This document shows, one piece after another, positions 1 through 64,000 of a DNA stretch of 64,000 nt. The stretch is from Glycomyces terrestris (lineage in GTDB: Bacteria > Actinomycetota > Actinomycetes > Mycobacteriales > Micromonosporaceae). The stretch's first letter is position 1. Every line of letters begins with the position of its first letter. Below the pieces are notes generated by a model that was not told the origin of the DNA, ran no database searches, and saw only the letters and a list, made by a program, of their open reading frames with translations. A program made the translations under genes and the position numbers. The stretch lies in contig NZ_RSEB01000004.1 in the NCBI RefSeq assembly GCF_003933745.1, positions 496,001 to 560,000 of the forward strand, written 5' to 3'.

Positions 1-339
1 CCCGGCGTCCTTCCCACGGTCGTGCTCTGGGCCGCGGCGGGGTGCCTCGGCTCCTACATGGTCTTCGCCCAGATCGCGTTCACCCAGCTCGTGCCCGACC
101 ACGTGCGGGCCCGCGCGATCGCCTTCGCCTCGGCCGGCCTCCAGACCGCGCAGGGCGTCGGGGTCATGCTCGGCGGCGTCCTCGCGGAGGCCGTGCCCCC
201 CTCCCTGGCGATCGCGGTGAGCGCGGCGGCCGGTTCCACTGCGGCGCTGCTCATCGGTGCCGTCCACCGGCTCGGCCGAGTCGACCCCGAGGTCGGCGTG
301 CGACTTCCTGCCGCGCAGCGCGAACCGGTCGGTGCGTGA
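1..339 (+). CDS. MFS transporter, C-terminal end (partial, 5' end outside window)
   Basis: The frame is open from base 1 to a TGA at 337-339, so only the last 112 codons are present. The fragment holds two hydrophobic segments (TVVLWAAAGCLGSYMVFAQI and, later, a stretch around LAIAVSAAAGSTAALLIGAV). They are linked by PDHVRARAIAFAS, the short cytoplasmic charged loop with an R-x-R-A pattern typical of major facilitator superfamily transporters. A polar tail follows. This suggests the last transmembrane helices of a proton-driven drug or metabolite exporter in the inner membrane. Substrate cannot be judged from the tail. A perfect hairpin lies about 260 bases downstream. Confidence 0.7.
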   Translation, partial: PGVLPTVVLWAAAGCLGSYMVFAQIAFTQLVPDHVRARAIAFASAGLQTAQGVGVMLGGVLAEAVPPSLAIAVSAAAGSTAALLIGAVHRLGRVDPEVGVRLPAAQREPVGA

Positions 340-758
340 GTGGAGCGGCCGATGTCCCGTGAGCACGACCGGCGCGTTCCTGAACGGCCGGACCGAGTCT
401 CCCGTCCCGGTCCCGGGACGGGCCCGGCGAGCAGGAGAGGAGGTGCGCCATGCGAGGCCGTGACTTCTAGTCACCGGTGGGCGGCAGTCGTGGGATGACG
501 CCGTCCGACGCCCCGGAGTGCCGGACGCGCACGGCGCGGCCGGCACCGCGACACCGGGGCACCCGCGTTCGCGGCGCTCCGCCTGCGGGCGCGGGCACTC
601 GGCGGCCCGCCTCCGGTCGAGGCGGGCCGCCGATGTCGTATACCTGGCGTGACGCCGATCTGAGACGAGGGTGAAGCCGGTCCGCCCTTGACTGTCGGTA
701 CCGGCGTGCCGGCCATGCGGACCGCACCGGCCACGACTGCGCGAAGGAGCCTCCATTC
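340..758. other. Intergenic region with no convincing gene
   Basis: This 419-base stretch separates the MFS tail from the GNAT gene. Open frames here run antisense to the GNAT gene or are arginine-rich shadow frames, and none has a ribosome binding site or recognisable domain. The only clear element is the hairpin at 600-632. The GNAT promoter must lie between that hairpin and 759, but I see no clear hexamers. Confidence 0.5.
600..632 (+). terminator. Hairpin terminator after the MFS gene
   Basis: A perfect 14-bp stem (600-613 with 619-632) encloses the 5-nt loop CGGTC. It has no downstream T tract, as is common for actinobacterial terminators. It lies between two plus-strand genes, so it probably ends transcription of the MFS gene. 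Confidence 0.55.
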
Positions 759-1388
759 ATGATCGTGATCACGACCGCCCGACCGGACGAGTTCGCGGCC
801 GCCGCCGACGTCCTCGCGGAGGCCTTCGTCGACGACCCCGTGGCCCGCGGCATCGTGCCCTTCGAGGCCGACCGGCGGCGACGGCTGGCGCACCTGTTCA
901 CCGCCGTCCTCAGATCCGGTCCGGGACCGCGCGGCGTCATCGACCTCGCACGGCGGGAAGGCGACGAGCGCATCGTCGGCGTCGCCGCCTGGGAGGCGCC
1001 CGGCTCGCGACGCGGGGCGCTCGGGCGGGAACTGGCCCAGCTGCCGCTGTTCCTCAAGGCGTTCGGACCCGCCGGGCTGCCCCGCGCGATGATGATGGAG
1101 CACCGCCTCCAGCGCCACCGGCCCACCGTGCCGCACTGGTACCTCGCCGACATCGGCGTCAGCGTCTCGGCCCGCGGGCTCGGTGTGGGTTCGGCGCTGC
1201 TGCGGGCCCGTCTGGACGCCGTCGACCAGGCCGGCCTTCCGGCCTACCTCGAGTCGTCCACGCCCGAGAACCGCCGCTTGTACGCGCGCTTCGGGTTCGG
1301 CGAACTCGCCTCCATCGCCGGGATTCCGGGCGCCTCGCCGGTGGCGATGCTCCGCTCGTCACCGCCGGATCCCGGCGGCCTCGGCTGA
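759..1388 (+). CDS. GNAT family N-acetyltransferase
   Basis: A 209-residue protein with the GCN5-related acetyltransferase fold. The acetyl-CoA pyrophosphate loop is RGLGVGSALLRARLD near residues 138-152. The C-terminal motif YLESSTPENRRLYARFGF near 165-182 matches the subgroup that ends in a 'xESs-x-xN-x-xlYxrxGF' signature. It transfers an acetyl group from acetyl-CoA to an amine; the acceptor is unknown. ATG at 759 is preceded by AAGGAG at 744-749. The gene is isolated: a hairpin lies upstream and the next gene is convergent. Many actinomycete relatives are of unknown function, so no drug substrate is claimed. Confidence 0.88.
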   Translation: MIVITTARPDEFAAAADVLAEAFVDDPVARGIVPFEADRRRRLAHLFTAVLRSGPGPRGVIDLARREGDERIVGVAAWEAPGSRRGALGRELAQLPLFLKAFGPAGLPRAMMMEHRLQRHRPTVPHWYLADIGVSVSARGLGVGSALLRARLDAVDQAGLPAYLESSTPENRRLYARFGFGELASIAGIPGASPVAMLRSSPPDPGGLG

Positions 1389-1419
1389 CGAAGGGGGCGG
1401 CGACGCCGGGCCCGCGCCG

Positions 1420-1453
1420 GGCCCGGCCGTCCGATGGGGACGGTGGCCGGGCC
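1420..1453. terminator. Bulged hairpin between convergent genes
   Basis: GGCCCGG (1420-1426) pairs with CCGGGCC (1447-1453) and CCGTCC (1427-1432) with GGACGG (1438-1443), leaving a 3-nt TGG bulge and a 5-nt loop. It sits between the convergent GNAT and YCII-like genes and could serve both strands. Confidence 0.4.
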
Positions 1454-1544
1454 GACGCCGGCGGTCCCGGTGGCCGCGGCGGTGACGGAGCCGGACCGGT
1501 CAGGAGACCGCTTCGGCGGCGACCGTCTCCCGTCCCGGCGGCGG

Positions 1545-1919
1545 CTACTCGGGTTGCTCCTGCAGGGCCCGGACCTCGATGCGCGAACCCAGGGCGGCCG
1601 AAGCCTGCTCGGCCCAGCTCAGCGCCTGCTCCTCGTCAGGGGCCTGAACGATCCAGAATCCGCCCACGTACTCGGCCGCCTCGACGAACGGGCCCGGCGT
1701 GCGGACGGGCGTCCCGCCGGTTGCGTCGACGGTGACCGCGGTCGAGGGCGGCTGGAGGCCGCCGGCGGTGACGAAGGCGCCGGCCTCACCGAGATCGGCG
1801 TTGAACTTGTCGACGGCCTTCATCATCGCCTGGAGCTCGGCGGGGTCGATCTCCTGCATGGACTCCATCGTCGGCTCCTCGGCCGACTCGTGCGGGATCG
1901 TGAGGAAGTACTGAGGCAT
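1545..1919 (-). CDS. YCII-related (DGPF family) protein
   Basis: A 124-residue protein beginning MPQYFLTI. It has the YCII/DGPF fold signature: an N-terminal beta strand, a central GPFVEAAEYVGGFWIV block (equivalent to the DGPFAETKE-x-xGGFYIl motif), then an A-L-x-WA helix. Such small alpha/beta ferredoxin-like proteins often sit near ECF sigma factors; their reaction is mostly unknown. A longer frame opens at 1976, but the ATG at 1919 is favoured because GGAGGAGG lies just upstream and the family starts at this position. It lies downstream of and on the same strand as the GH2 gene, about 190 bases away, probably as a separate unit. Confidence 0.82.
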   Translation of the reverse strand: MPQYFLTIPHESAEEPTMESMQEIDPAELQAMMKAVDKFNADLGEAGAFVTAGGLQPPSTAVTVDATGGTPVRTPGPFVEAAEYVGGFWIVQAPDEEQALSWAEQASAALGSRIEVRALQEQPE

Positions 1920-1967
1920 GGGGCCTCCTCCATTCTCGTCTTCAGGGAGCGGTCCGCAGCGGTCGCA

Positions 1968-1993
1968 TGCCGACACGCCGCGGTATGTCGGCA
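1968..1993. promoter_or_regulatory. Inverted repeat upstream of the YCII-like gene
   Basis: TGCCGACA (1968-1975) and TGTCGGCA (1986-1993) form a perfect 8-bp inverted repeat around a 10-nt spacer. It lies about 50-75 bp upstream of the YCII-like start and about 110 bp downstream of the GH2 stop. It could be an operator for the former or a terminator for the latter; the 10-nt spacer slightly favours an operator. Confidence 0.35.
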
Positions 1994-2105
1994 GTCAACG
2001 ACCGCCCGCTCTCACCCACGCCTCACTTCAGCCTCACTCCAGGTCCCCGTTCACGCAGCGGACGCAGCGGGCCCGGTGCCGCGGGCCGGCCGAGAGCCGC
2101 GGGGA

Positions 2106-5132
<3,027 letters not shown>

Positions 5133-5272
5133 CCGGCCCGACGCGGCTGGAGGCGCCGGACGGCCTGTCGCGCCGACAGGTTCGGCGACTTTCATGCGTG
5201 CGCGCGGGAACGGCGCCGGACCGTCCGGAAGCTCCTCGCTCCAACCCCTGGTTCTGCGGGCACACTGGGCCG

Positions 5273-6235
5273 ATGGACTACGTCGCCCGCGTCCCGGCTC
5301 CGCCCCTCGACCGCTACATCGACGACCTCTACTACCTGAGCGGAAAGCCGCGTCACGCCCGGATCAACGTGCCGCCCATGCCCTCCGCCCACCTCTTCCT
5401 CAACCTGGGCGACCCCGCCCGGCTCTGGAACTCCGATCCGGCCGCGGCACCCGCGTTCGTGGCCGACGGCTGGTTCGCGGGGATGTGGACCAGGCGCTTC
5501 ACCGTCGAGTACCCGGCCTCGGTGCGGCTGCTCGGCGTCCACTTCAAGCCGTGGGGCACTTCGCCGTTCACGGGCATGCCCGCGAGCGAGCTGACGAACC
5601 GCTGGGTCCCGGTGGACGCCGTCTGGCAGCGCTCACTTGACCGCATCCGCAACCGCCTCCACGAGTCCGGTGCGACGGCTGAGGCGCTGCACTCCCTCGA
5701 AGCGGAACTGCTCGCGCGACTCGTCGACGCCCCGCCCCACGGCCTCGGCCTGGTCCGGCACACGGCCCGGCGACTCGAACGCGCCCACGGCGCGGTCGCC
5801 ATCGCCGGGCTGGCCGACACCGCCGGCGTCAGTGCCAGCCACCTGAACACGCAGTTCCGCCTCCACGTCGGCGTCTCGCCCAAGCGGGTGGCGCGGATCT
5901 ACCGGTTCGCGCGGCTCATCCTCTCGGTCGACGTCCAGGGCCCGGTCGACTGGGCCGAGACCGCGCACCGCGGCGGCTACTTCGACCAGGCCCACTTCAG
6001 CCGCGAATTCAAGGAGTTCACCGGGCACACGCCCTCCCAGTACCTGGCCCTGCGCCGCCGCATGCCCGCCGAACCCGACTTCCCGCCCGACGCCGGGCCG
6101 ATGCCGGCCGAGTTACTTTGTACAAGACCGGCGCCGCGGCCACGCGATAACGTCGCGCCACATGACGACGAAAGGGAAGACCGTGGGCGCAGTGATCATG
6201 CACAACGTGGTGTCGGTGGACGGATTCATCGCTGA
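5273..6235 (+). CDS. AraC family transcriptional regulator
   Basis: A 320-residue regulator. The N-terminal part (about 1-150) resembles the AraC-associated domain that opens with a proline-rich 'xPP-L-x-x-YI-x-x-x-Y' block. The C-terminal double helix-turn-helix spans about 180-265, with ADTAGVSASHLNTQF as the first recognition helix region and GYFDQAHFSREFKEFTGHTP as the classical second motif. The frame opens at 5039, but ATG 5273 is preferred: it follows a -10-like CACACT by 6 nt (a leaderless pattern) and starts the conserved region. The last 24 codons run 74 nt into the next gene, which is unusual for this family. It probably controls the divergent GH2 gene. Confidence 0.85.
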   Translation: MDYVARVPAPPLDRYIDDLYYLSGKPRHARINVPPMPSAHLFLNLGDPARLWNSDPAAAPAFVADGWFAGMWTRRFTVEYPASVRLLGVHFKPWGTSPFTGMPASELTNRWVPVDAVWQRSLDRIRNRLHESGATAEALHSLEAELLARLVDAPPHGLGLVRHTARRLERAHGAVAIAGLADTAGVSASHLNTQFRLHVGVSPKRVARIYRFARLILSVDVQGPVDWAETAHRGGYFDQAHFSREFKEFTGHTPSQYLALRRRMPAEPDFPPDAGPMPAELLCTRPAPRPRDNVAPHDDEREDRGRSDHAQRGVGGRIHR

Positions 6236-6794
6236 CGAGCACGACGACGTCGGCTCGCTCCACGACTGGTACTTCGGAGGCGACACCCCGCTCGCCTCCG
6301 CCGACGAGTCCGCGTACGACCATTCGGAAGGCGTCGGCGGTTTCCGGCTCTCGGCGGTCTCGGCGGCCTACGTCCAGCCCATGTGGGCGTCGATCGGCGT
6401 CATCGTGATGGGCCGCCACTTCTTCGACCTCACCAACGGCTGGGAGGGCAATCCGCCCGCCGGCGACCACGTGGTCGTGGTCTCCCACCGCCCCAAACCC
6501 GAAGGCTGGCATCCTGAAGCGTCCTACCACTTCGTCTCCGGCGTCGCCCCCGCGATCGCCAAGGCCAAGGAGCTCGCGGGCGACCGGATCGTCAGCGTCG
6601 CCGCCGGCGAGGTCGGCGGCCAGGCGCTGGCCGCCGGGCTCGTAGACGAGGTCGCCATGGACGTCGTGCCGATCGTGTTCGGCTCGGGCAAGCGGTACTT
6701 CGGCAGCATCGAGGGCCAGCACCGCCTCGAGGACCCGCACGTCGTCATCCAGGGCGACCGGGTGCTGCACCTCCGATTCAAGGTCAGCCGCTGA
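6162..6794 (+). CDS. Dihydrofolate reductase family (RibD C-terminal domain) protein
   Basis: A protein of up to 210 residues with the RibD_C/dihydrofolate-reductase-like fold. It opens with VIMHNVVSVDGFIAD, the usual 'SlDGfiA' start of stand-alone members. Later come VIVMGRHFFD, the nucleotide-contact GEVGGQALAAGLVDE helix and VVPIVFGSGKRYF near the C-terminus. These proteins are NADPH-dependent reductases by fold, but most stand-alone actinobacterial members have no assigned substrate. The start could be ATG 6162 or GTG 6183; AGGGAAG precedes the latter closely. The gene overlaps the 3' end of the AraC gene by 53-74 nt, so the two may be cotranscribed. Confidence 0.85.
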   Translation: MTTKGKTVGAVIMHNVVSVDGFIADEHDDVGSLHDWYFGGDTPLASADESAYDHSEGVGGFRLSAVSAAYVQPMWASIGVIVMGRHFFDLTNGWEGNPPAGDHVVVVSHRPKPEGWHPEASYHFVSGVAPAIAKAKELAGDRIVSVAAGEVGGQALAAGLVDEVAMDVVPIVFGSGKRYFGSIEGQHRLEDPHVVIQGDRVLHLRFKVSR

Positions 6795-6918
6795 GCCGGC
6801 GCCGAGGCGACAGGACGCGCCGGTCGCCCGCCGCATGAGCCCGGCATCGTGGCCGCCGTGTCCGGGCGGGGCGCCGAGTCTGGCACAGCTCCGGCGCCCT
6901 GCCGAGTCCCTGGTCCGG

Positions 6919-7059
6919 CTACGGGTGCTGCGAGCGCCTCGCCGCCTTCATCAGCGTCACACCGGATCCGAACGCCTCGACTGCGAACGGCTCGAGGTGG
7001 ACCGCGGTCTCAATCCCGTCGAACAGCGGTTTTCCTTCGCCGAGATACACCGGGTGGAG
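6919..7059 (-). pseudogene. Remnant of a dihydrofolate reductase-like (RibD_C) gene
   Basis: Reading the minus strand from 7059 to a TAG at 6919-6921 gives 46 codons with no start of their own. They include HPVYLGEGKPLFDGI and, further on, EAFGSGVTLMK. This is the characteristic C-terminal end of stand-alone RibD_C proteins (consensus 'P-V-x-LG-x-GkPLF ... f-x-sGvv-L'). The rest of the gene is missing: the fragment begins 3 nt after the stop codon of the TetR gene on the same strand. A deletion that fused the TetR gene's end to the reductase tail is the simplest reading. It is not derived from the neighbouring 6162-6794 copy, whose C-terminus differs. Confidence 0.65.
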
Positions 7060-7062
7060 CCT

Positions 7063-7662
7063 TCACGACGTGTAGGTGGCGTCGATGAGGGCGGCCAGCC
7101 GGGCGGCTGCGGCGCCGGTGTCGTAATCGGGGTCCTGGAGTTTCTCGGTGACGATCGAATCGATGGCGCCGCCGACGATGAGCGCCGTGGTGCGGCTGTC
7201 CGGGTCGGGAGCCAGGCCCCGTGCGCTGCGGGCGGTCTGGACGAGCTGCGCCAAGGGTCTCCAGCGGGCGGCGCTGTCGCGTTCGGCGTCGCTGTTGCCC
7301 AGCGCCTCGATGATCATGCGGGTGTGGTGGCGGTTGACGCTCAGGTGCTCGATCATCGAAATCGCGTAGGCGGCGGGGCCGTCCTCTGCGGACGCGGCCT
7401 CCACCGCGGCGCCCACATGCGAGACGAGCTCCTGGAGCACGTGTTCATAGGCCGCGTCGACGACCGCGGACTTGCTGGGGAAGTGGTAGAGCACCGCGGG
7501 CTTGGTGATGCCCGCGCGTTCGGCGATCCCCGCCAGGGAGACCCCCGCATACCCCTTCTCGGCGACGAGTTCGACGGTCTTCTCGATGATCTGGGCCTGG
7601 CGGAGGCGCTGGATGAAGGTCGCCGATTCGCCGTCTGACCCGCCCGTACTCGTCTCTGACAC
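7063..7662 (-). CDS. TetR family transcriptional regulator
   Basis: A 199-residue TetR-type repressor. The N-terminal helix-turn-helix spans about residues 18-65: IIEKTVELVAEKGYAGVSL, then IAERAGITKPAVLYHFPSK with the usual recognition helix. The remaining helical domain would bind a small ligand. GTG 7662 is too close to the GGAGG at 7664 for a normal ribosome binding site, but a -10-like TAAGCT (7674-7669) lies exactly 6 nt upstream, suggesting a leaderless start. It is divergent from the exported hydrolase, and two palindromes fill the 52-bp gap, so it very likely represses that gene and itself. Confidence 0.9.
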   Translation of the reverse strand: MSETSTGGSDGESATFIQRLRQAQIIEKTVELVAEKGYAGVSLAGIAERAGITKPAVLYHFPSKSAVVDAAYEHVLQELVSHVGAAVEAASAEDGPAAYAISMIEHLSVNRHHTRMIIEALGNSDAERDSAARWRPLAQLVQTARSARGLAPDPDSRTTALIVGGAIDSIVTEKLQDPDYDTGAAAARLAALIDATYTS

Positions 7663-7668
7663 CTCCGC

Positions 7669-7703
7669 AGCTTACCACGTGGTATATTTTCTGACCGATC
7701 GGT
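7669..7703. promoter_or_regulatory. Twin palindromic operators in the TetR-hydrolase intergenic region
   Basis: TACCACGTGGTA (7673-7684) and ACCGATCGGT (7694-7703) are perfect palindromes in the short divergent gap. Both carry ACC/GGT outer half-sites (TTACC...GGTAT and TGACC...GGTAA in context), 20 bp apart. The left one overlaps the TetR gene's likely -10 (TAAGCT, minus strand 7674-7669) and a TATATT -10 candidate for the hydrolase follows at 7683-7688. This arrangement fits autoregulated TetR operators. Confidence 0.55.
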
Positions 7704-7714
7704 AAGGAGTGATG

Positions 7715-8737
7715 ATGCCAGCCAGGGACCCCGCATCGAAGGAACGGACCGCCGCACCCGACGACGCCGAGCCGCGACGCCGGTGGTGGCGCCGCCGCCG
7801 CGTCCTGATCCCCTCGGCGGTCGTGCTCGCACTGGTCCTCGCGGCGGCCTTCGGCCTGCGCACCCCCTCCCCCGTCGGACACTGGGACGGCGCCGAAGGG
7901 CAGGACGCGTTCATGGCCGCGTACGAGGAGGCGTTCGAGGACATGCCCGAGCCGGCCCAGACCCTCGACGTGCGCACCGATTTCGGCATCGTGCGCGTCT
8001 ACCGATTCGACGGGCGTGACGGAGGCGCGCCCCTGGTGCTGCTCCCAGGCCGCGCCTCGGCGACACCGGTCTGGGCGGACAACCTGCCCTCCCTCCTCGA
8101 GATCAGCGACGTCTACACCCTCGACCTGCTCGGCGAACCCGGGATGAGCGTGCAGGAGCGCCCGATCACCTCGGACGAAGACCAGGCCGCGTGGCTGCAC
8201 CAGACCCTCGAGGGCCTTCCGGAGGACGAGTTCGACCTGGTCGGCCTCTCGATCGGCGGGTGGACCGCCGCCAACCTCGCCCTCCACCACCCTGACCGCA
8301 TCCGGACCATGACGCTGGTCGAACCGGTCTACGTCTTCGACGACATGCCCTGGGGCACGGTCGTGCGTTCGATCCCCGCCGCGTTCTCCTGGATGCCCAA
8401 GTCCTGGCGCGACGGCTTCAACTCCTACACCGCCGGCGGAGCACCCGTCGAGGACGTCCCGGTCGCCGACATGATCGAGGCGGGGATGCAGCACTACCGC
8501 CTCAAGCTCCCCCAGCCCACCCGCATCGGCGAGGACCGGCTCGAAGCGATCGAGATGCCGGTGCTGGTGATCATCGCCGAGGAATCCGTCATGCACGATC
8601 CCGCCACCGCCGCCGAGACCGCCGAGCGTGCTCTTCCCGACGGCACGGTGCACCGCTACGAGGAGGCGTCACACGCGGTGAACGGCGAATACCCCGACCG
8701 GCTCGCCGAGGACCTCGCCGCGTTCCTGGCGACCTGA
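7715..8737 (+). CDS. Membrane-anchored alpha/beta hydrolase
   Basis: A 340-residue alpha/beta-fold hydrolase. A cluster of arginines and a hydrophobic helix (VLIPSAVVLALVLAAAFGL, about 29-47) form an N-terminal membrane anchor or uncleaved signal, so the catalytic domain is probably outside the membrane. The nucleophile elbow is GLSIGGW, and the C-terminal histidine is in EASHAVNGEYP. PLVLLPGRASAT forms the oxyanion region. The frame can start at 7709, but AAGGAG at 7704-7709 fits ATG 7715 best (5-nt spacing). Substrate is unknown. It is divergent from a TetR regulator with twin operators between them. Confidence 0.85.
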   Translation: MPARDPASKERTAAPDDAEPRRRWWRRRRVLIPSAVVLALVLAAAFGLRTPSPVGHWDGAEGQDAFMAAYEEAFEDMPEPAQTLDVRTDFGIVRVYRFDGRDGGAPLVLLPGRASATPVWADNLPSLLEISDVYTLDLLGEPGMSVQERPITSDEDQAAWLHQTLEGLPEDEFDLVGLSIGGWTAANLALHHPDRIRTMTLVEPVYVFDDMPWGTVVRSIPAAFSWMPKSWRDGFNSYTAGGAPVEDVPVADMIEAGMQHYRLKLPQPTRIGEDRLEAIEMPVLVIIAEESVMHDPATAAETAERALPDGTVHRYEEASHAVNGEYPDRLAEDLAAFLAT

Positions 8738-8834
8738 CGCGATTCCGCACGAACGGACGCGGAGTTGAAGCACCGGGGCGGATGCGGCGGGCCGGGCCGC
8801 TGCGGCCACGGGCGTGTTCGAGGACGGCCGCTTC

Positions 8835-8865
8835 GACGGTCTCGGCCGTTGCGGCCGAGGCCGTC
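8835..8865. terminator. Hairpin between convergent genes
   Basis: A 14-bp stem (8835-8848 with 8852-8865) contains a single T-G pair and a 3-nt loop. It lies between the plus-strand hydrolase and the minus-strand membrane protein and can act in both directions. Confidence 0.5.
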
Positions 8866-8979
8866 CGGGCCCGCCGGGCGAGCGGAGCTCCACCGCGACG
8901 GCACCGTCTGCCGATCGGCGATCTCGGCCCGGCCCCTTGAGGAGGGCGACCGAGGCCTACCAGAGACAGCGGTAGCGGG

Positions 8980-9639
8980 TCAGTCGTAGGCCGCGAAGCG
9001 TTCGTGCGCTTGAGCGGCCATCGTCCCGGTGACCGCGAGGGCGTCTGCCGTTTCGAATTCGCCGGGCTCGGCGGTCAGCCCGACCGACATCAGGAGGCGC
9101 CCGGCACCGGCGCTGAGCAGGAACACCTGCCGCGAATCCCAGAGGTGCGCGTTGGTGTAACCGCTGAGACCGCCGCTGTCGAAGTCCTCGATCGTGTAAG
9201 TGTCCGGGTCGCCCTCCCAGGTCCGGCGGCTCTGGTCGGTCGTGCGCTCGGCGTAGTCTGCGGCCGTCTCGGACACGACGGTCAGGCTGAGATCCATGCC
9301 CGAGCCCGAGCGGTACACGCAGTGGAGGACGCCGGTCTCAGTGTCAGGATCTGCCTGGGCGGTCGCGGTGTCGAGCTCGGCGGCGCTCGCGGCGAGCGCC
9401 TCGAATCCGGCAAGGTCGAAGTCGTCACACGCGGTCTTCGCGAAGTCGGCGGCGACGCCCGTCGCGGCTTCGGACGGCGATTCAGTTCCATTCGGACGTT
9501 CGCTGTCCGAGAAGCCGCCGCGCAGGTGCAGGACCGCAAGCGCGGCGATGGCCAAGGCGGCGACGCCCGTCCCGAAGATCAAGACGAGCCGTTTCGTCGA
9601 CCGGCCCGGGGAATGCGGCTGGTTTGCGGGGGAAGACAA
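8980..9639 (-). CDS. Membrane-anchored protein of unknown function
   Basis: A 219-residue protein that I do not recognise with certainty. A basic N-terminus (STKRL) precedes one transmembrane helix (about residues 18-40, VLIFGTGVAALAIAALAVLH). A Ser/Glu-rich linker and a soluble extracytoplasmic domain with two cysteines (ACDDFD and LHCVYRSGSG) follow; the pair may form a disulfide. The layout resembles DUF3558-type actinobacterial surface proteins, but it has no lipobox. The start is a TTG at 9639, supported by AGGAG at a 7-nt spacing. It is transcribed alone, convergent with the hydrolase. Confidence 0.6.
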   Translation of the reverse strand: MSSPANQPHSPGRSTKRLVLIFGTGVAALAIAALAVLHLRGGFSDSERPNGTESPSEAATGVAADFAKTACDDFDLAGFEALAASAAELDTATAQADPDTETGVLHCVYRSGSGMDLSLTVVSETAADYAERTTDQSRRTWEGDPDTYTIEDFDSGGLSGYTNAHLWDSRQVFLLSAGAGRLLMSVGLTAEPGEFETADALAVTGTMAAQAHERFAAYD

Positions 9640-9996
9640 GCGCTCGCTCCTGAGATCGGCCGGTCAGGGCACGCATCCGCGGCGGGCTCGCGCCACGGCG
9701 TGGCCTGCGCGCGGCGCCGGTCGGAGATGCTGACGCCACCGACGATAACGGGGCCGTGCCATAGGCGAAGTTCGTTCATGTCAGGGAACCGGCGACCTCA
9801 GCGCCGCCGGTATTCGCGGCGGCGTGGGACCTGGAGCGGGCTTCCTCCGAAGCCGGTCATCGTCAAGGCGGACGCAGATCGGCCGGTGTTGCCGTCGACC
9901 GGCGGGCCCGGTTCCCCCCCTGAGTCGGGGCCTGCGTGGGTTCGGGTCACGTCGCAAGGAAAGGGGATCGTCACCTCTGGACGGCTCGTCCGCGCG
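9640..9996. other. Intergenic region with no gene seen
   Basis: This 357-base stretch lies between two minus-strand genes, the SARP gene (stop 9997) and the membrane protein (start 9639). Frames here are short and arginine-rich without ribosome binding sites. It must hold the promoter of the membrane protein gene. I see no strong hairpin after the SARP stop. Confidence 0.45.
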
Positions 9997-12900
9997 TCAG
10001 GTGTCCAGCGCGGCGACCTCGGCGACTGAGTTCAGTCTCCGGCCCCGCTCGTAGGCCGCTTCGAACGCCTTGCGCCCCATGGTCGCAGCGAGCCGGCCGG
10101 CGATGCGGTCGACGTCGAAGCGTTCACCTTGCGGGAGTGGGATTCCGGCGTGCGCGCGCAGCGCGGCCGCGCCGCCCAGCAGGACCGCGGCCGTCTCGAC
10201 GTCGCCGAGGAGTGACCGGGCGCCGGCGATCCCCTCGATCGCGTGCGCGGCGGCGAACGGCTCCCGCCCGCGTGCGGCGGCCAGCGATTCGCGGTGGAGT
10301 CGCAGTGCGTCGTGTGCGTCGCCGCGCATCTCGGCGGCGAAGCCGAGTTCGGCCAGGAGCATCGTGTAGGCGTCGGCGAGCATCGGCGGGCCCGCGACCC
10401 ATGGGAGCCATTCGCGGGCGATGCGCTCGGCTTCATCGAGGTCCCCGCTGCGGCGGGCGGTGAACATGAGGCCGGTGGCGGCGAACATCCGGCAGAACGC
10501 CACCGACTGCTCGACGGCCATGTCGTAGGCCCTGCGGTGGAGCCGCCGCGCCTCGTCGAGGTCGCCGCGGAGCATCTCGACGCGGCCGAGCCGTGAGAGC
10601 CGGTACGACTGCTCCATGCGGAGGTCCAGGCCCTCGGCGAGGTCGAGGGCCTGGAGGTTGAGCCGTTTCGCGTCCTCGTACTCGCCGACGCTCTCGGCCC
10701 GCACCGCCAGCGTCTCAAGTGTCTGGAGCGTCCCCCAGGCGTCGCCGATCGCGGCGAAGGCGTCCCGGCCGCGCTCGGCGAGCAGCCGGGCCCGGGCGAG
10801 GTCGCCGCGCAGCATCGCGAACCACGACAGGGACGCGTCTACGGCCGCCGAGCCCCACCGGTCGCCGGCGGCCTCGAAGTACTCCCCCGCGCTGACGGCG
10901 AAGGCCTCGGCCGCGTCCGTGTCCTCGACGCCGAGGTGGGTGAGCGACAGGAACAGCTCGGCGCGGGCGCGCTCGTGCTGATCGGTCATGGCCGCGAGAT
11001 GCTTGGGCGCGTCGGCGAGGGTCAGGCCGTCTGCCGGGGCGGTCATCGCCGCGTAGCACGAGCGCCAGAACAGGGCCGAGGCGCGCAGCCCGTCGGGGGC
11101 CGGCCCGTCGATGCCGAGCGCGACCGCGAGCGACCGGGCCCCTTCGAGGACACTGCCGCGCAGGAACCAGTACCAGCTGAGCGCCACCGCGAGCCGCATG
11201 GCCTGCTCGGCCTCCCGTTGACGGACGGCGGTGTCGAATGCGATGTGGACGTTCGCGGCGTCGGCGTCGAGGCGGCGGAGCCACCGGCGCTGCCCGGGGC
11301 CGCGCAGCGCCGTCGCGGAGGCTTCGGCGAGGCGGGTGAAGCGGTCGAGGTGCGCCGTGGCCGCGGTCTCGTACGCGCCGGCTTCGCGCAGGCGTTCGCG
11401 CCCGTAGACCGCGACCGATTCGAGGAGCCGGTACCGCCGATCGCCGGAGGAGTCGTCGGTTCGCGCGAGCGACCGGTCGACCAGTCCCGCGAGCGCCGCG
11501 GCGGCCTCGTGCTCAGCGAGCTGGGAGGCGCAGAGAACAGCGACGGTCTCCAGGTCGGCGTCCCAGGCGGTCGACAGTGCGGTGAGGACGGTCCGCTCGG
11601 GCCCGCTCAGGAGCCGCCAGCTCCAGTCGAGGACGGCGCGGAGGGACCGCTGCCGCTCGGGCAGGCCCCGCGCTCGGGCGTCGAGGAGCCGGTCGTCCAG
11701 CTGCGCGGCGAGGGCGTCGACGCCGAGGGCGTGGACGCGGGTCGCGGCCAGCTCGAGCGCGAGCGGGAGCCGGTCGAGCCGGTCGCACAGCGCCGCGACG
11801 GCGGCGCGGTTCACAGGGGTGACCGCGAAGGCGGGGTCGGCGTCGGCCGCGCGGTCGGCGAAGAGCCGCACGGCCGCGTCCGCGTCGAGCGGGTCGACCC
11901 GCCGGAGGCGTTCCCCTGGGACCCGGAGCGGTTCGCGGCTGGTGGCGAGGATCCGCGTTCCGGGGCAGGCGGCGAGGAGCCGCGCGCACAGCTCGGCGGC
12001 CGGCTCCGCCAGGTGCTCGCAGTTGTCGAGGACCACCAGCGGCGGCTTGGACGCAAAGGCACCCTTGAGGACGGTGAGCGGGTCGCCGGCGCCGCCGGGT
12101 GCGATGCGCGGGGCGGATTCGAGCAGTCCCATCGCCTCGGCGACCGCGGCCGCGAGGCGCACGGCGTCGACGCCGGTGTCGAATGCGCCCAGTTCGATCA
12201 GCCAGGCCCCGCCGGGGGCCGGCGCGGCGGCGGCCGCGGCGAGGGCGAGGCGGGTCTTGCCGACGCCGCCGGGCCCCGTGAGCGTCACCAGCCTCGCCTC
12301 GGCGAGGGCCGCCAGGAGTGCGTCGAGGTCGCGTTCACGGCCGATGAGCGGGGTCGGCGCGGCGGGAAGGTTCCCGCGCGGGGCGGGCGCCAGTGCCGGG
12401 TCGTGGTTGAGCATCGCCCGGTGCAGCCCGCGCAGGTCCGGTCCCGGTTCGAGCCCGAGTTCGGACGCGAGCCGATCGCGCAGCATCCGGTACGACGCGA
12501 GCGCTTCGTTCTGGCGTCCGTCCAGGTACAGCGCCCGCATGTGGACCGCGCGCAGCCGCTCGCTCAGCGGGCGGTGCTCGATCAGCGCTGCGGCGTCGGC
12601 GAGGACCCCACCGCGGTGCCCGATCTCGAGCCGGGCCTCGAGCAGCGCCTCCCGCACGTCCATCCGGCGCGCTTCGAGCCGGGCCGCCTCGCCCGCGAGG
12701 ACGTCGTACTCGGCCAGCGCGGGCCCGCGCCACAGCCGCAGCGCCTCCTCGAGGAGCTCGACGCGCGCCGCCGCGCCCGCTTGCTCGGCTTGCACCGCGA
12801 GCGCTTCGAACCGGCCGGCGTCGACGTCCTCGGGCGCGGCGGCGATCCGGTAGCCGTCGCCGACGCGCTCGACGGCCGCGCCGAGCCGTCGCAGGTGGGA

Positions 12901-13101
12901 GACCTTCGTCTGCAGCGCCGCGCGCGGGTGCTTCGGCGGACGGCCGCCCCACAGGTCCTCGACGAGCCGGTCGACGGCGACCGTCCGGCCCGGGTCGACC
13001 AGGAGCCGCGCGAGCAGGGCCCGGACCTTCCGCTCGGCCACCGGCACCGGCTCGCCTGCGTCCGTCCGCACCTCGAGCGGCCCCAGGATTCCGAATCGCA
13101 C
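9997..13101 (-). CDS. SARP-type regulator with NB-ARC ATPase and TPR region (AfsR-like)
   Basis: A 1034-residue regulator. Residues 1-85 form an OmpR-type winged helix (FGILGPLEV, KVRALLARLLVDPGRTV, LWGGRPPKHPRAALQTKVSH). The bacterial transcriptional activation domain follows (about 95-240). The NB-ARC ATPase starts at about 250, with P-loop GPGGVGKT at 276-283 and VVLDNCEHL as the Walker B region. The C-terminal third is helical and TPR-like. These are cytoplasmic activators, often of secondary metabolism or export genes. GTG 13101 lies 6 nt after a minus-strand TAGGGT (-10-like) and lacks a clear ribosome binding site, so it is probably leaderless. It is divergent from a DHA2-type exporter, its likely target. 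Confidence 0.9.
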   Translation of the reverse strand: MRFGILGPLEVRTDAGEPVPVAERKVRALLARLLVDPGRTVAVDRLVEDLWGGRPPKHPRAALQTKVSHLRRLGAAVERVGDGYRIAAAPEDVDAGRFEALAVQAEQAGAAARVELLEEALRLWRGPALAEYDVLAGEAARLEARRMDVREALLEARLEIGHRGGVLADAAALIEHRPLSERLRAVHMRALYLDGRQNEALASYRMLRDRLASELGLEPGPDLRGLHRAMLNHDPALAPAPRGNLPAAPTPLIGRERDLDALLAALAEARLVTLTGPGGVGKTRLALAAAAAAPAPGGAWLIELGAFDTGVDAVRLAAAVAEAMGLLESAPRIAPGGAGDPLTVLKGAFASKPPLVVLDNCEHLAEPAAELCARLLAACPGTRILATSREPLRVPGERLRRVDPLDADAAVRLFADRAADADPAFAVTPVNRAAVAALCDRLDRLPLALELAATRVHALGVDALAAQLDDRLLDARARGLPERQRSLRAVLDWSWRLLSGPERTVLTALSTAWDADLETVAVLCASQLAEHEAAAALAGLVDRSLARTDDSSGDRRYRLLESVAVYGRERLREAGAYETAATAHLDRFTRLAEASATALRGPGQRRWLRRLDADAANVHIAFDTAVRQREAEQAMRLAVALSWYWFLRGSVLEGARSLAVALGIDGPAPDGLRASALFWRSCYAAMTAPADGLTLADAPKHLAAMTDQHERARAELFLSLTHLGVEDTDAAEAFAVSAGEYFEAAGDRWGSAAVDASLSWFAMLRGDLARARLLAERGRDAFAAIGDAWGTLQTLETLAVRAESVGEYEDAKRLNLQALDLAEGLDLRMEQSYRLSRLGRVEMLRGDLDEARRLHRRAYDMAVEQSVAFCRMFAATGLMFTARRSGDLDEAERIAREWLPWVAGPPMLADAYTMLLAELGFAAEMRGDAHDALRLHRESLAAARGREPFAAAHAIEGIAGARSLLGDVETAAVLLGGAAALRAHAGIPLPQGERFDVDRIAGRLAATMGRKAFEAAYERGRRLNSVAEVAALDT

Positions 13102-13210
13102 CCCCCAACCCTAACGAAGGGGCCCGGGCCGCAAGGAGACCGTGAGCGGACCGAAAGCGCGGCGCGGACCCTTGGGCCGGCAAGGACGACCCGAGGATTG
13201 GAGAACCGCC

Positions 13211-14731
13211 ATGGCGAACACCGAAGCCGCGCCCGCGAGAGCGGGCGCGCGGGAATGGGCGGGCATGGCGGTGCTGGCGCTGCCGGTGCTGCTGCTGTCC
13301 CTCGACCTGACCGTGCTGCACCTGGCCGCCCCCGCGCTCGGCGCGGACTTGGGCGCCTCGGGCACGCAGCTGCTGTGGATCCTCGACGTGTACGGCTTCA
13401 TGGTGGCCGGTCTCCTGGTGACCATGGGGAACCTCGGCGACCGAATCGGCCGCCGCCGGCTCCTGCTCATCGGCGCCGGCGCGTTCGGGGTCGCCTCGGT
13501 GGCGGCCGCGTACGCGCCCACCGCGGCAGCGCTCATCGCGGCCCGCGCGCTGCTGGGCGTCGCCGGGGCCACGCTCATGCCCTCGACGCTCGGGCTCGTC
13601 CGGGCGCTGTTTCGCGACCCGCGGCAGCGGGCCCTCGCGATCGGCGTGTGGAGCCTCGCGTTCACGCTCGGCGGTGCGATCGGCCCGATCGTCGGCGGCG
13701 TGCTCTTGGCGCACTTCTGGTGGGGCGCGGCGTTCCTGCTGGGCGTCCCGGTCATGCTCCTGCTCCTGGCCGCCGGACCGTTCCTGCTCCCGGAGGAGCG
13801 CGACGCCTCGGCGGGCCGCATCGACCTGCTCAGCGCCCTCCAGGCCCTGGGCACGATGCTCCCGGTCGTGTACGCGCTCAAGGAGTTCGCGAAGGACGGC
13901 TTCACGGCCGCGACGGCCGCCGCGCTGGCGGTCGGCGCGGTCTTCGCGGTGCTGTTCCTGCGCCGCCAGCGCCGCCTGGAGGACCCGCTGGTGGACCTGA
14001 CGCTGTTCCGCGCCCCGGGCTTCGCGGCCGCGCTGGGGGCGCTGCTGCTGTCGATGACGGCCCTGGGTGGCGTGCTCATGCTGTTCGTGCAGTACCTCCA
14101 GATGGTGAGGGGGCACACGGCGCTCGAAACCGGCCTGCTCCTGCTCCCGGGCGTCGCGGCGAGCGTCGCCGGGTCGCTTCTCGCGCCGCTCCTGGCCCGC
14201 CGTGCGCGCCCCGCGGTCCTCATCGGCGCCGGGATCGTCATGGCGGTCGCGGGGCTGCTCCTGTTCGCCGTGGTCGAGCCCGAGGGCGGCCTGTGGCCGC
14301 TCGTGGCCGGAACGGTCCTGATGTTCCTGGGCCTGACGCCGATCGCGGTCCTCGGCACCGGGCTCGTGGTCGACTCGGCCCCGAAGAAGCGGGCGTCCTC
14401 GGCCAGCTCGTTGTCGGAGACCGCCTCGGAGCTCGGCACGGCACTGAGCATCGCGCTCATCGGCTCGGTCATCACCGCGGTCTACACGACCCGCATGGCC
14501 GCCTTCGCCGGCGCGGCCCCGGGCGGGGCCCGAGACAACCTAGCGGCCGCACTCGACGCCGCCGCGAGCCTGCCCTCGCGCGATTCGGCCGCGCTCCTCG
14601 ACGCAGGCCGGGCCGCGTTCACCGACGCGCTCAACACCGGCGCCCTGGCGGCGGCCGCCGTCCTCCTGGCGGCCCTGGCGATCACGACGGCGGCGCTGCG
14701 GCGCGTCCCACCGCTGGGTGAATCCGACTAG
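13211..14731 (+). CDS. MFS drug exporter, DHA2 (EmrB/QacA) type
   Basis: A 506-residue membrane protein with about 14 hydrophobic segments. It opens with the DHA2 helix 1 motif (LLLSLDLTVLHLAAPALGADL), slightly varied, followed by the conserved loop GNLGDRIGRRRLLLIG. The helix 5 'antiporter motif' region is SLAFTLGGAIGPIVGGVL. It should export a drug or metabolite by proton antiport. The frame opens at 13142, but ATG 13211 has GGAG at 13200-13203, and the extra 23 residues of the longer form are not membrane-like. It is divergent from the SARP regulator. Confidence 0.9.
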   Translation: MANTEAAPARAGAREWAGMAVLALPVLLLSLDLTVLHLAAPALGADLGASGTQLLWILDVYGFMVAGLLVTMGNLGDRIGRRRLLLIGAGAFGVASVAAAYAPTAAALIAARALLGVAGATLMPSTLGLVRALFRDPRQRALAIGVWSLAFTLGGAIGPIVGGVLLAHFWWGAAFLLGVPVMLLLLAAGPFLLPEERDASAGRIDLLSALQALGTMLPVVYALKEFAKDGFTAATAAALAVGAVFAVLFLRRQRRLEDPLVDLTLFRAPGFAAALGALLLSMTALGGVLMLFVQYLQMVRGHTALETGLLLLPGVAASVAGSLLAPLLARRARPAVLIGAGIVMAVAGLLLFAVVEPEGGLWPLVAGTVLMFLGLTPIAVLGTGLVVDSAPKKRASSASSLSETASELGTALSIALIGSVITAVYTTRMAAFAGAAPGGARDNLAAALDAAASLPSRDSAALLDAGRAAFTDALNTGALAAAAVLLAALAITTAALRRVPPLGESD

Positions 14732-15051
14732 CGGCCGTCCCCGCAGTCGCTTCGGGGCTTCATGCGGCGGAGGTCGGATCGGGAATCGGGTTGCGTGCAC
14801 GGAGGGCGGCGCTCGCCATGGCGCGGTCTCACCGGGACCTCGCGATAGGCGTCGCCGAGTCGCTCGAGCAGCGCCGCCTCGGTGGCCGCAACTCCGGGCC
14901 GAATGCGGATGCGGCGCGCCACCCGCTTCCGGGTCGCGGTGGACAACGGCAGCACAGGACCAGGTCCTGACGAGGCGAGGACCGCTGGTTCGAGCGGCAG
15001 GGGCGGAAAGGGGGCCGGGCGCGACGCGCCCGGCCCTGGCCTCGCCCCGAC
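14732..15051. other. Intergenic region between convergent genes
   Basis: This 320-base stretch lies between the exporter and the PrsW gene. A 75-codon minus-strand frame (14728-14955) has an alternating helical look near its N-terminus, but it has no ribosome binding site and no family I recognise, so it is not called. The only clear element is the hairpin at 15012-15036. Confidence 0.45.
15012..15036. terminator. Hairpin terminator, exporter/PrsW convergence
   Basis: A perfect 11-bp GC stem (15012-15022 with 15026-15036) with a GAC loop lies 15 bases past the PrsW gene's stop on the minus strand. It probably terminates the PrsW operon. Confidence 0.5.
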
Positions 15052-16221
15052 TCAGCGCGCCGGCCCCCAGCACGCCGCCGGGTCACGCCTCGCCGCCGCG
15101 ACCGCGTCGCGCCGAGGCTGGACCGCGGCCGGGTCGAGCTGTTCGGGCATCCGCTCCTCCAAGAGGTCCAGCTCCAAGCGCTGCAAGCGTTCCTGCGAAG
15201 CCCGCACCGGACCGGACGGGAAGCGCCGCAGGTGGCGCCGTCGCGAGTGCCGGCGCGAAAGGCTGTGCGCCTCATCGGGAGCGAGCGTGCGGAGCATGAC
15301 CTCCTCCTCCGAGACCTGCGCCCAGCGCGCCCGGAAGCCGTGCCGCACGACCAGGACCACGAGCATCGTGATCGCGAAGTTCACCAGCGGCTTCGCGACG
15401 GTCCCCGCGAGTCCGCCGCCCAGCGGGCTGTCGAAGTACCAGTGCATGCCCATCGCCAGCGCCAGGCACCCGACCGCCACGGCGACCCGCCGCGCCCTCG
15501 ACCGGCCGTTCGCGCTCACCAGGTAACCGATCCCCGCCCCGGCGACCGCGCTCATCGCCCAGTGCGAGCCGATCCCGGTCAGCAGAATCCGCACCCACAG
15601 CACGTCGAACGTCGACCCGAGCGGGTCCACTCCGCCGGACACCCCGACCGCGTTGAGCCCGTAAGTGAAGTTCTCCATCACCTGGAAGCCGAGCCCGATC
15701 AGCGCCCCGTAGACGAGACCGTCGGCGGCAGTCCGCACGAGACGGGTCGAGACCGCGGCGAGCAGCACCACGCCCGCGGCCTTCGCCAGCTCCTCGTTCA
15801 GCGGCGCGCTCATCGCCGCCGCCCAGGCGCCGGCCCGCTCCACGCCGAGCGCCCGCGTCCAAGCCGGGACGAGCAGACCGTTCATCACCAGCGCGATCCC
15901 GCATGCGGCGAGCCCGCCCCACATGAGCGCGAGCCAGGTCCCGGACCACGGCGGGGCCTGCACCGGTCGCAGGATCCGCCGCGCGAGCCACAGCCCGACC
16001 GCGAGGGTCGGCACCAGCACGAGCACGTCGAGCACGGCGCTGGCCGGGAACGCCTGCGCGACGGGCAGGAAGTCCTTCTGGAGCGTCCACAACCCGAAGC
16101 CGGACGCCACGATCAGGCTCCAGAACGCCACCGACCGGACCTTGACGACCAGCGGGCGCGACGGTCCCGCAGCAGCAGGCGCCGCGACAGGCGCCGGTGT
16201 GGGATAGGCGTAAGCGGTCAC
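15052..16221 (-). CDS. PrsW family intramembrane metalloprotease
   Basis: A 389-residue protein with about nine membrane segments and the PrsW (CPBP-related) motifs: NEELAKAAG, the membrane motif QVMENFTYG, then HWAMSAVAG, and MGMHWYFDS late in the sequence. These Glu and His residues make the presumed metal site inside the membrane. B. subtilis PrsW cleaves an anti-sigma factor. The C-terminal tail is soluble and basic (SRRHSRRRHLRRF) and faces the cytoplasm. GTG 16221 is used rather than the upstream open frame: GGGGGAG precedes it and its GTGA overlaps the stop of the upstream membrane-protein gene, so the two are translationally coupled. The substrate is unknown; the coupled protein is the obvious candidate. 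Confidence 0.88.
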   Translation of the reverse strand: MTAYAYPTPAPVAAPAAAGPSRPLVVKVRSVAFWSLIVASGFGLWTLQKDFLPVAQAFPASAVLDVLVLVPTLAVGLWLARRILRPVQAPPWSGTWLALMWGGLAACGIALVMNGLLVPAWTRALGVERAGAWAAAMSAPLNEELAKAAGVVLLAAVSTRLVRTAADGLVYGALIGLGFQVMENFTYGLNAVGVSGGVDPLGSTFDVLWVRILLTGIGSHWAMSAVAGAGIGYLVSANGRSRARRVAVAVGCLALAMGMHWYFDSPLGGGLAGTVAKPLVNFAITMLVVLVVRHGFRARWAQVSEEEVMLRTLAPDEAHSLSRRHSRRRHLRRFPSGPVRASQERLQRLELDLLEERMPEQLDPAAVQPRRDAVAAARRDPAACWGPAR

Positions 16222-16814
16222 GACTCCCCCTCGAACGCGATGGAATCGATGAGCTGGGTGGCAGCGGACCAGTCGGTGTCGCCGGCATCGGCCGGCGCGA
16301 GGACCTTCGCGTCCACGGCCTGCACGCCTTCGGCGTCCGGGAGCACGAAGGCCTCGCCGGCCCGGCTTCCGATCTGCAGGCCGCCTTCGAGCCCGGTTGC
16401 GCCCGAGGACGTCTCGAACCCACCGGGACTGCCCAGCGACACCTGCGCGCCCGCGTGCCGTTCGACGTCCAGGAGCCGCCCCATGCCGGTCCACATCTGG
16501 CTCGGCGCAGTCTGGCCGTTGAAGATCACACTGGACAGCTCCACCGTCACGTCCCCTCGAGTGAGCACCAGCTGCGAGTCGAGATCACTGGCGGCGTCGT
16601 CGAGGACCCATCCCTCCCCGACCTGGACCGACGCTTGACGGTCGGCCCCGAACCCGATCACCGTTCCGGAGACCAGCGCTTCGCCCGCGGGCTGCGACTT
16701 CGCGAAGGCCGCCTCAGCGGCGATCATCACGAGCAGCAGCCCGACCACGGCGATCGGCACCCAGACGCGGTGCCTGCCCTGAACCGCGTTCCCCGCGGTT
16801 GCAATGTCGTTCAT
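16218..16814 (-). CDS. Single-pass membrane protein coupled to PrsW
   Basis: A 198-residue protein of no family I recognise. A short cytoplasmic N-terminus (about 15 residues) precedes one transmembrane helix (VWVPIAVVGLLLVMIAAEAA). The rest is a soluble, mostly beta extracytoplasmic domain containing TVIGFGADRQASVQVGEGW and a repeated pattern of short strands. Its TGA stop lies inside the GTGA that starts the PrsW gene, so the proteins are made together. ATG 16814 has a weak GAAGG upstream; an in-frame ATG at 16844 would add 10 residues. By context it may be the substrate, regulator or partner of the protease. Confidence 0.6.
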   Translation of the reverse strand: MNDIATAGNAVQGRHRVWVPIAVVGLLLVMIAAEAAFAKSQPAGEALVSGTVIGFGADRQASVQVGEGWVLDDAASDLDSQLVLTRGDVTVELSSVIFNGQTAPSQMWTGMGRLLDVERHAGAQVSLGSPGGFETSSGATGLEGGLQIGSRAGEAFVLPDAEGVQAVDAKVLAPADAGDTDWSAATQLIDSIAFEGES

Positions 16815-17005
16815 GCCTTCAACATAACCGCTTTCGCGGTCCATGCATCCTGCGAAAACTCTAAGATGGCGGCTCTGTGAGAACTCCGATCCAAACTCGA
16901 AATCGGCGGCCGTGTCCGGCCTTGCTCGATGCGGTCGCATCGGCCGCCGGTTCCCGGCAGATGCACAAGTCGTCATTCGAACCCGGTCGAGGAGTCCGGG
17001 CTCCG

Positions 17006-19597
17006 TCAGTTCCTTGCGACGGTGGCGAGCTGGGTGCGGTTGGCGATGCCGAGCTTCGCGTACGCGTGCGACAGGTGGGTCTTGACGGTCGCGCGGCTCA
17101 TGAACAGCTTCCCGGCGATCTCCGGATTCGTCATCCCGGTGATCGCGAGCTCGACCACGCTCACTTCGGTGGGTGTCAGGCTCGCCCAACCGCTCGCGGG
17201 CCGGGAGCGGCGCCCGCGCGCCCGCCTGGCGTATGCGACGGCCTCCTCGAGCGCCATCGACCGCCCTTCCCGGCGGGCCTCCGACTCGCCGGGCAGGTCC
17301 AGTTCGGACGGACTGAGTCCGATCTCCTCGCGCGCCCGGTCGCAGGCCCCGAAGAGGCGCGCGGCCTCGGGGCCGCCTTCCGCTAGCGCCGCAAGATGTT
17401 CGAGGCTGGACACACAGCTCAGGCGCAGGCCGTGCTCGGCGCGGATCGCGAGCGCCTCGTGGTGGGCCTCCTCGGCCCACTTCGGGTCGGGCGCGAGTTC
17501 GCCCCGGACCTCGAACGCGTCGGCGACCAGGCCGGGCATCTGGAGTTCGCGGCCGGCGCGCATGGCCATCTCCACGTGAGCGTTCGCGGCGTCGCCGGGC
17601 CCCAGGGCGCGGGCGAGTCCGAGCCGGGCGTCCGGGGCCAGGAGGTGCTCGGGGATCCCGCCCGGGTTCGCGAGGTCGCGCTCGTACCAGTGCCGGGCCT
17701 GCGCTCGGTCCCCGGCGTCGAGGTGGAGGTCGCCGACGCAGGTGAAGAACCAGGGTATGAACGGCGGTGGTTCGACGTTCGCGTCGATCTCGACCAGCAG
17801 CGCCAGTGCGGCCCACGAGTCGGCGGGCCGTCCCGCCCACCGCGCGACCCGCGCGAGTGCGATGCGCGCCATGCCGATCCGGTGGAAGTCGCCCAGCGGC
17901 TCGGCCAGGGCCAGGGCCTCGCGCGCCCGCTCGTCGGCCCGGCGCAGGTCGCCGCCGAGGGCCATGCTCACCGCGAGGATTCCGCACGCGGTGGAGGCGA
18001 CCTCGCGGTCGCCTCGCGCGGCCAGCCCGCGCATGCCGTCCTCGAGGAGCCCCGCGGCTCGGGCGTGGTCGTCCCGGCGGTGGTGGACCATGCCGATGAG
18101 GACGTTCGCCGCGTCGCGGACGAAGCCGTCGCCGAGCCCGGCGGCCCGTTCCCGGGCCTCGGACGCCATCTGCTGGGCCGCGTCGAGGTCGTCGTAGAGG
18201 CGGTCGATCGCCGTCAGCAGCAGCGCGAGGCAGGCCGAGCGCTTCTCCCCCGCCTCCTCGGCCAGAGCGAACGCCTGGGCAGCGAGCTCGCTGCCCGTGC
18301 GCCGCTCGTTGGTGTCGGCGACCAGGGCCGTCCCGGTCAGCAGCCGCGCCTGGAGTGGGGTGCGCTCGCCCTCGCCGAGGCGCGCGGCCCGGCGCAGGAG
18401 TTCCAGTCCCTCGCGGCCGCGCCGGCTCGAATGCCAGAACCAGGGCAGCTCGGCCGCCAGCTCCCGTCCGAGGACGGGATCCGGTCGTGACAGGCCCCAG
18501 TCGATGGCGGCGTGGAAGTTCTCGTATTCGGACGCGACCGCGGCCCGCCACGCGTCCTTGTCGGTGTCGATCAACGCCCGCCATGAACGCACCTGCGACA
18601 GGCAGGTCTCCAGGTGGCGGCCGCGCACCGCGTCGCCTGCGCCGGTGGCCTCGAGGCACTGCCCGGCGAACTCGCGGACCGTCTCCAGCATCCTGAACCG
18701 GGTCGCCGCGCCGCCGGTGTCCGCGACGAGCAGGGACTTCTCGACCAGGCTCCGCAGGCTCTCCAGGACAGGTCCGCGCTCCTCGCACAGCGACTGGGCC
18801 GACGCCGCGCAGAACCCGCCGCGGAAGACGGCGAGCTGCTCGAACAGGCGGCGCTCGGACTCTTGGAGCAGGTCGTAGCTCCATGCCATGGACGCCGCGA
18901 GCGTCTGGTGGCGGGCCGCCACGCCGTGCGGGCCGCGGACCAGGAGCCGGAACCGGTCGTCGAGTCCGTCCAGGATCTCCCGCATCGACAAGGTCCCCGA
19001 CCAGGCCGCCGCGAGCTCGACCGCCAGCGGCATCCCCTCCATGCGCGCGCAGGCGGCGAGCACGACCGGATCCTGTGCGGCGCCGAGGTCTCCGGCGCGC
19101 TCGGCGAACAGCCGCACCGAGTCCTCCCGGCTCATCGGCGGCACCCGCCAGACCGCTTCGCCCGGCAGGCGCAGCGGCTCGCGGCTGGTGCACAGGACCG
19201 TCAGCAGCGGGCACCGCCGCAGCAGTTCACCCACGACGTCGGCGGCGGCCTCGCGCACGTGCTCGCAGTTGTCCAGGCACAGGAGCGTGCGCTGCTCCGC
19301 GAGACGGCCCGCGAGCACGCCGATGCCGTCCCGGTCGGCGGTGCGGAGCACGCCGAGCGCGTCCGCCACGAGTTCGGGGACGGCGAGCGGGTCGGCGGTC
19401 GCGGACAGGTCGACCCAGTGGCGGCCCTCGAAGGCCGCGTCCCGGGCGGCGCGGATCGCCAGCCGCGTCTTCCCGCACCCGCCCGGACCGACCAGGCTCA
19501 CCAGGCGCGATGACGCCACCGCGGCGCCGACCGCTCGGAGCTCGGCATCACGCCCGATGAAACCGGTGAGTTCGAGTGGGATCGCGCCGTCGTCCAT
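17006..19597 (-). CDS. LuxR-family regulator with N-terminal ATPase domain
   Basis: An 863-residue regulator. The N-terminal ATPase has P-loop GPGGCGKT at 37-44, LLCLDNCEHVREAAADV as the Walker B region and CTSREPLRLPGEAVWRVPP as the sensor block. The middle is TPR-like. A C-terminal LuxR helix-turn-helix spans about 800-860 (LTPTEVSVVELAITGMTNPE, then FMSRATVKTHLSHAYAKLG). It should bind DNA as an ATP- and signal-dependent activator in the cytoplasm. The start ATG 19597 lacks a ribosome binding site, but CAGACT lies 6 nt upstream, close to the leaderless pattern seen elsewhere here. It is divergent from the DUF1579-like gene and upstream of the membrane protein/PrsW pair on the same strand. 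Confidence 0.9.
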   Translation of the reverse strand: MDDGAIPLELTGFIGRDAELRAVGAAVASSRLVSLVGPGGCGKTRLAIRAARDAAFEGRHWVDLSATADPLAVPELVADALGVLRTADRDGIGVLAGRLAEQRTLLCLDNCEHVREAAADVVGELLRRCPLLTVLCTSREPLRLPGEAVWRVPPMSREDSVRLFAERAGDLGAAQDPVVLAACARMEGMPLAVELAAAWSGTLSMREILDGLDDRFRLLVRGPHGVAARHQTLAASMAWSYDLLQESERRLFEQLAVFRGGFCAASAQSLCEERGPVLESLRSLVEKSLLVADTGGAATRFRMLETVREFAGQCLEATGAGDAVRGRHLETCLSQVRSWRALIDTDKDAWRAAVASEYENFHAAIDWGLSRPDPVLGRELAAELPWFWHSSRRGREGLELLRRAARLGEGERTPLQARLLTGTALVADTNERRTGSELAAQAFALAEEAGEKRSACLALLLTAIDRLYDDLDAAQQMASEARERAAGLGDGFVRDAANVLIGMVHHRRDDHARAAGLLEDGMRGLAARGDREVASTACGILAVSMALGGDLRRADERAREALALAEPLGDFHRIGMARIALARVARWAGRPADSWAALALLVEIDANVEPPPFIPWFFTCVGDLHLDAGDRAQARHWYERDLANPGGIPEHLLAPDARLGLARALGPGDAANAHVEMAMRAGRELQMPGLVADAFEVRGELAPDPKWAEEAHHEALAIRAEHGLRLSCVSSLEHLAALAEGGPEAARLFGACDRAREEIGLSPSELDLPGESEARREGRSMALEEAVAYARRARGRRSRPASGWASLTPTEVSVVELAITGMTNPEIAGKLFMSRATVKTHLSHAYAKLGIANRTQLATVARN

Positions 19598-19717
19598 GGG
19601 TTGAGTCTGCCACCCCGGCGGGCCGATCGCCGATATCGGCCACCTGGCCGATCTTCCGGGCCGCCGAACCGGCGAACATGGTCTTCAACAGCGAGAACAC
19701 CGCACTGAGGAGTGGAC

Positions 19718-20191
19718 ATGAGTGACGAGCACCGGCCGATGCCGCTCGGCCCCGACCCCGCGCTGGCGGTCCTGGACCGGTTCGTGGGCGAGTGGGTCAT
19801 GGAGGGGAGCATGCTCGGCTCCGACGAGACGACCATCAAGGGCCGCGCCTCCTACCGCTGGCTGCCCGGCGGTTTCTTCCTCGAGCAGCATGTGGAGCTG
19901 GACTTCGGCGGGATGGTGCGCGTCGACAGCCTCGAACTGGTCGGCTACGACCCTGAGTCGAAGACGTTCCCCTCGCGGGTGTACTCGAACATGTCCCCTC
20001 AGGACCTGCCCTACACCTGGTCGATCGAGGGGGACGACGTGACGATCACGGTCGCCCACGGCCCGCTCGACGCCACCTTCCACGGCCGCTTCAGCGACGG
20101 CGGCGACACCTTCGCCGGCGGCTGGCGCCCCAATCCCGGCGCCGACGAGGACGTCAACTTCCCGTACAACGTGAGCGGACACCGGGTCTGA
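19718..20191 (+). CDS. DUF1579-like beta-barrel protein
   Basis: A 157-residue cytoplasmic protein. Features are LDRFVGEWVMEGSML at the N-terminus, then short strands (RASYRWLPGGFFLEQHVELD, LVGYDPESKTFPSRVYSN). This matches the DUF1579/FABP-like family, small barrels that may bind a lipophilic ligand; no activity is established. ATG 19718 follows GAGGAG (19707-19712) by 5 nt, so it is preferred over the GTG two codons upstream. A 59-base gap separates it from the RibD_C gene on the same strand, so they probably form one transcription unit. It is divergent from the LuxR-type regulator. Confidence 0.75.
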   Translation: MSDEHRPMPLGPDPALAVLDRFVGEWVMEGSMLGSDETTIKGRASYRWLPGGFFLEQHVELDFGGMVRVDSLELVGYDPESKTFPSRVYSNMSPQDLPYTWSIEGDDVTITVAHGPLDATFHGRFSDGGDTFAGGWRPNPGADEDVNFPYNVSGHRV

Positions 20192-20250
20192 CCCGGCCGG
20201 TCCCGAACCACGACTGCACGACACCAATGTGAACCGGAGTATCCAAGAAT

Positions 20251-20850
20251 ATGTCTGACGCCAACGGCCGCAAGGTCATCGCGAACATCTGCATCTCCCT
20301 CGACGGCCGCTACCACGGCCCCGGCGGGCCCGCCGACTTCGGCACCTTCATTCCCTACGCCACCTCCGACACGGCGCGCGACCACATGGCCCGCATGATC
20401 GAGCACGCCACAACCGCCGTGCTGGGCCGCGTCAACGCCGAAGGCTTCCTGGGTTTCTGGCCCTCGGTCGCCGGGAGCGAAGAGGCCGACCCGCGCGACC
20501 GCGCCTACGCCGAGTGGCTCGTGAACGTCGAGAAGGTCGTCCTGTCGACCACGCTCGCCGAGTCGCCCTGGGAGCGGACCGTGATCGCGAACGCGCCCAC
20601 CGCGGAGGTCGTCGCCGGCCTGAAAGCGACCGGCAGCGGCGACATCCTCGCCAACACCAGCCCCACGGTCATCAAAGCGCTGCTCGAAGCCGACCTGGTC
20701 GACCGTCTCTACCTCGTGGTGATCCCCGAGATCGTCGGCGGCGGCGAGCGCCTCTTCGAGGACGGCCTTCCCGCCACGACCTGGGCCCTCACCGAGCAGC
20801 GCACCGGCAAGCTCGGCGAGATGGCCCTGATCTACGACCGGTCCAGGTAG
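20251..20850 (+). CDS. Dihydrofolate reductase family (RibD C-terminal domain) protein
   Basis: A 199-residue protein with the RibD_C/DHFR-like fold: VIANICISLDGRYHGPGG at the N-terminus, TAVLGRVNAEGFLGFWPSV, KVVLSTTLAESPWERTVIAN, then IVGGGERLFEDGLP near the end. These are NADPH-dependent reductases by fold. It is the second intact member in the window (the other is at 6162) and there is also a remnant at 6919. It follows the DUF1579-like gene on the same strand and is followed by a strong hairpin. Confidence 0.87.
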   Translation: MSDANGRKVIANICISLDGRYHGPGGPADFGTFIPYATSDTARDHMARMIEHATTAVLGRVNAEGFLGFWPSVAGSEEADPRDRAYAEWLVNVEKVVLSTTLAESPWERTVIANAPTAEVVAGLKATGSGDILANTSPTVIKALLEADLVDRLYLVVIPEIVGGGERLFEDGLPATTWALTEQRTGKLGEMALIYDRSR

Positions 20851-20861
20851 CCCGAGGCGAC

Positions 20862-20894
20862 GCGGGGCTGCCGTCCACTGGACGGCGGCCCCGC
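20862..20894 (+). terminator. Hairpin terminator after the second RibD_C gene
   Basis: A 15-bp stem (20862-20876 with 20880-20894, one T-G pair) with a 3-nt loop begins 11 bases after the TAG stop. A second hairpin for the opposite strand lies at 21115-21139. The 220 bases between them carry no gene I can support. Confidence 0.6.
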
Positions 20895-21114
20895 TCGTGA
20901 TGCCGGCCGCCGGCACTCGTCTCGAGTTCACGATCGTGCGCGCCGGCGTCGGGCGCTGCTCGGGTGCGCCCCAGCCGCTCCCGGTGTCGAACTGCGGCTG
21001 AGCGAGCGGATCGAGGACCTCCTCACCCGGCGCGAGATGTTGCACCGACTCGCCCACGGAACCTGCCGGTACCGCCGCAGCACCGACACGGGCGCGAGAC
21101 GGTCTTGCTCAGGG

Positions 21115-21139
21115 GCCCCGCCGCGCAGTGCGGCGGGGC
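21115..21139 (-). terminator. Hairpin terminator of the GH30 gene
   Basis: A perfect 10-bp stem GCCCCGCCGC/GCGGCGGGGC (21115-21124 with 21130-21139) with a 5-nt loop lies 24 bases past the GH30 stop on the minus strand. Confidence 0.5.
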
Positions 21140-21162
21140 GACCGCTCACCGCTGTGATGCCG

Positions 21163-22848
21163 TCATGCCGGCACGACGAAGGTCGTCACGCTCTGGGGCG
21201 GGAGCGATGCGGTGAAGCCGTTGCCCCGCCCTGAGACGGCGGGCTGTTCGGCGAGGTTTCGCGTGGCGTCGGTGAGCCACTGCCGTGCTTTGCGGACCAC
21301 GCGGCCCTTCACGGCGAACGACTGGCTCGCCGATGCGGTGGTCGTGTTCACGGCGACGATGACGACCGTGCCGTCGTCGCCGGCGTAAGCGGAGGTGAGG
21401 ACGCCGGTCTGCGGTTCCTTCTGCGCTTCGACGCGGTGGTGGCCGGGGCGCACGAACTTCGAGAAGTGCGCGAGCATGCAGCCGCGCTTGCTGATCGTGC
21501 CGTCTTCGAGGAGGGGCCCGTAGAAGCGGCGGATGTACCACCAGACGTAGGCCTGGAACTGGGCGTCGGCCATCGCATGGTGCACGTGCTCGGCGACGGT
21601 GAGGGCTTCGGGCCAGAGGTTCGCCGAGCTGGAGCTGTTGGGGTGGTAGACCTCCGTCATCCACAGTTCCTTGTCCGCGCCGTTCTCCTCGAAGAGCGGA
21701 TACGGGAAGTCCTGGAGCTGCGTGCCGTAGAGGTGCGCGCCGAGGATGTCGAGGTTGGCGAGCGCCGCGGGGTGTTCGAGGATCGGGTCCGAGACGCGCT
21801 TGACGTACTGGAAGGACTCCGGTGCGATGACGCGGCAGTCGATCCCGGCGGCGAACTCGCTGAGGAAGCGGTTCATCTCGTCGGTGGTCCACCAGGTCCA
21901 CTCGTGCGCGTAGTCGGGCTCGTTCTGGACCGAGATCGCGTACAGCTCGACGCCGTTGTCGCGCATGTGGTGCACGAAGCCGTTCAGGTGGTCCGCGTAG
22001 GCGCCGTACGCGTCGTGGCGCAGGCGGCGGGCCTCGCGGGGCGGGGTGTACGGCGCGGCCATGAGGTAGTCGAGGTCCGGCCCGCCCCCGCCGGTCGCGA
22101 CGACCTTCACCGGCCATTGGCCGGGGGTCATCTGCGCCTGGACCGACGTCCAGTCCCAGGCGCCGGGTTCGGTGCGGGGGAAGCGGACGCCTTCGGCGAC
22201 CGCGACGCCCGCGACGTGGATGTCGGCCTGGACGTCTCCGGCGGGCGCCGCGTATCTGAACGCGAGGTTCTTGGTGCCGGCCGAGCCGATGACGACGTTG
22301 TCGAACTGGACGCTCGCGTCAGCGGCGTCGCCGAAGCGCACGTACCCTTCGCCCTGGTAGCCGGGGTTGTCGGTGGCGATGTGCGCGTTCACGAGAGTGG
22401 CGTCCTCGGCCTCGTACTGGCTGCCGTGGGGCACTTCGTCTCGCACGAACAGCTCGACGAGGTCGGCCGGCGGGTTCCACGGGGAGGCGAAGACGAGCGC
22501 GCCCTTGGCGGCCGCGGCTTGCGCGGTGGCGAGGTCGGCGGACCAGTCGGCGGTGTCCTCGGGCACGGGGACGCGCAGGATCGTGAAGCCGAGGTCGTCG
22601 GGGCCGTTGTCGAAGGCGGTGTCGCATTGGGACGGGGTGAGTTCGCCGATCCAGCGCGCGTGGGTCATGCCGCCGAACCCGCGGATGGCCTGGTGGCGCC
22701 GCGCGGGCTCGACGACGACGGCCCGCGGTCGGCTCGGGTCGGCCTGTGCGGGCGCTGCGCTCAGTCCGAGCGCCAGCGGCACGGCCGCGGCGCCGCCGGC
22801 CAGGACGGCGCGGCGGTTGAGCGGGGATCCGGAGGGCGGCGTTGCCAT
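21163..22848 (-). CDS. Secreted GH30 (subfamily 8-like) glucuronoxylanase with inserted CBM35-like domain
   Basis: A 561-residue exported enzyme. The N-terminus is a twin-arginine type signal (NRRAVLAGGAAAVPLALGLS, cut after AQA near residue 36). The catalytic (beta/alpha)8 domain resembles Bacillus XynC: QAIRGFGGMTHARW, FASPWNPPADLVE, AISVQNEPDYAHEW (acid/base Glu310) and ELWMTEVYHPN (nucleophile Glu399). WWYIRRFYGP holds the arginine region that in XynC contacts glucuronic acid. A C-terminal side beta-sandwich ends LPPQSVTTFVV. Unusually, a CBM35-like module (about 145-262, YEAEDATLV to LDYLMA) is inserted between FASPWNPPADLVELF and RRLRHDAYGAYADHL, within the barrel. It should cut glucuronoxylan outside the cell and feed the adjacent ABC importer. 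Confidence 0.9.
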   Translation of the reverse strand: MATPPSGSPLNRRAVLAGGAAAVPLALGLSAAPAQADPSRPRAVVVEPARRHQAIRGFGGMTHARWIGELTPSQCDTAFDNGPDDLGFTILRVPVPEDTADWSADLATAQAAAAKGALVFASPWNPPADLVELFVRDEVPHGSQYEAEDATLVNAHIATDNPGYQGEGYVRFGDAADASVQFDNVVIGSAGTKNLAFRYAAPAGDVQADIHVAGVAVAEGVRFPRTEPGAWDWTSVQAQMTPGQWPVKVVATGGGGPDLDYLMAAPYTPPREARRLRHDAYGAYADHLNGFVHHMRDNGVELYAISVQNEPDYAHEWTWWTTDEMNRFLSEFAAGIDCRVIAPESFQYVKRVSDPILEHPAALANLDILGAHLYGTQLQDFPYPLFEENGADKELWMTEVYHPNSSSSANLWPEALTVAEHVHHAMADAQFQAYVWWYIRRFYGPLLEDGTISKRGCMLAHFSKFVRPGHHRVEAQKEPQTGVLTSAYAGDDGTVVIVAVNTTTASASQSFAVKGRVVRKARQWLTDATRNLAEQPAVSGRGNGFTASLPPQSVTTFVVPA

Positions 22849-22990
22849 GGGTGTCTCGCTTTCTGTGGGGTCCCTGCCCGGGGGGTTGCGGGCAGGGTCG
22901 TTCGCGGATCGTGCGTCGCGTCGCGTCGCATCGTGTCGTGGGTGGCTGGTGGTCGGGTCGGCGGCGCGGGGGCGGCCGACCCGACCCGTC

Positions 22991-24655
22991 CTAGTCGGAC
23001 TCGTTCCGGGCGCGGTCGAGCGCGGCGTTGACGGTCTCGAGGAGCTGGCTCGCGCCGAGGCTCTCGACCTCGGTGACGTAGGCGTCCCAGTCGCCGTCGA
23101 TGGATCGCTGGCCGGTGATGAATCCCGCCGTGGCGGCTTGGACGGCGTCGGTGAGCTGGGTCTGGAGCAGCGAGGTCTGCTCGAGCTCGATCTCGTCCAG
23201 GAGCGGCGCGGGCGGGGTCGGGACCTGCTCCTTCCCGTCGAGCTGGCGCGCGGTCCAGTCGGCGATCTCGTCGGTCATCATGGAGAAGATGAGGTCCCTC
23301 GATGAGCCGTTGGCGAGCAGGAAGACGCCGTTGCTGTAGCCGTAGTCGGCGTTCAGGAGTTTCGGCGCGCCGGCGTTGATCGAGCTCCACGCGATGTCCT
23401 CGTTGAGGACGCGGGTGCCGTCGGCGTCGCGGGTGAACGTCTCGCCTTCGACGCCCCACTGGGCGAACTCCAGGCCCTCGTCGGAGTAGTACAGCCAGTC
23501 GACGAACTGGAGGAGCGCCTTGAAGTAGGGCTGCTCGGCCGCCTTGCTGCTGATCAGGAGGCCGGAGGTGAAGCGTCCGCTGGGGAGTTTCGAGCCGGCG
23601 GGCCCGCCGGGGATCGAGATGAGCCGGATGGGGACGTCGCCGAAGCCGGCGTCGGCGAACTTGGTCCGGTACTCGGCAAGCGTCTGGGTGTTGCCGGAGA
23701 TGGTCGCGGAGCGGCCCGAGATGAACTTCTGGACGGCCTGGTCGTCGCTCTGGGTCACCTCGGGGTCGAGCAGGCCGGCTTCGACGAGTCCCGCGGCGAA
23801 GGAGACGACTTCCTTGTACTCCTCGGTGGTGCCGGTGAACACGTACTCGCCGGCGTCCTCGTCGTAGAAGGTGTTGGCGTACCCCCATCCGGCGATGGTG
23901 TCGTAGTTCGTGGCCATCACGCTGAGGAGCGAGCCGAGGGTGGTGGCGTCGGTCCAGCGGTCCGACATCGGGTAGTCGATCTCGGGGTTGGCGTCCTTGA
24001 CCTTCTGGAGCTGCTCCCGGAACTCCTCCCAGGTGGCGGGGTCCTCGGTGACGCCGGCCCGCTCCCAGAGGTCTTCGCGGATCACGACGGAGTACTGCAC
24101 GTCGGGCGCTTCGCGGAGGCCGGGGAGGTGGTAGATCCGGCCGTCGGCCTGGCGCTTGGTCTCGAGGTCGGCTTCGAGCCCCCAGTCCTTGATCTTCTGC
24201 TGGAAGTTCGGCAGGTAGTCGAAGTAGCTGGAGACCGCGAGGATCGCCCCGCCGGAGATGAACTGGGTCTCGCTGCCCCCGTAGGTGGCGGAGATGAGGT
24301 CGGGCGCTTCACCGCTGCCGATGAGCAGGGACCGCTTCTGGTCGAAGTCGGCCATGGGGATGTCGGTGCGCTGGAAGGTGACGTTGTGGTCCTCGTCGAG
24401 GTGGTGGAAGACCGACCAGTCGTCCTGCACCGGGTAGTTGGGGTGGTCGCGGTACATGAGCGAGAACTGGACCGGCTCGGTCGCCTTGAAGGTGACGCCG
24501 ACGCCGTAGTCGTCCATGGCGCCGACGGAGTGCGCGTCGTCGATGGTGACGTCGCCGGCGGTGTCGTCGCTCGGGCCGTCGGAGCAGCCGGACAGTGCGA
24601 CATCGCATGCGGCGATGCCGGCGAGCGCGCCGAGGGCTCTGCGGGTGATGGGCAT
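22991..24655 (-). CDS. ABC sugar transporter solute-binding lipoprotein (LplA-like)
   Basis: A 554-residue binding protein. The signal MPITRRALGALAGIAAC has a twin arginine pair and a lipobox LSGC with the lipidated Cys at residue 24. The mature part is a family 1 solute-binding fold of the long LplA/YtcQ type, with features such as WEEFREQLQKVKDANPEIDY and LQFVDWLYYSDEGLEFAQWG. AGGAG lies 8 nt before the start. The gene is followed by the GH30 xylanase and preceded by two permeases. LplA/LplB/YtcP-type transporters import aldouronates in Paenibacillus, which would match a glucuronoxylanase; the ligand here is an inference. Confidence 0.88.
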   Translation of the reverse strand: MPITRRALGALAGIAACDVALSGCSDGPSDDTAGDVTIDDAHSVGAMDDYGVGVTFKATEPVQFSLMYRDHPNYPVQDDWSVFHHLDEDHNVTFQRTDIPMADFDQKRSLLIGSGEAPDLISATYGGSETQFISGGAILAVSSYFDYLPNFQQKIKDWGLEADLETKRQADGRIYHLPGLREAPDVQYSVVIREDLWERAGVTEDPATWEEFREQLQKVKDANPEIDYPMSDRWTDATTLGSLLSVMATNYDTIAGWGYANTFYDEDAGEYVFTGTTEEYKEVVSFAAGLVEAGLLDPEVTQSDDQAVQKFISGRSATISGNTQTLAEYRTKFADAGFGDVPIRLISIPGGPAGSKLPSGRFTSGLLISSKAAEQPYFKALLQFVDWLYYSDEGLEFAQWGVEGETFTRDADGTRVLNEDIAWSSINAGAPKLLNADYGYSNGVFLLANGSSRDLIFSMMTDEIADWTARQLDGKEQVPTPPAPLLDEIELEQTSLLQTQLTDAVQAATAGFITGQRSIDGDWDAYVTEVESLGASQLLETVNAALDRARNESD

Positions 24656-24715
24656 GGTGGTTCTCCTGTCGAGGGATGGCCGTCGTTGGACGGGGATTCG
24701 ATCGGTGCGGGGTGT

Positions 24716-25645
24716 TCAGCCTTTGACCGACCCGAGCATGACGCCCGAGACGAAGTAGCGCTGGATGAACGGGTAGAGGCAGATGATCGGCAGGACGGTG
24801 AGCAGCATCGTCACCGCCTGGATGTTGGAGGCGACCTGGGCGGCTTCGCCGCCGTCGGTGATCTCCTGCGTGCCGGTCGCCGCGGCGATCAGGTTGCGCA
24901 GGTAGACGGTCACCGGGAAGAGCGACTTGTCGTCCATGTAGAGGAAGGCGCTGAACCACGAGTTCCAGTGCCCGACGGCGTAGAACAGCGTCATGGTGGC
25001 GAGGACCGCCTTGGACAGGGGCAGGACGATGCGGAAGAAGATGCCGTACGTCGTGAGTCCGTCGATCGCGGCCGCCTCTTCGAGCTCGGTCGGGAAGTTC
25101 TCGAAGAACGACTTCATCACCAGCAGGTTGAAGACGCTCAGCGCGCCGGGCACGACGACGGCCAGGATGCTGTTGCGCCAGCCGAGGTAGCTGGCGATGA
25201 GGATGTAGTTGGGGATGAGGCCGCCGCTGAAGAACATCGTGAACACGGCGATGCCGACGAAGAAGGTGCGGCCCTTGAGGTGCGGTTTGCTGAGCGCATA
25301 CGCGTACGTCGAGGTGATCGCCATGGCGATGGCGGTGCCGACGATGGTGTACAGGACGGTGTTCGCGTAGTTGGTCCAGAACAGCTCGTCGGCGAACACG
25401 ACCTGGAAGGTGTCGAAGTTGAAGCCGCGCGGGACGAGGTTCACCTCGCCGGCCGCGATGTGGCCCTCGGAGGAGAACGCCTTCGCGACGAGGTTCACGA
25501 ACGGGTAGAGCGTCACGGCGCACACGAGCAGCAGCACGGTCACGTTGACGACGCGGAACACGCGGTAGCCGAGTGATTCGCGGATGACGCCGGTCTCGCG
25601 GCGGACGTGGGCGAGGTCCGGCTTCCTGGAGAGGTCTTCGGTCAC
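24716..25645 (-). CDS. ABC carbohydrate transporter permease (YtcP/LplC-like)
   Basis: A 309-residue inner-membrane permease with six predicted helices and the binding-protein-dependent transport motif EEAAAIDGLTTYGIFFRIVL, which contacts the ATPase. GGLIPNYILI and NSWFSAFLYMDDKSLFPV are typical of the YtcP/LplC subgroup. GTG 25645 is the start: its GTGA overlaps the TGA of the upstream permease gene. It forms the heterodimeric channel with the 25642-26658 product. No ATP-binding subunit is encoded in the window, so a shared MsiK-like ATPase elsewhere is likely. Confidence 0.9.
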   Translation of the reverse strand: MTEDLSRKPDLAHVRRETGVIRESLGYRVFRVVNVTVLLLVCAVTLYPFVNLVAKAFSSEGHIAAGEVNLVPRGFNFDTFQVVFADELFWTNYANTVLYTIVGTAIAMAITSTYAYALSKPHLKGRTFFVGIAVFTMFFSGGLIPNYILIASYLGWRNSILAVVVPGALSVFNLLVMKSFFENFPTELEEAAAIDGLTTYGIFFRIVLPLSKAVLATMTLFYAVGHWNSWFSAFLYMDDKSLFPVTVYLRNLIAAATGTQEITDGGEAAQVASNIQAVTMLLTVLPIICLYPFIQRYFVSGVMLGSVKG

Positions 25646-26658
25646 CACAGCGAGGTTCCAACCATTCGACGGGACAGGGTGTTCGCGAACAGCACGAGCG
25701 CGAGGCCGATGGCGGCCTCGAAGAGCCCGATCGCGGTGCCGTAGGAGAACTGGGCGGACTGGATGCCGACGCGGTACAGGTAGGTCGCGATGACATCGCC
25801 GGTAGAGTAGACGAGGGGGTTCTGGAGCAGCAGGACCTTCTCGAAGCCCACGGCCATGAACGAGCCGATGTTGAGGATCAGGAGCACCATCATCATCGGG
25901 CGGATGCCGGGCAGCGTGATGTGCCACGTCTGCTTCCAGCGGTTGGCGCCGTCGACGCGCGCCGCTTCGTAGAGCTGGTCGTCGATCGTGGTGAGCGCCG
26001 CGAGGTACAGGATGGTCCCCCAGCCGACGGTCTGCCAGACCTCTGAGGACACGTAGATCGGGCGGAACCACTCCGGCCGCTGCATGAACGGCACCGGATC
26101 GGCGCCGAGTGCGGTGGCGATCTGGTTCACCGTGCCGTTCAGCGAGGTCAGCTGGAGCACGAGGCCGACGACGATCACGATCGACATGAAGTGCGGCAGG
26201 TACGAGATCGTCTGCACGATCCGCTTGAAGCGGCGCGACCGCACCTCGTTGAGCATGAGGGCCAAGACGATCGGCAGCGGGAAGGTGACCAGGAGCGTCA
26301 GGGCGCCGAGGATCACCGTGTTCCAGAAGACGTTCCAGAACTGCTGGTTGGTGATGAAGGCTTCGAAGTAGTAGAAGCCGACCCACTCGTCGCCGAAGAT
26401 CGATCCGCCGGGGCGGAACCTCCGGAACGCGATGACGTTCCCGAGCATCGGGATGTACTTGAACACCAGGAGGAACAGGACCGGCACGATCAGGAACGTG
26501 TACAGCCGCCAGTCGCGGGCGATCGCGCGGCGCCAGGTGACGGTCGCGCGCCGGGACGGTCTGCTACGGCGTCGGCGCCCGGCCGCGGCCGTCCGCGCCG
26601 CGCTCGCGGCTCGCGCGTGGTCTTCGGAGGTGAGCTGGGTTGCAGCGGGTTGGGTCAT
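25642..26658 (-). CDS. ABC carbohydrate transporter permease (LplB/YteP-like)
   Basis: A 338-residue permease. It has an unusually long basic cytoplasmic N-terminus rich in Arg and Ala (about residues 15-45) before the first helix (LYTFLIVPVLFLLVFKYIPM). The transport motif EAARVDGANRWKQTWHITLP sits near residue 235. GWGTILYLAALTTIDDQLYE is typical of the LplB subgroup. ATG 26658 is preferred to the GTG at 26670 because GGAG lies 7 nt upstream of it. It is translationally coupled to the second permease by a GTGA overlap. Confidence 0.9.
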   Translation of the reverse strand: MTQPAATQLTSEDHARAASAARTAAAGRRRRSRPSRRATVTWRRAIARDWRLYTFLIVPVLFLLVFKYIPMLGNVIAFRRFRPGGSIFGDEWVGFYYFEAFITNQQFWNVFWNTVILGALTLLVTFPLPIVLALMLNEVRSRRFKRIVQTISYLPHFMSIVIVVGLVLQLTSLNGTVNQIATALGADPVPFMQRPEWFRPIYVSSEVWQTVGWGTILYLAALTTIDDQLYEAARVDGANRWKQTWHITLPGIRPMMMVLLILNIGSFMAVGFEKVLLLQNPLVYSTGDVIATYLYRVGIQSAQFSYGTAIGLFEAAIGLALVLFANTLSRRMVGTSLW

Positions 26659-26700
26659 TCGGGGCTCCACATCGTTGTGGTCTTCTGCGCTCGTCGCCGG

Positions 26701-27762
26701 CTACGGGGCGAGGACGACGGCGTCGGCCTGCGCTCGCAGGCTGAGTTCGGCGGCTTTCAGCGCGTGCGCTTGGGTCATCGCGGTCTCGGTGCGGTCGATG
26801 CAGTCGCGGATGAGGCGTCCGAAGTAGGGGAACCCGGTCATGCCGTTGGCGTTGAACCGGTACTGGCCCTCGTGGTTGACCAGGAGGACCTGTCCCCCGC
26901 CGTTGTCGGTGCCGATGTCGACGTACTTGCGCAGTTCGATGTAGCCGTCGGTGCCCAGCAGGAGGGTCCGCCCGTCGCCGAAGACGCCCAGGCCCTCGGG
27001 GGTGAACCAGTCCACGCGCACGTAGCCGGTGGCGCCGTTGTCGAGCACGACGTGGGCGTCGCCGAAGTCCTGGAGGCCGGGGGTGTCGGGGTGGGAGTAG
27101 TTCGCGACCGTCGAGGTGGACACGCGTCCGTCGGCGGCCCCGGTGTAGAAGAGCATCTGCTCGAAGTTGTGGCTGCCGATGTCGCAGAGGATGCCGCCGT
27201 ACTGCGCGGGATCGTAGAACCAGTCCGGTCGCCCGCCGCCGATGCGGTGCGGGCCGAAGCACACCACCTGCACGACGGTGCCGATCGCGCCCCGCTCGAT
27301 GAGCTGGCCGGCGAGGATCGCGGCCTCGGAGTGGATGCGTTCGCCGTAGTAGACCGCGTACTTGCGGCCCGTGCGCGCGGTCGCCTCGCGAACGGCCTTG
27401 AGCTGCTCGAAGGTGGTCAGCGGCGCCTTGTCGGCGAACGCGTCCTTGCCCGCCTCGATGGCGCGCAGGCCGATCGGGGCCCGGTCGGAGGGGATGGCCG
27501 CCGTGGCGACGAGGCGCACCTCGGGGTCGTCGAGCACGTCCTGCTCCGAGGCGGCGACGCGCGCGGTCGGGTAGCGCTCGGCGAACGCGGCGGCCCGGTC
27601 GGGGTCGGGGTCGAAGACCGCTGTCACGGTCGCGCCGGCGCCGATGAGGCCGTCGGTCATGCCGTAGATGTGGCCGTGGTCGAGGCCGACGGCCGCGAAC
27701 GCGAACGCTCCGGGCTCGACGACCGGCTGCGGCAGGGGGTCGAAGGTGTACGGGTGATCCAC
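26701..27762 (-). CDS. Gfo/Idh/MocA family oxidoreductase
   Basis: A 353-residue NAD(P)-dependent oxidoreductase. The N-terminal Rossmann region is atypical, FAAVGLDHGHIYGMTDGLIG, with GLDHGH in place of the usual GxGxxG/A. FADKAPLTTFEQLKAVREA stands where the family usually has the catalytic EKP motif (DKAP here). The C-terminal half is the alpha/beta substrate domain (YGGILCDIGSHNFEQMLFYT). GTG 27762 has AAGGAG upstream. The longer open frame to 27864 overlaps the cupin gene and is not favoured. Family members oxidise or epimerise sugars, inositols and uronates. It probably processes the imported sugar together with the second oxidoreductase at 28486. Confidence 0.85.
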   Translation of the reverse strand: MDHPYTFDPLPQPVVEPGAFAFAAVGLDHGHIYGMTDGLIGAGATVTAVFDPDPDRAAAFAERYPTARVAASEQDVLDDPEVRLVATAAIPSDRAPIGLRAIEAGKDAFADKAPLTTFEQLKAVREATARTGRKYAVYYGERIHSEAAILAGQLIERGAIGTVVQVVCFGPHRIGGGRPDWFYDPAQYGGILCDIGSHNFEQMLFYTGAADGRVSTSTVANYSHPDTPGLQDFGDAHVVLDNGATGYVRVDWFTPEGLGVFGDGRTLLLGTDGYIELRKYVDIGTDNGGGQVLLVNHEGQYRFNANGMTGFPYFGRLIRDCIDRTETAMTQAHALKAAELSLRAQADAVVLAP

Positions 27763-27775
27763 TGTGGGGTGCTCC

Positions 27776-28489
27776 TTAATCGGTGACGTCGTAGGTGCGC
27801 AGGCGCCCGCACATGCCGTACTTGCGGGCGCCTTCGGAGGGGATCGCCTGGTGCACACGGGCATCGCTCAGGTGCGCGATGTCGCCTCGGGCGACCGCCC
27901 GGGTCAGTGCGAGTGACCGCTCGGCCTGCGCGAGGGGTCGCTCGCGCACGAGCCGGCCCCAGTCCTCGGCACGGGCCTGGACGAGCGCGCCGGCCGCGGC
28001 GTGGAAGTCCTTGAGCGGCCCGAGGTCGCCGGAGCGGACCGCGTCGCGCAGGCGCCCGAAGCCGGTCACGGCCAGGTCGCGGCGCGCTTCCACGCGCTCG
28101 CTGCGGCCGTACGAGTCGCCGATCGAGGCCGCTTCGTCGTACGCGGCGGGGTCGGCGAGGATCTCGGCGGGGAACGTCATGACCGCGTCGCCGGCCTCGG
28201 GCAGGCCGGCGTTGCTCATCAGCACGATGATCTTCAGCCCTCCCCGGTTCACGGCGCGGTGGATCGTGCCCGGGGTGAACCACACGACCGAGCCCGCTTC
28301 GAGGTCGGTCTCGTGGAAGCCCTCGCCGTCGATCGCCTGGAGCGTTCCCCGGCCCTCGACGACGAGGTACGCCTCGGTGGAGACCAGGTGCATGTGGGGG
28401 CTGCCGCCGCAGACGCCGTCGGGCGCGGCGCTGCCGTAGACGTCGAGGTGCGACAGCGACGTGCCGCCGGGGAACGAGGAGATGGTCAC
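27776..28489 (-). CDS. Cupin-domain protein
   Basis: A 237-residue protein. A single cupin occupies about residues 28-110, with likely metal ligands His32, His34 and Glu39 in PHMHLVSTEAYLVV and His77 in FTPGTIHRAVN. The C-terminal half is helical and of no family I recognise. Single cupins in sugar operons are often isomerases, lyases or sensors. It starts with GTG 28489, whose GTGA overlaps the stop of the upstream Gfo/Idh gene. It lies between the two oxidoreductases, so a role in the same sugar or uronate pathway is inferred. Confidence 0.8.
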   Translation of the reverse strand: MTISSFPGGTSLSHLDVYGSAAPDGVCGGSPHMHLVSTEAYLVVEGRGTLQAIDGEGFHETDLEAGSVVWFTPGTIHRAVNRGGLKIIVLMSNAGLPEAGDAVMTFPAEILADPAAYDEAASIGDSYGRSERVEARRDLAVTGFGRLRDAVRSGDLGPLKDFHAAAGALVQARAEDWGRLVRERPLAQAERSLALTRAVARGDIAHLSDARVHQAIPSEGARKYGMCGRLRTYDVTD

Positions 28490-29616
28490 GAGGCCGCCTC
28501 GGCGAGCGATCGCTGCTTCTCGTGGAAGTGCGGTGCGTGCTCCACGAGCCGGCCGGCCCGGTAGTAGGGGTCGTCCGCCCGCAGCGGGAGCTGGACGAAC
28601 GTCCGCTCGATGCCCGACTTGTAGATCGCGGTGACGACCTCGACCGCGTTCCGGCCGTCCCGGCCGTCGGCGATGGGCGCGCGTCCCTCGCGGATCGCGG
28701 ACAGGAGGTCGCCGATCTGCCCCGCGTGGCCGCGGTGGCGCAGCGGCTCGCGCTGCGCGACCACCGCCTCGATGGCCGCCACCAGGTCCGGATCGCCGCC
28801 CCGCTCGGGGAAGCCGGCCTCATTGGACCGCTCGGCGACGACCTTCCACGGCTGGGAGACCCGGGCCTTCTCGCCTTGGACGACGATCTCCTGCTCCTCG
28901 CCGTGGTGCACGACCGAGCTCGTCAGCTGAGCGAGGCCCTGCTCGAACCGGAACACCGCGACGGAGAGGTCCTCGACCTCGCTGTTGCCGTGCTGGGCGT
29001 TCGCGAGCATCGCGGTGATCTCGGTCGGGCGTCCCAGCATCCACAGCAGCAGGTCGATGTGGTGGATGGCGTGGTTGAGCGTGCAGCCGCCGCCTTCCTT
29101 CTCCCACGTGCCGCGCCACCACAGGTCGTAGTACGGCAGGCCCCGCCACCAGGCCGAGTCCACCCGGACGTGGGACACCGAGCCGAGCAGGCCCGAGTCG
29201 AGGACGTCCTTGAGCGTGGCGAGGTCGTCGCGGAAGCGGTTCTGCGCCACCACCGAGAGCAGCCTCCCGGAGCGCTCCTGCGCCGCGAGCATCGCGTCGC
29301 ATTCCTCCAGCGACGGCGCCATCGGCTTCTCCACCAGGACGTTCACGCCCGCGTCCAGTGCCGCCACGGCCAGCGCGGCGTGGGTGGACGGCGGCGTCGC
29401 GATGCTCACCAGGTCGAGGCGGGCCTCGGCAAGCATCCGCAGCGGGTCGTCGTACCCGGTCGCGTCTCCCAGCCCGAACGACGCGGCCTTCTCGGCCGCC
29501 TTGCCCGGCACGGCGTCGGCGAGCGCGACGATCTCGCATTCGTCGGGGAACGCGCGGTAGCCCTCGACGTGCGCCCCCGCGATGCCGCCGGTGCCGATGA
29601 TTCCTACTCTGAGCAT
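28486..29616 (-). CDS. Gfo/Idh/MocA family oxidoreductase
   Basis: A 376-residue protein with the normal family motifs: VGIIGTGGIAGAHVEGY at the N-terminus (NAD(P)-binding GxGxxA type), VSIATPPSTHAALAV, then VLVEKPMAPSLEECD with the conserved EKP lysine, and CTLNHAIHHIDLLLWMLG in the substrate domain. It is cytoplasmic and probably acts on a sugar or uronic acid delivered by the adjacent importer. GAGGAG precedes ATG 29616. It is the promoter-proximal gene of the minus-strand operon and faces the LacI gene across a palindromic operator. Confidence 0.9.
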   Translation of the reverse strand: MLRVGIIGTGGIAGAHVEGYRAFPDECEIVALADAVPGKAAEKAASFGLGDATGYDDPLRMLAEARLDLVSIATPPSTHAALAVAALDAGVNVLVEKPMAPSLEECDAMLAAQERSGRLLSVVAQNRFRDDLATLKDVLDSGLLGSVSHVRVDSAWWRGLPYYDLWWRGTWEKEGGGCTLNHAIHHIDLLLWMLGRPTEITAMLANAQHGNSEVEDLSVAVFRFEQGLAQLTSSVVHHGEEQEIVVQGEKARVSQPWKVVAERSNEAGFPERGGDPDLVAAIEAVVAQREPLRHRGHAGQIGDLLSAIREGRAPIADGRDGRNAVEVVTAIYKSGIERTFVQLPLRADDPYYRAGRLVEHAPHFHEKQRSLAEAAS

Positions 29617-29631
29617 GGCTCCTCAAGTCAA

Positions 29632-29658
29632 CTACTACGTATTACTAAGACGTAGTAG
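29632..29658. promoter_or_regulatory. Palindromic operator for the LacI-type regulator
   Basis: CTACTACGT (29632-29640) and ACGTAGTAG (29650-29658) are perfect 9-bp inverted arms around a 9-nt spacer. The site lies in the 114-bp divergent gap between the oxidoreductase operon and the LacI gene, 16-42 bp upstream of the operon's first start codon. This AT-rich site stands out in GC-rich surroundings and fits repression of both directions. Confidence 0.6.
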
Positions 29659-29730
29659 GTAGTATGAGCACGCCTCAGCCGCGGGGTCAAGGGCTTCGCG
29701 TGGATTTCTCAAGATGAAGGATGCAGGCAC

Positions 29731-30708
29731 ATGGAGAAACGGCCGACCAGCCACGACGTCGCTCGGCTCGCGGGGGTCTCGCAGACGACCGTCTCGCTGG
29801 TGTTCACCGGGCGCAACGGCATCTCGGCCGCGACTCGGGAGCGGGTCCTCCAAGCGGCCGCCGAGCTCAACTACCGCCCCAACCTCGCCGCCCGCTCCAT
29901 GCGCACGCGCCGCACCGGGCGGCTGGCGGTCGTCATCCCGTTCGCGGGCCTCAATCTCGCGCCCATCCTCGAGGGAGCCGTGACCACCGCGCGCGAGGCC
30001 GGATACGCCGTCGAGGTCGTCAGCCTGTCCAACGAGGAGATCGACGCGCTCCTCGACTCCTCCGAATACGAAGGGGTCCTCTCCTTCTCCCCCATGCCGG
30101 CGCCGCGGGAGTCGGCCGAGGAGTCGACCACCGCGTTCCTCGCGCTCTCCGAGTTCGACCAGGAGATGCACGCCACGGGGGCGTTCAGCGACGCGCAGCC
30201 GATGGTGGAGATGATGGAGCGCCTCGTCGAGCTCGGCCACCGGCGGTTCCTGCACGTCGCCGGCTCCCCCACCTTCCCCTCGGCCGTCGCGCGCCGCGAC
30301 CTCTACCTCGCCACCGTCGACCGGCTCGGGGTCGAGTCCGTGGGGGTCGTGGCGAACAGCTGGAGCGGGATCACCGCGAAGGAATGCGTGCTCGCGCTGC
30401 CCGACGACGTCATCCCGCTGGCGATCATCGCCGCGAACGACATCCTCGCCGCCGGCGCGATCCGCGGCTCGGTCGAGCGCGGATGGTCGGTCCCGGGAGA
30501 CGTCAGCGTGACGGGCTGGGACGACGCGGCGCTCAGCGCCCACTTCATCCCGTCCTTGACGACCGTGTTCCAAGACCGCGTCCGCCTCGGCGCCTACTCG
30601 ATGCGCCGGCTCATCGCCACCATCCGCGGCCAGGAGGCCCCCGAGCCGGAGACCGGCCTGCAAAAGGTCATCTGGCGCGAGTCGGTCGCCCCGCCGAGCA
30701 CCCGCTGA
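29731..30708 (+). CDS. LacI family transcriptional regulator
   Basis: A 325-residue regulator. The N-terminal LacI helix-turn-helix spans about 5-50 (TSHDVARLAGVSQTTVSLVF), followed by the hinge (YRPNLAARSMRTRRT). The periplasmic-binding-protein-like sensor domain contains IIAANDILAAGAIRG and VTGWDDAALSAHF. It should repress the divergent GH30/transport/oxidoreductase operon until a sugar inducer binds. A palindromic operator lies between the two units, and a strong hairpin follows the gene. Confidence 0.93.
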   Translation: MEKRPTSHDVARLAGVSQTTVSLVFTGRNGISAATRERVLQAAAELNYRPNLAARSMRTRRTGRLAVVIPFAGLNLAPILEGAVTTAREAGYAVEVVSLSNEEIDALLDSSEYEGVLSFSPMPAPRESAEESTTAFLALSEFDQEMHATGAFSDAQPMVEMMERLVELGHRRFLHVAGSPTFPSAVARRDLYLATVDRLGVESVGVVANSWSGITAKECVLALPDDVIPLAIIAANDILAAGAIRGSVERGWSVPGDVSVTGWDDAALSAHFIPSLTTVFQDRVRLGAYSMRRLIATIRGQEAPEPETGLQKVIWRESVAPPSTR

Positions 30709-30720
30709 CGCGAACCGCCG

Positions 30721-30754
30721 CCGCGAAGGCGGGGAGTGCACCCCGCCTTCGCGG
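30721..30754. terminator. Hairpin terminator between LacI and Vgb-like genes
   Basis: A perfect 14-bp stem (30721-30734 with 30741-30754) with a 6-nt loop lies 12 bases past the LacI gene's stop and 26 bases past the stop of the convergent Vgb-like gene. It can serve both. Confidence 0.65.
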
Positions 30755-30780
30755 GTGCGTCCACTGCGGCCGGAGGACGG

Positions 30781-31617
30781 CTACACCGGGTGCCGGGTCA
30801 GGCGGCCGGACTCCATTGCGACCCAGATCGCCGCGTCCGGACCGACGGTGAGTCCGTGGGGTTCGGCGCCTTCGAGTTCGAACTCCTGGACCGCTCCATC
30901 GACGGTGATGCGGGCCAGCTTGCCGGCGCCCCACTCGGTGAGCCAGAGTGCGCCGTCCGGTCCCGCCGTGATCGCGTGCGGCCGTGCCCCGCGGTCGGGG
31001 AGGGGGAACTCGGTGATCGCGCCGGAGGTGTCGATGCGGCCGACCTGCCCCGCACCGATCTCCACGAACCACAGCGCGTCGTCAGGGCCCGCGCAGATGC
31101 CGACCGGTGCCGCCCCGGGCGTGGGGAGCGGGTACGTGGTCACCACGCCGCCGGTCGTGATGCGGCCGATCGCGTTGCCCTGGTTGAGGGTGAACCACAG
31201 CGCTCCGTCGGGGCCCGCCGTGATCGCCGAGGGCATCGCTCCCGAGTCCGGGAGCGCGTACGAGGACATCTGCCCTTCCGAAGTGATGCGTCCGATCAGG
31301 TCGTCCTGCAATCGGGTGAACCACATGGCCCCGTCGGGGCCTGCGGCGATGCCGTACGGCGACGTCGCCTCGAACGCGGTGACGTCGCCGTCGACGGCGA
31401 TGCGCCCGATCCGGCCGCCGGCGAACTCGGTGAACCACAGGGCGCCGTCCGGGCCCGCGGTGATGACCGTGGGCTGGCCGTCGGCCGGTTCGAGGGAGAA
31501 GAACACCGGGTCCTCTCCGGGGACGGCGCGCCCGATGCGGCCTTGGTGGACGAGGGTGAACCAAAGCGCGCCGTCGGGGCCGCTGGTGACGCCGTACGGT
31601 GAACCGTCGATCAGCAT
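30781..31617 (-). CDS. vgb: Virginiamycin B lyase-like protein (streptogramin B lyase family)
   Basis: A 278-residue seven-bladed beta-propeller. Each blade carries an 'ITAGPDGALWFTE/L ... GRI' repeat of about 40 residues. Staphylococcal Vgb opens the lactone ring of type B streptogramins by elimination, using His228, Glu268, His270 and Glu284. The equivalents appear to be His214 (RPHAIT), Glu252 and His254 (AEPHGLT) and Glu269 (AMESG). Length is near the usual 290-300. There is no signal peptide, as expected for a cytoplasmic resistance enzyme. Its ATG lies inside the last codons of a destroyed ABC-F gene. It is divergent from a TetR gene. Some propellers of this family have other functions, so resistance is likely but unproven. 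Confidence 0.82.
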   Translation of the reverse strand: MLIDGSPYGVTSGPDGALWFTLVHQGRIGRAVPGEDPVFFSLEPADGQPTVITAGPDGALWFTEFAGGRIGRIAVDGDVTAFEATSPYGIAAGPDGAMWFTRLQDDLIGRITSEGQMSSYALPDSGAMPSAITAGPDGALWFTLNQGNAIGRITTGGVVTTYPLPTPGAAPVGICAGPDDALWFVEIGAGQVGRIDTSGAITEFPLPDRGARPHAITAGPDGALWLTEWGAGKLARITVDGAVQEFELEGAEPHGLTVGPDAAIWVAMESGRLTRHPV

Positions 31618-31715
31618 GGAAGAGCAAGCTCCTTTCCATTGAAGCGGCGCCGCAGCGCCCGGTCGTGCGAGACCACCAGGAGGGTCCGCTGGAAGTCGCC
31701 GAGCGTCCGCCGGGT
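31611..31715 (-). pseudogene. Remnant 3' end of an ABC-F ATPase gene
   Basis: In the minus-strand frame ending with TGA at 31613-31611, about 31 codons read as TLGDFQRTLLVVSHDRALRR and then FNGKELAL. This is the C-terminal end of an ABC-F protein: the H-loop VSHDR preceded by '-F-x-x-TLLVV' and followed by a short tail. No P-loop, signature or linker exists upstream; the region meets the TetR promoter within about 60 bases. The stop overlaps the vgb-like ATG by 7 nt (ATGCTGA), so the intact gene would have been translationally coupled to it. ABC-F proteins such as Vga protect ribosomes from type A streptogramins and related drugs. Coordinates mark the recognisable part. Confidence 0.6.
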
Positions 31716-31774
31716 GGCCGAGACTCCTCGGAGGGTCGGCCGTACAGCCAGGACGACTCCAATCGCAACTAATG

Positions 31775-31787
31775 TAGCTTTAAGCTA
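31775..31787. promoter_or_regulatory. Candidate TetR operator
   Basis: TAGCTT-T-AAGCTA is a perfect 6-bp inverted repeat with a 1-nt centre. It lies 36-48 bp upstream of the TetR TTG start and upstream of the vgb-like gene and its ABC-F remnant. This AT-rich dyad in a divergent gap is a likely autoregulatory operator. Confidence 0.45.
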
Positions 31788-31822
31788 GCACGAGGATCAC
31801 CTTAACGCAACTGGAGTAGATT

Positions 31823-32410
31823 TTGGAGACACGCCCTGGTGGCCGCAGCGCCCGCGTCCGCGAAGCCGTGCGACAGGCCACGCTCATCGAACTGGCCGAG
31901 AACGGCTACAGCGGTTTGACCGTGGACGCTGTGGCGAGCCGCTCAGGCGTGCACAAGACCACCGTGTACCGGCGCTGGGGCAACGCGGAGGGCCTGATCG
32001 CCGACGCGCTCGAACTGGCGAGCAGCGAACCGTGGCCGCTGCCCGACACCGGCTCGCTGCAGGGCGACCTGCGGGGGATCGTCGAACTCGTGCGCAGCGG
32101 GTTCGCCGATCCCACCAGCGGGCCGATCGCCGCCGCGTTCGTGTCGGCCGCCGTGCAGAGCTCCGGTCCCGCGCAGGCGCTGCACGCGTTCTTCGCCTCC
32201 CGCCACGAGCAGGCGGCGCCGATCGTGGAACGGGCGATCGCGCGCGGCGAGATCCCGGCGGACACCGACGCGGCAGAGCTGATCAGGACGGCCGTCGGGC
32301 CGATCTACTACCGGTTGTTCATCACCCACGAGCCGGTCACCGTGCGCGACGCCGAACGCGCGGCCGACGCCGCGTTCGCCGCCGCCCGCGCGGGGGTCCT
32401 GCATCCGTAA
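31823..32410 (+). CDS. TetR family transcriptional regulator
   Basis: A 195-residue repressor. The helix-turn-helix covers about 12-60 (LIELAENGYSGLTVDAVASR, SGVHKTTVYRRWGNAEGLIA). A C-terminal helical domain of the TetR_C type common in Streptomyces follows (GPIYYRLFITHEPV). The start is TTG 31823, supported by GGAG at 31813-31816 with a 6-nt spacing. It is divergent from the vgb-like gene, and a dyad lies between. Drug-responsive control of the former ABC-F/vgb unit is the natural inference. Confidence 0.9.
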   Translation: METRPGGRSARVREAVRQATLIELAENGYSGLTVDAVASRSGVHKTTVYRRWGNAEGLIADALELASSEPWPLPDTGSLQGDLRGIVELVRSGFADPTSGPIAAAFVSAAVQSSGPAQALHAFFASRHEQAAPIVERAIARGEIPADTDAAELIRTAVGPIYYRLFITHEPVTVRDAERAADAAFAAARAGVLHP

Positions 32411-32507
32411 GGAAACCGCGTCGACGCGGTCACCTGCCGATACGCCGCACGGCTGCGGCCAGAAGGGCTCCAGAGACCTTCAGGGCCACCCAGGGCTGCA
32501 TAGACGG

Positions 32508-32543
32508 AACCCCAGACCGGGACTTCGTCCCCGGCCTGGGGTT
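32508..32543. terminator. Hairpin between convergent TetR and membrane-protein genes
   Basis: AACCCCAGACCGGGAC (32508-32523) pairs with a matching arm ending in CCTGGGGTT at 32543, with one extra C and a 3-nt loop. It is 15 bases from the minus-strand gene's stop and about 100 bases from the TetR gene's stop. Confidence 0.55.
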
Positions 32544-32558
32544 GCACCCACGATCTGC

Positions 32559-33155
32559 TCAGGCGGCGGGGTGCCTGCTGCGCAGCCACCAGGCGATCTG
32601 GCCCAGCGCGCCCACGACGATCGCGCCGAGGAGGACGTTCACGAGCACCTCGTCGGCGAGGGTGAGCGCCGAGCTCTGGTACGCACCGGTCCTCAACGCC
32701 GGCACCTGGACGGTCACGGCGAAGGCAAGGCACGCGAGCGCGGCCGCGCCGTACGCGATCCGTCGCCCGGGCAGCGGCCAGGACGCCGCGACGAGCACCG
32801 CCGCGGCGGCGAGGAACGCGGCCGTGAAGCCCACCGGCGCCGTCTCGGCCGGATCGGACCCGAGGAGGAAGTACACGGCGGTGACCAGCAGCGAGAGCAG
32901 CATCGCGGCCAGGGCGCCCCCTTCGGCGAGGTACGTCGCCACCCGCGGGCGCGGCATTCGCCATGAGGCCCACAGGAGCCAGGGCGCGGGCAGGGCCAGG
33001 ATCGCGATGCCGAGCGCGGTCTGGGCCGGGCCGGAGAGGTCGCCGTCCAAGGCGAGCCAGCCCATGAGCAGGAGAACCCATGCGACGGGGGCGAGGCCCC
33101 AGGCGATGGCGGGGACGTTGCCCCGTGTGGCGGTGGTCTGCGATGTGGTGTCCAT
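32559..33155 (-). CDS. Integral membrane protein of unknown function
   Basis: A 198-residue protein with six hydrophobic segments (for example AIAWGLAPVAWVLLLMGWLA, ALGIAILALPAPWLLWASW, VLVNVLLGAIVVGALGQIAW) and short polar loops. I do not recognise the family. The frame is open to 33230; the ATG at 33155 is chosen because the membrane pattern starts soon after it, but it has no clear ribosome binding site, so the start is uncertain. It is transcribed alone, convergent with the TetR gene. Confidence 0.6.
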   Translation of the reverse strand: MDTTSQTTATRGNVPAIAWGLAPVAWVLLLMGWLALDGDLSGPAQTALGIAILALPAPWLLWASWRMPRPRVATYLAEGGALAAMLLSLLVTAVYFLLGSDPAETAPVGFTAAFLAAAAVLVAASWPLPGRRIAYGAAALACLAFAVTVQVPALRTGAYQSSALTLADEVLVNVLLGAIVVGALGQIAWWLRSRHPAA

Positions 33156-33313
33156 GGAAGCAGTGTCGCAACCCTGGTCAAGCCCCCTGCCAGGGAATTC
33201 GGACACTATCTGGAGGGTTCCCACAACCACGCCCTCCCCGTGCCCGCATCCCCGCGGTATTTTTCTAGGTTTCCGACAAACGATGTGCCGGCCGTGCGCT
33301 CAAGGCCGGAGGC

Positions 33314-33361
33314 CCTGAGCGCCCGCGGTGGGCGCGGGCCGGGTCGCCGCGGGCGCTCAGG
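33314..33361 (-). terminator. Long hairpin overlapping the stop of the iron permease-like gene
   Basis: A perfect 15-bp stem (33314-33328 with 33347-33361) with an 18-nt loop includes the stop codon of the minus-strand gene at 33357. It probably terminates that gene. Confidence 0.5.
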
Positions 33362-33776
33362 CGCTCTCGCGGTCCTCCAGCCCCACGGCCCGGCGCAGCT
33401 CGTCCTTCTGCTTGCGCAGGTCCTCGGAGTCCTCCCCGACGTGGTTCATCAGGTGCGACAGCGCGTCGGCCATGGCGTTGAGCTTGTGCTGCACGGCCTT
33501 CTCGTTGCGCGACTGCGTGTTCTGGAGGAGGGCGACCATCAGGAACGTGATGATGGTGGTCGGGGTGTTGATGATCAGCTGCCAGGTGTCGAAGTCGAAG
33601 AAGATGATCAGCGGCGCCCACAGCAGCACCAGCAGGACGCAGCACGAGAAGAACCACGCCCGCGAGGCGAAGTCCGCGACGTGCGAGGCCAAGTGGTCGA
33701 AGAACCCGACCTTGGCGCTGACGTCGGAGGGCATGACGGCCGAAGCCTCCGGATCACGATCCATTTCGGAGCTCAT
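33357..33776 (-). CDS. Low-affinity iron permease family protein
   Basis: A 139-residue protein. Two hydrophobic segments (AWFFSCCVLLVLLWAPLIIF and TTIITFLMVALLQNTQ) are followed by NTQSRNEKAVQHKLNAM, the hallmark of the bacterial 'low affinity iron permease' (Fet4-like) family. A charged helical C-terminal tail ends the protein. The annotation comes from yeast Fet4; bacterial members are much shorter and their transport role is unproven. ATG 33776 lies 6 nt after TATAAC, near the leaderless pattern seen for other genes here. Nearby genes on the same strand encode DUF202 membrane proteins. Confidence 0.82.
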   Translation of the reverse strand: MSSEMDRDPEASAVMPSDVSAKVGFFDHLASHVADFASRAWFFSCCVLLVLLWAPLIIFFDFDTWQLIINTPTTIITFLMVALLQNTQSRNEKAVQHKLNAMADALSHLMNHVGEDSEDLRKQKDELRRAVGLEDRESA

Positions 33777-33866
33777 TCCCGAGTTATACCCGAAGGCGGC
33801 CCTCCCGAAGGACGCCGCACCGGCGTGCCATCGGGAACGACGCGGACGATCGGCCCGCCCGCTGTG

Positions 33867-34214
33867 TCAAGCCCCCGCGGCGATCACCCAGGCGGCGGCG
33901 ACCAGGCCGAGCCCGGCGGTGAGGCAGCAGGTGGTCAGGAGCAGGCGCCCTCCCGGCGGCGCGGGCCTGCGGCTGCGGAGGTGGAGGGCGAGCCGGCGTT
34001 CGCGGCGGTGGGCCCAGTGCACCAGTGCCAGGCCGCCGAGCACCGCGAGCGCGGTCAGCTCGAGGGCGAGCCACGGCGCCTGGGAGGCGGTGGCGCGGGC
34101 GGCCAGGATCAGGCCGGCGCACAGCGCCAGCGCGGTGCGCCGCCACGCCAGAGCGGTGCGTTCAGGTTGCAGTCCCCGGTCCCAGTGGCTGCGGGGCGGC
34201 CCGGAAGCGCTCAC
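33867..34214 (-). CDS. DUF202 membrane protein
   Basis: A 115-residue protein with the DUF202 signature DRGLQPERTALAWRRTALAL followed by three hydrophobic segments, the last near the C-terminus (LGLVAAAWVIAAG). The start is GTG 34214: its GTGA overlaps the TGA of the upstream DUF202 gene. Frames opening further upstream would overlap that gene heavily. DUF202 proteins often occur as such tandem pairs; no function is established. Confidence 0.85.
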   Translation of the reverse strand: MSASGPPRSHWDRGLQPERTALAWRRTALALCAGLILAARATASQAPWLALELTALAVLGGLALVHWAHRRERRLALHLRSRRPAPPGGRLLLTTCCLTAGLGLVAAAWVIAAGA

Positions 34215-34684
34215 AGGACAGGGCCGGCGGCCAGGCCCGCGGCGACGAGGACGGCCACCAGCGCCACCGCGACGGCGATCGGCAGCGCCAGGGACGGAGC
34301 GGGCAGCGGCTGCCCCGTGCGGATGGCCCGCTCGGTGCGCGTCCAGGTCCGCCACGCCTGTGCGGGCAGGGCGACGCCGACCGCGATCAGGATCAGCGCC
34401 GCGCTCAAGCGGATCGGGCCCGGCAGCGCCGTCGCCAGGGCCTGGAGTGCGATGCCTCCGGCGATGAAGGCCAGCGCGGTCCGGATCGACGCGAGGAAGG
34501 TGCGCTCGTTCGCCAGCGAGAAGCGCGGGTCGGGTTCCTCGCCGTGCTCGTACACGGACTTGGGGAACCGCCGGCCCGTGTGCGGCTTCTGCTCGGCGCC
34601 GGATCCTGGGCGCCGCTCGGGGTCGCGATCGTCGTGCGGCGTGCCCCGTCCGCCACCGGCTGTGGGGGTGTGCGCGGTCCTCAC
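34211..34684 (-). CDS. YidH-like DUF202 membrane protein
   Basis: A 157-residue protein. A polar, probably disordered N-terminus of about 45 residues precedes DPRFSLANERTFLASIRTAL, the YidH/DUF202 core. Three membrane helices follow, the last ending the protein. GTG 34684 has GGAG 8 nt upstream; the longer open frame to 34891 is not needed. It is coupled by a GTGA overlap to the smaller DUF202 gene. Function unknown. Confidence 0.85.
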   Translation of the reverse strand: MRTAHTPTAGGGRGTPHDDRDPERRPGSGAEQKPHTGRRFPKSVYEHGEEPDPRFSLANERTFLASIRTALAFIAGGIALQALATALPGPIRLSAALILIAVGVALPAQAWRTWTRTERAIRTGQPLPAPSLALPIAVAVALVAVLVAAGLAAGPVL

Positions 34685-34928
34685 GTGCGGAACTCCAAAG
34701 GTCTGCAACCGTCGGTCTTGCGAGCGGCCTTCACGGCCGCGACTGCACCATAAGAAGCCGCCCGCACGACCGGAGAGGAGGAGCCCGAGAAGATGAACTG
34801 CATCGCCCCACCGCGCATTCGCGGAGGCGACCGGGGTGCACGGGGGTGGCACCGCACTCCTGGGCGGGTGCCGTCGCAGCCGCAGCCGCACCCCGTTTGC
34901 GCTGCGCCAAGAGGCCTACGATGGGCGC

Positions 34929-35126
34929 ATGGCAAAACCCTCAATGAAGATCGAATTTGAGGTCTGGGTCAACGCGAAGGGCGAGATTCACCTGACGAGC
35001 AACGACGGCCGTCTGGCGAAGGGGATCAACATCCGAGCCAAGGAGGGCCTCGAATCCACCCGGGTCCTTCGCGAAGCCCTGGCGGAGCAGCTCCCGTCCG
35101 GCCACGGCAAGCACTCCAAGCCTTGA
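34929..35126 (+). CDS. Small hypothetical protein (65 aa)
   Basis: A 65-residue soluble protein with no family I recognise. It starts MAKPSMKIEFEVWVNAKGEI, two likely beta strands, followed by LTSNDGRLAKGINI and a helix (EGLESTRVLREALAEQL). The small beta-beta-alpha layout and the balanced composition, unlike the arginine-rich shadow frames, support a real gene. ATG 34929 lies exactly 6 nt after TACGAT (34917-34922), a -10 element, and no ribosome binding site is present, so a leaderless transcript is likely. Confidence 0.6.
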   Translation: MAKPSMKIEFEVWVNAKGEIHLTSNDGRLAKGINIRAKEGLESTRVLREALAEQLPSGHGKHSKP

Positions 35127-35331
35127 ACCAGACCCCGAGACAGGGCTGGCGCCCCGGTTCCCGGACCGCTCCACCTCGCGGTGGTCGGCCATGATCAGCT
35201 CCACGATCCCCATCAAGCCCTGTCGGACCGGTCGCCGCGCCTGAGACGCCCGGCGACGCCGATCGTGCGGTACCCCGGCCCGGACTCGGTGCGAGGCGTT
35301 TGCCGCCGCCTTGCTGCGGTATCCGCCGGGC

Positions 35332-35841
35332 ATGGACGACGACGGGGCGCCGCCGCGCGCCGAGCACGCGGCACCCGCCCGCGCCGAAGCGCGGGCGGGC
35401 CAGTCGCTCGCGGCGTGCGCGCTGATCGGCGCGGCCGCCATGGCCGGGGTCGACGAGATCGTCTTCCATCAGCTCCTCCGCTGGCACCACTTCTTCGACC
35501 GCTCGACCACCGCGGTCGGGCTGGTCTCGGACGGCCTCCTGCACACCGCGGAGCTGCTGGCCCTGGTCGCCGGGTTCACCTGGTTCGCGGACCTGCGCCG
35601 CCGCGGCGCCGTCGATCCCGCCCACGCCTGGGCCGGCCTGGTCCTCGGCCTGGGCGGCTTCCAGCTCTTCGACGGGATCGTCGACCACAAGCTGCTGCGC
35701 CTCCACCAGATCCGCTACGGCGTCGATCCTCTGCCGTACGACCTGGTCTGGAACGGCACCGCCCTCGTACTGCTCGCCGTCGGCGCTGCCCTAGCCGTCC
35801 GCGCCCGCCGCCGCATGCGCGCCGCCCGGTCCCGGTCGTGA
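35332..35841 (+). CDS. DUF2243 membrane protein
   Basis: A 169-residue membrane protein with four hydrophobic segments and the DUF2243 motifs GVDEIVFHQLLRWHHFFD and GGFQLFDGIVDHKLLRLHQI. The conserved His and Asp residues sit at membrane edges and may bind a metal. The family is often linked with the CtaG-type gene that follows, as here, by a GTGA overlap. ATG 35332 starts 6 nt after TATCCG, a weak -10-like hexamer; the frame from 35311 is 7 codons longer. Confidence 0.85.
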   Translation: MDDDGAPPRAEHAAPARAEARAGQSLAACALIGAAAMAGVDEIVFHQLLRWHHFFDRSTTAVGLVSDGLLHTAELLALVAGFTWFADLRRRGAVDPAHAWAGLVLGLGGFQLFDGIVDHKLLRLHQIRYGVDPLPYDLVWNGTALVLLAVGAALAVRARRRMRAARSRS

Positions 35842-36668
35842 GCGGTGCCGTGCTCCATCACCCGCCGCTGGGGCCGACCGTGCTGGTGGTGTCGGGCGCC
35901 GCGTTCGCGGCGATCCTGGTGTACCTGTGGGGAGCCGACCGGCTCCGGCGCCGCGGCGACGCCTGGCCGCTGGGGCGCGACCTCGCCTGGACCGCCGGCG
36001 CCGGGTCGATCGCCATCACCCTCCTCATGCCGCTGCCCGGCGGCCCGTTCACCGCGCACGCGGCCCAGCACCTGGTCCTGGGCATGGCCGCACCGCTCCT
36101 GCTCGTCCTCGCGCGGCCCCTCACCCTTGCATTCCGCGCGCTGGGGCCGGGCCGAACCCGCCGCGCCCTCCTCAGCTCCGTCCACTCCAGACCGATCGGG
36201 TGGCTCGCCTTCGCGCCGCTGGCGGCGCTCGCGGACCTGGGCGGCCTCTGGGTGCTCTACCGGACCCCGCTCTTCGCGGCCGTCCAGGACCGGCCGCTCG
36301 CCCATGCGGCGGTGCAGGCGCACGTGATCGGCGCGGGCGTCTGGTTCGCGTTCGCCCTCTGCCAACTCGACCCCGTCCGCCGCCGCTGGAGCCCGGCGTG
36401 GCGCGGCGGCACCCTCCTGGCCGCCGGGGCCGCGCACGCCGTCCTCGCCAAGAGCCTCGCCACGGCCCCGCCGCCGGGCACCGACTTCACCGGCGCCGAC
36501 CTCCTCAGCGGGGCGCAGCTCATGTACTACGGCGGCGACCTCGCGGAAGCCGCCCTCGCCGCCGTCATCGCCCTCCAGTGGTACCAGGCCACCGGCCGGG
36601 CCCGAGCGCGACGTCACCGCCACGCCGCACTCGCCCGCGAACCTAGCCCGGCGCGAGCCGCGCCGTGA
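35838..36668 (+). CDS. CtaG-type cytochrome c oxidase assembly protein (caa3_CtaG family)
   Basis: A 276-residue membrane protein with about seven helices. Features are HAAQHLVLGMAAPLLLVLAR (a His pair motif), HAAVQAHVIGAGVWFAFALC and QLMYYGGDLAEAALAAVIAL. These are the conserved His/Asp-containing segments of the caa3_CtaG family, linked to copper delivery to cytochrome oxidase in Bacillus. GTG 35838 overlaps the DUF2243 stop (GTGA), so the pair is cotranslated. The last 20 residues are basic and cytoplasmic. Confidence 0.87.
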   Translation: MSGAVLHHPPLGPTVLVVSGAAFAAILVYLWGADRLRRRGDAWPLGRDLAWTAGAGSIAITLLMPLPGGPFTAHAAQHLVLGMAAPLLLVLARPLTLAFRALGPGRTRRALLSSVHSRPIGWLAFAPLAALADLGGLWVLYRTPLFAAVQDRPLAHAAVQAHVIGAGVWFAFALCQLDPVRRRWSPAWRGGTLLAAGAAHAVLAKSLATAPPPGTDFTGADLLSGAQLMYYGGDLAEAALAAVIALQWYQATGRARARRHRHAALAREPSPARAAP

Positions 36669-36876
36669 CGGGGCGATCGGATCGACTCGCATCGCCCGTC
36701 CGGCATCGGACGCCTCGGACACGAACTGCCCGTGCGGGAGCCGAGGGCCGGTGACCACATCAGACGCTCGCCGCGCGTCGGTGTCGGGAACCGGCCTACG
36801 GACTCTGACGCGGCCGCCGGGGAGCGGGTGACATTCGTACAAGACGGAGGTCCGCCGAACCGTGCATCCTCGCTGC

Positions 36877-37686
36877 ATGATCGAGTACGAAACCGCGCAC
36901 CTGCACGGGATGCACGTGGTCCAGGCCGGCCCGCGGCTGGCGCCGCCGCTGCTGCTCCTCCACGGATCGGGGGCCGCGGGCGGCCTGTGGGGTCCGGTGG
37001 CCCGGGCGCTGGCCCGCCGCCATCGCGTCGTCCAGGTCGACCTCCCCGGCTGCGGCCAGTCCCCGCCCGCGCCGTCATACGAGGTGCCGGCGCAGGCCGG
37101 CAAGGTGGCGGCGATGCTCGACGACCTCGGTCTCGGCCCTGTCGCGGCGGTCGGGCACTCCAGCGGCGGCTATGTCGCCACCGCGCTCGCCGAACAGCGC
37201 CCCGACCTGGTGCGGTCGATCGCGCTGATCAGCACCGGCCCGAGCCTCGACGCGCTCCTGCCGCAGCCGCTCTTCCTCCGGGCGCTGCTCGCTCCGCCGT
37301 TCGGCCCGCTGCTCTGGTCACGGCGTTCGGACGCGATGATCCGCAAGGGGTTGAACGCGACCGCCGTCCGCCCGGTGGACCTCACCGACGAGATGGTCGC
37401 GGAGGTCAAGGCCATCTCCTACCGCGCGTTCCGCACGATCCTGCGCCGGAACACCGAGTACATCGCCGAGCGCTGCGTGCCTGAGCGACTGGCGGCCCTC
37501 GGGGTGCCGTTGCTGGTCATCTTCGGCGCCGCCGACCCCCGCTGGGAGCCCACGTCGGCGCACCGCTACGAGGCGGTGGCGACCGCACGGACCGAGATGC
37601 TCGACGGCGTCGGACATCTGCCCCTCCTCGAAGCACCGGAGGCCGTCAGCGAACTGCTGCTCGACTTCACCGCCGAGGATCGCTGA
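36877..37686 (+). CDS. Alpha/beta hydrolase
   Basis: A 269-residue cytoplasmic alpha/beta hydrolase. The oxyanion motif is LLLLHGSGAAGGLWGPV, the nucleophile elbow GHSSGGYVATALAE, the acid in PLLVIFGAADPRWEPT, and the catalytic histidine in DGVGHLPLLEAPE. It is closest in layout to esterases and C-C hydrolases of the BphD/haloperoxidase type; substrate unknown. The ATG at 36877 starts the conserved region; a GTG at 36862 would add 5 residues and has GGAGG further upstream. It stands alone between the CtaG and MazF-like genes. Confidence 0.87.
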   Translation: MIEYETAHLHGMHVVQAGPRLAPPLLLLHGSGAAGGLWGPVARALARRHRVVQVDLPGCGQSPPAPSYEVPAQAGKVAAMLDDLGLGPVAAVGHSSGGYVATALAEQRPDLVRSIALISTGPSLDALLPQPLFLRALLAPPFGPLLWSRRSDAMIRKGLNATAVRPVDLTDEMVAEVKAISYRAFRTILRRNTEYIAERCVPERLAALGVPLLVIFGAADPRWEPTSAHRYEAVATARTEMLDGVGHLPLLEAPEAVSELLLDFTAEDR

Positions 37687-37818
37687 CACGCCGGGCGAAT
37701 GCCCGCACCGAGTACGCTGTGACCTTCGGCCACCGCGCGATCGTCGGTCTTCGCGCATCGATGAGCGACGGTGGCCGCGTTTTCACCGCGTCTCACGCGG
37801 GTCGTGGCAGGAGGGCAG

Positions 37819-38199
37819 ATGCAGCACGGCGAAGTCTGGTGGGTCGAGTTCGATGAGCGGCGACCGGTCGTCCTGCTGCAAGGGGACGAGGCGTCCGGGT
37901 TCCGTGCGATGCAGGTCGTCGCTCCGGCGGGCGTCGACATGAACGGCCTGGGCGTCGAGGTGGCCGTGGGCGCCGCGGAAGGGCTGCCCTTCGCAGGCGT
38001 ACTGCGGTTCGCGTTCCCGCGGCCGGACTCCATCCCGTGCACGTGGCTGACGACCGTGACCCGGGAGGACCTGGTCGAGCGGGCAGGCGCGCTGCCCTCC
38101 TCGAAACTCGGCGAGATCGAAGACGCCCTCCGTGCCGCCGGACAGCAGGAGGAGCGGCCCGCGACGGCGACCGATCGCGATCTGCGGCCAGGACACTAG
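37819..38199 (+). CDS. MazF/PemK-like protein without a visible antitoxin
   Basis: A 126-residue protein starting MQHGEVWWVEFDERRPVVLL, matching the MazF/PemK fold opening ('x-x-G-x-v-W-v-x-f-x-x-x-RPvvvl'). LTTVTREDLVERAGALPSSK follows, at the place of the conserved C-terminal strand and helix. MazF proteins are ribosome-independent mRNA interferases. No small antitoxin gene lies upstream in the 132-base gap, which is unusual; the next gene downstream is an AraC regulator 9 nt away. AGGAGG at 37809-37814 sets the ATG at 37819. It may be a solitary member with another role. Confidence 0.7.
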   Translation: MQHGEVWWVEFDERRPVVLLQGDEASGFRAMQVVAPAGVDMNGLGVEVAVGAAEGLPFAGVLRFAFPRPDSIPCTWLTTVTREDLVERAGALPSSKLGEIEDALRAAGQQEERPATATDRDLRPGH

Positions 38200-38208
38200 A
38201 CTGGTGAG

Positions 38209-39039
38209 GTGCTGCCTCAAGGGACGGTCGACTGGGCGATGGTGGACGTGGCGCTCCCGTCCCGGCCGCTTCGGCTGCCGGGGATCGACATGGTCGGGTT
38301 CGGCCACCGTTCGCCCGCGCCAGCCGAGATCGCCATGGTCACGCACCCGTCCGTCACGCTGCTCATCGATCTGAGCGAGGACGACCAGATCGCCTCCGAC
38401 GCCCAGGGGCGGCGTGTTCGCGGCAGTGTCGTCGCGGGGCTCGTCCCCGGTGATCTCCGGGTGGCCGGCCAGGGGGTCCACGACTGCCTTCAGATCCGGC
38501 TCGATCCGGTCGCCGCCACCGCGCTGCTCGACGCCTCGGCTGAGCTCAGCGGGGCCGTCGTGTCCCTGGAGGAGGTCTGGGGCCGCGACGCGGGGCGGGT
38601 CGAAGACCGGTTGCGCGATGCCGCATCGTGGCACGAGCGGTTCGAGATCGCGGTGGACGTCCTCGGCCGCCGACTGGGCGCGCGTCCCTCCGTCGACCCG
38701 GAGGTCGCCTACGTCTGGGAGCAGACCCTCGCCGGCCGAGGGCGGGTTCGGGTCGACGACCTGGCCGCCGAGGTCGGATGGGGGCGCAAGCGCCTGTGGT
38801 CCCGCTTCCGGGCCCAACTCGGGATCACTCCCAAACGGGCCGCCCGACTGGTGCGGTTCGACCGCGCCGCCCACCTGCTCGCGTCCGGTCGCAGCGCCGG
38901 GAGCGTCGCGATTGCGAGCGGCTACGCCGACCAGTCGCACCTGCACCGCGAGGTGAAGACGTTCACGGGGCTCACGCCCACGGCGCTGGCCGCGGCACCG
39001 TGGCTGGCGATCGACGACGTCGCGTGGCCGACCCCTTGA
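38209..39039 (+). CDS. AraC family transcriptional regulator
   Basis: A 276-residue regulator. The N-terminal sensor domain (about 1-165) is of the AraC-associated type ending in a 'A-SWHERFEIAVDVL' helix. The C-terminal double helix-turn-helix spans about 180-265: VDDLAAEVGWGRKRLWSRF and VAIASGYADQSHLHREVKTF. GTG 38209 follows a TAGACT -10 element (38197-38202) by 6 nt, without a ribosome binding site, so it is probably translated from a leaderless transcript even though the MazF-like stop is only 9 nt upstream. Its target is unknown. Confidence 0.87.
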   Translation: MLPQGTVDWAMVDVALPSRPLRLPGIDMVGFGHRSPAPAEIAMVTHPSVTLLIDLSEDDQIASDAQGRRVRGSVVAGLVPGDLRVAGQGVHDCLQIRLDPVAATALLDASAELSGAVVSLEEVWGRDAGRVEDRLRDAASWHERFEIAVDVLGRRLGARPSVDPEVAYVWEQTLAGRGRVRVDDLAAEVGWGRKRLWSRFRAQLGITPKRAARLVRFDRAAHLLASGRSAGSVAIASGYADQSHLHREVKTFTGLTPTALAAAPWLAIDDVAWPTP

Positions 39040-39125
39040 TCGTCGCCCAGTCCTGAGTGAGCGGAGTCCACTCAACTGCGTTCACCCCAGAAACATTGGC
39101 GCGCAAGGGTTCGATTCAAAGGCGC

Positions 39126-39701
39126 TCACGGCTCGGCCGGGAACGCGCGGGCGAAGGCGAGGACCGCGGTTCGTTCGGTGCCGTCGTCGGGGATCTCGCG
39201 GCGGCGCCAGCGCAGCAGCAGGGTCTCGAGTTCGCGGCCGAACTCCTCGAGTTCGGCCGGGTCGAGCCGCAGCCAGACGTGCGCGGCGAATGCGGCGTCG
39301 CTCCACGGCGGTTCGGCGGCGGCGAGGAACTGCCGGGCGCGCTCGGCGTCGCGTTGCAGTAGTACGAGGTCGGCCGCGGTCGCGGCGGTCTCGGCGGCCG
39401 GGCGGCCCGTGTCGGCGCCGGGCCGCCACCGCAGCCCGCGGGTCACCAGCCGCCAGCGGCGCTTGCGGCGGTCGTCCTCGGCCCCAGCCGATTCGACCAG
39501 GCCCGCGTCGACCATGACCTTGAGGTGGTGGGAGACGCTGCCGGTGGCGAGCCCGAGGGTCTGCGCCAGTTCCGTGGTGGTCGAAGGCCCGTGGACGGTC
39601 AGCGCGTCGAGGAGGCGGGACCGGTCGGGATGGGCGAGGCAGGCCAGCGCCTGCACGTCGCCGTCGATCTGCCGCACGTCACCGGGCTCGCCGTCTCTCA
39701 T
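39126..39701 (-). CDS. ArsR-type winged-helix transcriptional regulator
   Basis: A 191-residue regulator. The N-terminal winged helix (about 15-85) contains ACLAHPDRSRLLDALTVHG and TELAQTLGLATGSVSHHLKV as the recognition helix region, then the wing. The C-terminal part (about 90-190) is helical and ends with strands resembling other helix-turn-helix proteins that sense small molecules. There is no metal-binding Cys pair, so it is unlikely to sense metals. ATG 39701 lies 7 nt after TAAGAT on the minus strand (leaderless pattern); an ATG at 39710 would add 3 residues. A perfect 28-bp palindrome abuts the gene and separates it from the divergent aldo/keto reductase gene, its likely target. Confidence 0.88.
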   Translation of the reverse strand: MRDGEPGDVRQIDGDVQALACLAHPDRSRLLDALTVHGPSTTTELAQTLGLATGSVSHHLKVMVDAGLVESAGAEDDRRKRRWRLVTRGLRWRPGADTGRPAAETAATAADLVLLQRDAERARQFLAAAEPPWSDAAFAAHVWLRLDPAELEEFGRELETLLLRWRRREIPDDGTERTAVLAFARAFPAEP

Positions 39702-39714
39702 ACGAGCCATCTTA

Positions 39715-39753
39715 GCAAGCAGATTTGCGCAAATCTGCTTGCGGATCTATGCT
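39715..39753 (+). promoter_or_regulatory. Perfect 28-bp palindrome and overlapping promoter
   Basis: GCAAGCAGATTTGC (39715-39728) is followed directly by its exact reverse complement (39729-39742). A sigma-70-like promoter for the aldo/keto reductase overlaps it: TTGCGC (39725-39730), a 17-bp spacer and TATGCT (39748-39753). On the other strand TAAGAT (39714-39709) is the ArsR gene's likely -10. A bound dimer would block both promoters. Confidence 0.7.
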
Positions 39754-39789
39754 GGGCCTTCCACCGACCCCCTTTGACGGAGGCCACCG

Positions 39790-40821
39790 ATGCAATACGC
39801 GCCGCTCGGGCGCACGGGCATGACCGTGTCGCGATACGCGTTGGGCACCATGATGTTCGGCAGCGCCGGCAACACCGACCACGACGAGTGCACCAGGATC
39901 GTCCACACCGCGCTCGAAGCGGGGATCAACTTCGTGGACACCGCCGACATGTACAGCACCGGCGAGTCCGAGCGCATCGTGGGAGCGGCGCTGCGGGGCC
40001 GCCGGGACGACGTGATCCTGGCGACCAAGGGCCACTTCGCCCTCGAGGAGGGACTGAACCGCAGCGGCAACTCCCGCCGCCACCTGCTCAACGCCGTCGA
40101 CGCGAGCCTGCGGCGGCTGGGAACGGACTGGATCGACCTGTACCAGGTCCACCGGCCCGACTGGAGCACCGACCTGGAGGAGACGCTCGGCGTGCTCACC
40201 GATCTGGTGCGCGAGGGGAAGATCCGGGCCTTCGGCTGCTCGACGTTCCCCGCCCACGAGCTGGTCGAGAGCCACCGGGTCGCCGAGGCCCGCGGGCTGA
40301 TGCGGTTCCGCACCGAGCAGCCGCCGTACAACCTCCTCGCGCGCGGGATCGAGCGCGACGTCCTCCCGGTGGCCGAGCGGTGGGGCATGGGCGTGCTCAC
40401 CTGGAGCCCCTTGGGGTTCGGGTTCCTCACCGGCCACCACCGCGCCGGAGCGGCGGATTCGGCCCGCGCCAGGCTGCGCCCGGCCTGGTTCGATCCCGAG
40501 AACCCCGAGGTCGCCCGCAAACTCGCCGTCGCCGAGCAGCTGGCCCAGGTGGCCGACGACCTCGGCCGCCCGCTGCCGGCGCTCGCGACCGCGTTCCCGC
40601 TCGCCCACCGCGCGGTGACCTCCGTGATCACCGGCGTGCGCACCCTCGAACAGCTCGACGCGACGCTGAAGCACGTCGACCTGGTCCTGGACGACGCCAC
40701 CCTCGACCGGCTCGACGCCATCGTCCCGCCGGGCACCGACGTCTACGACCCGCAGTCCCCGATGCCGCTCCCCTGGCTCACCGACCCGGCACTGCGCCGG
40801 CGGACCGCGGCGACCGGCTGA
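39790..40821 (+). CDS. Aldo/keto reductase
   Basis: A 343-residue NADPH-dependent oxidoreductase with the AKR (beta/alpha)8 barrel. The catalytic tetrad is visible: Asp50 and Tyr55 in NFVDTADMYSTGESE, Lys80 in ILATKGHFAL and His121 in DLYQVHRPD. The cofactor-binding end contains HRAVTSVITGVRTLEQLDA. It reduces aldehydes or ketones in the cytoplasm; substrate unknown. It is divergent from an ArsR-type regulator across a palindromic operator with a good -35/-10 pair, so it is likely induced by a small molecule. A perfect 14-bp palindrome (40855-40868) follows the stop. Confidence 0.93.
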   Translation: MQYAPLGRTGMTVSRYALGTMMFGSAGNTDHDECTRIVHTALEAGINFVDTADMYSTGESERIVGAALRGRRDDVILATKGHFALEEGLNRSGNSRRHLLNAVDASLRRLGTDWIDLYQVHRPDWSTDLEETLGVLTDLVREGKIRAFGCSTFPAHELVESHRVAEARGLMRFRTEQPPYNLLARGIERDVLPVAERWGMGVLTWSPLGFGFLTGHHRAGAADSARARLRPAWFDPENPEVARKLAVAEQLAQVADDLGRPLPALATAFPLAHRAVTSVITGVRTLEQLDATLKHVDLVLDDATLDRLDAIVPPGTDVYDPQSPMPLPWLTDPALRRRTAATG

Positions 40822-41071
40822 CGCCGGCACCGGGCGGACCGAAGCCCTGGACCTCCGCACCGGTGCGGCCGAAGTCGAAGGCCGCAATGGTTGCACCCTC
40901 GTAGTGCGCGGCCGCCATGTCGTCGGCCGCCTCCGGTGACGCAAGGATCGCTTGTCCCCCATGCGAGCCACAACCGGGTGTCCACTCCGGGGCGATGGCG
41001 TGGGTCCCCGATCGCCATAGCGTTCAAGGAGATCGCGGCGCACGGCCGCGACTCGACGAATGGAGGTCGGC

Positions 41072-41911
41072 ATGAAGCCGGTATGGCAGTTCGCGGCGAT
41101 CGCGGCGGTGGCGCTGCTCGGACGAGTGGTGTTGGGGCCGTTCATGGACCAGCCCTGGGTCATGCTCGCGGGAGGCGTGGCGGCGGCCGTCGCCCTCCTG
41201 CTCGCGTACCGCTGGATCGTGCGGCTCACCGAGCGGCGGACCGTGACCGAGCTCGGCGAGCGCGGGGCGGTGTCCGGCCTGCTCGGCGGGACCGCGCTCG
41301 GGACCGTCATGTTCGCGCTCGTCATCGGCTGCATCGCCCTCCTCGGCCAGTACCATGTGGACGGCTGGGGGGCGCCCGAGGCGGCGCTCGGACTCGTCGG
41401 GCTCATGGCCGTGGCCGCCGTGTCCGAGGAGCTGATCTTCCGCGGCGTCCTGCTGCGCTGGATCGAGACCCGCTTCGGCAGCTGGGTCGCGCTGGCCGTC
41501 ACCGCGCCCCTGTTCGGGCTGATGCACCTCGCCAACCCCGACGCGAGCCTGTGGGGCGCCACCGCGATCGCGATCCAGGCGGGCGCGATGCTGGGCGCGG
41601 TCTATCTGGCGACGCGCAGCCTGTGGCTCCCGATCGGCATCCACTTCGGATGGAACACCGCCCAGTCCGCGCTGTTCTCCACCCAGGTGTCCGGCAACGA
41701 CACGGCGCAGGGCCTCCTCGACGCGGCGACCAGCGGCCCCGCGGCCGTCAGCGGCGGCGAGTTCGGCCCCGAGGCGAGCGTCTTCGCGGTCCTCGCCGGC
41801 GCCGCCCTCACGGTGGTCTTCCTGGTGATCGCCCACCGCCGCGGCAGGATCGTGCCGGCCCGCTCGCGCCGCGCCGCGGCCCCGGCGGATGCGGATAGAA
41901 TCCCCCGGTGA
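41072..41911 (+). CDS. CPBP family intramembrane metalloprotease
   Basis: A 279-residue membrane protein with about seven helices and the CPBP (Abi/CAAX-like) motifs. Glu119-Glu120 with Arg124 form SEELIFRGVLL; the second motif is LFGLMHLANP and the third GIHFGWNTAQS. These residues form the presumed metal-dependent active site. Eukaryotic relatives cleave prenylated CAAX proteins; bacterial substrates are mostly unknown. ATG 41072 has GGAGG 5 nt upstream. Its stop overlaps the GTG start of a histidine kinase (GTGA), so protease and two-component system are cotranslated. Confidence 0.9.
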   Translation: MKPVWQFAAIAAVALLGRVVLGPFMDQPWVMLAGGVAAAVALLLAYRWIVRLTERRTVTELGERGAVSGLLGGTALGTVMFALVIGCIALLGQYHVDGWGAPEAALGLVGLMAVAAVSEELIFRGVLLRWIETRFGSWVALAVTAPLFGLMHLANPDASLWGATAIAIQAGAMLGAVYLATRSLWLPIGIHFGWNTAQSALFSTQVSGNDTAQGLLDAATSGPAAVSGGEFGPEASVFAVLAGAALTVVFLVIAHRRGRIVPARSRRAAAPADADRIPR

Positions 41912-43260
41912 CCGCCCGCCAGCGGGCCGCCCGCCTCCGCGCTCGGACCGCCCGGGCGCGGCGCGCGTTCGCGGCCCTGCCACTCGTCGTCCGCGACCTG
42001 CCGCTCGGACTCCTCTTCGCGGGCTTGGCGCTCCTGCCGACCTTGCACGACCAGGTGACGCAGGTCGGCGACATGCCCCGCCGCCCGCTCGACGCCGTCG
42101 GGTACGGCCTCCTGCTCCTCCAGAGCCTGCCGCTCGCCCTGCGGCGGCGCAGTCCGGGCCTCGGCCTCGGCCTCATCGCCGCCGGCTTCGCGCTCTCCTC
42201 CCTCACCGGCTACCACTCCCCCGCGGGCTCGGCCCTTCTCGTGGCGCTGGTCAGCGCCGGGGCGCACCTCGAACGCGGCCGCCGCGCGACCGCCGCCGGC
42301 CTCGTTGTCGCCTATGCCGCGTTCGCGGCCGCGCTGATCGCGCTCGGCTCGCCCGAGCGGATCGACGGGTTCGCGTTCGTGCTCCTGATGCTCGGTTCCG
42401 CTTGGGCCGCAGGCGCGTGGCTGCGGAACCGGCGGCGCGCCGAGGCCGAGCGCCGGCGCGAGGTCGCGGCGGCGACCCGCACCGCGGAGCGGGCCCGGAT
42501 CGCGCGGGACCTGCACGACGTGGTGACGCACCACGTGACGGCCATGACCGTGCAGGCCGAAGCCGCCCGATACCTCACGGCCGCACCGGAACGGCTCGAT
42601 GCGGCCCTCCGCGCGATCGGCGAGACCGGGCGCCTCGCGACCGCCGACCTGCGCCGGCTCCTCGACGTGCTCGGACCCGCCGGCGACAGCGGTGCGGGGC
42701 GCCTCGACGCCGGCGGGCGTTCCGAGGGGGCACGGCATCCCGCCGGGCTCGACGGCGGCACCTCCGGGCGACGCATCGCATCGGGGCCGGAAGCGGACGT
42801 CCCGGCGCTCGCCGAGGCCGTCGGCCCGGGAGCCGACGACGGCGCGGACCACCCCGCCCCGCTCGAAGACCTGCGGTCCCTTGTGGCGCGCACCCGCAGC
42901 GCCGGGCAGCCCGTGGACCTCGCCGAGACCGGCGGCGCGCCGGGGAGGACCGCGGGCGAGGTCGCCGCGCACCGCGTCGTCCAGGAGTCGCTCACCAACG
43001 CGCTCAAGCACGCCCGCGGCGCGGCGACCGCCGTGACCGTGGATCGCGGCGAGGACGCGATCACCGTGGAGGTCAGGACCGCCGGGGGCCGCGGCACCAC
43101 GGCGTCGCGCGAGGGCTCGGGACGCGGCCTCGCCGGGCTGCGCGAGCGCGTCGCGCTCCTCGGCGGCGAGTTCCACGCGGGCCCCGGCGAGGACGGGGCC
43201 TTCACCGTCGCCGCCCGGATTCCCGCCCCCCGTGCTGAGAGCCCAAGGGAGACTTCGTGA
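41908..43260 (+). CDS. Sensor histidine kinase (HisKA_3, NarL/DesK type)
   Basis: A 450-residue membrane kinase. About five N-terminal helices (residues 25-175) lead into the dimerisation helix with phospho-acceptor His203 in RIARDLHDVVTHHVTAMTV. A Gly/Ala-rich linker of about 70 residues (260-330) precedes the HATPase domain, with N box VVQESLTNALKHARG and G2 box GSGRGLAGLRERVALLGG. The G1 box is unusual: VEVRTAGGRG replaces the usual D-x-G-x-G. The GTG start overlaps the CPBP gene stop and the stop overlaps the regulator's GTG, so all three are coupled. The signal is unknown. Confidence 0.9.
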   Translation: MTARQRAARLRARTARARRAFAALPLVVRDLPLGLLFAGLALLPTLHDQVTQVGDMPRRPLDAVGYGLLLLQSLPLALRRRSPGLGLGLIAAGFALSSLTGYHSPAGSALLVALVSAGAHLERGRRATAAGLVVAYAAFAAALIALGSPERIDGFAFVLLMLGSAWAAGAWLRNRRRAEAERRREVAAATRTAERARIARDLHDVVTHHVTAMTVQAEAARYLTAAPERLDAALRAIGETGRLATADLRRLLDVLGPAGDSGAGRLDAGGRSEGARHPAGLDGGTSGRRIASGPEADVPALAEAVGPGADDGADHPAPLEDLRSLVARTRSAGQPVDLAETGGAPGRTAGEVAAHRVVQESLTNALKHARGAATAVTVDRGEDAITVEVRTAGGRGTTASREGSGRGLAGLRERVALLGGEFHAGPGEDGAFTVAARIPAPRAESPRETS

Positions 43261-43913
43261 CAGCGCCCGTCAGGGTCCTCGTCTGCGACGACCAGATGCT
43301 GGTTCGCACCGGCCTCGTCACCATCATCGACGCCCAGCCCGATCTCGAGGTCGCGGGCGAATGCGGCGACGGCGCCACGGCCGTGGCCCTCGCGGAGCGG
43401 CTGCGTCCCGACGTGGTCCTCATGGACGTGCGCATGCCCGTCCTCGACGGCATCGAGGCGACGCGCCGCCTCGCCGGCGCGGCCGTCGCCGACCCGGTGA
43501 AGGTCCTCGTCGTCACCACCTTCAACCTCGACGAGCACGTCTACGAGGCGCTGCGCGCCGGCGCGTCGGGCTTCCTCCTGAAGGACGCGCCGCCCGACCG
43601 GCTCCTCCAGGGCATCCGCACGGTCGCAACGGGATCGGCCCTCCTCGACCCCGAGGTCACCCGCGCGCTCGTGGGCCGCTTCGCCGCCCGCATCCGCCCG
43701 GCCGACCGGGCCCCCGGCTCCCCGCTCACGCCGCGCGAGCTCGAGGTGCTCCGGCTCATCGCCGACGGCCGCTCGAACGCCGAGATCGCGGCCGCGCTCC
43801 ACCTCAGCCCCGAGACCGTCAAGACCTTCGTGTCCCGCATCCTCACCAAACTGGGCCTGCGCGACCGCGTTCAAGCCGTCGTCTACGCCTTCAGAAACGG
43901 CCTGGTCGACTGA
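43257..43913 (+). CDS. NarL/LuxR-type response regulator
   Basis: A 218-residue regulator. The receiver domain (about 5-125) has the acidic pair DD at 11-12, phospho-acceptor Asp57 in LMDVRMPVLDG, and FLLKDAPPDRL with the conserved Lys. The LuxR helix-turn-helix (about 150-212) has LTPRELEVLRLIADGRSNAE and HLSPETVKTFVSRILTKLGL. It is the partner of the overlapping kinase and would bind DNA once phosphorylated. GTG 43257 is preceded by GGGAG. It closes the CPBP-kinase-regulator operon. Confidence 0.95.
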   Translation: MTAPVRVLVCDDQMLVRTGLVTIIDAQPDLEVAGECGDGATAVALAERLRPDVVLMDVRMPVLDGIEATRRLAGAAVADPVKVLVVTTFNLDEHVYEALRAGASGFLLKDAPPDRLLQGIRTVATGSALLDPEVTRALVGRFAARIRPADRAPGSPLTPRELEVLRLIADGRSNAEIAAALHLSPETVKTFVSRILTKLGLRDRVQAVVYAFRNGLVD

Positions 43914-43968
43914 ACCCGCGTGCCTCCACACTGCGCCCGATCGCGTTCGGGCACGTATGCTGCCCGTT

Positions 43969-44886
43969 GTGATGACGCAGCAAGGCCCGCGCAGCGATGC
44001 CCTTCGCTGGGCCGCAGCCCAGTTCGGAGACGCCGCCGCGGTGGACTCGGCCACCGGACTGCGCGAGGGCGGCAACCCTTGGCTGCTGCGGATCCGGCAC
44101 GGCGGCGGGGTGACCGACGCGGTGCTGAAGACCACCGCACCGGCAGGCGTCGCGGGCATGATGACCGAGGTCGCCGCGTTGCGGGTGGCCGGCCAGGCGG
44201 GCGTGTCGGCGCCGCGCCTCCTCGCGGTCGACGCCGACGGCGAGGCCGCCGGGACACCGGCCGTCCTGGAGACCGCGGTGCACGGGCGCAGCCGAATCCC
44301 GCTCCAGGCCTCCCCGGAACGGCTGCGCGGACTCGGGGCGGCGGCCGCCGTCCTGCACACGGTCACGACCGAGCCGTCGCCTGAACTGCCGCGGCGGACC
44401 CGTCCGATCCCCGCCAGCGACTTCGCCCGCGACCGGCGCGAGGGCAGGGAGCGCTCGACGCCGCTGCTGGACGCCGCTGACGAGCGGGTCGCACGCGTCC
44501 CCGTCCCGGAGCGTGCTCCCGTCCTCGTGCACGGCGACCTCTGGCAGGGCAACACGATGTGGGACGGCGACCGGCTCACGGGCCTCCTCGACTGGGACAT
44601 GGCCGGTGTCGGCCACTACGGGATCGACCTGTCCTCGCTGCGGCTCGACGCGGCGCTCACCTTCGGGCAGGAGGCCGCCGGGCCGGTGCTGGAGGGCTGG
44701 GAGCAGCGCTCAGGCGGCGCGGCCGCAGACGTCGCCTACTGGGACGCCGTCGCCGCCCTGAACATGCCCGGCGACATGGCGGAGTTCGTGCCCGCCATGC
44801 ACGATCAGGGCCGGCCGGACTTGACCGCGACCGAGCTGAACGCGCGCAGGGACGCGTTCCTCAGCGCAGCGCTCGACCGGCTCTGA
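43969..44886 (+). CDS. Aminoglycoside phosphotransferase/kinase-like (APH family) protein
   Basis: A protein of about 305 residues with the APH/choline-kinase fold. The catalytic loop is VLVHGDLWQGNTMWD and the metal-binding motif GLLDWDMAGVGHYGIDLSS. The N-lobe contains DAVLKTTAPAGVAGMMTEVA, with the ATP-contacting Lys. Fructosamine kinases and antibiotic kinases share this fold, so the substrate is open. The GTG at 43969 lies 7 nt after TATGCT (43956-43961), without a ribosome binding site, suggesting a leaderless start; the ATG at 43972 is the alternative. It stands alone after the two-component operon. Confidence 0.85.
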   Translation: MMTQQGPRSDALRWAAAQFGDAAAVDSATGLREGGNPWLLRIRHGGGVTDAVLKTTAPAGVAGMMTEVAALRVAGQAGVSAPRLLAVDADGEAAGTPAVLETAVHGRSRIPLQASPERLRGLGAAAAVLHTVTTEPSPELPRRTRPIPASDFARDRREGRERSTPLLDAADERVARVPVPERAPVLVHGDLWQGNTMWDGDRLTGLLDWDMAGVGHYGIDLSSLRLDAALTFGQEAAGPVLEGWEQRSGGAAADVAYWDAVAALNMPGDMAEFVPAMHDQGRPDLTATELNARRDAFLSAALDRL

Positions 44887-45049
44887 GACGCGGCCGAGCC
44901 GGCCGACATCGCCGTTGCGGTGTCCACGGCGGGAACGCGAACGGCTGGCGGAGCACTGGGCTGATCGCCGGGTCAGTGCAGCCCGCGGTCGAACCGCACC
45001 GAGTCCGAGGGCCCCGCTGACTCACCGCGTTCTGCGGTAGAGTCCCGCG

Positions 45050-45232
45050 ATGAACGATGAACAGTGGAACGAGATCATCGAGTCGGAGCGGGAAGGCGAA
45101 AGCGGCCCATGGCTGTGCCCCGACTGCGACGAGCTGACCGTCGAACTGGGCGTGCGGTTCGAGGGCGGTGCCGCCGTCGAATCGACCTTCATGTGCAACT
45201 CCTGCCAAGCCTCGGTCACCGCCCCCGCCTGA
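45050..45232 (+). CDS. Small zinc-ribbon protein (60 aa)
   Basis: A 60-residue acidic protein. Two CxxC pairs, CPDCDELTVELG and MCNSCQASV, are separated by about 24 residues, the pattern of a zinc ribbon. The N-terminus (MNDEQWNEIIESEREGES) is acidic and helical. I know no specific family; such proteins may bind nucleic acid or protein. ATG 45050 lies exactly 6 nt after a TAGAGT -10 element (45038-45043), without a ribosome binding site, which supports a leaderless real gene. The convergent FAD oxidoreductase ends 16 bases away. Confidence 0.7.
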   Translation: MNDEQWNEIIESEREGESGPWLCPDCDELTVELGVRFEGGAAVESTFMCNSCQASVTAPA

Positions 45233-45248
45233 GGCACCCTCTCTAAGG

Positions 45249-46403
45249 TCACCGGGCTGGGAGGCCGCTTGTGGTCGGCCGCTTCGCCGGCTTCGGTCGG
45301 GCGGGGAGGTCGTGCGCGACCGCCCAGACGCCGGTGCGGCACAGGGCCTCCTTGTACCGCACGGCCGCGGGGCCGGTCAGGACAGCGCGCTTGGGCCGGT
45401 CGTCGGCGGTGACGAACTGGACGACGGCGTCGCTGCGGCCGAGGCTGATCGCCTGGTGGAAATAGCGCACCCGAAGGCGTGACGGCCGCCGGTCGGTCAG
45501 CCGCGCCGCGAGGTCGCCGGCGGCGATCCAGGCGGTGGGCATGCCCGAGGAGCAGGACATGCGAAGCGGCCGCCCGCCGGGGCCGTTCGCCCAGGCGGCA
45601 TCCCCGATGACGTAGACGTCGGGGTGGGAGAGCGAGCGCATCGCGGCGTCGACGGCCACCTGGCCCGAGGGCGCCGCGTCCAGTCCGGCCGCGGCCGCGA
45701 TCGGGTTCGCGCGGAAGCCGGTTGCGGCGATCGGGAGGTCGGCCGCCAGGAGGGTCCCGTCACCGGTGACCGCTCCGTCTGGGGTGAACCGCTCGATGCG
45801 CACGCCTTCGCGCGTTCGGATGCCGAGGTGGTGGAGTCGGCGTCGCAGGTGTCGCTGGGCCGCGGGTGCGAGCCAGTCGCCCAGTTCGCCGCCGGTCGCC
45901 AGGGTCACGGGGAGGTCGGGTCGGGACTCGGCGATCTCGGTGGCGAGTTCGATGCCGGTCAGGCCGCCGCCCGCGACGAGGACGCGTTCGCCCGCACCGG
46001 CTCGCGCGAGCCGGTCGCGAAGGCGCATCGCGGCCGCTGGGGAGGCCGCGTTCCAGACGTCTCCGGCACCGGGCATGGGCGCGGCCGCGCTGCCGAGGGC
46101 GTAGACGAGCGTGTCGTATGCGAATGCCGTTCCGTCCGCGACGACGGTGCGGGCCTCGGCGTCGACCGCGCTGACTCGTGCGACGCGCAACCGCACGCTG
46201 GTGCCGGACAGCAGGTCGGCCAGATCGTGCGAGGGGAGGTCCTGTCCGGCTGCCACTTGGTGGAGTCTGAGGCGTTCGACGAAGTCGGGCCGGTCGTTGA
46301 TCAACGTGATCTCGGTGTCGGTGCGGCGCAGCAGGGCGGCGAGCCTGCGGGCGGCGGTGAGGCCGGCGTATCCGGCTCCGAGCATGAGGACGCGGTGTCC
46401 CAT
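45249..46403 (-). CDS. NAD(P)/FAD-dependent oxidoreductase (NDH-2-like)
   Basis: A 384-residue flavoprotein. The FAD-binding motif VLMLGAGYAGLTAARRLA is at the N-terminus, the NAD(P)-binding motif VLVAGGGLTGIELATEIAES is near residue 150, and the second FAD motif HPDVYVIGDAAWANGPGG lies in the C-terminal half. This matches the type II NADH dehydrogenase/FAD-dependent disulfide reductase superfamily; no membrane-anchoring tail is obvious. The start ATG 46403 has AAGGAG 7 nt upstream; the longer frame reading into the sigma-factor gene is a shadow. It lies beside an ECF41-type sigma factor, whose usual genomic partner is such an oxidoreductase, with a matching promoter between. Confidence 0.9.
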   Translation of the reverse strand: MGHRVLMLGAGYAGLTAARRLAALLRRTDTEITLINDRPDFVERLRLHQVAAGQDLPSHDLADLLSGTSVRLRVARVSAVDAEARTVVADGTAFAYDTLVYALGSAAAPMPGAGDVWNAASPAAAMRLRDRLARAGAGERVLVAGGGLTGIELATEIAESRPDLPVTLATGGELGDWLAPAAQRHLRRRLHHLGIRTREGVRIERFTPDGAVTGDGTLLAADLPIAATGFRANPIAAAAGLDAAPSGQVAVDAAMRSLSHPDVYVIGDAAWANGPGGRPLRMSCSSGMPTAWIAAGDLAARLTDRRPSRLRVRYFHQAISLGRSDAVVQFVTADDRPKRAVLTGPAAVRYKEALCRTGVWAVAHDLPARPKPAKRPTTSGLPAR

Positions 46404-46435
46404 CGTGGTCTCCTTGTCGGTCGGTGACGCCTCTT

Positions 46436-46462
46436 GAAGAGTCAGCGCGTCCGTTCCTGACA
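46436..46462 (-). promoter_or_regulatory. Candidate ECF41-dependent promoter of the FAD oxidoreductase
   Basis: On the minus strand TGTCAGG (46462-46456) and CTTC (46439-46436) are separated by exactly 16 nt. The ECF41 consensus, as I recall it from the literature, is TGTCACA-N16-CGTC, so the site matches 5/7 and 3/4 positions with correct spacing. It lies 33-59 bp upstream of the oxidoreductase start. Confidence 0.4.
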
Positions 46463-46486
46463 GACCGGGGCCGGAGATGACGCGGA

Positions 46487-47428
46487 TCACCAGGCGTCGA
46501 CGAGCGGCGGCTCGGGCGCTTCGGCGCGCCACTGCCGGTTGAGGTAGGAGAGCTTGCCCGGGTCGGCGTAGCTGAGCACGGCCGCGATCTTGCCGTTCGC
46601 CACGGTGAGCGCCATGGCCGCGACGGCGGTGCCGTCGACGACGGCGACGAGCGCCGGGGAGCCGTTGACCACGGCGGCGTGGATCGCGGGCGCGCCTCCC
46701 AGGAGCCGCCGTTTGACGGGCGTGGGCACGGCGATGCCGCGCAGGTAGGCGGCGATGCGCTCGGCGCCGCGGTAGGCGCGGGGGATGGTCGGGACCGCGC
46801 CGCCGTCGCCGATCGCGGTGGCGTCGTCGCGAAGCAGCGCGATCAGCCGTCCCTTGTCGCCCGAGGTGGCGGCGGCGAGGAAAGCCTCGGCGACCCGGCG
46901 GGCGGCGGCCGCGTCCAGCCGCTCCTCGCGGTCGACCGTGCCGATGCGCCTGCGGGCCCGGTGCAGGTGCTGCTGGCTGGCGGCCTCGGTGATGTCGAGG
47001 ATGCCGGCGATCTCGCGGTGGCTGTGGGAGAACGCTTCGCGCAGCACGTAGACGGCCCGTTCGAGCGGTTGCAGCCGCTCGTACAGGACGAGCATCGCCA
47101 GCGACACCGACTCGCGCTGCTCGGCGGTCTCGGCCGGATCGAGCATCGGGTCGCCGTCGAGCACCGGTTCGGGCAGCCACTGCCCGAACGAGCGCTCGCG
47201 GCGGGCCCGGCCCGACGACAACCGGTCGAGGCAGAGGTTCGTCAGCGCCTTCGTCAACCAGGCGTCGGCGGAGCGGAGGCCGGCGCGGTCGACCGCCGCA
47301 TAGCGGAGGAACACGTCCTGCACCGCATCCTCGGCCTCGGTGGCCGAACCGAGCATGCGGTAGGCGATGGCGCCCAACCGGGGCCGGGCCGCCTCGAACT
47401 GCTCTACCTCCCGCGGAGTCAACGCCAT
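46487..47428 (-). CDS. ECF41-type RNA polymerase sigma factor (SigJ-like)
   Basis: A 313-residue sigma factor. Region 2 (about 10-80) has LGAIAYRMLGSATEAEDAVQ and DVFLRYAA; region 4 (about 115-170) has REAFSHSHREIAGILDITEA and SQQHLHRARRRIG. A fused C-terminal SnoaL-like domain (about 180-310) replaces a separate anti-sigma factor. The linker motif WLPEP and a GDGGAVP sequence similar to the DGGGK box are hallmarks of ECF41. The C-terminal domain both activates and inhibits the sigma factor in studied members. It is on the same strand as, and 83 bp upstream of, an FAD oxidoreductase, the expected regulated partner. Confidence 0.92.
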   Translation of the reverse strand: MALTPREVEQFEAARPRLGAIAYRMLGSATEAEDAVQDVFLRYAAVDRAGLRSADAWLTKALTNLCLDRLSSGRARRERSFGQWLPEPVLDGDPMLDPAETAEQRESVSLAMLVLYERLQPLERAVYVLREAFSHSHREIAGILDITEAASQQHLHRARRRIGTVDREERLDAAAARRVAEAFLAAATSGDKGRLIALLRDDATAIGDGGAVPTIPRAYRGAERIAAYLRGIAVPTPVKRRLLGGAPAIHAAVVNGSPALVAVVDGTAVAAMALTVANGKIAAVLSYADPGKLSYLNRQWRAEAPEPPLVDAW

Positions 47429-47597
47429 GCGACCATGATCCGCCGCCCCGAGGACGGCCCGCGACCCGTATGGCCGCTTGGTGACACGGACGGCGGCGAT
47501 CGCGGCGGCACCGGTCAGGAACCGCGGTGGAGCGCGCGGGGGCGGCGAGTGGCTCGCGGACCCGGAGCGCGCCTCGACACGCCTGCGGCGCGTCCGG
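47429..47597. other. Intergenic stretch with no feature seen
   Basis: This GC-rich stretch lies between the sigma-factor start and the small questionable frame at 47598-47843. Nothing gene-like or strongly structured is visible. The sigma factor's own promoter should be here. Confidence 0.4.
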
Positions 47598-47843
47598 TCA
47601 GTGGTCGTTCACCCCGCTCCAGGGCATCCGGGCGGCGGCGGATTCGTCCAGGAGGCCACCGCGTCGGGTGCGGGGCGGGGCCGCAGAGTCCTCATAGGAC
47701 GTTGTCCGGTCGCCGGAGCGGGAACTCCGGCGACTGGTTCGGTTGCAGCGGTTCGGGTTCGAGTCGCCGGGGTCCGGAGACGGAGTCGCGGAGGCGGAGT
47801 CGCGGCGGCGGTCTTCGGAGTTCGCGGCCTCCTGCGCGGTCAT
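47598..47843 (-). CDS. Questionable small open reading frame (81 aa)
   Basis: An 81-codon frame whose ATG overlaps the TGA of the upstream membrane-protein gene (ATGA), as many real gene pairs here do. The product is Ser/Arg/Asp-rich and low in complexity for 60 residues, ending in GLLDESAAARMPWSGVNDH, which looks more ordered. No family is recognised. The coupling supports it, but the composition argues against it, so it may be the decayed remains of a second gene in the unit. Confidence 0.25.
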   Translation of the reverse strand: MTAQEAANSEDRRRDSASATPSPDPGDSNPNRCNRTSRRSSRSGDRTTSYEDSAAPPRTRRGGLLDESAAARMPWSGVNDH

Positions 47844-48406
47844 CCGTTCACGGTCACCGCGATCATCGCGACGGCGGCGATGACGTCGAGGAAGAGGCAG
47901 AACTCGGCCATCGAGCGGACCACGACGCGGCCGGTGCGGTGGTGCCAGGCGTCCCAGGCGGCGTGGCCGAGCAGGCCCGCGGCCACGAGGTAGGCGGCGA
48001 CGTCGCCGCCGATGAGCAGGACCGCGACGGCGGCCCCGCCGAACAGGACCATGGCGAGGGACTGGAGCGGCAGCACCTCGAACGGGCGGATGAGGCCGCG
48101 GACCAGGCCGTACAGCGCGAAGGCCGCGGCGATGCCGAGCAGGACCCAGGTCGGCGCGTCCTCCCAGGGGGTGAAGTTGGCCGCGCCGATGACCACGAAG
48201 GACAGCCAGAACACCGGCCAGGCGGCGCGGGGCCGCTGGAGGGCGGCGGCGCCGAGGTAGACCAGGCCGGAGGCGGTGAGCACGGGCGCGAGGTCGGCGC
48301 CGGAGGCGAGGTCGTAGGCCACGAACGCGCCGAAGGCGATCCCGAAGGCGATGGGCCAGAAGCGGAGCACGCGGTGGCGGGCGAGCGCGGGGGCGTGGGT
48401 CGACAT
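47840..48406 (-). CDS. Integral membrane protein under a CsoR-like operator
   Basis: A 188-residue protein with six hydrophobic segments (for example WPIAFGIAFGAFVAYDLASG and AAWPVFWLSFVVIGAANFTP) and the conserved-looking GHAAWDAWHHRTGRVVV followed by MAEFCLFLDVIAAVAMIA. I do not recognise a named family. His residues in WHHR and the Cys in EFCLF could bind metal, but this is speculation. GAGGAG lies 8 nt before ATG 48406. ATACCTATAGGGGGTAT lies 15-31 bp upstream of the start, resembling operators of CsoR-family metal or sulfur sensors. Confidence 0.7.
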   Translation of the reverse strand: MSTHAPALARHRVLRFWPIAFGIAFGAFVAYDLASGADLAPVLTASGLVYLGAAALQRPRAAWPVFWLSFVVIGAANFTPWEDAPTWVLLGIAAAFALYGLVRGLIRPFEVLPLQSLAMVLFGGAAVAVLLIGGDVAAYLVAAGLLGHAAWDAWHHRTGRVVVRSMAEFCLFLDVIAAVAMIAVTVNG

Positions 48407-48420
48407 GGGAAGCTCCTCGT

Positions 48421-48437
48421 ATACCTATAGGGGGTAT
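48421..48437. promoter_or_regulatory. CsoR-family-like operator
   Basis: ATACCTATAGGGGGTAT is an imperfect dyad with ATACC/GGTAT ends and a G tract. This is the typical look of sites bound by CsoR, RcnR or CstR-type repressors (ATACC...GGGGTAT). It lies just upstream of the membrane-protein gene at 47840-48406. No CsoR-type gene is in the window. Confidence 0.45.
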
Positions 48438-48556
48438 CTGACGTCTCCAACGATCCGCCCGCGCCGCGGTCCGGTCAAGCCGGGAGGGACCCGGTGTCCG
48501 AAATCTTGGGTTACCGGTCTTCCGGACCGAGCCCGCGCGGGCCTATGGTGGAGGGC

Positions 48557-49522
48557 ATGGACCCGCACCGCGTGGTCGTCGTCGGCTACGACGACGCCGA
48601 ACTCCTCGACATCGCCTGCGTCACCACCACCCTCGACGCCGTCCGCCAGATCGACCCGGCCCTGCGCTACGACATCGCGCTCGCCACGCCCGGCGGCGGC
48701 CCGATCACCTGCACCTCGGGCCTGGTCCTCGGCGGCCAGGCCGCGCTCGAGCGGATCCGCGGCCCCATCGGCACGCTCGTCGTCTCAGGGGGCCTGGGGC
48801 ACAACGCGGCCGCGGACGACGAGCGGATCGTGGGGCACGTGCGCCGCCTCGCCCGCGAGAGCGAGCGCGTCGCGTCCCTGTGCACCGGCGCGAGCGTCCT
48901 CGCCGCCGCCGGGCTCCTCGACGGCAGGCGCGCGACCACGCACTGGCGCTTCGCCGACGACCTCGCCCGGGCGTACCCGCAGGTCGCGGTGGACCCGCGC
49001 CCGATCTGGGTGCAGGACGGGAACGTGTACACCGCCGCGGGCGTCACCAGCGCGCTCGACCTCGCGCTGTCGTTCATCGAGGCCGACTTCGGCGCGGACC
49101 TGGCCCGCTGGGTCTCGCGGGCGATGGTCACCTACCTGCACCGGCCCGGAAACCAGGCGCAGATGAGCATGTTCACCGCGGCCCCGGCGGCCGACCACGA
49201 CATGGTCCGCAAGGTCACCGACCACATCGCGGGCGGGCTCGACGGCGACCTGTCCACCGAGGCGCTCGCGCGGCTGGCGCGAGTGAGCCCGCGGCACCTG
49301 ACGCGGCTGTTCCGGGCCCACCTGCGGCAGACGCCGGGCCGGTACGTCAGGAAGGCCCGGGTCACATCGGCGGCGCAGCTGCTGTCCACGACGGACCTCC
49401 CGGTGGCGCGCATCGCCGCCCGCTGCGGCTTCGCCTCGGCGGAGGCGCTGCGGCAGGCGTTCGCGAAGGAGTACGGGATCGCGCCCTCGCAGTACCGGTC
49501 GGTGGCCACGACCGCGGGCTGA
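48557..49522 (+). CDS. GlxA-type AraC family regulator with DJ-1/PfpI domain
   Basis: A 321-residue regulator. The N-terminal DJ-1/PfpI (glutamine amidotransferase-like) domain covers about 1-185, with the nucleophile-elbow Cys109 in VASLCTGASVLAAAGLL. The C-terminal AraC double helix-turn-helix covers about 215-315: LSTEALARLARVSPRHLTRL and ARIAARCGFASAEALRQAF. Such regulators control catabolism of amines or amides; the target here is unknown. ATG 48557 follows a -10-like TATGGT (48544-48549) by 7 nt, with GGAGG in between that could also serve as a ribosome binding site. It is divergent from the membrane-protein gene and convergent with the MFS gene 3 bp away. Confidence 0.9.
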   Translation: MDPHRVVVVGYDDAELLDIACVTTTLDAVRQIDPALRYDIALATPGGGPITCTSGLVLGGQAALERIRGPIGTLVVSGGLGHNAAADDERIVGHVRRLARESERVASLCTGASVLAAAGLLDGRRATTHWRFADDLARAYPQVAVDPRPIWVQDGNVYTAAGVTSALDLALSFIEADFGADLARWVSRAMVTYLHRPGNQAQMSMFTAAPAADHDMVRKVTDHIAGGLDGDLSTEALARLARVSPRHLTRLFRAHLRQTPGRYVRKARVTSAAQLLSTTDLPVARIAARCGFASAEALRQAFAKEYGIAPSQYRSVATTAG

Positions 49523-49525
49523 GCG

Positions 49526-50785
49526 CTACGGCACGGACTTGATGGGCCACACCAGGATGCCGCCGAGGAGGGTGGTGGCGGCGGCGACCGCGTACAGGCC
49601 CGCGTAGCCGCCGAAGCCGGCGATGATCGGCGCGGCCAGCGCGGGGCCGAGGACCTGCGGGACGGTGGAGGCGATGTTGATGATGCCGAGGTCCTTGGCG
49701 CGGTCGGTGGCGGCGGGCAGGACCTGGGTGATGAGGGCCTGGTCGACGGAGAGGTAGACGCCGAAGCCGGCGCCCATGATCGCGGCGGCGGCGATCGCGG
49801 CGGGCCAGGTGTGCCAGAAGACGAGGATGAGCGCGGCGGCGGCGATGACCACTGAGGACGCGGTGACGAGGGCCTTGCGGCGGCCGATGCGGTCGGAGAG
49901 GACGCCGCCGGCGACGGCGGTGGCGATGACGCCGCCGGTGTAGAGGAGGGTGAGGACGAGGACGCCCTCCTCGGGGTTCGGGTGGTGGACGGCGTCGTCG
50001 AGGAAGTACAGCAGGTAGAGCGTGCCTGTGGCGTTGCCGAGCATGACGAGGAAGCGCGTGAACCAGGCCCAGGCGAAGTCGGGGTGGGCCTTCGGGGGGA
50101 CCCAGAACGTGTCGAGCAGGGCCTTCCAGGTGAAGGGGGGCCGGGCGGCGCGCGGCAGCGGCGGGTCCGGTGTGGACAGGACGAAGGGGAGGCACATGGC
50201 GGCGGCGGCGAGGCCGATGACGGCGTAGCCGGCGGCGAGGTCGGTCACGAGCATGGTGACCACGACGGCGCCGACGACGAGGCCGAGGGCCTGGGGGAAG
50301 CCGATCCAGCCGGAGACGACGGCGCGCTGGCGGACGGGGACGTGGTCGGGGACGCCGGCGTTGAGGCTGGCGTAGCCGGCGTTCAGGGCGGCCTGGGCGA
50401 GGCACCAGCACAGGAGGACGCCGAGGACGGTGGTCTGGGCGCCGAGGAGGCAGAGGGCGAGGGCGCCGAGGGCGGCGCCGCCGAGGGTCCAGGGGTGGCG
50501 GCGGCCGAAGCGGCCCGCGGTGCGGTCGGAGAGGGCGCCGGCGACGGGGTTGGCGACGACGGCGACGAGCGCGCCGACGCCGGTGACGAGGCCGAAGGCG
50601 GCGACCTTGCCGTCCTCGTCGATGTCGGCGAGCTGGAGCGGGAGGAGGACCTGGATGGGGGTGAAGAAGGCCATGTAGAGGCCGAGCATGGCGGTGGTGA
50701 TGCCGCCGATCCAGACGCGGCCGACGTCGCGGTCGGGTTCGGCGAGGGCGGGGTGGGGGCGGGGGGCGGGCGGGGCGGCGGTCAT
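49526..50785 (-). CDS. MFS transporter in a beta-glucoside locus
   Basis: A 419-residue membrane protein with 12 predicted helices. The conserved loop between helices 2 and 3 is GALSDRTAGRFGRRHPWTLG and that between helices 8 and 9 is GGVLSDRIGRRKALVTASS, both typical of the family. The RFGRRHPWTLGG form with an RxGRRxP pattern is typical of sugar/H+ symporter-like members near glycosidases. ATG 50785 overlaps the GH1 stop (ATGA), so it is made together with the beta-glucosidase. Import of cellobiose or another beta-glucoside is inferred. Confidence 0.88.
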   Translation of the reverse strand: MTAAPPAPRPHPALAEPDRDVGRVWIGGITTAMLGLYMAFFTPIQVLLPLQLADIDEDGKVAAFGLVTGVGALVAVVANPVAGALSDRTAGRFGRRHPWTLGGAALGALALCLLGAQTTVLGVLLCWCLAQAALNAGYASLNAGVPDHVPVRQRAVVSGWIGFPQALGLVVGAVVVTMLVTDLAAGYAVIGLAAAAMCLPFVLSTPDPPLPRAARPPFTWKALLDTFWVPPKAHPDFAWAWFTRFLVMLGNATGTLYLLYFLDDAVHHPNPEEGVLVLTLLYTGGVIATAVAGGVLSDRIGRRKALVTASSVVIAAAALILVFWHTWPAAIAAAAIMGAGFGVYLSVDQALITQVLPAATDRAKDLGIINIASTVPQVLGPALAAPIIAGFGGYAGLYAVAAATTLLGGILVWPIKSVP

Positions 50786-52128
50786 GGGCGCTGGGCCCGG
50801 ATCAGTTCGGCGTAGTGGTCGAAGGAGGCCTTGGGGGTGCGCTCGCCGGTCGCGAAGTCGACGTGGACGAGGCCGAAGCGCTGGTGGTAGCCCTCGGCCC
50901 ACTCGAAGTTGTCGAGGAGGCTCCACACGAGGTAGCCGCGGACGTCGGCGCCCTGCGCGACCGCGTCGGCGAGGGCCCGGACGTGGGCGTCGAGGTAGTC
51001 GATGCGGGCCTGGTCGCGGATGCGGCCGTCGGGGTCGGGGGCGGTGTCGTAGGAGCAGCCGTTCTCGGTGACCCACAGGGGCGGGAGGGCGTCGCCGTAG
51101 TCGGCGGTGAGGTCGAGGAGGGTGCGGGTGAGTCCGGAGGGGATGACGGGCCAGCCGAAGTCGGTGGTGTGGACGTGCTCGAACTCGGCGATCTCGAAGG
51201 GGAGCGGGGTGGCGCCGGGTTCGGGGGCGGCGACGCGGGTGGGGTTGTAGTAGTTGACGCCGAGGCCGTCGAGGGGCTGGGCGATGGCGGCGAGGTCGCC
51301 GTCGCGGACGAAGGGGAGGTCGCCGTCGAGGCCGAAGCCGTCGAGCGCGGGGTAGGCGCCGAGGAGGACGGGGTCGGTGAAGAGGCGGCGGTGGAGGGTG
51401 TCGTAGGCGAGGGCCGCGGCGGTGTCGGCCGCGGCGGCGCTCGCGGGGATCGCGGGCGTGTAGGAGTTGGTGAGCATGACGTGGGGGGCGCCGGCGGCGC
51501 GGAGGGCGGCGGTGGCGAGGCCGTGGCCGAGGAGCTGGTGGTGGGCGGCGGGGAGGGCGTCGAGGAGGTAGGCGTGGCCGGGGGCGTGCTGGCCGAGCGC
51601 GTAGCCGAGGGCCATGTGCTCGAAGGGCTCGTTGAGGGTGATCCAGTGGGGGACGCGGTCGCCGAGGCGGTCGGCGCAGATCGCGGCGTACTCGGCGAAG
51701 CGGTGGGCGGTGTCGCGGTCGAGCCAGCCGCCGCGGTCTTCGAGGGCCTGCGGGAGGTCCCAGTGGTAGAGGGTGGGCATGGGGGCGACGCCGGCGTCGA
51801 GGAGGGCGTCGACGAGCCGGTCGTAGAAGGCGAGGCCGGGCCCGTTGGCGGCTCCGGCGCCGTCGGGCTGGACGCGGGGCCAGGCGATGGAGAAGCGGTA
51901 GGCGTCGACGCCGAGGCGGCGCAGGAGGGCGACGTCCTCTTCGTACCGGTGGTAGTGGTCGCAGGCGGTGGCGGCGGTGTGGCCGTCGCGGATCTTGCCG
52001 GGGGTGGCGGTGAAGGTGTCCCAGACGGAGCGGCCGCGGCCGTCCTCGGTCGCGGCGCCTTCGATCTGGAACGCCGATGTGGCGGCGCCCCAGGTGAATC
52101 CGTCTGGCAGGAGCGGGATCGCGGCCAC
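50782..52128 (-). CDS. Glycoside hydrolase family 1 beta-glucosidase
   Basis: A 448-residue cytoplasmic GH1 enzyme. The N-terminal signature is FTWGAATSAFQIEGAATEDG. The acid/base is Glu167 in HWITLNEPFEH and the nucleophile Glu355 in PLWVTENGCSYD; the aglycone-site block is YLVWSLLDNFEWAEGYHQRF. It cleaves cellobiose and other beta-glucosides. GTG 52128 has GGAGG 6 nt upstream; the very long open frame further upstream is an artefact through the AraC gene. It is coupled to the MFS gene (ATGA) and lies 71 bp downstream of an AraC gene on the same strand. CGTGA at 52147 and 52160 is a possible short direct repeat upstream. Confidence 0.95.
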   Translation of the reverse strand: MAAIPLLPDGFTWGAATSAFQIEGAATEDGRGRSVWDTFTATPGKIRDGHTAATACDHYHRYEEDVALLRRLGVDAYRFSIAWPRVQPDGAGAANGPGLAFYDRLVDALLDAGVAPMPTLYHWDLPQALEDRGGWLDRDTAHRFAEYAAICADRLGDRVPHWITLNEPFEHMALGYALGQHAPGHAYLLDALPAAHHQLLGHGLATAALRAAGAPHVMLTNSYTPAIPASAAAADTAAALAYDTLHRRLFTDPVLLGAYPALDGFGLDGDLPFVRDGDLAAIAQPLDGLGVNYYNPTRVAAPEPGATPLPFEIAEFEHVHTTDFGWPVIPSGLTRTLLDLTADYGDALPPLWVTENGCSYDTAPDPDGRIRDQARIDYLDAHVRALADAVAQGADVRGYLVWSLLDNFEWAEGYHQRFGLVHVDFATGERTPKASFDHYAELIRAQRP

Positions 52129-52199
52129 GGGCGCCTCCGAAAGTGACGTGAGTAACGTTCGTGAAGATACCAGGTCGCGAACCGGCCGGTAACCCCTCT

Positions 52200-52964
52200 T
52201 CAGCTGGCGTTTCCGCGCCCGGCGGCGCGGATCTCGCGGGGCGGGGCGCCGAGTTCGCGGCGGCTGGCCTTGTTGAACGCCTGGAGGTCGGGGATGCCGA
52301 CGGCGGCGGCGACGGCCGCGATCGACAGCGTCGACTCCTGGAGGAGGTGGCGGGCGCGTTCGAGGCGGCGGCGCCGGATGTGGGCGACGACGGTGGTGCC
52401 GGTCTCGGCGCGGAACAGGCGCGTGAGGTGGTTGTGGGACAGGCCGACCGCGGCCGCGACCTCGGGGACGGCGAGGGGGCGCGGCAGGTTGGCCTCGACG
52501 TAGGCGAGGGCGGCCGCGACGGGCCCCGCGGGCGCCTCGGGCGGGGGTTCGGTGAGGCGCCACAGGACGGTCCAGACCTCGGCGTCGGCGCGGGGCGAGC
52601 GCTGGGAGGCGACGGCGCGGCGCAGGGACTCGGCGACGGCGGCGCGGGCGGGCCCGGCGTCGCGCATGAGCGGGACGTCGTGGGCCGCGCCGGACGCGGC
52701 GAGTCTGAAGTGGACGTACAGGTGCTCGGAGGGGCCGCGGTAGCGGAAGACGGCCTCGGTGTCGGGCGGGATGAGGCTGACGCGGCCGGGCCGGATGGCG
52801 TGGGCGGTGCCGCCGACGGTGAGCTCGGCCTCGTAGTCGTAGAGGTGGAGCTGCCACAGGTCGGGCAGGCGGAAGCGGTCCTCGGGGGCGGTGCGGCCGT
52901 GGAGGCCGACGCCGGCCTGGACGGTCCGGGGCGGTGCGCTCAGGTGGAGGCGGACGCGGTGCAT
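52200..52964 (-). CDS. AraC family regulator with N-terminal cupin-like sensor
   Basis: A 254-residue regulator. The N-terminal beta-barrel (AraC-type arabinose-binding-like, about 1-130) contains LYDYEAELTVGGTAHAIRPG and VSLIPPDTEAVFRY. The C-terminal double helix-turn-helix (about 155-250) has VPEVAAAVGLSHNHLTRLFR and AVAAAVGIPDLQAFNKASRR, the latter ending close to the C-terminus. ATG 52964 is chosen as the conserved barrel begins there; a TTG at 53000 would add 12 residues. It is upstream of the GH1-MFS pair on the same strand and divergent from the dioxygenase-like gene, so it may control either. Confidence 0.87.
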   Translation of the reverse strand: MHRVRLHLSAPPRTVQAGVGLHGRTAPEDRFRLPDLWQLHLYDYEAELTVGGTAHAIRPGRVSLIPPDTEAVFRYRGPSEHLYVHFRLAASGAAHDVPLMRDAGPARAAVAESLRRAVASQRSPRADAEVWTVLWRLTEPPPEAPAGPVAAALAYVEANLPRPLAVPEVAAAVGLSHNHLTRLFRAETGTTVVAHIRRRRLERARHLLQESTLSIAAVAAAVGIPDLQAFNKASRRELGAPPREIRAAGRGNAS

Positions 52965-53034
52965 GGGGAGAATCGACCACCACTCGGTGATTACGGCCAA
53001 CGACAGGGCTGAGATTAGTCCTTAGGTTGGGTGC

Positions 53035-53847
53035 ATGGCAACCACTGATCACCTGCTGTCGTCGGTCGAGGTCGCGCGCTTCGTCGCCCACGGCTACCAC
53101 CGCATGGACGCCGTCGTCCCCGCCGAGCTCAACGAGGAGGCCATCGAGGTCTTCGACGCCGGGGTCCCCGTCGTCTACCGCGGCGAGCCGGTCGCGAAGG
53201 TCTTCGAGGAGGGCTCGTTCACGCGGCGCCTCCTCGACGTGCCCGCCGTCGCCGGCGCGCTGCGCAGCCTCGTCGGCCCCGACCCGCTCGTCGACCACCA
53301 GGCCCTCCACGTCCGCTCCCCGCACGAGGGCGCGGCCCAGGCCCTCCACGGCGACGCCATCATCGACACCCGCCCCGACGCCTTCGACGTCCAGCTCATG
53401 TACTACCCGCACGAGGTCACCGGGACCATGGGCGGCACCCTGTCCGTGCCCGGATCGCACCTGCGCCGCACCAACGAGTCCGACACCGGCCGCTACCAGA
53501 ACCTGCGCGGCCAGACGCGGCTCACCTGCCCGGCCGGCACCGTGGTCCTGCTCCACCACGGCATCTGGCACGGCGGCCGGCGCAACGACTCCGACCGCCG
53601 CCGCTACATGTACAAGATCCGCTTCAACCCCACCGTGCCGCAGGTGCGCCTGTGGGACACCGCCGACCTGCACGACCCGCGCGTCGCCGAGGAGCTGTCG
53701 GTGTACTTCCCGTGGTGCGAGCACGCCACCGGGCGCCTGGAGATCTACAACCGCATCAAGCTGTGGCGCGCCATGACCGGCGACGCCGCCTTCGACATCG
53801 ACCTGTGGGCGACCCGGGTCGCCAACCGCCCCGGGAGGGCCGCATGA
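53035..53847 (+). CDS. Phytanoyl-CoA dioxygenase (PhyH) family protein
   Basis: A 270-residue Fe(II)/2-oxoglutarate-dependent oxygenase. The HxD iron ligands are His105 and Asp107 in QALHGDAIIDTRP. The distal ligand is His179 in LHHGIWHGGRRNDSD, followed by Arg residues for 2-oxoglutarate. LSVPGSHLRRTNES is typical of the PhyH group. It would hydroxylate a small molecule in the cytoplasm; the substrate is unknown. ATG 53035 lies 6 nt after a TAGGTT -10 element, without a ribosome binding site, so it is likely leaderless. It is coupled (ATGA) to an 86-aa gene and divergent from the AraC gene. Confidence 0.88.
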   Translation: MATTDHLLSSVEVARFVAHGYHRMDAVVPAELNEEAIEVFDAGVPVVYRGEPVAKVFEEGSFTRRLLDVPAVAGALRSLVGPDPLVDHQALHVRSPHEGAAQALHGDAIIDTRPDAFDVQLMYYPHEVTGTMGGTLSVPGSHLRRTNESDTGRYQNLRGQTRLTCPAGTVVLLHHGIWHGGRRNDSDRRRYMYKIRFNPTVPQVRLWDTADLHDPRVAEELSVYFPWCEHATGRLEIYNRIKLWRAMTGDAAFDIDLWATRVANRPGRAA

Positions 53848-54104
53848 AGCAGCAAGTCCTCGTCCTGTACCTGAACACCTCCGGCCTCGACTCCGAGGTC
53901 CTCGCCTGGTCCTTCTACGACGGCACCGGCAAGACGAACCCGACGACCGGCGACAGCGACCTGCCGCCCTACGACACCGGCACCGAGGCCCTGCGCGACG
54001 GCTGGCGGCTGTTCCAGGCCTCCCAGCTCCTCCCGCCCTACCCCGGCCACGAGTACGACACCTCCTTCCTCAAGCACGAGTTCTGGTTCGAGAAGCTCGA
54101 GTAG
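53844..54104 (+). CDS. Small protein (86 aa) coupled to the PhyH-like gene
   Basis: An 86-residue protein with no named family that I can assign. It starts MKQQVLVLYLNTSGLDSEVL (likely beta strand then helix), continues AWSFYDGTGKT and ends EYDTSFLKHEFWFEKLE. It is rich in aromatic residues and has no signal or membrane segment. Its ATG overlaps the PhyH stop (ATGA), with GGGAGGG upstream, so it is cotranslated with the dioxygenase and may be a partner or a protein acting on the same substrate. A perfect hairpin follows. Confidence 0.75.
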   Translation: MKQQVLVLYLNTSGLDSEVLAWSFYDGTGKTNPTTGDSDLPPYDTGTEALRDGWRLFQASQLLPPYPGHEYDTSFLKHEFWFEKLE

Positions 54105-54110
54105 GCGACC

Positions 54111-54140
54111 CCGGCGGGGCGGCGCGCGCCGCCCCGCCGG
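54111..54140 (+). terminator. Hairpin terminator after the PhyH/86-aa unit
   Basis: CCGGCGGGGCGGCG (54111-54124) and its exact reverse complement (54127-54140) flank a CG centre, giving a near-complete palindrome. It starts 7 bases after the stop at 54104. Confidence 0.6.
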
Positions 54141-54433
54141 AACTGCGTTCGGATCGGGTGGGAGGGGCGGCGGGGCCGCGGCGCGGAGGACGCGCGGCGC
54201 ACGGCGCGAGCCCCGTCCGCGGGGGTGCGCCAGCGTCCGGCCCGGTCGCCGCGCGCTGATCCGTTTCGCCCTCGCCTCGGGCGAATCCGCACTACCGTGG
54301 CGTGGGCGTTCTCCCGCTGTTCACTTGACGTTGGTGGAACCGCATACCCGTGCCGCATAGCGTCCGGGTCGAGAGACAACCGAACGCGACGACCCCCGCG
54401 CGTTCCCCATCGGACTGCCACATGGAGAAGCGA
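54141..54433. other. PhoX upstream region
   Basis: This 293-base stretch before the PhoX-type gene holds a possible PHO box at 54319-54336. No gene is seen. Open frames here continue into the PhoX gene or are arginine-rich shadows. Confidence 0.45.
54319..54336 (+). promoter_or_regulatory. Possible PHO box
   Basis: GTTCACT-TGAC-GTTGGTG places two GTT-starting units 11 nt apart. Streptomyces PhoP sites are 11-nt direct repeats of GTTCACC. The first unit matches 6/7, the second only its first three positions well. It lies about 100 bp upstream of a PhoX-type phosphatase gene, the expected target. Confidence 0.3.
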
Positions 54434-56509
54434 ATGCAACCCCAGAACCCGGAGCGCCGCCGCCTACAGCTGTTCCCCACCGTGCACGGCGGGCGCTCCG
54501 CGATGACGTGCATGTACCGCTGCGGCGACGCCTGTAGCCACCCGGTTCCGAACACCTCCGACAACGAGTACCTGGGCGACGTGATCGCCAAGGCCGTGTC
54601 GCGCCGCGGCCTGTTCAAGGGCGGCGTGACGGCGGGCGTCGTCGTGGGTGCGGCCGGTGCGCTGGCCGCTCCGGCCGCCGCGGCCGACGCGGACGGGTCC
54701 TCCTCGGCGCGCTGGGGCCGGACCCCGCGCGGCCTCGACTTCGAGCCCGTCGAGCCCAACCGCGAGGACGCCGTCACCATCCCCGAGGGGTACGAGCAGC
54801 AGGTCGTGATCGCCTGGGGCGACCCGATCCTGGAAGGCGCGCCCGAGTTCGACGCCCACGCCCAGACCGCCGCGGCCCAGGCGGGCCAGTTCGGGTACAA
54901 CAACGACTACGTGGCGCTGCTCCCCCACCCCGAGAGCCGCCGCAAGAAGGTGCTCGTGGCCAACCACGAGTACAGCGACGAGGTCCTGATGCTCCCGGCG
55001 TACGACAGCGCCGCGCCGTCCGAGGAGCACATCAAGATCGGCCTGGCCGCGCACGGCCTGTCCGTGGTCGAGGTGGACGAGGACCGGGAGACCGGCGACC
55101 TGACCCCCATCGTGGGCGCGCCGCTGAACCGCCGCATCACCGCCGAGACCCCGTTCGTCCTCGCCGGCCCCGCGGCCGGGTCGGACCTGCTCAAGACCTC
55201 CGCGGACCCCGAGGGCACCACCGCGCTGGGCACGCTGAACAACTGCGCCGGCGGCATGACCCCGTGGGGCACGGTCCTGTCGGGCGAGGAGAACTTCAAC
55301 CAGTACTTCGCGAACGCCGGCTCGGTGACCGACCCGGTCGCGAAGGCCCGCCTGGCCCGCTACGGCCTCTCCGGCGGCGCCAGCCAGCGCAAGTGGGAGA
55401 CCTACGACAAGCGCTTCGACCTGCTCCAGGAGCCCAACGAGCCCAACCGGTTCGGCTGGATCGTCGAGGTCGACCCGTACGACCCCGAGTGGACGCCGCG
55501 CAAGCGCACCGCCCTGGGCCGCTTCAAGCACGAGGGCGCGGGCCCGCGCCTGGCCCGCGACGGCCGCGTTGTGGTCTACATGGGCGACGACGAGCGCTTC
55601 GACTACATGTACAAGTTCGTCTCGAAGCACAAGATGAAGACGGGCAGCTCCCGCAGCGCGCGCGAGCACAACCGCAAGCTCCTCGACGAGGGCACCCTGT
55701 ACGTCGCCAAGCTCACCGGCGACAGCCCGGTCGAGGAGATCGACGGCACCGGCGCCCTCCCGTCGGACGGGAAGTTCGACGGCTCGGGCGAGTGGATCAA
55801 GCTCGCCTCCGGCGACACCTCCTACGTGGAGGGCTTCACCGCCGACGAGGTGTACGTCTTCACCCGCCAGGCCGCCGACAAGGTCGGCCCGACCAAGATG
55901 GACCGCCCCGAGGACGTCGAGCCGAACCCGAAGACCGGCAAGGTGTACGTGGCGCTCACGAACAACTCGCAGCGCGGCACCTCCGGGCGCGCGGCGGCCG
56001 ACGAGGCCAACCCGCGCAACTCGAACCGGCACGGCCAGGTCCTCGAGCTGACCGAGCGCTGGGGCGACCCGACCCAGACGAAGTTCGGCTGGAACCTGCT
56101 GCTGGTCTGCGGCGACCCGGAGGCGGCCGACACCTACTTCGGCGGATTCCCGAAGGAGGAGGTCAGCCCGATCTCCTGCCCGGACAACGTGGCGTTCGAC
56201 CCGTACGGGAACCTGTGGATCTCCACCGACGGCAACGCGCTCGGCTCGAACGACGGCCTGTTCGCGGTGTCCCTGGAGGGCCGCTCCCGCGGCCAGGTCA
56301 AGCAGTTCCTGACCGTGCCGCTCGGCGCGGAGACCTGCGGCCCGGTCGTGCAGGAGAAGCACATCCTGGTCGCGGCCCAGCACCCGGGCGAGCTCGACGG
56401 CGCGAGCTTCGAGAACCCGCTCTCGGACTGGCCCGACGGCCCCGGCTCGATCCCGCGCCCGGCGATCGTGAACGTGACCAAGGAAGGCTTCGAGAGCATC
56501 GGCTGCTAG
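54434..56509 (+). CDS. PhoX-type (DUF839) secreted phosphatase
   Basis: A 691-residue exported protein of the PhoX/DUF839 family. A cytoplasmic-type N-terminus with MTCMYRCGDACSHP is followed by a twin-arginine signal (SRRGLFKGGVTAGVVVGAAG, about 57-76) ending in an Ala-rich stretch. The large beta-propeller body contains NNDYVALLPHPESRRKKVLV, NCAGGMTPWGTVLSGEENFN and DNVAFDPYGNLWISTDGNAL, where metal-binding Glu and Asp residues are expected. PhoX enzymes use iron and calcium to release phosphate from esters outside the cell. ATG 54434 has GGAG 6 nt upstream. It is transcribed alone and ends at a 17-bp hairpin. Confidence 0.9.
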   Translation: MQPQNPERRRLQLFPTVHGGRSAMTCMYRCGDACSHPVPNTSDNEYLGDVIAKAVSRRGLFKGGVTAGVVVGAAGALAAPAAAADADGSSSARWGRTPRGLDFEPVEPNREDAVTIPEGYEQQVVIAWGDPILEGAPEFDAHAQTAAAQAGQFGYNNDYVALLPHPESRRKKVLVANHEYSDEVLMLPAYDSAAPSEEHIKIGLAAHGLSVVEVDEDRETGDLTPIVGAPLNRRITAETPFVLAGPAAGSDLLKTSADPEGTTALGTLNNCAGGMTPWGTVLSGEENFNQYFANAGSVTDPVAKARLARYGLSGGASQRKWETYDKRFDLLQEPNEPNRFGWIVEVDPYDPEWTPRKRTALGRFKHEGAGPRLARDGRVVVYMGDDERFDYMYKFVSKHKMKTGSSRSAREHNRKLLDEGTLYVAKLTGDSPVEEIDGTGALPSDGKFDGSGEWIKLASGDTSYVEGFTADEVYVFTRQAADKVGPTKMDRPEDVEPNPKTGKVYVALTNNSQRGTSGRAAADEANPRNSNRHGQVLELTERWGDPTQTKFGWNLLLVCGDPEAADTYFGGFPKEEVSPISCPDNVAFDPYGNLWISTDGNALGSNDGLFAVSLEGRSRGQVKQFLTVPLGAETCGPVVQEKHILVAAQHPGELDGASFENPLSDWPDGPGSIPRPAIVNVTKEGFESIGC

Positions 56510-56518
56510 GAGTCTGAA

Positions 56519-56556
56519 CGAGACGGCGGCGCCCCGCGCGGGGCGCCGCCGTCTCG
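56519..56556 (+). terminator. Hairpin terminator of the PhoX-type gene
   Basis: A perfect 17-bp stem (56519-56535 with 56540-56556) with a GCGC loop begins 10 bases after the stop codon. It is the strongest hairpin in the window. Confidence 0.75.
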
Positions 56557-56710
56557 GCGTTCCCGGGGAAGCGGGATCGGTACAGGGGCCGATCGGGCGA
56601 GGCCGGATCGCTCCGGGCCGCGGGGCCGGGTCGGCGGAGTTGGCGGTGCGGCGCGGGCGCGCCTAAGCTCGACCCCGGCCGATGCCCGGCCCCGACTAGG
56701 AGGTTCCCTC

Positions 56711-57448
56711 ATGCCCGTCGCTCTCGTCTCCGGTGCTTCGCGCGGTCTCGGCGCCGTCATCGCCCGGCGCCTGGCCGCCGACGGCTTCGCCGTCGCGGTC
56801 AACTACGGCTCCAGCCGGGAGGGGGCCGAACGGGTGGTCGCGGACATCCGGGAGGCGGGCGGGACGGCGGCGGCGTTCGGCGCCGACGTCACCGACGAGG
56901 CCGCGGTCGCGGGCCTCGCCGAGCGGGTCCGGGCCGAGCTGGGGCCGGTGACGGTCCTGGTGGCGAACGCGACCGGGCCGCAGCCGGAGGTCCCGCTCGA
57001 CCGGCTCGAGTGGAGCGACCACCTCGCGCAGCTGGAGTTCTTCGTGAAGAGCCCGACGCTGCTGCTCAAGGCGTTCCTGCCGGACATGCGCGCGGCCGGC
57101 GGCGGCCGGGTGGTGCAGATCGGCTCCGACATGTTCGAGCGGGCGCTCGCGGGCTGGTCGGCGTACGTGGCCGCGAAGGGCGCGCAGTGGGGCCTGACCC
57201 GCTCGTGGGCGCGGGAGCTGGGCCCGGACGGGATCACCGTGAACCTGGTGGCGCCCGGCTGGATTCCGGTGGAGCGCCACGGGGAGCTCGGCGACGCCGA
57301 CCTCGCCGGGTACCTCGCGGACCTGCCGCTGGGCCGCATCGGCGTGCCCGACGACATCGCCGCGGCCGTGTCCTACCTGGCGTCGGACGCGGCGGCGTTC
57401 GTGACCGGCCAGCGCCTGACGGTCAACGGCGGCCACACCATCGACTAG
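56711..57448 (+). CDS. Short-chain dehydrogenase/reductase (SDR)
   Basis: A 245-residue cytoplasmic oxidoreductase of the classical SDR type. The cofactor motif is ALVSGASRGLGAVIARRLA, the structural motif VLVANATG (NAxG type), the catalytic Ser in GRVVQIGSDMF, and the YxxxK pair in YVAAKGAQWGL. GITVNLVAPGWIPVERHGE and TGQRLTVNGGHTID complete the family pattern; it is FabG-like. AGGAGG lies 8 nt upstream of ATG 56711. It stands alone between two hairpins. The substrate is unknown. Confidence 0.93.
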   Translation: MPVALVSGASRGLGAVIARRLAADGFAVAVNYGSSREGAERVVADIREAGGTAAAFGADVTDEAAVAGLAERVRAELGPVTVLVANATGPQPEVPLDRLEWSDHLAQLEFFVKSPTLLLKAFLPDMRAAGGGRVVQIGSDMFERALAGWSAYVAAKGAQWGLTRSWARELGPDGITVNLVAPGWIPVERHGELGDADLAGYLADLPLGRIGVPDDIAAAVSYLASDAAAFVTGQRLTVNGGHTID

Positions 57449-57455
57449 GAGTCCG

Positions 57456-57491
57456 GCGGCCGGCCGCGGGGGTCGTCCCGCGGCCGGCCGC
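57456..57491. terminator. Hairpin between SDR and MerR-VOC genes
   Basis: A perfect 15-bp stem (57456-57470 with 57477-57491) with a 6-nt loop lies 8 bases past the SDR gene's stop. The convergent MerR-VOC gene ends 80 bases further on. Confidence 0.65.
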
Positions 57492-57571
57492 TGCGTGTTC
57501 CCGCACAGGAGCGCTGGTGATGCGGTGCCCTGCCCGGAGGAAGGTGATCGGGCTTCCTCCGGGGCCTCGGG

Positions 57572-58285
57572 TCAGCGCTGGGTGAGCGAGATGCGGTTGC
57601 CGCTGGGGTCGGCGACGACGGACCGGCGGGGCGCGTAGTCGGTCTCGAAGGGCGGCTGCACGAGCGCGGCTCCCGCGGAGAGCGCGGCCGCGTGCGCGGC
57701 GTCCAGGTCGTCGACGTAGAGCCCGAACATCGCGGGACCGAACCGGCCGCCCTCGCCTGCCGCCGCGTCGAGCGTCAGCAGGAAGAACGAGTCGGTCTCC
57801 CACGCGCCGAATTGGAACGACGCGATGCTCTGGTCGTATTCGAGGCCGAACGCCTCGGTGTAGAACCGGACGGTCGCCTCGAGGTCGCTCGCCGGAATGG
57901 TCACCTGCACCACCCTGTCCTCCTTCGTAACTGCCATTTCCGTCCCTTCCTCGTAGTCCCGGCCGAGGGCCTCGGCCAGTCGTGTGATGGCATGAGCCCG
58001 CTCCAGGAGCCGCTCGCGGTGCGCATGGAGCACTCCTGCGGCGTCGCGACCGCTCTGGTCGGACAGCATCGTCCGGATCTGGTCGATGGGCAGGTCCACT
58101 GAGCGCAGGCGGCGGATCAGCACCGCCCGCGCCGCCTGGTCGAGCCGGTAGCGCCGGTATCCGGTGCCCGGATCGACCCGGGCCGGTCGCAGCAGGTCGA
58201 CCTCGTCGTAGTGGCGCAGCGCCGGTATCGACAGGCCCGTCTTGACGGAGAACTCGCCGATGCTGAGCAGTTCGCGTTGACTCAT
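57572..58285 (-). CDS. MerR-type regulator fused to a VOC (glyoxalase-like) domain
   Basis: A 237-residue two-domain protein. The N-terminal MerR helix-turn-helix and wing (about 8-75) contain LLSIGEFSVKTGLSIPALRH, YDEVDLLRPARVD and GYRRYRLDQAARAVLIRRL, followed by a coiled dimerisation helix. The C-terminal part (about 120-237) is a VOC/glyoxalase fold: VQVTIPASDLEATVRFYTEA, GLYVDDLDAAHAAALSAGAA and RSVVADPSGNRISLTQR. The VOC domain probably acts as a ligand sensor. ATG 58285 lies 7 nt after the -10 TAGCGT of a MerR-type promoter and has no ribosome binding site, so it is likely leaderless. Confidence 0.85.
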   Translation of the reverse strand: MSQRELLSIGEFSVKTGLSIPALRHYDEVDLLRPARVDPGTGYRRYRLDQAARAVLIRRLRSVDLPIDQIRTMLSDQSGRDAAGVLHAHRERLLERAHAITRLAEALGRDYEEGTEMAVTKEDRVVQVTIPASDLEATVRFYTEAFGLEYDQSIASFQFGAWETDSFFLLTLDAAAGEGGRFGPAMFGLYVDDLDAAHAAALSAGAALVQPPFETDYAPRRSVVADPSGNRISLTQR

Positions 58286-58292
58286 ACCGGCC

Positions 58293-58323
58293 ACGCTATG
58301 GGCTCGGGCTACCTGAGGGTCAA
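58293..58323 (-). promoter_or_regulatory. MerR-type autoregulatory promoter with a 19-bp spacer
   Basis: On the minus strand TTGACC (58323-58318) and TAGCGT (58298-58293) are 19 bp apart, the long spacing typical of MerR-controlled promoters. A dyad CTCGGG-CTA-CCTGAG (58303-58317, one mismatch) fills the spacer, the expected MerR binding position. It drives the MerR-VOC gene itself. Confidence 0.6.
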
Positions 58324-58445
58324 GTCCCGATCAGCACTCGTTCGACGCCCTGCGCCGATCCTGCGGGAGGGCCGAGCGAGCAACCGGGCCTGAACGCCGC
58401 CGGGCCGCGGCCGCCGAGGGGCCGAGATCACGCCAGGTCGGCCGC

Positions 58446-58649
58446 GCGGCCGGGGGCGTCGTCGGGGTCGGGGCCTCGGGTCGGGCGCATCGCCCCGAGG
58501 TGATCACCATGAGCGGAACGCAGTTGTCACCCGGACGAGCGGCGGCCGGGGGTGTCATCGAGGTCGGGGGCCGCGGATCGAGCGCATCGTCCCAAGGTGA
58601 TCACCGCCGCGGAACGCAGGGGGGCGCATTGTCACCGGGACGAGCGGCG
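58446..58649. repeat. Imperfect tandem duplication of about 100 bp upstream of the imu operon
   Basis: A unit starting GCGGCCGGGGG at 58446 recurs at 58542. The shared order is GCGGCCGGGGG, GGTCGGGG, GCGCATCG, GGTGATCACC, GCGGAACGCAG, TTGTCACC and GGACGAGCGGCG. The second copy has about 9 extra bases before TTGTCACC. Each copy holds the perfect palindrome GGTGATCACC (58499-58508 and 58596-58605). It is non-coding, 90-300 bp upstream of imuA. Confidence 0.7.
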
Positions 58650-58681
58650 CGGCGTCGGCCATACCAGGCGCGCGAGATTTA

Positions 58682-58697
58682 TCGAACACCAGTTTGA
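58682..58697 (+). promoter_or_regulatory. SOS (LexA) box upstream of the imu/dnaE2 operon
   Basis: TCGAAC-ACCA-GTTTGA matches the Gram-positive/actinobacterial LexA consensus TCGAAC-N4-GTTCGA with one mismatch. It lies 44-59 bp upstream of the imuA start, just before a candidate promoter TTGCAT (58700-58705)-N16-TAAGTT (58722-58727). LexA bound here would block RNA polymerase, giving DNA-damage induction. Confidence 0.75.
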
Positions 58698-58740
58698 TGT
58701 TGCATCGGCGCCGAGGTTCGGTAAGTTGATCTTGATACAC

Positions 58741-59766
58741 ATGTTCGACCACAGCACGGGGGTTCTGGTGGCGACCACAGTCGCGGCCGCATTGGCCGCC
58801 GAGCTCGGGCTGCGCACAGCCGCAGACCTGCGCAGCACCGCTGCGGCACCCGCAGCCGGGCTGCGCCCGGCCGCCGCGCCGGGCGAACCGGGGCAGGGCG
58901 AGAGCCGCCGCCAGGCGGCCGTCGGGCCCCCGAAGACCATCCTGCCGGTCACCTCCGACATTTCCGGGCTCCTCCCCCACGGCGGACTCGCAACAGTGAC
59001 AGCGATCACCGCCACCCGCCGCGGGGCCACCTCCCTCCTGTGGCGCCTCCTGGCCGGCCCCACCGGCGCCGGAGCCTGGTGCGCCCTGGTCGGCCTCCCG
59101 AACCTCTACCCGCTCGCCGCGACCGCCGCCGGGGTGGACCTCGGGCGGGTGGCGCTGGTCGACCCGGGGTCGCTCATCGCCGAGGCCGCCGGGGCACTGG
59201 CCGAGGGCGTCGCCGCGATCGTCGTCCCCAGCGAGGCCCTGAGCCCCGCGCAGGCGCGGCGCCTGACCGCCCGCGCCCGCGGCAGCGGCACCTCCATCAT
59301 CTGGTGGGAGACCCGGCCGGTGGCCGGCGCCGACGCCCGGCTCCAAGTGGCCCGGGCCCACTGGAAGGGCCTGCGCGCCAACACCGGCCGCCGGTGGGGC
59401 GCCGGGAGGCTCGCCGCCTGCGAACTCGAGGTCGCCTCCCGCTGGCGCTCCGGCGGCGTGCGCCGGGCCTCGGTCTGGCCGTACGGCGGCAGGCCGCCCG
59501 AGCACGTCCTCGACCTCCGCGACCGCCCCGCCGAACCGCCGCGCGGCGACCGCCGGGCCGAGGACGCCGCGGACGAGCCGCGCGTCGTCCCGTCGGGAGA
59601 GCCGCGGACCGCCGAGCGCGCCCCGGCGAGCCCGGCCGGGCCCGGACACCCTGCCGAAGTCGGCACCGCCGTCGTGGACCTGCGCGCCCACGCCGTCGCC
59701 CCGGGCCGCGAGCGGCCCGCCGCCGAGGCCGCCGGTCCGCGTCCCGCCGGAGGTGAGCGGCGATGA
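58741..59766 (+). CDS. imuA: ImuA-like mutasome protein
   Basis: A 341-residue protein with a RecA-like core and no intact Walker A motif: ISGLLPHGGLATVTAITATR stands where a P-loop would be, as in mycobacterial ImuA'. WCALVGLPNLYPLAATAAGV and ARARGSGTSIIWWETRPV are further RecA-fold blocks. The C-terminal 90 residues are Pro/Ala/Arg-rich and probably disordered. In mycobacteria ImuA' binds ImuB and is needed for DNA-damage-induced mutagenesis by DnaE2. ATG 58741 is used; the open frame from 58552 runs back through the SOS promoter. It is coupled to imuB (ATGA). Confidence 0.85.
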   Translation: MFDHSTGVLVATTVAAALAAELGLRTAADLRSTAAAPAAGLRPAAAPGEPGQGESRRQAAVGPPKTILPVTSDISGLLPHGGLATVTAITATRRGATSLLWRLLAGPTGAGAWCALVGLPNLYPLAATAAGVDLGRVALVDPGSLIAEAAGALAEGVAAIVVPSEALSPAQARRLTARARGSGTSIIWWETRPVAGADARLQVARAHWKGLRANTGRRWGAGRLAACELEVASRWRSGGVRRASVWPYGGRPPEHVLDLRDRPAEPPRGDRRAEDAADEPRVVPSGEPRTAERAPASPAGPGHPAEVGTAVVDLRAHAVAPGRERPAAEAAGPRPAGGERR

Positions 59767-61148
59767 CCGCCCGCGTCGGCCGCGCCCCCAGCCGGGTCCT
59801 GGTCATGCGGCTGGTCGACTGGGACGGCGAGGACGCCGCCGCGTTCGAACCGGTCCTGGAAGCCCTCGACCTGCTCACCCCGTACGTCGAGGTCCTCGAA
59901 CCGGGCTGCGCTGCCGTGCCGCTGCGCGCCGGGTCCGGCGACGAGGCCCTGTTCTGCGAACGGCTCATCGACACCGTGTCCGGCCTGGTCGACCAGGACT
60001 GCCTCACCGGCGTCGCCGACGGCCTCTTCGCGGCCCTCCTGGCCGCCCGCGACGGCCGCATCGTCCCCACAGGCGGCGACGCCGCGTTCCTCGCCGGATG
60101 CGACATCGCCGACCTCCTCGCCACCGGCCTGGTCGGCCCCGACGTGTGCGAGACCCTGCGGCACCTGGGCATCGACACCCTCGGGAAGTTCCGGGAACTG
60201 CCGCCGCAGGCGGTGGCCGAGCGGTTCGGCGCGCCCGCCAGACGGGCCCAGATGCTCGCCGCCGGGCGCTTCTCCCGGCCCCTCGTGCCGCGCCCGGCCG
60301 CGCCCGAGCTCGCGGTGGTCGAGACCCCCGAGACGCCGTACGCCACGATCGAGCACGCCGTCTTCGCCGCCCGGCCCCTCGCCGAGCGGCTGCTGCGCGT
60401 CCTGGACGAGCGCAACCTCGCCTGCACCCGCGTCACCGTCACCGCCCGCACCGGCAGCGGCCTGGAGCGGCGCCGGACCTGGCAGATCGACCCCGCCATC
60501 ACCGCCGCCGACCTCTCCCGCCGCGTCCGCTGGCAGCTCGAAGGCTGGCTCGCGGCCGGGCCGCTCGTCCACGGCGGCGACGAGGCCGCGAACGCCGTCA
60601 CTTCCCTCGAACTCGCCCCGGGCGGCCTGGTCGGCCTCGTCGAGGCCGGGCGCGGCCTGTGGGGCGAGAAGACCGCCGCCGCCATCAGAGCCGAAGCGGC
60701 CCTGCGGCACACGCAGAGCCTGCTCGGCCCCGAAGCCGTCCGCGTCGCCGGCCACGCCGACGGCCGCGACCTCGCCGAGCGGTACGCCAGCGCCGCATGG
60801 GAGGTCGAGCCGGCCCCGCCGCCGCCGTCGGGACCGTGGCCGGGCGGGCTGCCCGATCCGCTGCCGCAGCTGACCGGCACCGGCCAGGAGGTCGAGGTCC
60901 TCGACGCGGCCGGCGCGCCGGTGGCGGTCTCGGCGCGCGGCGACCTCTCGGCGACGCCGGCGCTGGTCGCCTTGGGCGGCAGGCGGATCCGGATCGCGGC
61001 GTGGGCGGGGCCGTGGCCGGTCGCCGAGCGGTGGTGGAGCGCGGAGGCCCGCCGGTACGCGCGCCTCCAGGTGGAGCTGGCCGACGGGAGCCTCGCGCTC
61101 CTGGCCCGCGAGGACGGCCGGTGGAGGGCGGTGGGCTGGTATGACTGA
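59763..61148 (+). CDS. imuB: ImuB, inactive Y-family polymerase-like protein (apparently shortened N-terminus)
   Basis: A 461-residue ImuB protein, shorter than the usual 510-560. It retains the Y-family little-finger and thumb-like parts: DLLATGLVGPDVCETLRHLG (helix-hairpin-helix region), GIDTLGKFRELPPQAVAERF, and ERLLRVLDERNLACTRVTVT. After SRVLVMRLVDWDG the sequence jumps straight to DAAAFEPVLEALDLLTPYVE. Typical ImuB has about 65-80 residues between these blocks, covering the palm/fingers start, so that part seems deleted. The clamp-binding motif region reads RGLWG (297-301), without the usual Gln of QLPLWG. ImuB normally links ImuA, DnaE2 and the sliding clamp. The ATG overlaps the imuA stop, and the stop overlaps the dnaE2 start by 8 nt. 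Confidence 0.88.
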   Translation: MTARVGRAPSRVLVMRLVDWDGEDAAAFEPVLEALDLLTPYVEVLEPGCAAVPLRAGSGDEALFCERLIDTVSGLVDQDCLTGVADGLFAALLAARDGRIVPTGGDAAFLAGCDIADLLATGLVGPDVCETLRHLGIDTLGKFRELPPQAVAERFGAPARRAQMLAAGRFSRPLVPRPAAPELAVVETPETPYATIEHAVFAARPLAERLLRVLDERNLACTRVTVTARTGSGLERRRTWQIDPAITAADLSRRVRWQLEGWLAAGPLVHGGDEAANAVTSLELAPGGLVGLVEAGRGLWGEKTAAAIRAEAALRHTQSLLGPEAVRVAGHADGRDLAERYASAAWEVEPAPPPPSGPWPGGLPDPLPQLTGTGQEVEVLDAAGAPVAVSARGDLSATPALVALGGRRIRIAAWAGPWPVAERWWSAEARRYARLQVELADGSLALLAREDGRWRAVGWYD

Positions 61149-64000
61149 GTACGCCGAGCTGCACTGCCATTCGCACTACTCGTTCGCCGACGGCGCCGAC
61201 TCCCCCGCGGCCCTGGTGGCCGAGGCCGAGCGGCTGGGGCTGTGCGGGCTGGCCATCACCGACCACGACGGCCTCTACGCGGTGTCGCAGTTCGCCTCGG
61301 CGGCAAGGGAGAAGCCGGTGCGGACGGTGTTCGGCTCGGAGCTGGGCCTCGGCATGACGCGGGCGCGGCGGGGCCAGGCCGACCCGGCCGGGACGCACCT
61401 GGTGGTCCTCGCGCGCGACCCGGACGGGTACCGGGCCCTGTCGCGGGCGATCACGGAGGCGAAGCTCAAGGGCGGCGAGAAGGACCTGCCGGTGTACGCC
61501 CTTGAGGGGCTGGCCAGGCACGCGGGCGGGCGGTGGCAGGTGCTCACCGGCTGCCGCAAGGGCCTGCTGAACGCCGCGCTGGACGCGGGCGGGCCCGACG
61601 CGGCCGAGGCGCGGCTGCGGGAGCTGGTGGACCTGTTCGGGGCCGAGTCGGTCGCGGTCGAGCTGACCTGCCACGACCTGCCCGGGGACGTGGAGCGGAT
61701 GGAGGCGCTGGCGGCGGTGGCGCGGCGGGTCCGGGTGCCGGTGGTGGCGACGAACAACGTCCACTACGCGTCCCCCGCGCGCGCGAAGGCCGCGGCGGCG
61801 CTGGCGGCGATCCGGGCCCGCACGACCCTGGACCAGGCCGACCCCTACCTGCCGGCGAACGCGGGCGCGCACCTGCGCAGCGGCGCGGAGATGGCGCTGC
61901 GGTTCGCGGACTTCCCCGAGGCGGTCGAGCATTCGGCGAAGATCGCGTACGAGTGCGCGTTCGACCTGGAGCTGCTGAAGCCGCGGCTGCCGCGGTTCCC
62001 GGTCGAGGACGGCTACGACGACAGGTCGGCGCTGGCGCAGCAGGTCGTGCGGGGGGCGAGGCAGCGGTACGGGGACCCGTACGACCCGGCGCTGCGGAAG
62101 GCGTGGGAGCAGCTCGACAAGGAGCTGCGCGTGATCGGGGCGCTGGGGTTCGAGGGGTACTTCCTCATCGTCGCCGACATCGTGCGCTTCTGCCGGGAGC
62201 GGGACATCCTGTGCCAGGGCAGGGGTTCGGCCGCGAACAGCGCGGTCTGCTACGCCCTGGGGATCACCAATGTGGACCCGATCGAGTTCGGGCTGCTGTT
62301 CGAGCGGTTCCTCTCGGCCGACCGGGACGGCCCCCCGGACATCGACGTCGACATCGAGTCGGGGCGCCGCGAGGAGGTCATCCAGTACGTGTACGAGCGG
62401 TACGGGAGGGACCGGGCGGCGCTGGTGGCGAACGTGGTCACGTACCGGCCGCGGTCGGCGGTGCGGGACGCGGCGAAGGCGCTGGGGTACGGGCACGACC
62501 AGGCGGTGGCGTGGTCGAAGCGGCTGCACCGCTGGAGCGGCCTCGATCCCGAAGAGGCGCAGGACATCCCGGCGGACGTGCAGTCGCTCGCGGGCGAGCT
62601 GCGGGACCTGCCGCAGCACCTGGGCATCCACCCGGGCGGGATGGTGCTCACCGAGGAGCCGGTGAGCCAGATCGTGCCGGTCGAGCCGGCCCGGATGCGG
62701 GACCGCACGGTCCTCCAGTGGGACAAGGAGGACTGCGCCGACGCCGGGCTCGTCAAGTTCGACCTGCTGGGGCTGGGGATGCTGGAGGCGCTGCACCGCA
62801 TGGTCGACCTGGTGGCCGACTTCCACGGCACGCGCGTCGACCTGGCGAAGCTGCCGTCCCGGGACGAGGCGGTGTTCGCGATGCTCCGGCGGGCCGACAC
62901 CGTCGGCGTGTTCCAGGTGGAGTCGCGGGCGCAGATGGCGACGCTGCCGCGGCTCAAGCCGCGGAACTTCCGGGACCTGGTCGCGGAGGTGGCGCTGATC
63001 CGGCCCGGCCCGATCCAGGGCGGCGCCGTCCACCCGTACCTGCGGCGCCGCAACGGGGAGCCGTGGCGCGACAAGGTGCCGGAGATCCTGCACCCGGTGC
63101 TGGAGAAGACGTACGGCGTGCCGCTGTTCCAGGAGCAGCTCATGCAGATCGCGATCGTCGCGGCGGGCTTCGACGGCGGGGAGGCCGACCGGCTGCGCCG
63201 GGCCATGGGCGCCAAGCGGTCCGCCGAGAGGATGGAGGCGCTGAAGGAGCGCCTGTACGCGGGGATGCGGGAGCGGGACATCGTCGGCGCGGAGGCCGAC
63301 CAGATCTATGACCAGCTGAAGTCCTTCGCGGACTTCGGGTTCCCCGAGTCGCACTCGGCGTCGTTCGCGCACCTGGTGTGGTCCTCGGCGTGGCTCAAAT
63401 GCCACTACCCGGCGGCGTTCTACGCGGGGCTCCTGGCGAGCCAGCCGATGGGGTTCTACTCCCCCGCCTCGCTCATCGCCGACGCGCAGCGGCACGGCAT
63501 CGAGGTCCTGGCCCCGGATGTGAACGCCAGCGGGGAGGTCGCCTCGCTCGTCCCGGCCGAGCGGGCGTGCGAACCGCCGCTGCACGGGGTCGCGGACCTG
63601 CGGCTGGGACTCGACAACGTCAAGGGGCTCGGGGCCGACGCGGGCCGCCGCATCGCGGCCGCCCGCGACGCGGACGGGCCGTTCGCGTCGATGGCCGACC
63701 TGGCGCGCCGGGCCGGGCTCGACCAGGGGCGGCTCGAGAAACTCGCCGTCGCCGGGGCCCTGCGCAGCCTCGAACCTGACCGGCGTCGAGCATTGTGGAC
63801 GGCGGGCACGGTCGACGAGCGACCCGGCACGATCCCCGGGACCGGGCCGTCGGCGCCCGCGCCGACCCTGCCGGGCATGAGCGCGGCCGAACTCGCCCGC
63901 GCCGACTACACCGGCCTGGGCCTGTCGGTCGACACCCACCCGATGGAGCTGGTGCGCAAGGCCCTCGACGCCGACGGCGTCCTGCCCGCGCGGCGGTTGC
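61141..64000 (+). CDS. dnaE2: Error-prone DNA polymerase DnaE2 (partial, 3' end outside window)
   Basis: The first 953 residues of a C-family polymerase; the gene runs off the right edge. It opens with the PHP domain (AELHCHSHYSFADGA, LAITDHDGLYAV). The palm has catalytic Asp400 and Asp402 in GPPDIDVDIE and Asp541 in LVKFDLLGLGML, in the E. coli DnaE order. VGVFQVESRAQMATLPRLKP and FGFPESHSASFAHLVWSSAW are DnaE2-type blocks. DnaE2 performs mutagenic translesion synthesis with ImuA and ImuB. ATG 61141 overlaps the imuB stop by 8 nt, so the three genes form one coupled, SOS-controlled operon. About 100-150 C-terminal residues are probably missing from the window. Confidence 0.95.
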   Translation, partial: MTEYAELHCHSHYSFADGADSPAALVAEAERLGLCGLAITDHDGLYAVSQFASAAREKPVRTVFGSELGLGMTRARRGQADPAGTHLVVLARDPDGYRALSRAITEAKLKGGEKDLPVYALEGLARHAGGRWQVLTGCRKGLLNAALDAGGPDAAEARLRELVDLFGAESVAVELTCHDLPGDVERMEALAAVARRVRVPVVATNNVHYASPARAKAAAALAAIRARTTLDQADPYLPANAGAHLRSGAEMALRFADFPEAVEHSAKIAYECAFDLELLKPRLPRFPVEDGYDDRSALAQQVVRGARQRYGDPYDPALRKAWEQLDKELRVIGALGFEGYFLIVADIVRFCRERDILCQGRGSAANSAVCYALGITNVDPIEFGLLFERFLSADRDGPPDIDVDIESGRREEVIQYVYERYGRDRAALVANVVTYRPRSAVRDAAKALGYGHDQAVAWSKRLHRWSGLDPEEAQDIPADVQSLAGELRDLPQHLGIHPGGMVLTEEPVSQIVPVEPARMRDRTVLQWDKEDCADAGLVKFDLLGLGMLEALHRMVDLVADFHGTRVDLAKLPSRDEAVFAMLRRADTVGVFQVESRAQMATLPRLKPRNFRDLVAEVALIRPGPIQGGAVHPYLRRRNGEPWRDKVPEILHPVLEKTYGVPLFQEQLMQIAIVAAGFDGGEADRLRRAMGAKRSAERMEALKERLYAGMRERDIVGAEADQIYDQLKSFADFGFPESHSASFAHLVWSSAWLKCHYPAAFYAGLLASQPMGFYSPASLIADAQRHGIEVLAPDVNASGEVASLVPAERACEPPLHGVADLRLGLDNVKGLGADAGRRIAAARDADGPFASMADLARRAGLDQGRLEKLAVAGALRSLEPDRRRALWTAGTVDERPGTIPGTGPSAPAPTLPGMSAAELARADYTGLGLSVDTHPMELVRKALDADGVLPARRL

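Follow-up and report, generated by a model that had tools for sequence, protein, structure and literature searches.

A CBM35 module lies inside the catalytic barrel of GH30_8-type glucuronoxylanases from Actinomycetota and Paenibacillaceae

The glucuronoxylanase gene that we analyzed in Glycomyces terrestris, within a window of 64,000 nucleotides (the whole stretch of DNA under study), codes for a discontinuous catalytic domain in which a carbohydrate-binding module of family CBM35 is placed between the barrel elements β3 and α3. We identified 17 GH30_8 proteins with such an internal CBM35, eight in Actinomycetota and nine in Paenibacillaceae, and the domain, its position in the sequence and its presence in two phyla are solid. 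Inserted CBMs are already known in GH10 and GH66; in the literature searched, we found none described for GH30. We give about an even chance to the proposal that the internal CBM35 has taken on a new role, as a fixed wall of the catalytic cleft or a guide along it.

The gene (21163..22848; this and all features below are on the minus strand) codes for a protein of 561 aa (P0001), assigned to the GH30_8 type by Pfam, NCBIfam and PDB sequence matches and aligned with five full-length relatives. Its closest named relative is from Glycomyces albidus (90% identity), and the same genome encodes a second GH30_8 protein without insert. The N-terminus carries an export signal (aa 1-36; 22741..22848) with a twin-arginine-like motif, NRRAVLAGG, in a region of low model confidence (pLDDT 31-44 over aa 1-40); we take this to be a putative Tat signal. 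Pfam places the GH30 side sandwich (PF17189) above cutoff at aa 472-557, and the NCBIfam XynC equivalog NF052681 matches with an E-value of 8e-178 in two stretches split by the insert. The score of 591.6 bits lies below the curated cutoff of 650, for which both the insert and divergence may be responsible. Since this cutoff is missed, yet an insert-bearing protein of Paenibacillus barcinonensis (L106) reaches 723 bits, we do not claim the XynC equivalog name, and describe the protein as GH30_8-type by fold and residues only. Judged from its sequence, the product is a secreted GH30_8-type glucuronoxylanase, with a predicted MeGlcA-dependent endoxylanase activity.

The first-pass annotation had noted a close likeness to Bacillus XynC, and this holds well. 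The full AlphaFold2 model (31 aligned sequences; mean pLDDT 86.6, pTM 0.72) matches XynC (3kl3_B) in Foldseek with a TM-score of 0.97 over the target, keeping both barrel and side β-sandwich. Moreover, all 16 substrate residues given for BpXyn30_8A of B. pumilus in Table 2 of PMC12921914, including the catalytic Glu pair, are identical in the window protein, according to a mapping via a B. pumilus genome sequence (L075) that agrees with the numbering of that paper at 19 of 19 sites tried. This mapping identifies E310 (21919..21921) as the acid/base (Glu138 of BpXyn30_8A), E399 (21652..21654) as the nucleophile (Glu227), and R441 and Y443 (21520..21528) as the methylglucuronate contacts of subsite -2b (Arg270, Tyr272). 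Other carriers depart from the set at two positions, Phe174 being replaced by Tyr in one of the eight actinobacterial proteins and Gln175 by Ser in all nine from Paenibacillaceae. XynC of B. subtilis and BpXyn30_8A, both GH30_8 enzymes without CBM, share barrel, side sandwich and tabulated substrate residues with the window protein, but have a short hairpin turn where the latter has the module.

That module had been read as a CBM35-like segment of extra residues at about 145-262; the interval 22063-22416 corresponds exactly to codons 145-262 of the gene, and we set the limits slightly wider, at aa 143-263 (22060..22422), with short linkers on either side, on the basis of Pfam, the PDB match, AlphaFold2 and Foldseek. 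In the full protein, Pfam CBM_35 (PF16990) scores 38.6 bits (E 1.5e-9) at aa 144-221, above the gathering score of 28; when the segment is searched alone, the match reaches 42.4 bits with an E-value of 1e-10. In a PDB sequence search, the insert finds the CBM35 of Xyn30D first (E 2.2e-17), and then CsxA. Modelled alone (AlphaFold2, 26 sequences), the insert is predicted as a separate β-sandwich with pLDDT 95.6 and pTM 0.88, and matches the Xyn30D CBM35 (4qb1/4qb2) with a Foldseek TM-score of 0.95. A search of a viral fold library gave remote matches only. The predicted fold is the β-jellyroll of CBM35, and E146, E148 and D260 align with the calcium side chains of the family, presumably holding a calcium ion. 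In the full model, ten-residue blocks have pLDDT of 86-96 over aa 141-260, and about 70 at the two linkers.

The catalytic domain continues on both sides of the module. Its first part (aa 44-135; 22444..22719), delimited by PDB matches, AlphaFold2 and Foldseek, runs to just past β3 (FASPWNPPADLVELF), and the remainder, in which the barrel is completed and the GH30 side β-sandwich follows (aa 272-559; 21172..22035), is delimited by PF17189, PDB matches and Foldseek. Each of the eleven best PDB chains matches the protein in two parts, neither of which spans the insert; in three alignments these pieces cover about aa 45-141 and 272-559, and 4qaw has a third piece, which is its own CBM35. The distance between the motifs SPWNPP and NEPD is 187-192 residues in 17/17 insert carriers versus 52-57 in all 73 GH30_8 barrels without internal module, the latter being those recognized by motif (insert-free L018, L021, L024, L025 and L028 were missed by the filter). 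A segment belonging to the normal GH30 fold is thus ruled out, the 73 motif-recognized insert-free barrels all being shorter and the best PDB matches skipping it. We also ruled out a frameshift, chimera or assembly artefact, from the open frame, an insert dN/dS well below 1 and the orthologues in other genera.

The insertion point is common to all 17 carriers, at the same hairpin turn in the β3-α3 loop. In the window protein the insert is flanked by strands predicted by AlphaFold2 at 131-135 and 272-276. According to PMC12921914, a β motif after loop 3 is tied to loop 4 via Arg96, Lys102 and Trp147, and the contact region of loops 3 and 4 is proposed there to possibly influence substrate accommodation and cleavage pattern. 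The two predicted strands would be the arms of this motif: the first arm (aa 131-136; 22441..22458) ends with R136, matching Arg96, the second (aa 272-276, EARRL; 22021..22035) contains R274, matching Lys102, the insert sits between these two residues, and Trp147 corresponds to W319.

Concerning its distribution, the insertion was sought in other actinobacterial GH30_8 proteins, and we found it in Glycomyces, Microbacterium, Arthrobacter and Micromonospora. Full-length matches spanning the insert are present in six of 300 genomes of the same family, five of the same genus (its own included) and one of another. A junction-alignment scan of named genomes gave 48 loci, seven with the insertion: four Glycomyces, Microbacterium barkeri, Arthrobacter sp. 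B6 and Micromonospora sp. NBRC 107566, five of these being the same records as carriers in the 300-genome sample; the scan patterns were built from actinobacterial sequences and recovered no Paenibacillus internal carrier. Junction-spanning matches were found in 1/396 Actinomycetota genomes (the window's own), 1/249 Microbacteriaceae (M. barkeri), 1/197 Micrococcaceae (Arthrobacter B6) and 1/348 Bacillota (P. barcinonensis). The insert query matched 168 of 295 Paenibacillaceae genomes, at least nine of which have an internal CBM35 in GH30_8, a lower bound as modules were placed for the listed matches down to an E-value of about 3e-14. By locus, L106-L137 comprise eight internal, 23 C-terminal and two non-GH30_8 cases, and L138-L173 three internal, 34 C-terminal and three non-GH30_8, the internal L139 and L173 repeating L118 and L123. 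Two Paenibacillaceae proteins (L123/L173 and L138) have both an internal and a C-terminal CBM35. These carriers rule out that the insertion is confined to Actinobacteria. As for carriage on plasmids, seven plasmid records were matched, none with a single place covering 80% of the query.

The binding regions of CBM35 are described in PMC9843283 as a Trp (region A), two Asn (regions C and E), a basic Arg and the calcium side chains. In PDB 4QB2, according to PMC12464755, glucuronate is held by a Trp, a guanidinium, calcium, a Tyr and an Asn, the guanidinium making a salt bridge with the carboxylate. We assigned the corresponding columns ourselves, from the motifs GYVNF, TRNLD, STW and GPNxD, picking the columns after inspection, and counted residues over the 17 internal and 38 C-terminal modules of the tree set, to which 31 further C-terminal modules were added (69 in all, 60 distinct sequences); these rows are related sequences, and the counts that follow are not independent events. 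The region-A stacking Trp, W231 in the window module (22156..22158), is present in 17/17 internal and 69/69 C-terminal modules. The Tyr of the GYV motif, aligned with Y169 (22342..22344), is likewise present in all 17 internal modules, versus 35/38 C-terminal ones. The structural-calcium side chains are also kept, at E146-A-E148 (22405..22413; calcium role from PMC9843283, residues from the CBM35 alignment) and D260 (22069..22071), with the first Glu in 16/17 internal modules, the second in 17/17 and the Asp in 17/17.

The remaining pocket residues behave differently in the two positions. The region-E Asn is absent from every internal module and present in 65/69 C-terminal ones, the window protein having R171 (22336..22338). 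The basic Arg is found in 2/17 internal (L039, L139) versus 69/69 C-terminal modules, its place being taken by V206 (22231..22233). The region-C Asn, D258 in the window module (22075..22077), is kept in 7/17 internal modules (0/8 actinobacterial, 7/9 Paenibacillaceae) versus 69/69. In Actinomycetota both Asn are absent from all eight modules and the Arg from seven. As a whole, the Asn/Arg/Asn uronate set is complete in 0/17 internal modules, 65/69 C-terminal modules and 10/39 other CBM35s. Conversely, Ile-Gly-Ser at I187-G188-S189 (22282..22290) is present in 17/17 internal modules and in none of the 69 C-terminal or 39 other CBM35s. The contrast between positions was unchanged as the C-terminal count grew from 38 to 69. 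Set beside uronate-binding CBM35s of the Xyn30D and CsxA type, the window module thus has the stacking Trp (W231), but D258, R171 and V206 in place of the region-C Asn, the region-E Asn and the Arg. The suggestion of the first-pass annotation that the module could help to determine how substituted xylan is recognized finds partial backing, as stacking Trp and calcium residues persist, but the residue set that would read a uronate is complete in none of the 17.

The insert is under purifying selection. Its dN/dS is 0.27-0.42 among the window gene and four Glycomyces orthologues, versus 0.17-0.43 in the two parts of the barrel. Of the seven comparisons that involve the Micromonospora copy, six give values of 0.66-0.88, and the one with Arthrobacter gives 0.21. 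In most comparisons the insert changes faster, or is less conserved, than the barrel.

In a tree of 90 GH30_8 barrels, the carriers fall into two groups (100/99 each), one of the eight actinobacterial and one of the nine Paenibacillaceae proteins, the former beside insert-free actinobacterial enzymes and the latter among Paenibacillaceae enzymes with a C-terminal CBM35. Forcing all 17 carriers together costs 33 log units (p-AU 0.0504), and 24 log units (p-AU 0.176) when five long rows, two of them carriers, are removed; in neither case is a single origin rejected. A second tree, built from 94 CBM35 modules, unites those of the GH30_8 proteins, both internal and C-terminal, with three further Paenibacillaceae modules in a group of 58 (100/99), in which the Paenibacillaceae internal modules fall among the C-terminal ones (several forks being weakly supported), with the actinobacterial modules outside (95/91). 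Here too the 17 internal modules forced together are not rejected (p-AU 0.278), nor after removal of nine diagnostic columns with 62 of the 94 rows (p-AU 0.137). Sequences were sampled by similarity to the insert, and nearest relatives are nearest among those sampled; duplicate records, the insert-free L018, L021, L024, L025 and L028, and L141-L173 were left out of the trees, the C-terminal modules of L141-L172 entering the residue counts only.

The insertion may have arisen once or twice: the maximum likelihood trees place the two groups apart for both barrel and module, yet a single origin is compatible with the tests that force them into one clade. The Ile-Gly-Ser common to all 17 could mean that the modules descend from one ancestor, or that the same constraint acted twice. 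That two phyla independently inserted a CBM35 in the same GH30_8 hairpin, both losing the region-E Asn (17/17) and mostly the Arg (15/17) and fixing Ile-Gly-Ser, is a tentative scenario that we consider possible but on the unlikely side. If true, it would mean that a module for substrate targeting was turned more than once into a fixed piece of the wall of the active site, and L123 and L138 would show the old and new uses of the module side by side.

The window gene comes after the genes of an ABC importer: two permeases (24716..25615, start codon approximate, and 25642..26670) and an extracellular solute-binding protein (22991..24655), probably for oligosaccharides. The binding protein is 79% identical to its counterpart near the Microbacterium barkeri orthologue, slightly above the 75% of the xylanases themselves, which fits the transfer of a block between families. 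A permease match lies near 9/16 internal loci other than the window versus 1/68 loci taken as C-terminal, counts that omit L173 (the second copy of L123), include among the 68 the non-GH30_8 L150 and at least six repeat records, and compare flanks of different length. Five Paenibacillaceae internal carriers adjoin permeases, and in P. barcinonensis the internal carrier has a two-component system, a binding protein and permeases as neighbours. No permease match was found within the examined flanks of Glycomyces lechevalierae (L035), the Arthrobacter and Micromonospora carriers and four Paenibacillaceae carriers. Given the flaws of the 68-locus sample, the uneven flanks, and permeases merely 35-39% identical between the two phyla, the association may be due to chance or shared lifestyle, and an importer-xylanase link across carriers is a weak lead.

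The closest known system is Xyn30D of P. barcinonensis (PDB 4qaw, 4qb1, 4qb2), which has the same GH30_8 and CBM35 modules, its chain being the best PDB sequence match of the protein and its CBM35 ranking first for the insert by both sequence and fold. In Xyn30D, however, the CBM35 is C-terminal with a full uronate set, whereas in the window protein it lies inside the barrel and the set is broken. P. barcinonensis also possesses a second GH30_8 protein, with an internal CBM35 (L106). That binding modules are usually attached at the ends of glycosidases, as the first-pass annotation stated, is true, but inserted precedents exist. PMC7848910 describes GH10 xylanases with CBM4 pairs inserted between β3 and α3, and also mentions the CBM58 of SusG; the inserted CBM4s of GH10 Pm25 are reported there to bind and to aid action on complex biomass, largely independently of catalysis. 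These enzymes (Xyn10C/Pm25) are likewise TIM-barrel xylanases with a CBM in the topologically equivalent loop, but differ in catalytic and CBM families, in belonging to a Bacteroidetes system and in their tandem binding modules. In GH66 CITases a CBM35 is inserted in the TIM barrel and, as in L123 and L138, another CBM35 follows later in the chain, and the surface formed by module and barrel guides the substrate in PsCITase (PMC5408701); here the barrel is another one, the loop is the seventh and the ligand is α-1,6-glucan. CE20 esterases (PMC12313940) resemble our case in that an inserted β-sandwich helps to form the active site of a carbohydrate-active enzyme, but they are SGNH hydrolases whose ancillary domain is GH2-sandwich-like and not a CBM35. 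Among GH30 enzymes, PMC9996879 lists the CBM families of xylanases, and reports no contribution of the Xyn30D CBM35 to catalytic properties. In the literature searched, which omits most subscription papers and includes PMC10269863, PMC6511221, PMC8347883 and PMC12921914, we found no description of an internal CBM35 in GH30.

These data place an inserted CBM35 at the β-hairpin turn of the β3-α3 loop, beside loop 4 that bears the acid/base. We propose that the module, fixed by two connections and by a calcium clamp near its ends, would not swing as a C-terminal module does. Its old uronate pocket would have decayed piecemeal, the region-E Asn being absent from 17 modules, the carboxylate-binding Arg from 15 and the region-C Asn from 10, with the stacking Trp retained and Ile-Gly-Ser newly fixed. 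The module may then prolong the wall of the cleft as a rigid element, guiding or propping the xylan chain, or may brace loop 4, the methylglucuronic acid being read by the barrel itself, and would not be a free-standing uronate-targeting unit. Loss of the uronate set in common, retention of the Trp and calcium residues, and an invariant new motif fit a part of the cleft better than a plain targeting module. Precedents for a CBM35 that acts as a guide wall or as a non-binding component are, respectively, that of PsCITase and N1 of dextran dextrinase, a CBM35-like domain without sugar-binding residues that is required for activity, although N-terminal and not inserted (PMC12446779).

Several points speak against this proposal. 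The conserved Trp and Tyr could mean that the module still binds a sugar, the region-C Asn is kept in 7/9 Paenibacillaceae modules and the Arg in L039 and L139, and, by analogy with the Pm25 CBM4s, it may be a plain targeting module. Moreover, in most comparisons the insert has changed more rapidly than the barrel, with high dN/dS against Micromonospora, and the placement of the module at the cleft is conjectural, the full model having a pTM of 0.72, a pLDDT of about 70 at the linkers and one below 50 at aa 311-315, beside the acid/base.

Alternatively, the module may have been retargeted to a neutral ligand, either the xylan backbone or another cell-wall sugar, bound via W231 and Y169, and may help the enzyme by proximity. 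We regard this as possible but rather unlikely: the Trp and Tyr are kept in all 17 modules while the Arg is lost in 15, CBM35 ligands are known to vary (PMC5408701) and inserted CBM4s do bind in GH10 Pm25 (PMC7848910), but the Trp could be retained for packing, and the actinobacterial modules have lost both Asn (8/8) and nearly always the Arg (7/8).

An ordinary uronate-binding CBM35, simply sitting in a loop and targeting the enzyme to glucuronoxylan, is nearest to what was initially supposed. It would agree with the fact that the closest sampled modules are those of Xyn30D-type enzymes, Xyn30D's own being glucuronate-bound in 4qb2, and with the retained Trp, Tyr and calcium residues. We nevertheless find it improbable, as the Asn/Arg/Asn set separates internal from C-terminal modules (0/17 versus 65/69) and the guanidinium that bridges the carboxylate (PMC12464755) is replaced by Val in the window protein according to our column assignment. 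Finally, a structural spacer, a tolerated insertion serving just to stabilize the secreted enzyme or its hairpin with no role towards the substrate, is similarly improbable: fold and calcium residues are indeed better conserved than pocket residues, the insert is less conserved than the barrel in most comparisons, and the dextran dextrinase N1 lacks sugar-binding residues (though it is needed for activity), but purifying selection, the invariance of Ile-Gly-Ser and Trp across two phyla, and retention of the module in several actinobacterial families stand against it.

The conversion of a binding module into a part of the active site, as we propose for the internal CBM35, is usually argued from single structures. 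Here, related organisms combine the same catalytic domain with C-terminal, internal and double CBM35 layouts, and a few simple residues mark the switch; the conversion can therefore be tested in enzymes of Paenibacillus or Glycomyces, by comparing modules or exchanging them from one position to another. The carriers also provide glucuronoxylanases whose loop 3 is altered, in the very region of contact between loops 3 and 4 described in PMC12921914.

The window xylanase (21163-22848, minus strand) scores 591.6 bits against the curated NCBIfam XynC model, below its cutoff of 650, and automatic annotation pipelines may therefore leave it unnamed as a glucuronoxylanase. The cutoff is exceeded by a protein of P. 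barcinonensis (L106:1012-2769, plus strand), which is a second GH30_8 enzyme of this species and carries an internal CBM35. The same species is the source of Xyn30D, whose structure is solved and which bears its CBM35 at the C-terminus.

The ABC importer genes adjoining the window xylanase (22991-26670) are very similar to those of Microbacterium barkeri (L034:1-2745), with 79% identity for the binding protein and 89% for one permease. This likeness in sequence fits transfer as a block. The binding-protein and xylanase genes of M. barkeri are separated by a GH42-type gene. Two Gfo/Idh/MocA-type oxidoreductases (26701-27864 and 28486-29616) are encoded upstream of the importer in the window.

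The G. terrestris genome also encodes a second GH30_8 without the insert (contig C10, L104:3018-4289, plus strand), upstream of an MFS transporter gene; the hairpin turn of this enzyme is shorter still than that of XynC. Another CBM35 lies close to the N-terminus of a rhamnogalacturonan lyase family 11 protein (contig C1, L103:373-2703, minus strand), and is related to that of a pectate-lyase-like protein in locus L105.

Internal and C-terminal CBM35 modules occur together in single GH30_8 chains at L123:184-2283 (minus strand), which is the same gene as L173:3912-6011 (minus strand), and at L138:536-2797 (plus strand). In these chains the uronate-binding Arg is retained in the C-terminal copies and absent from the internal ones. 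Much alike C-terminal CBM35 modules are carried by three Paenibacillaceae proteins lacking GH30_8 motifs (L140:1168-3138 and L150:1808-3778, minus strand; L109:1-1878, plus strand), one of which adjoins a GH30_8 bearing a C-terminal CBM35. A module of this type seems to be mobile between enzymes.
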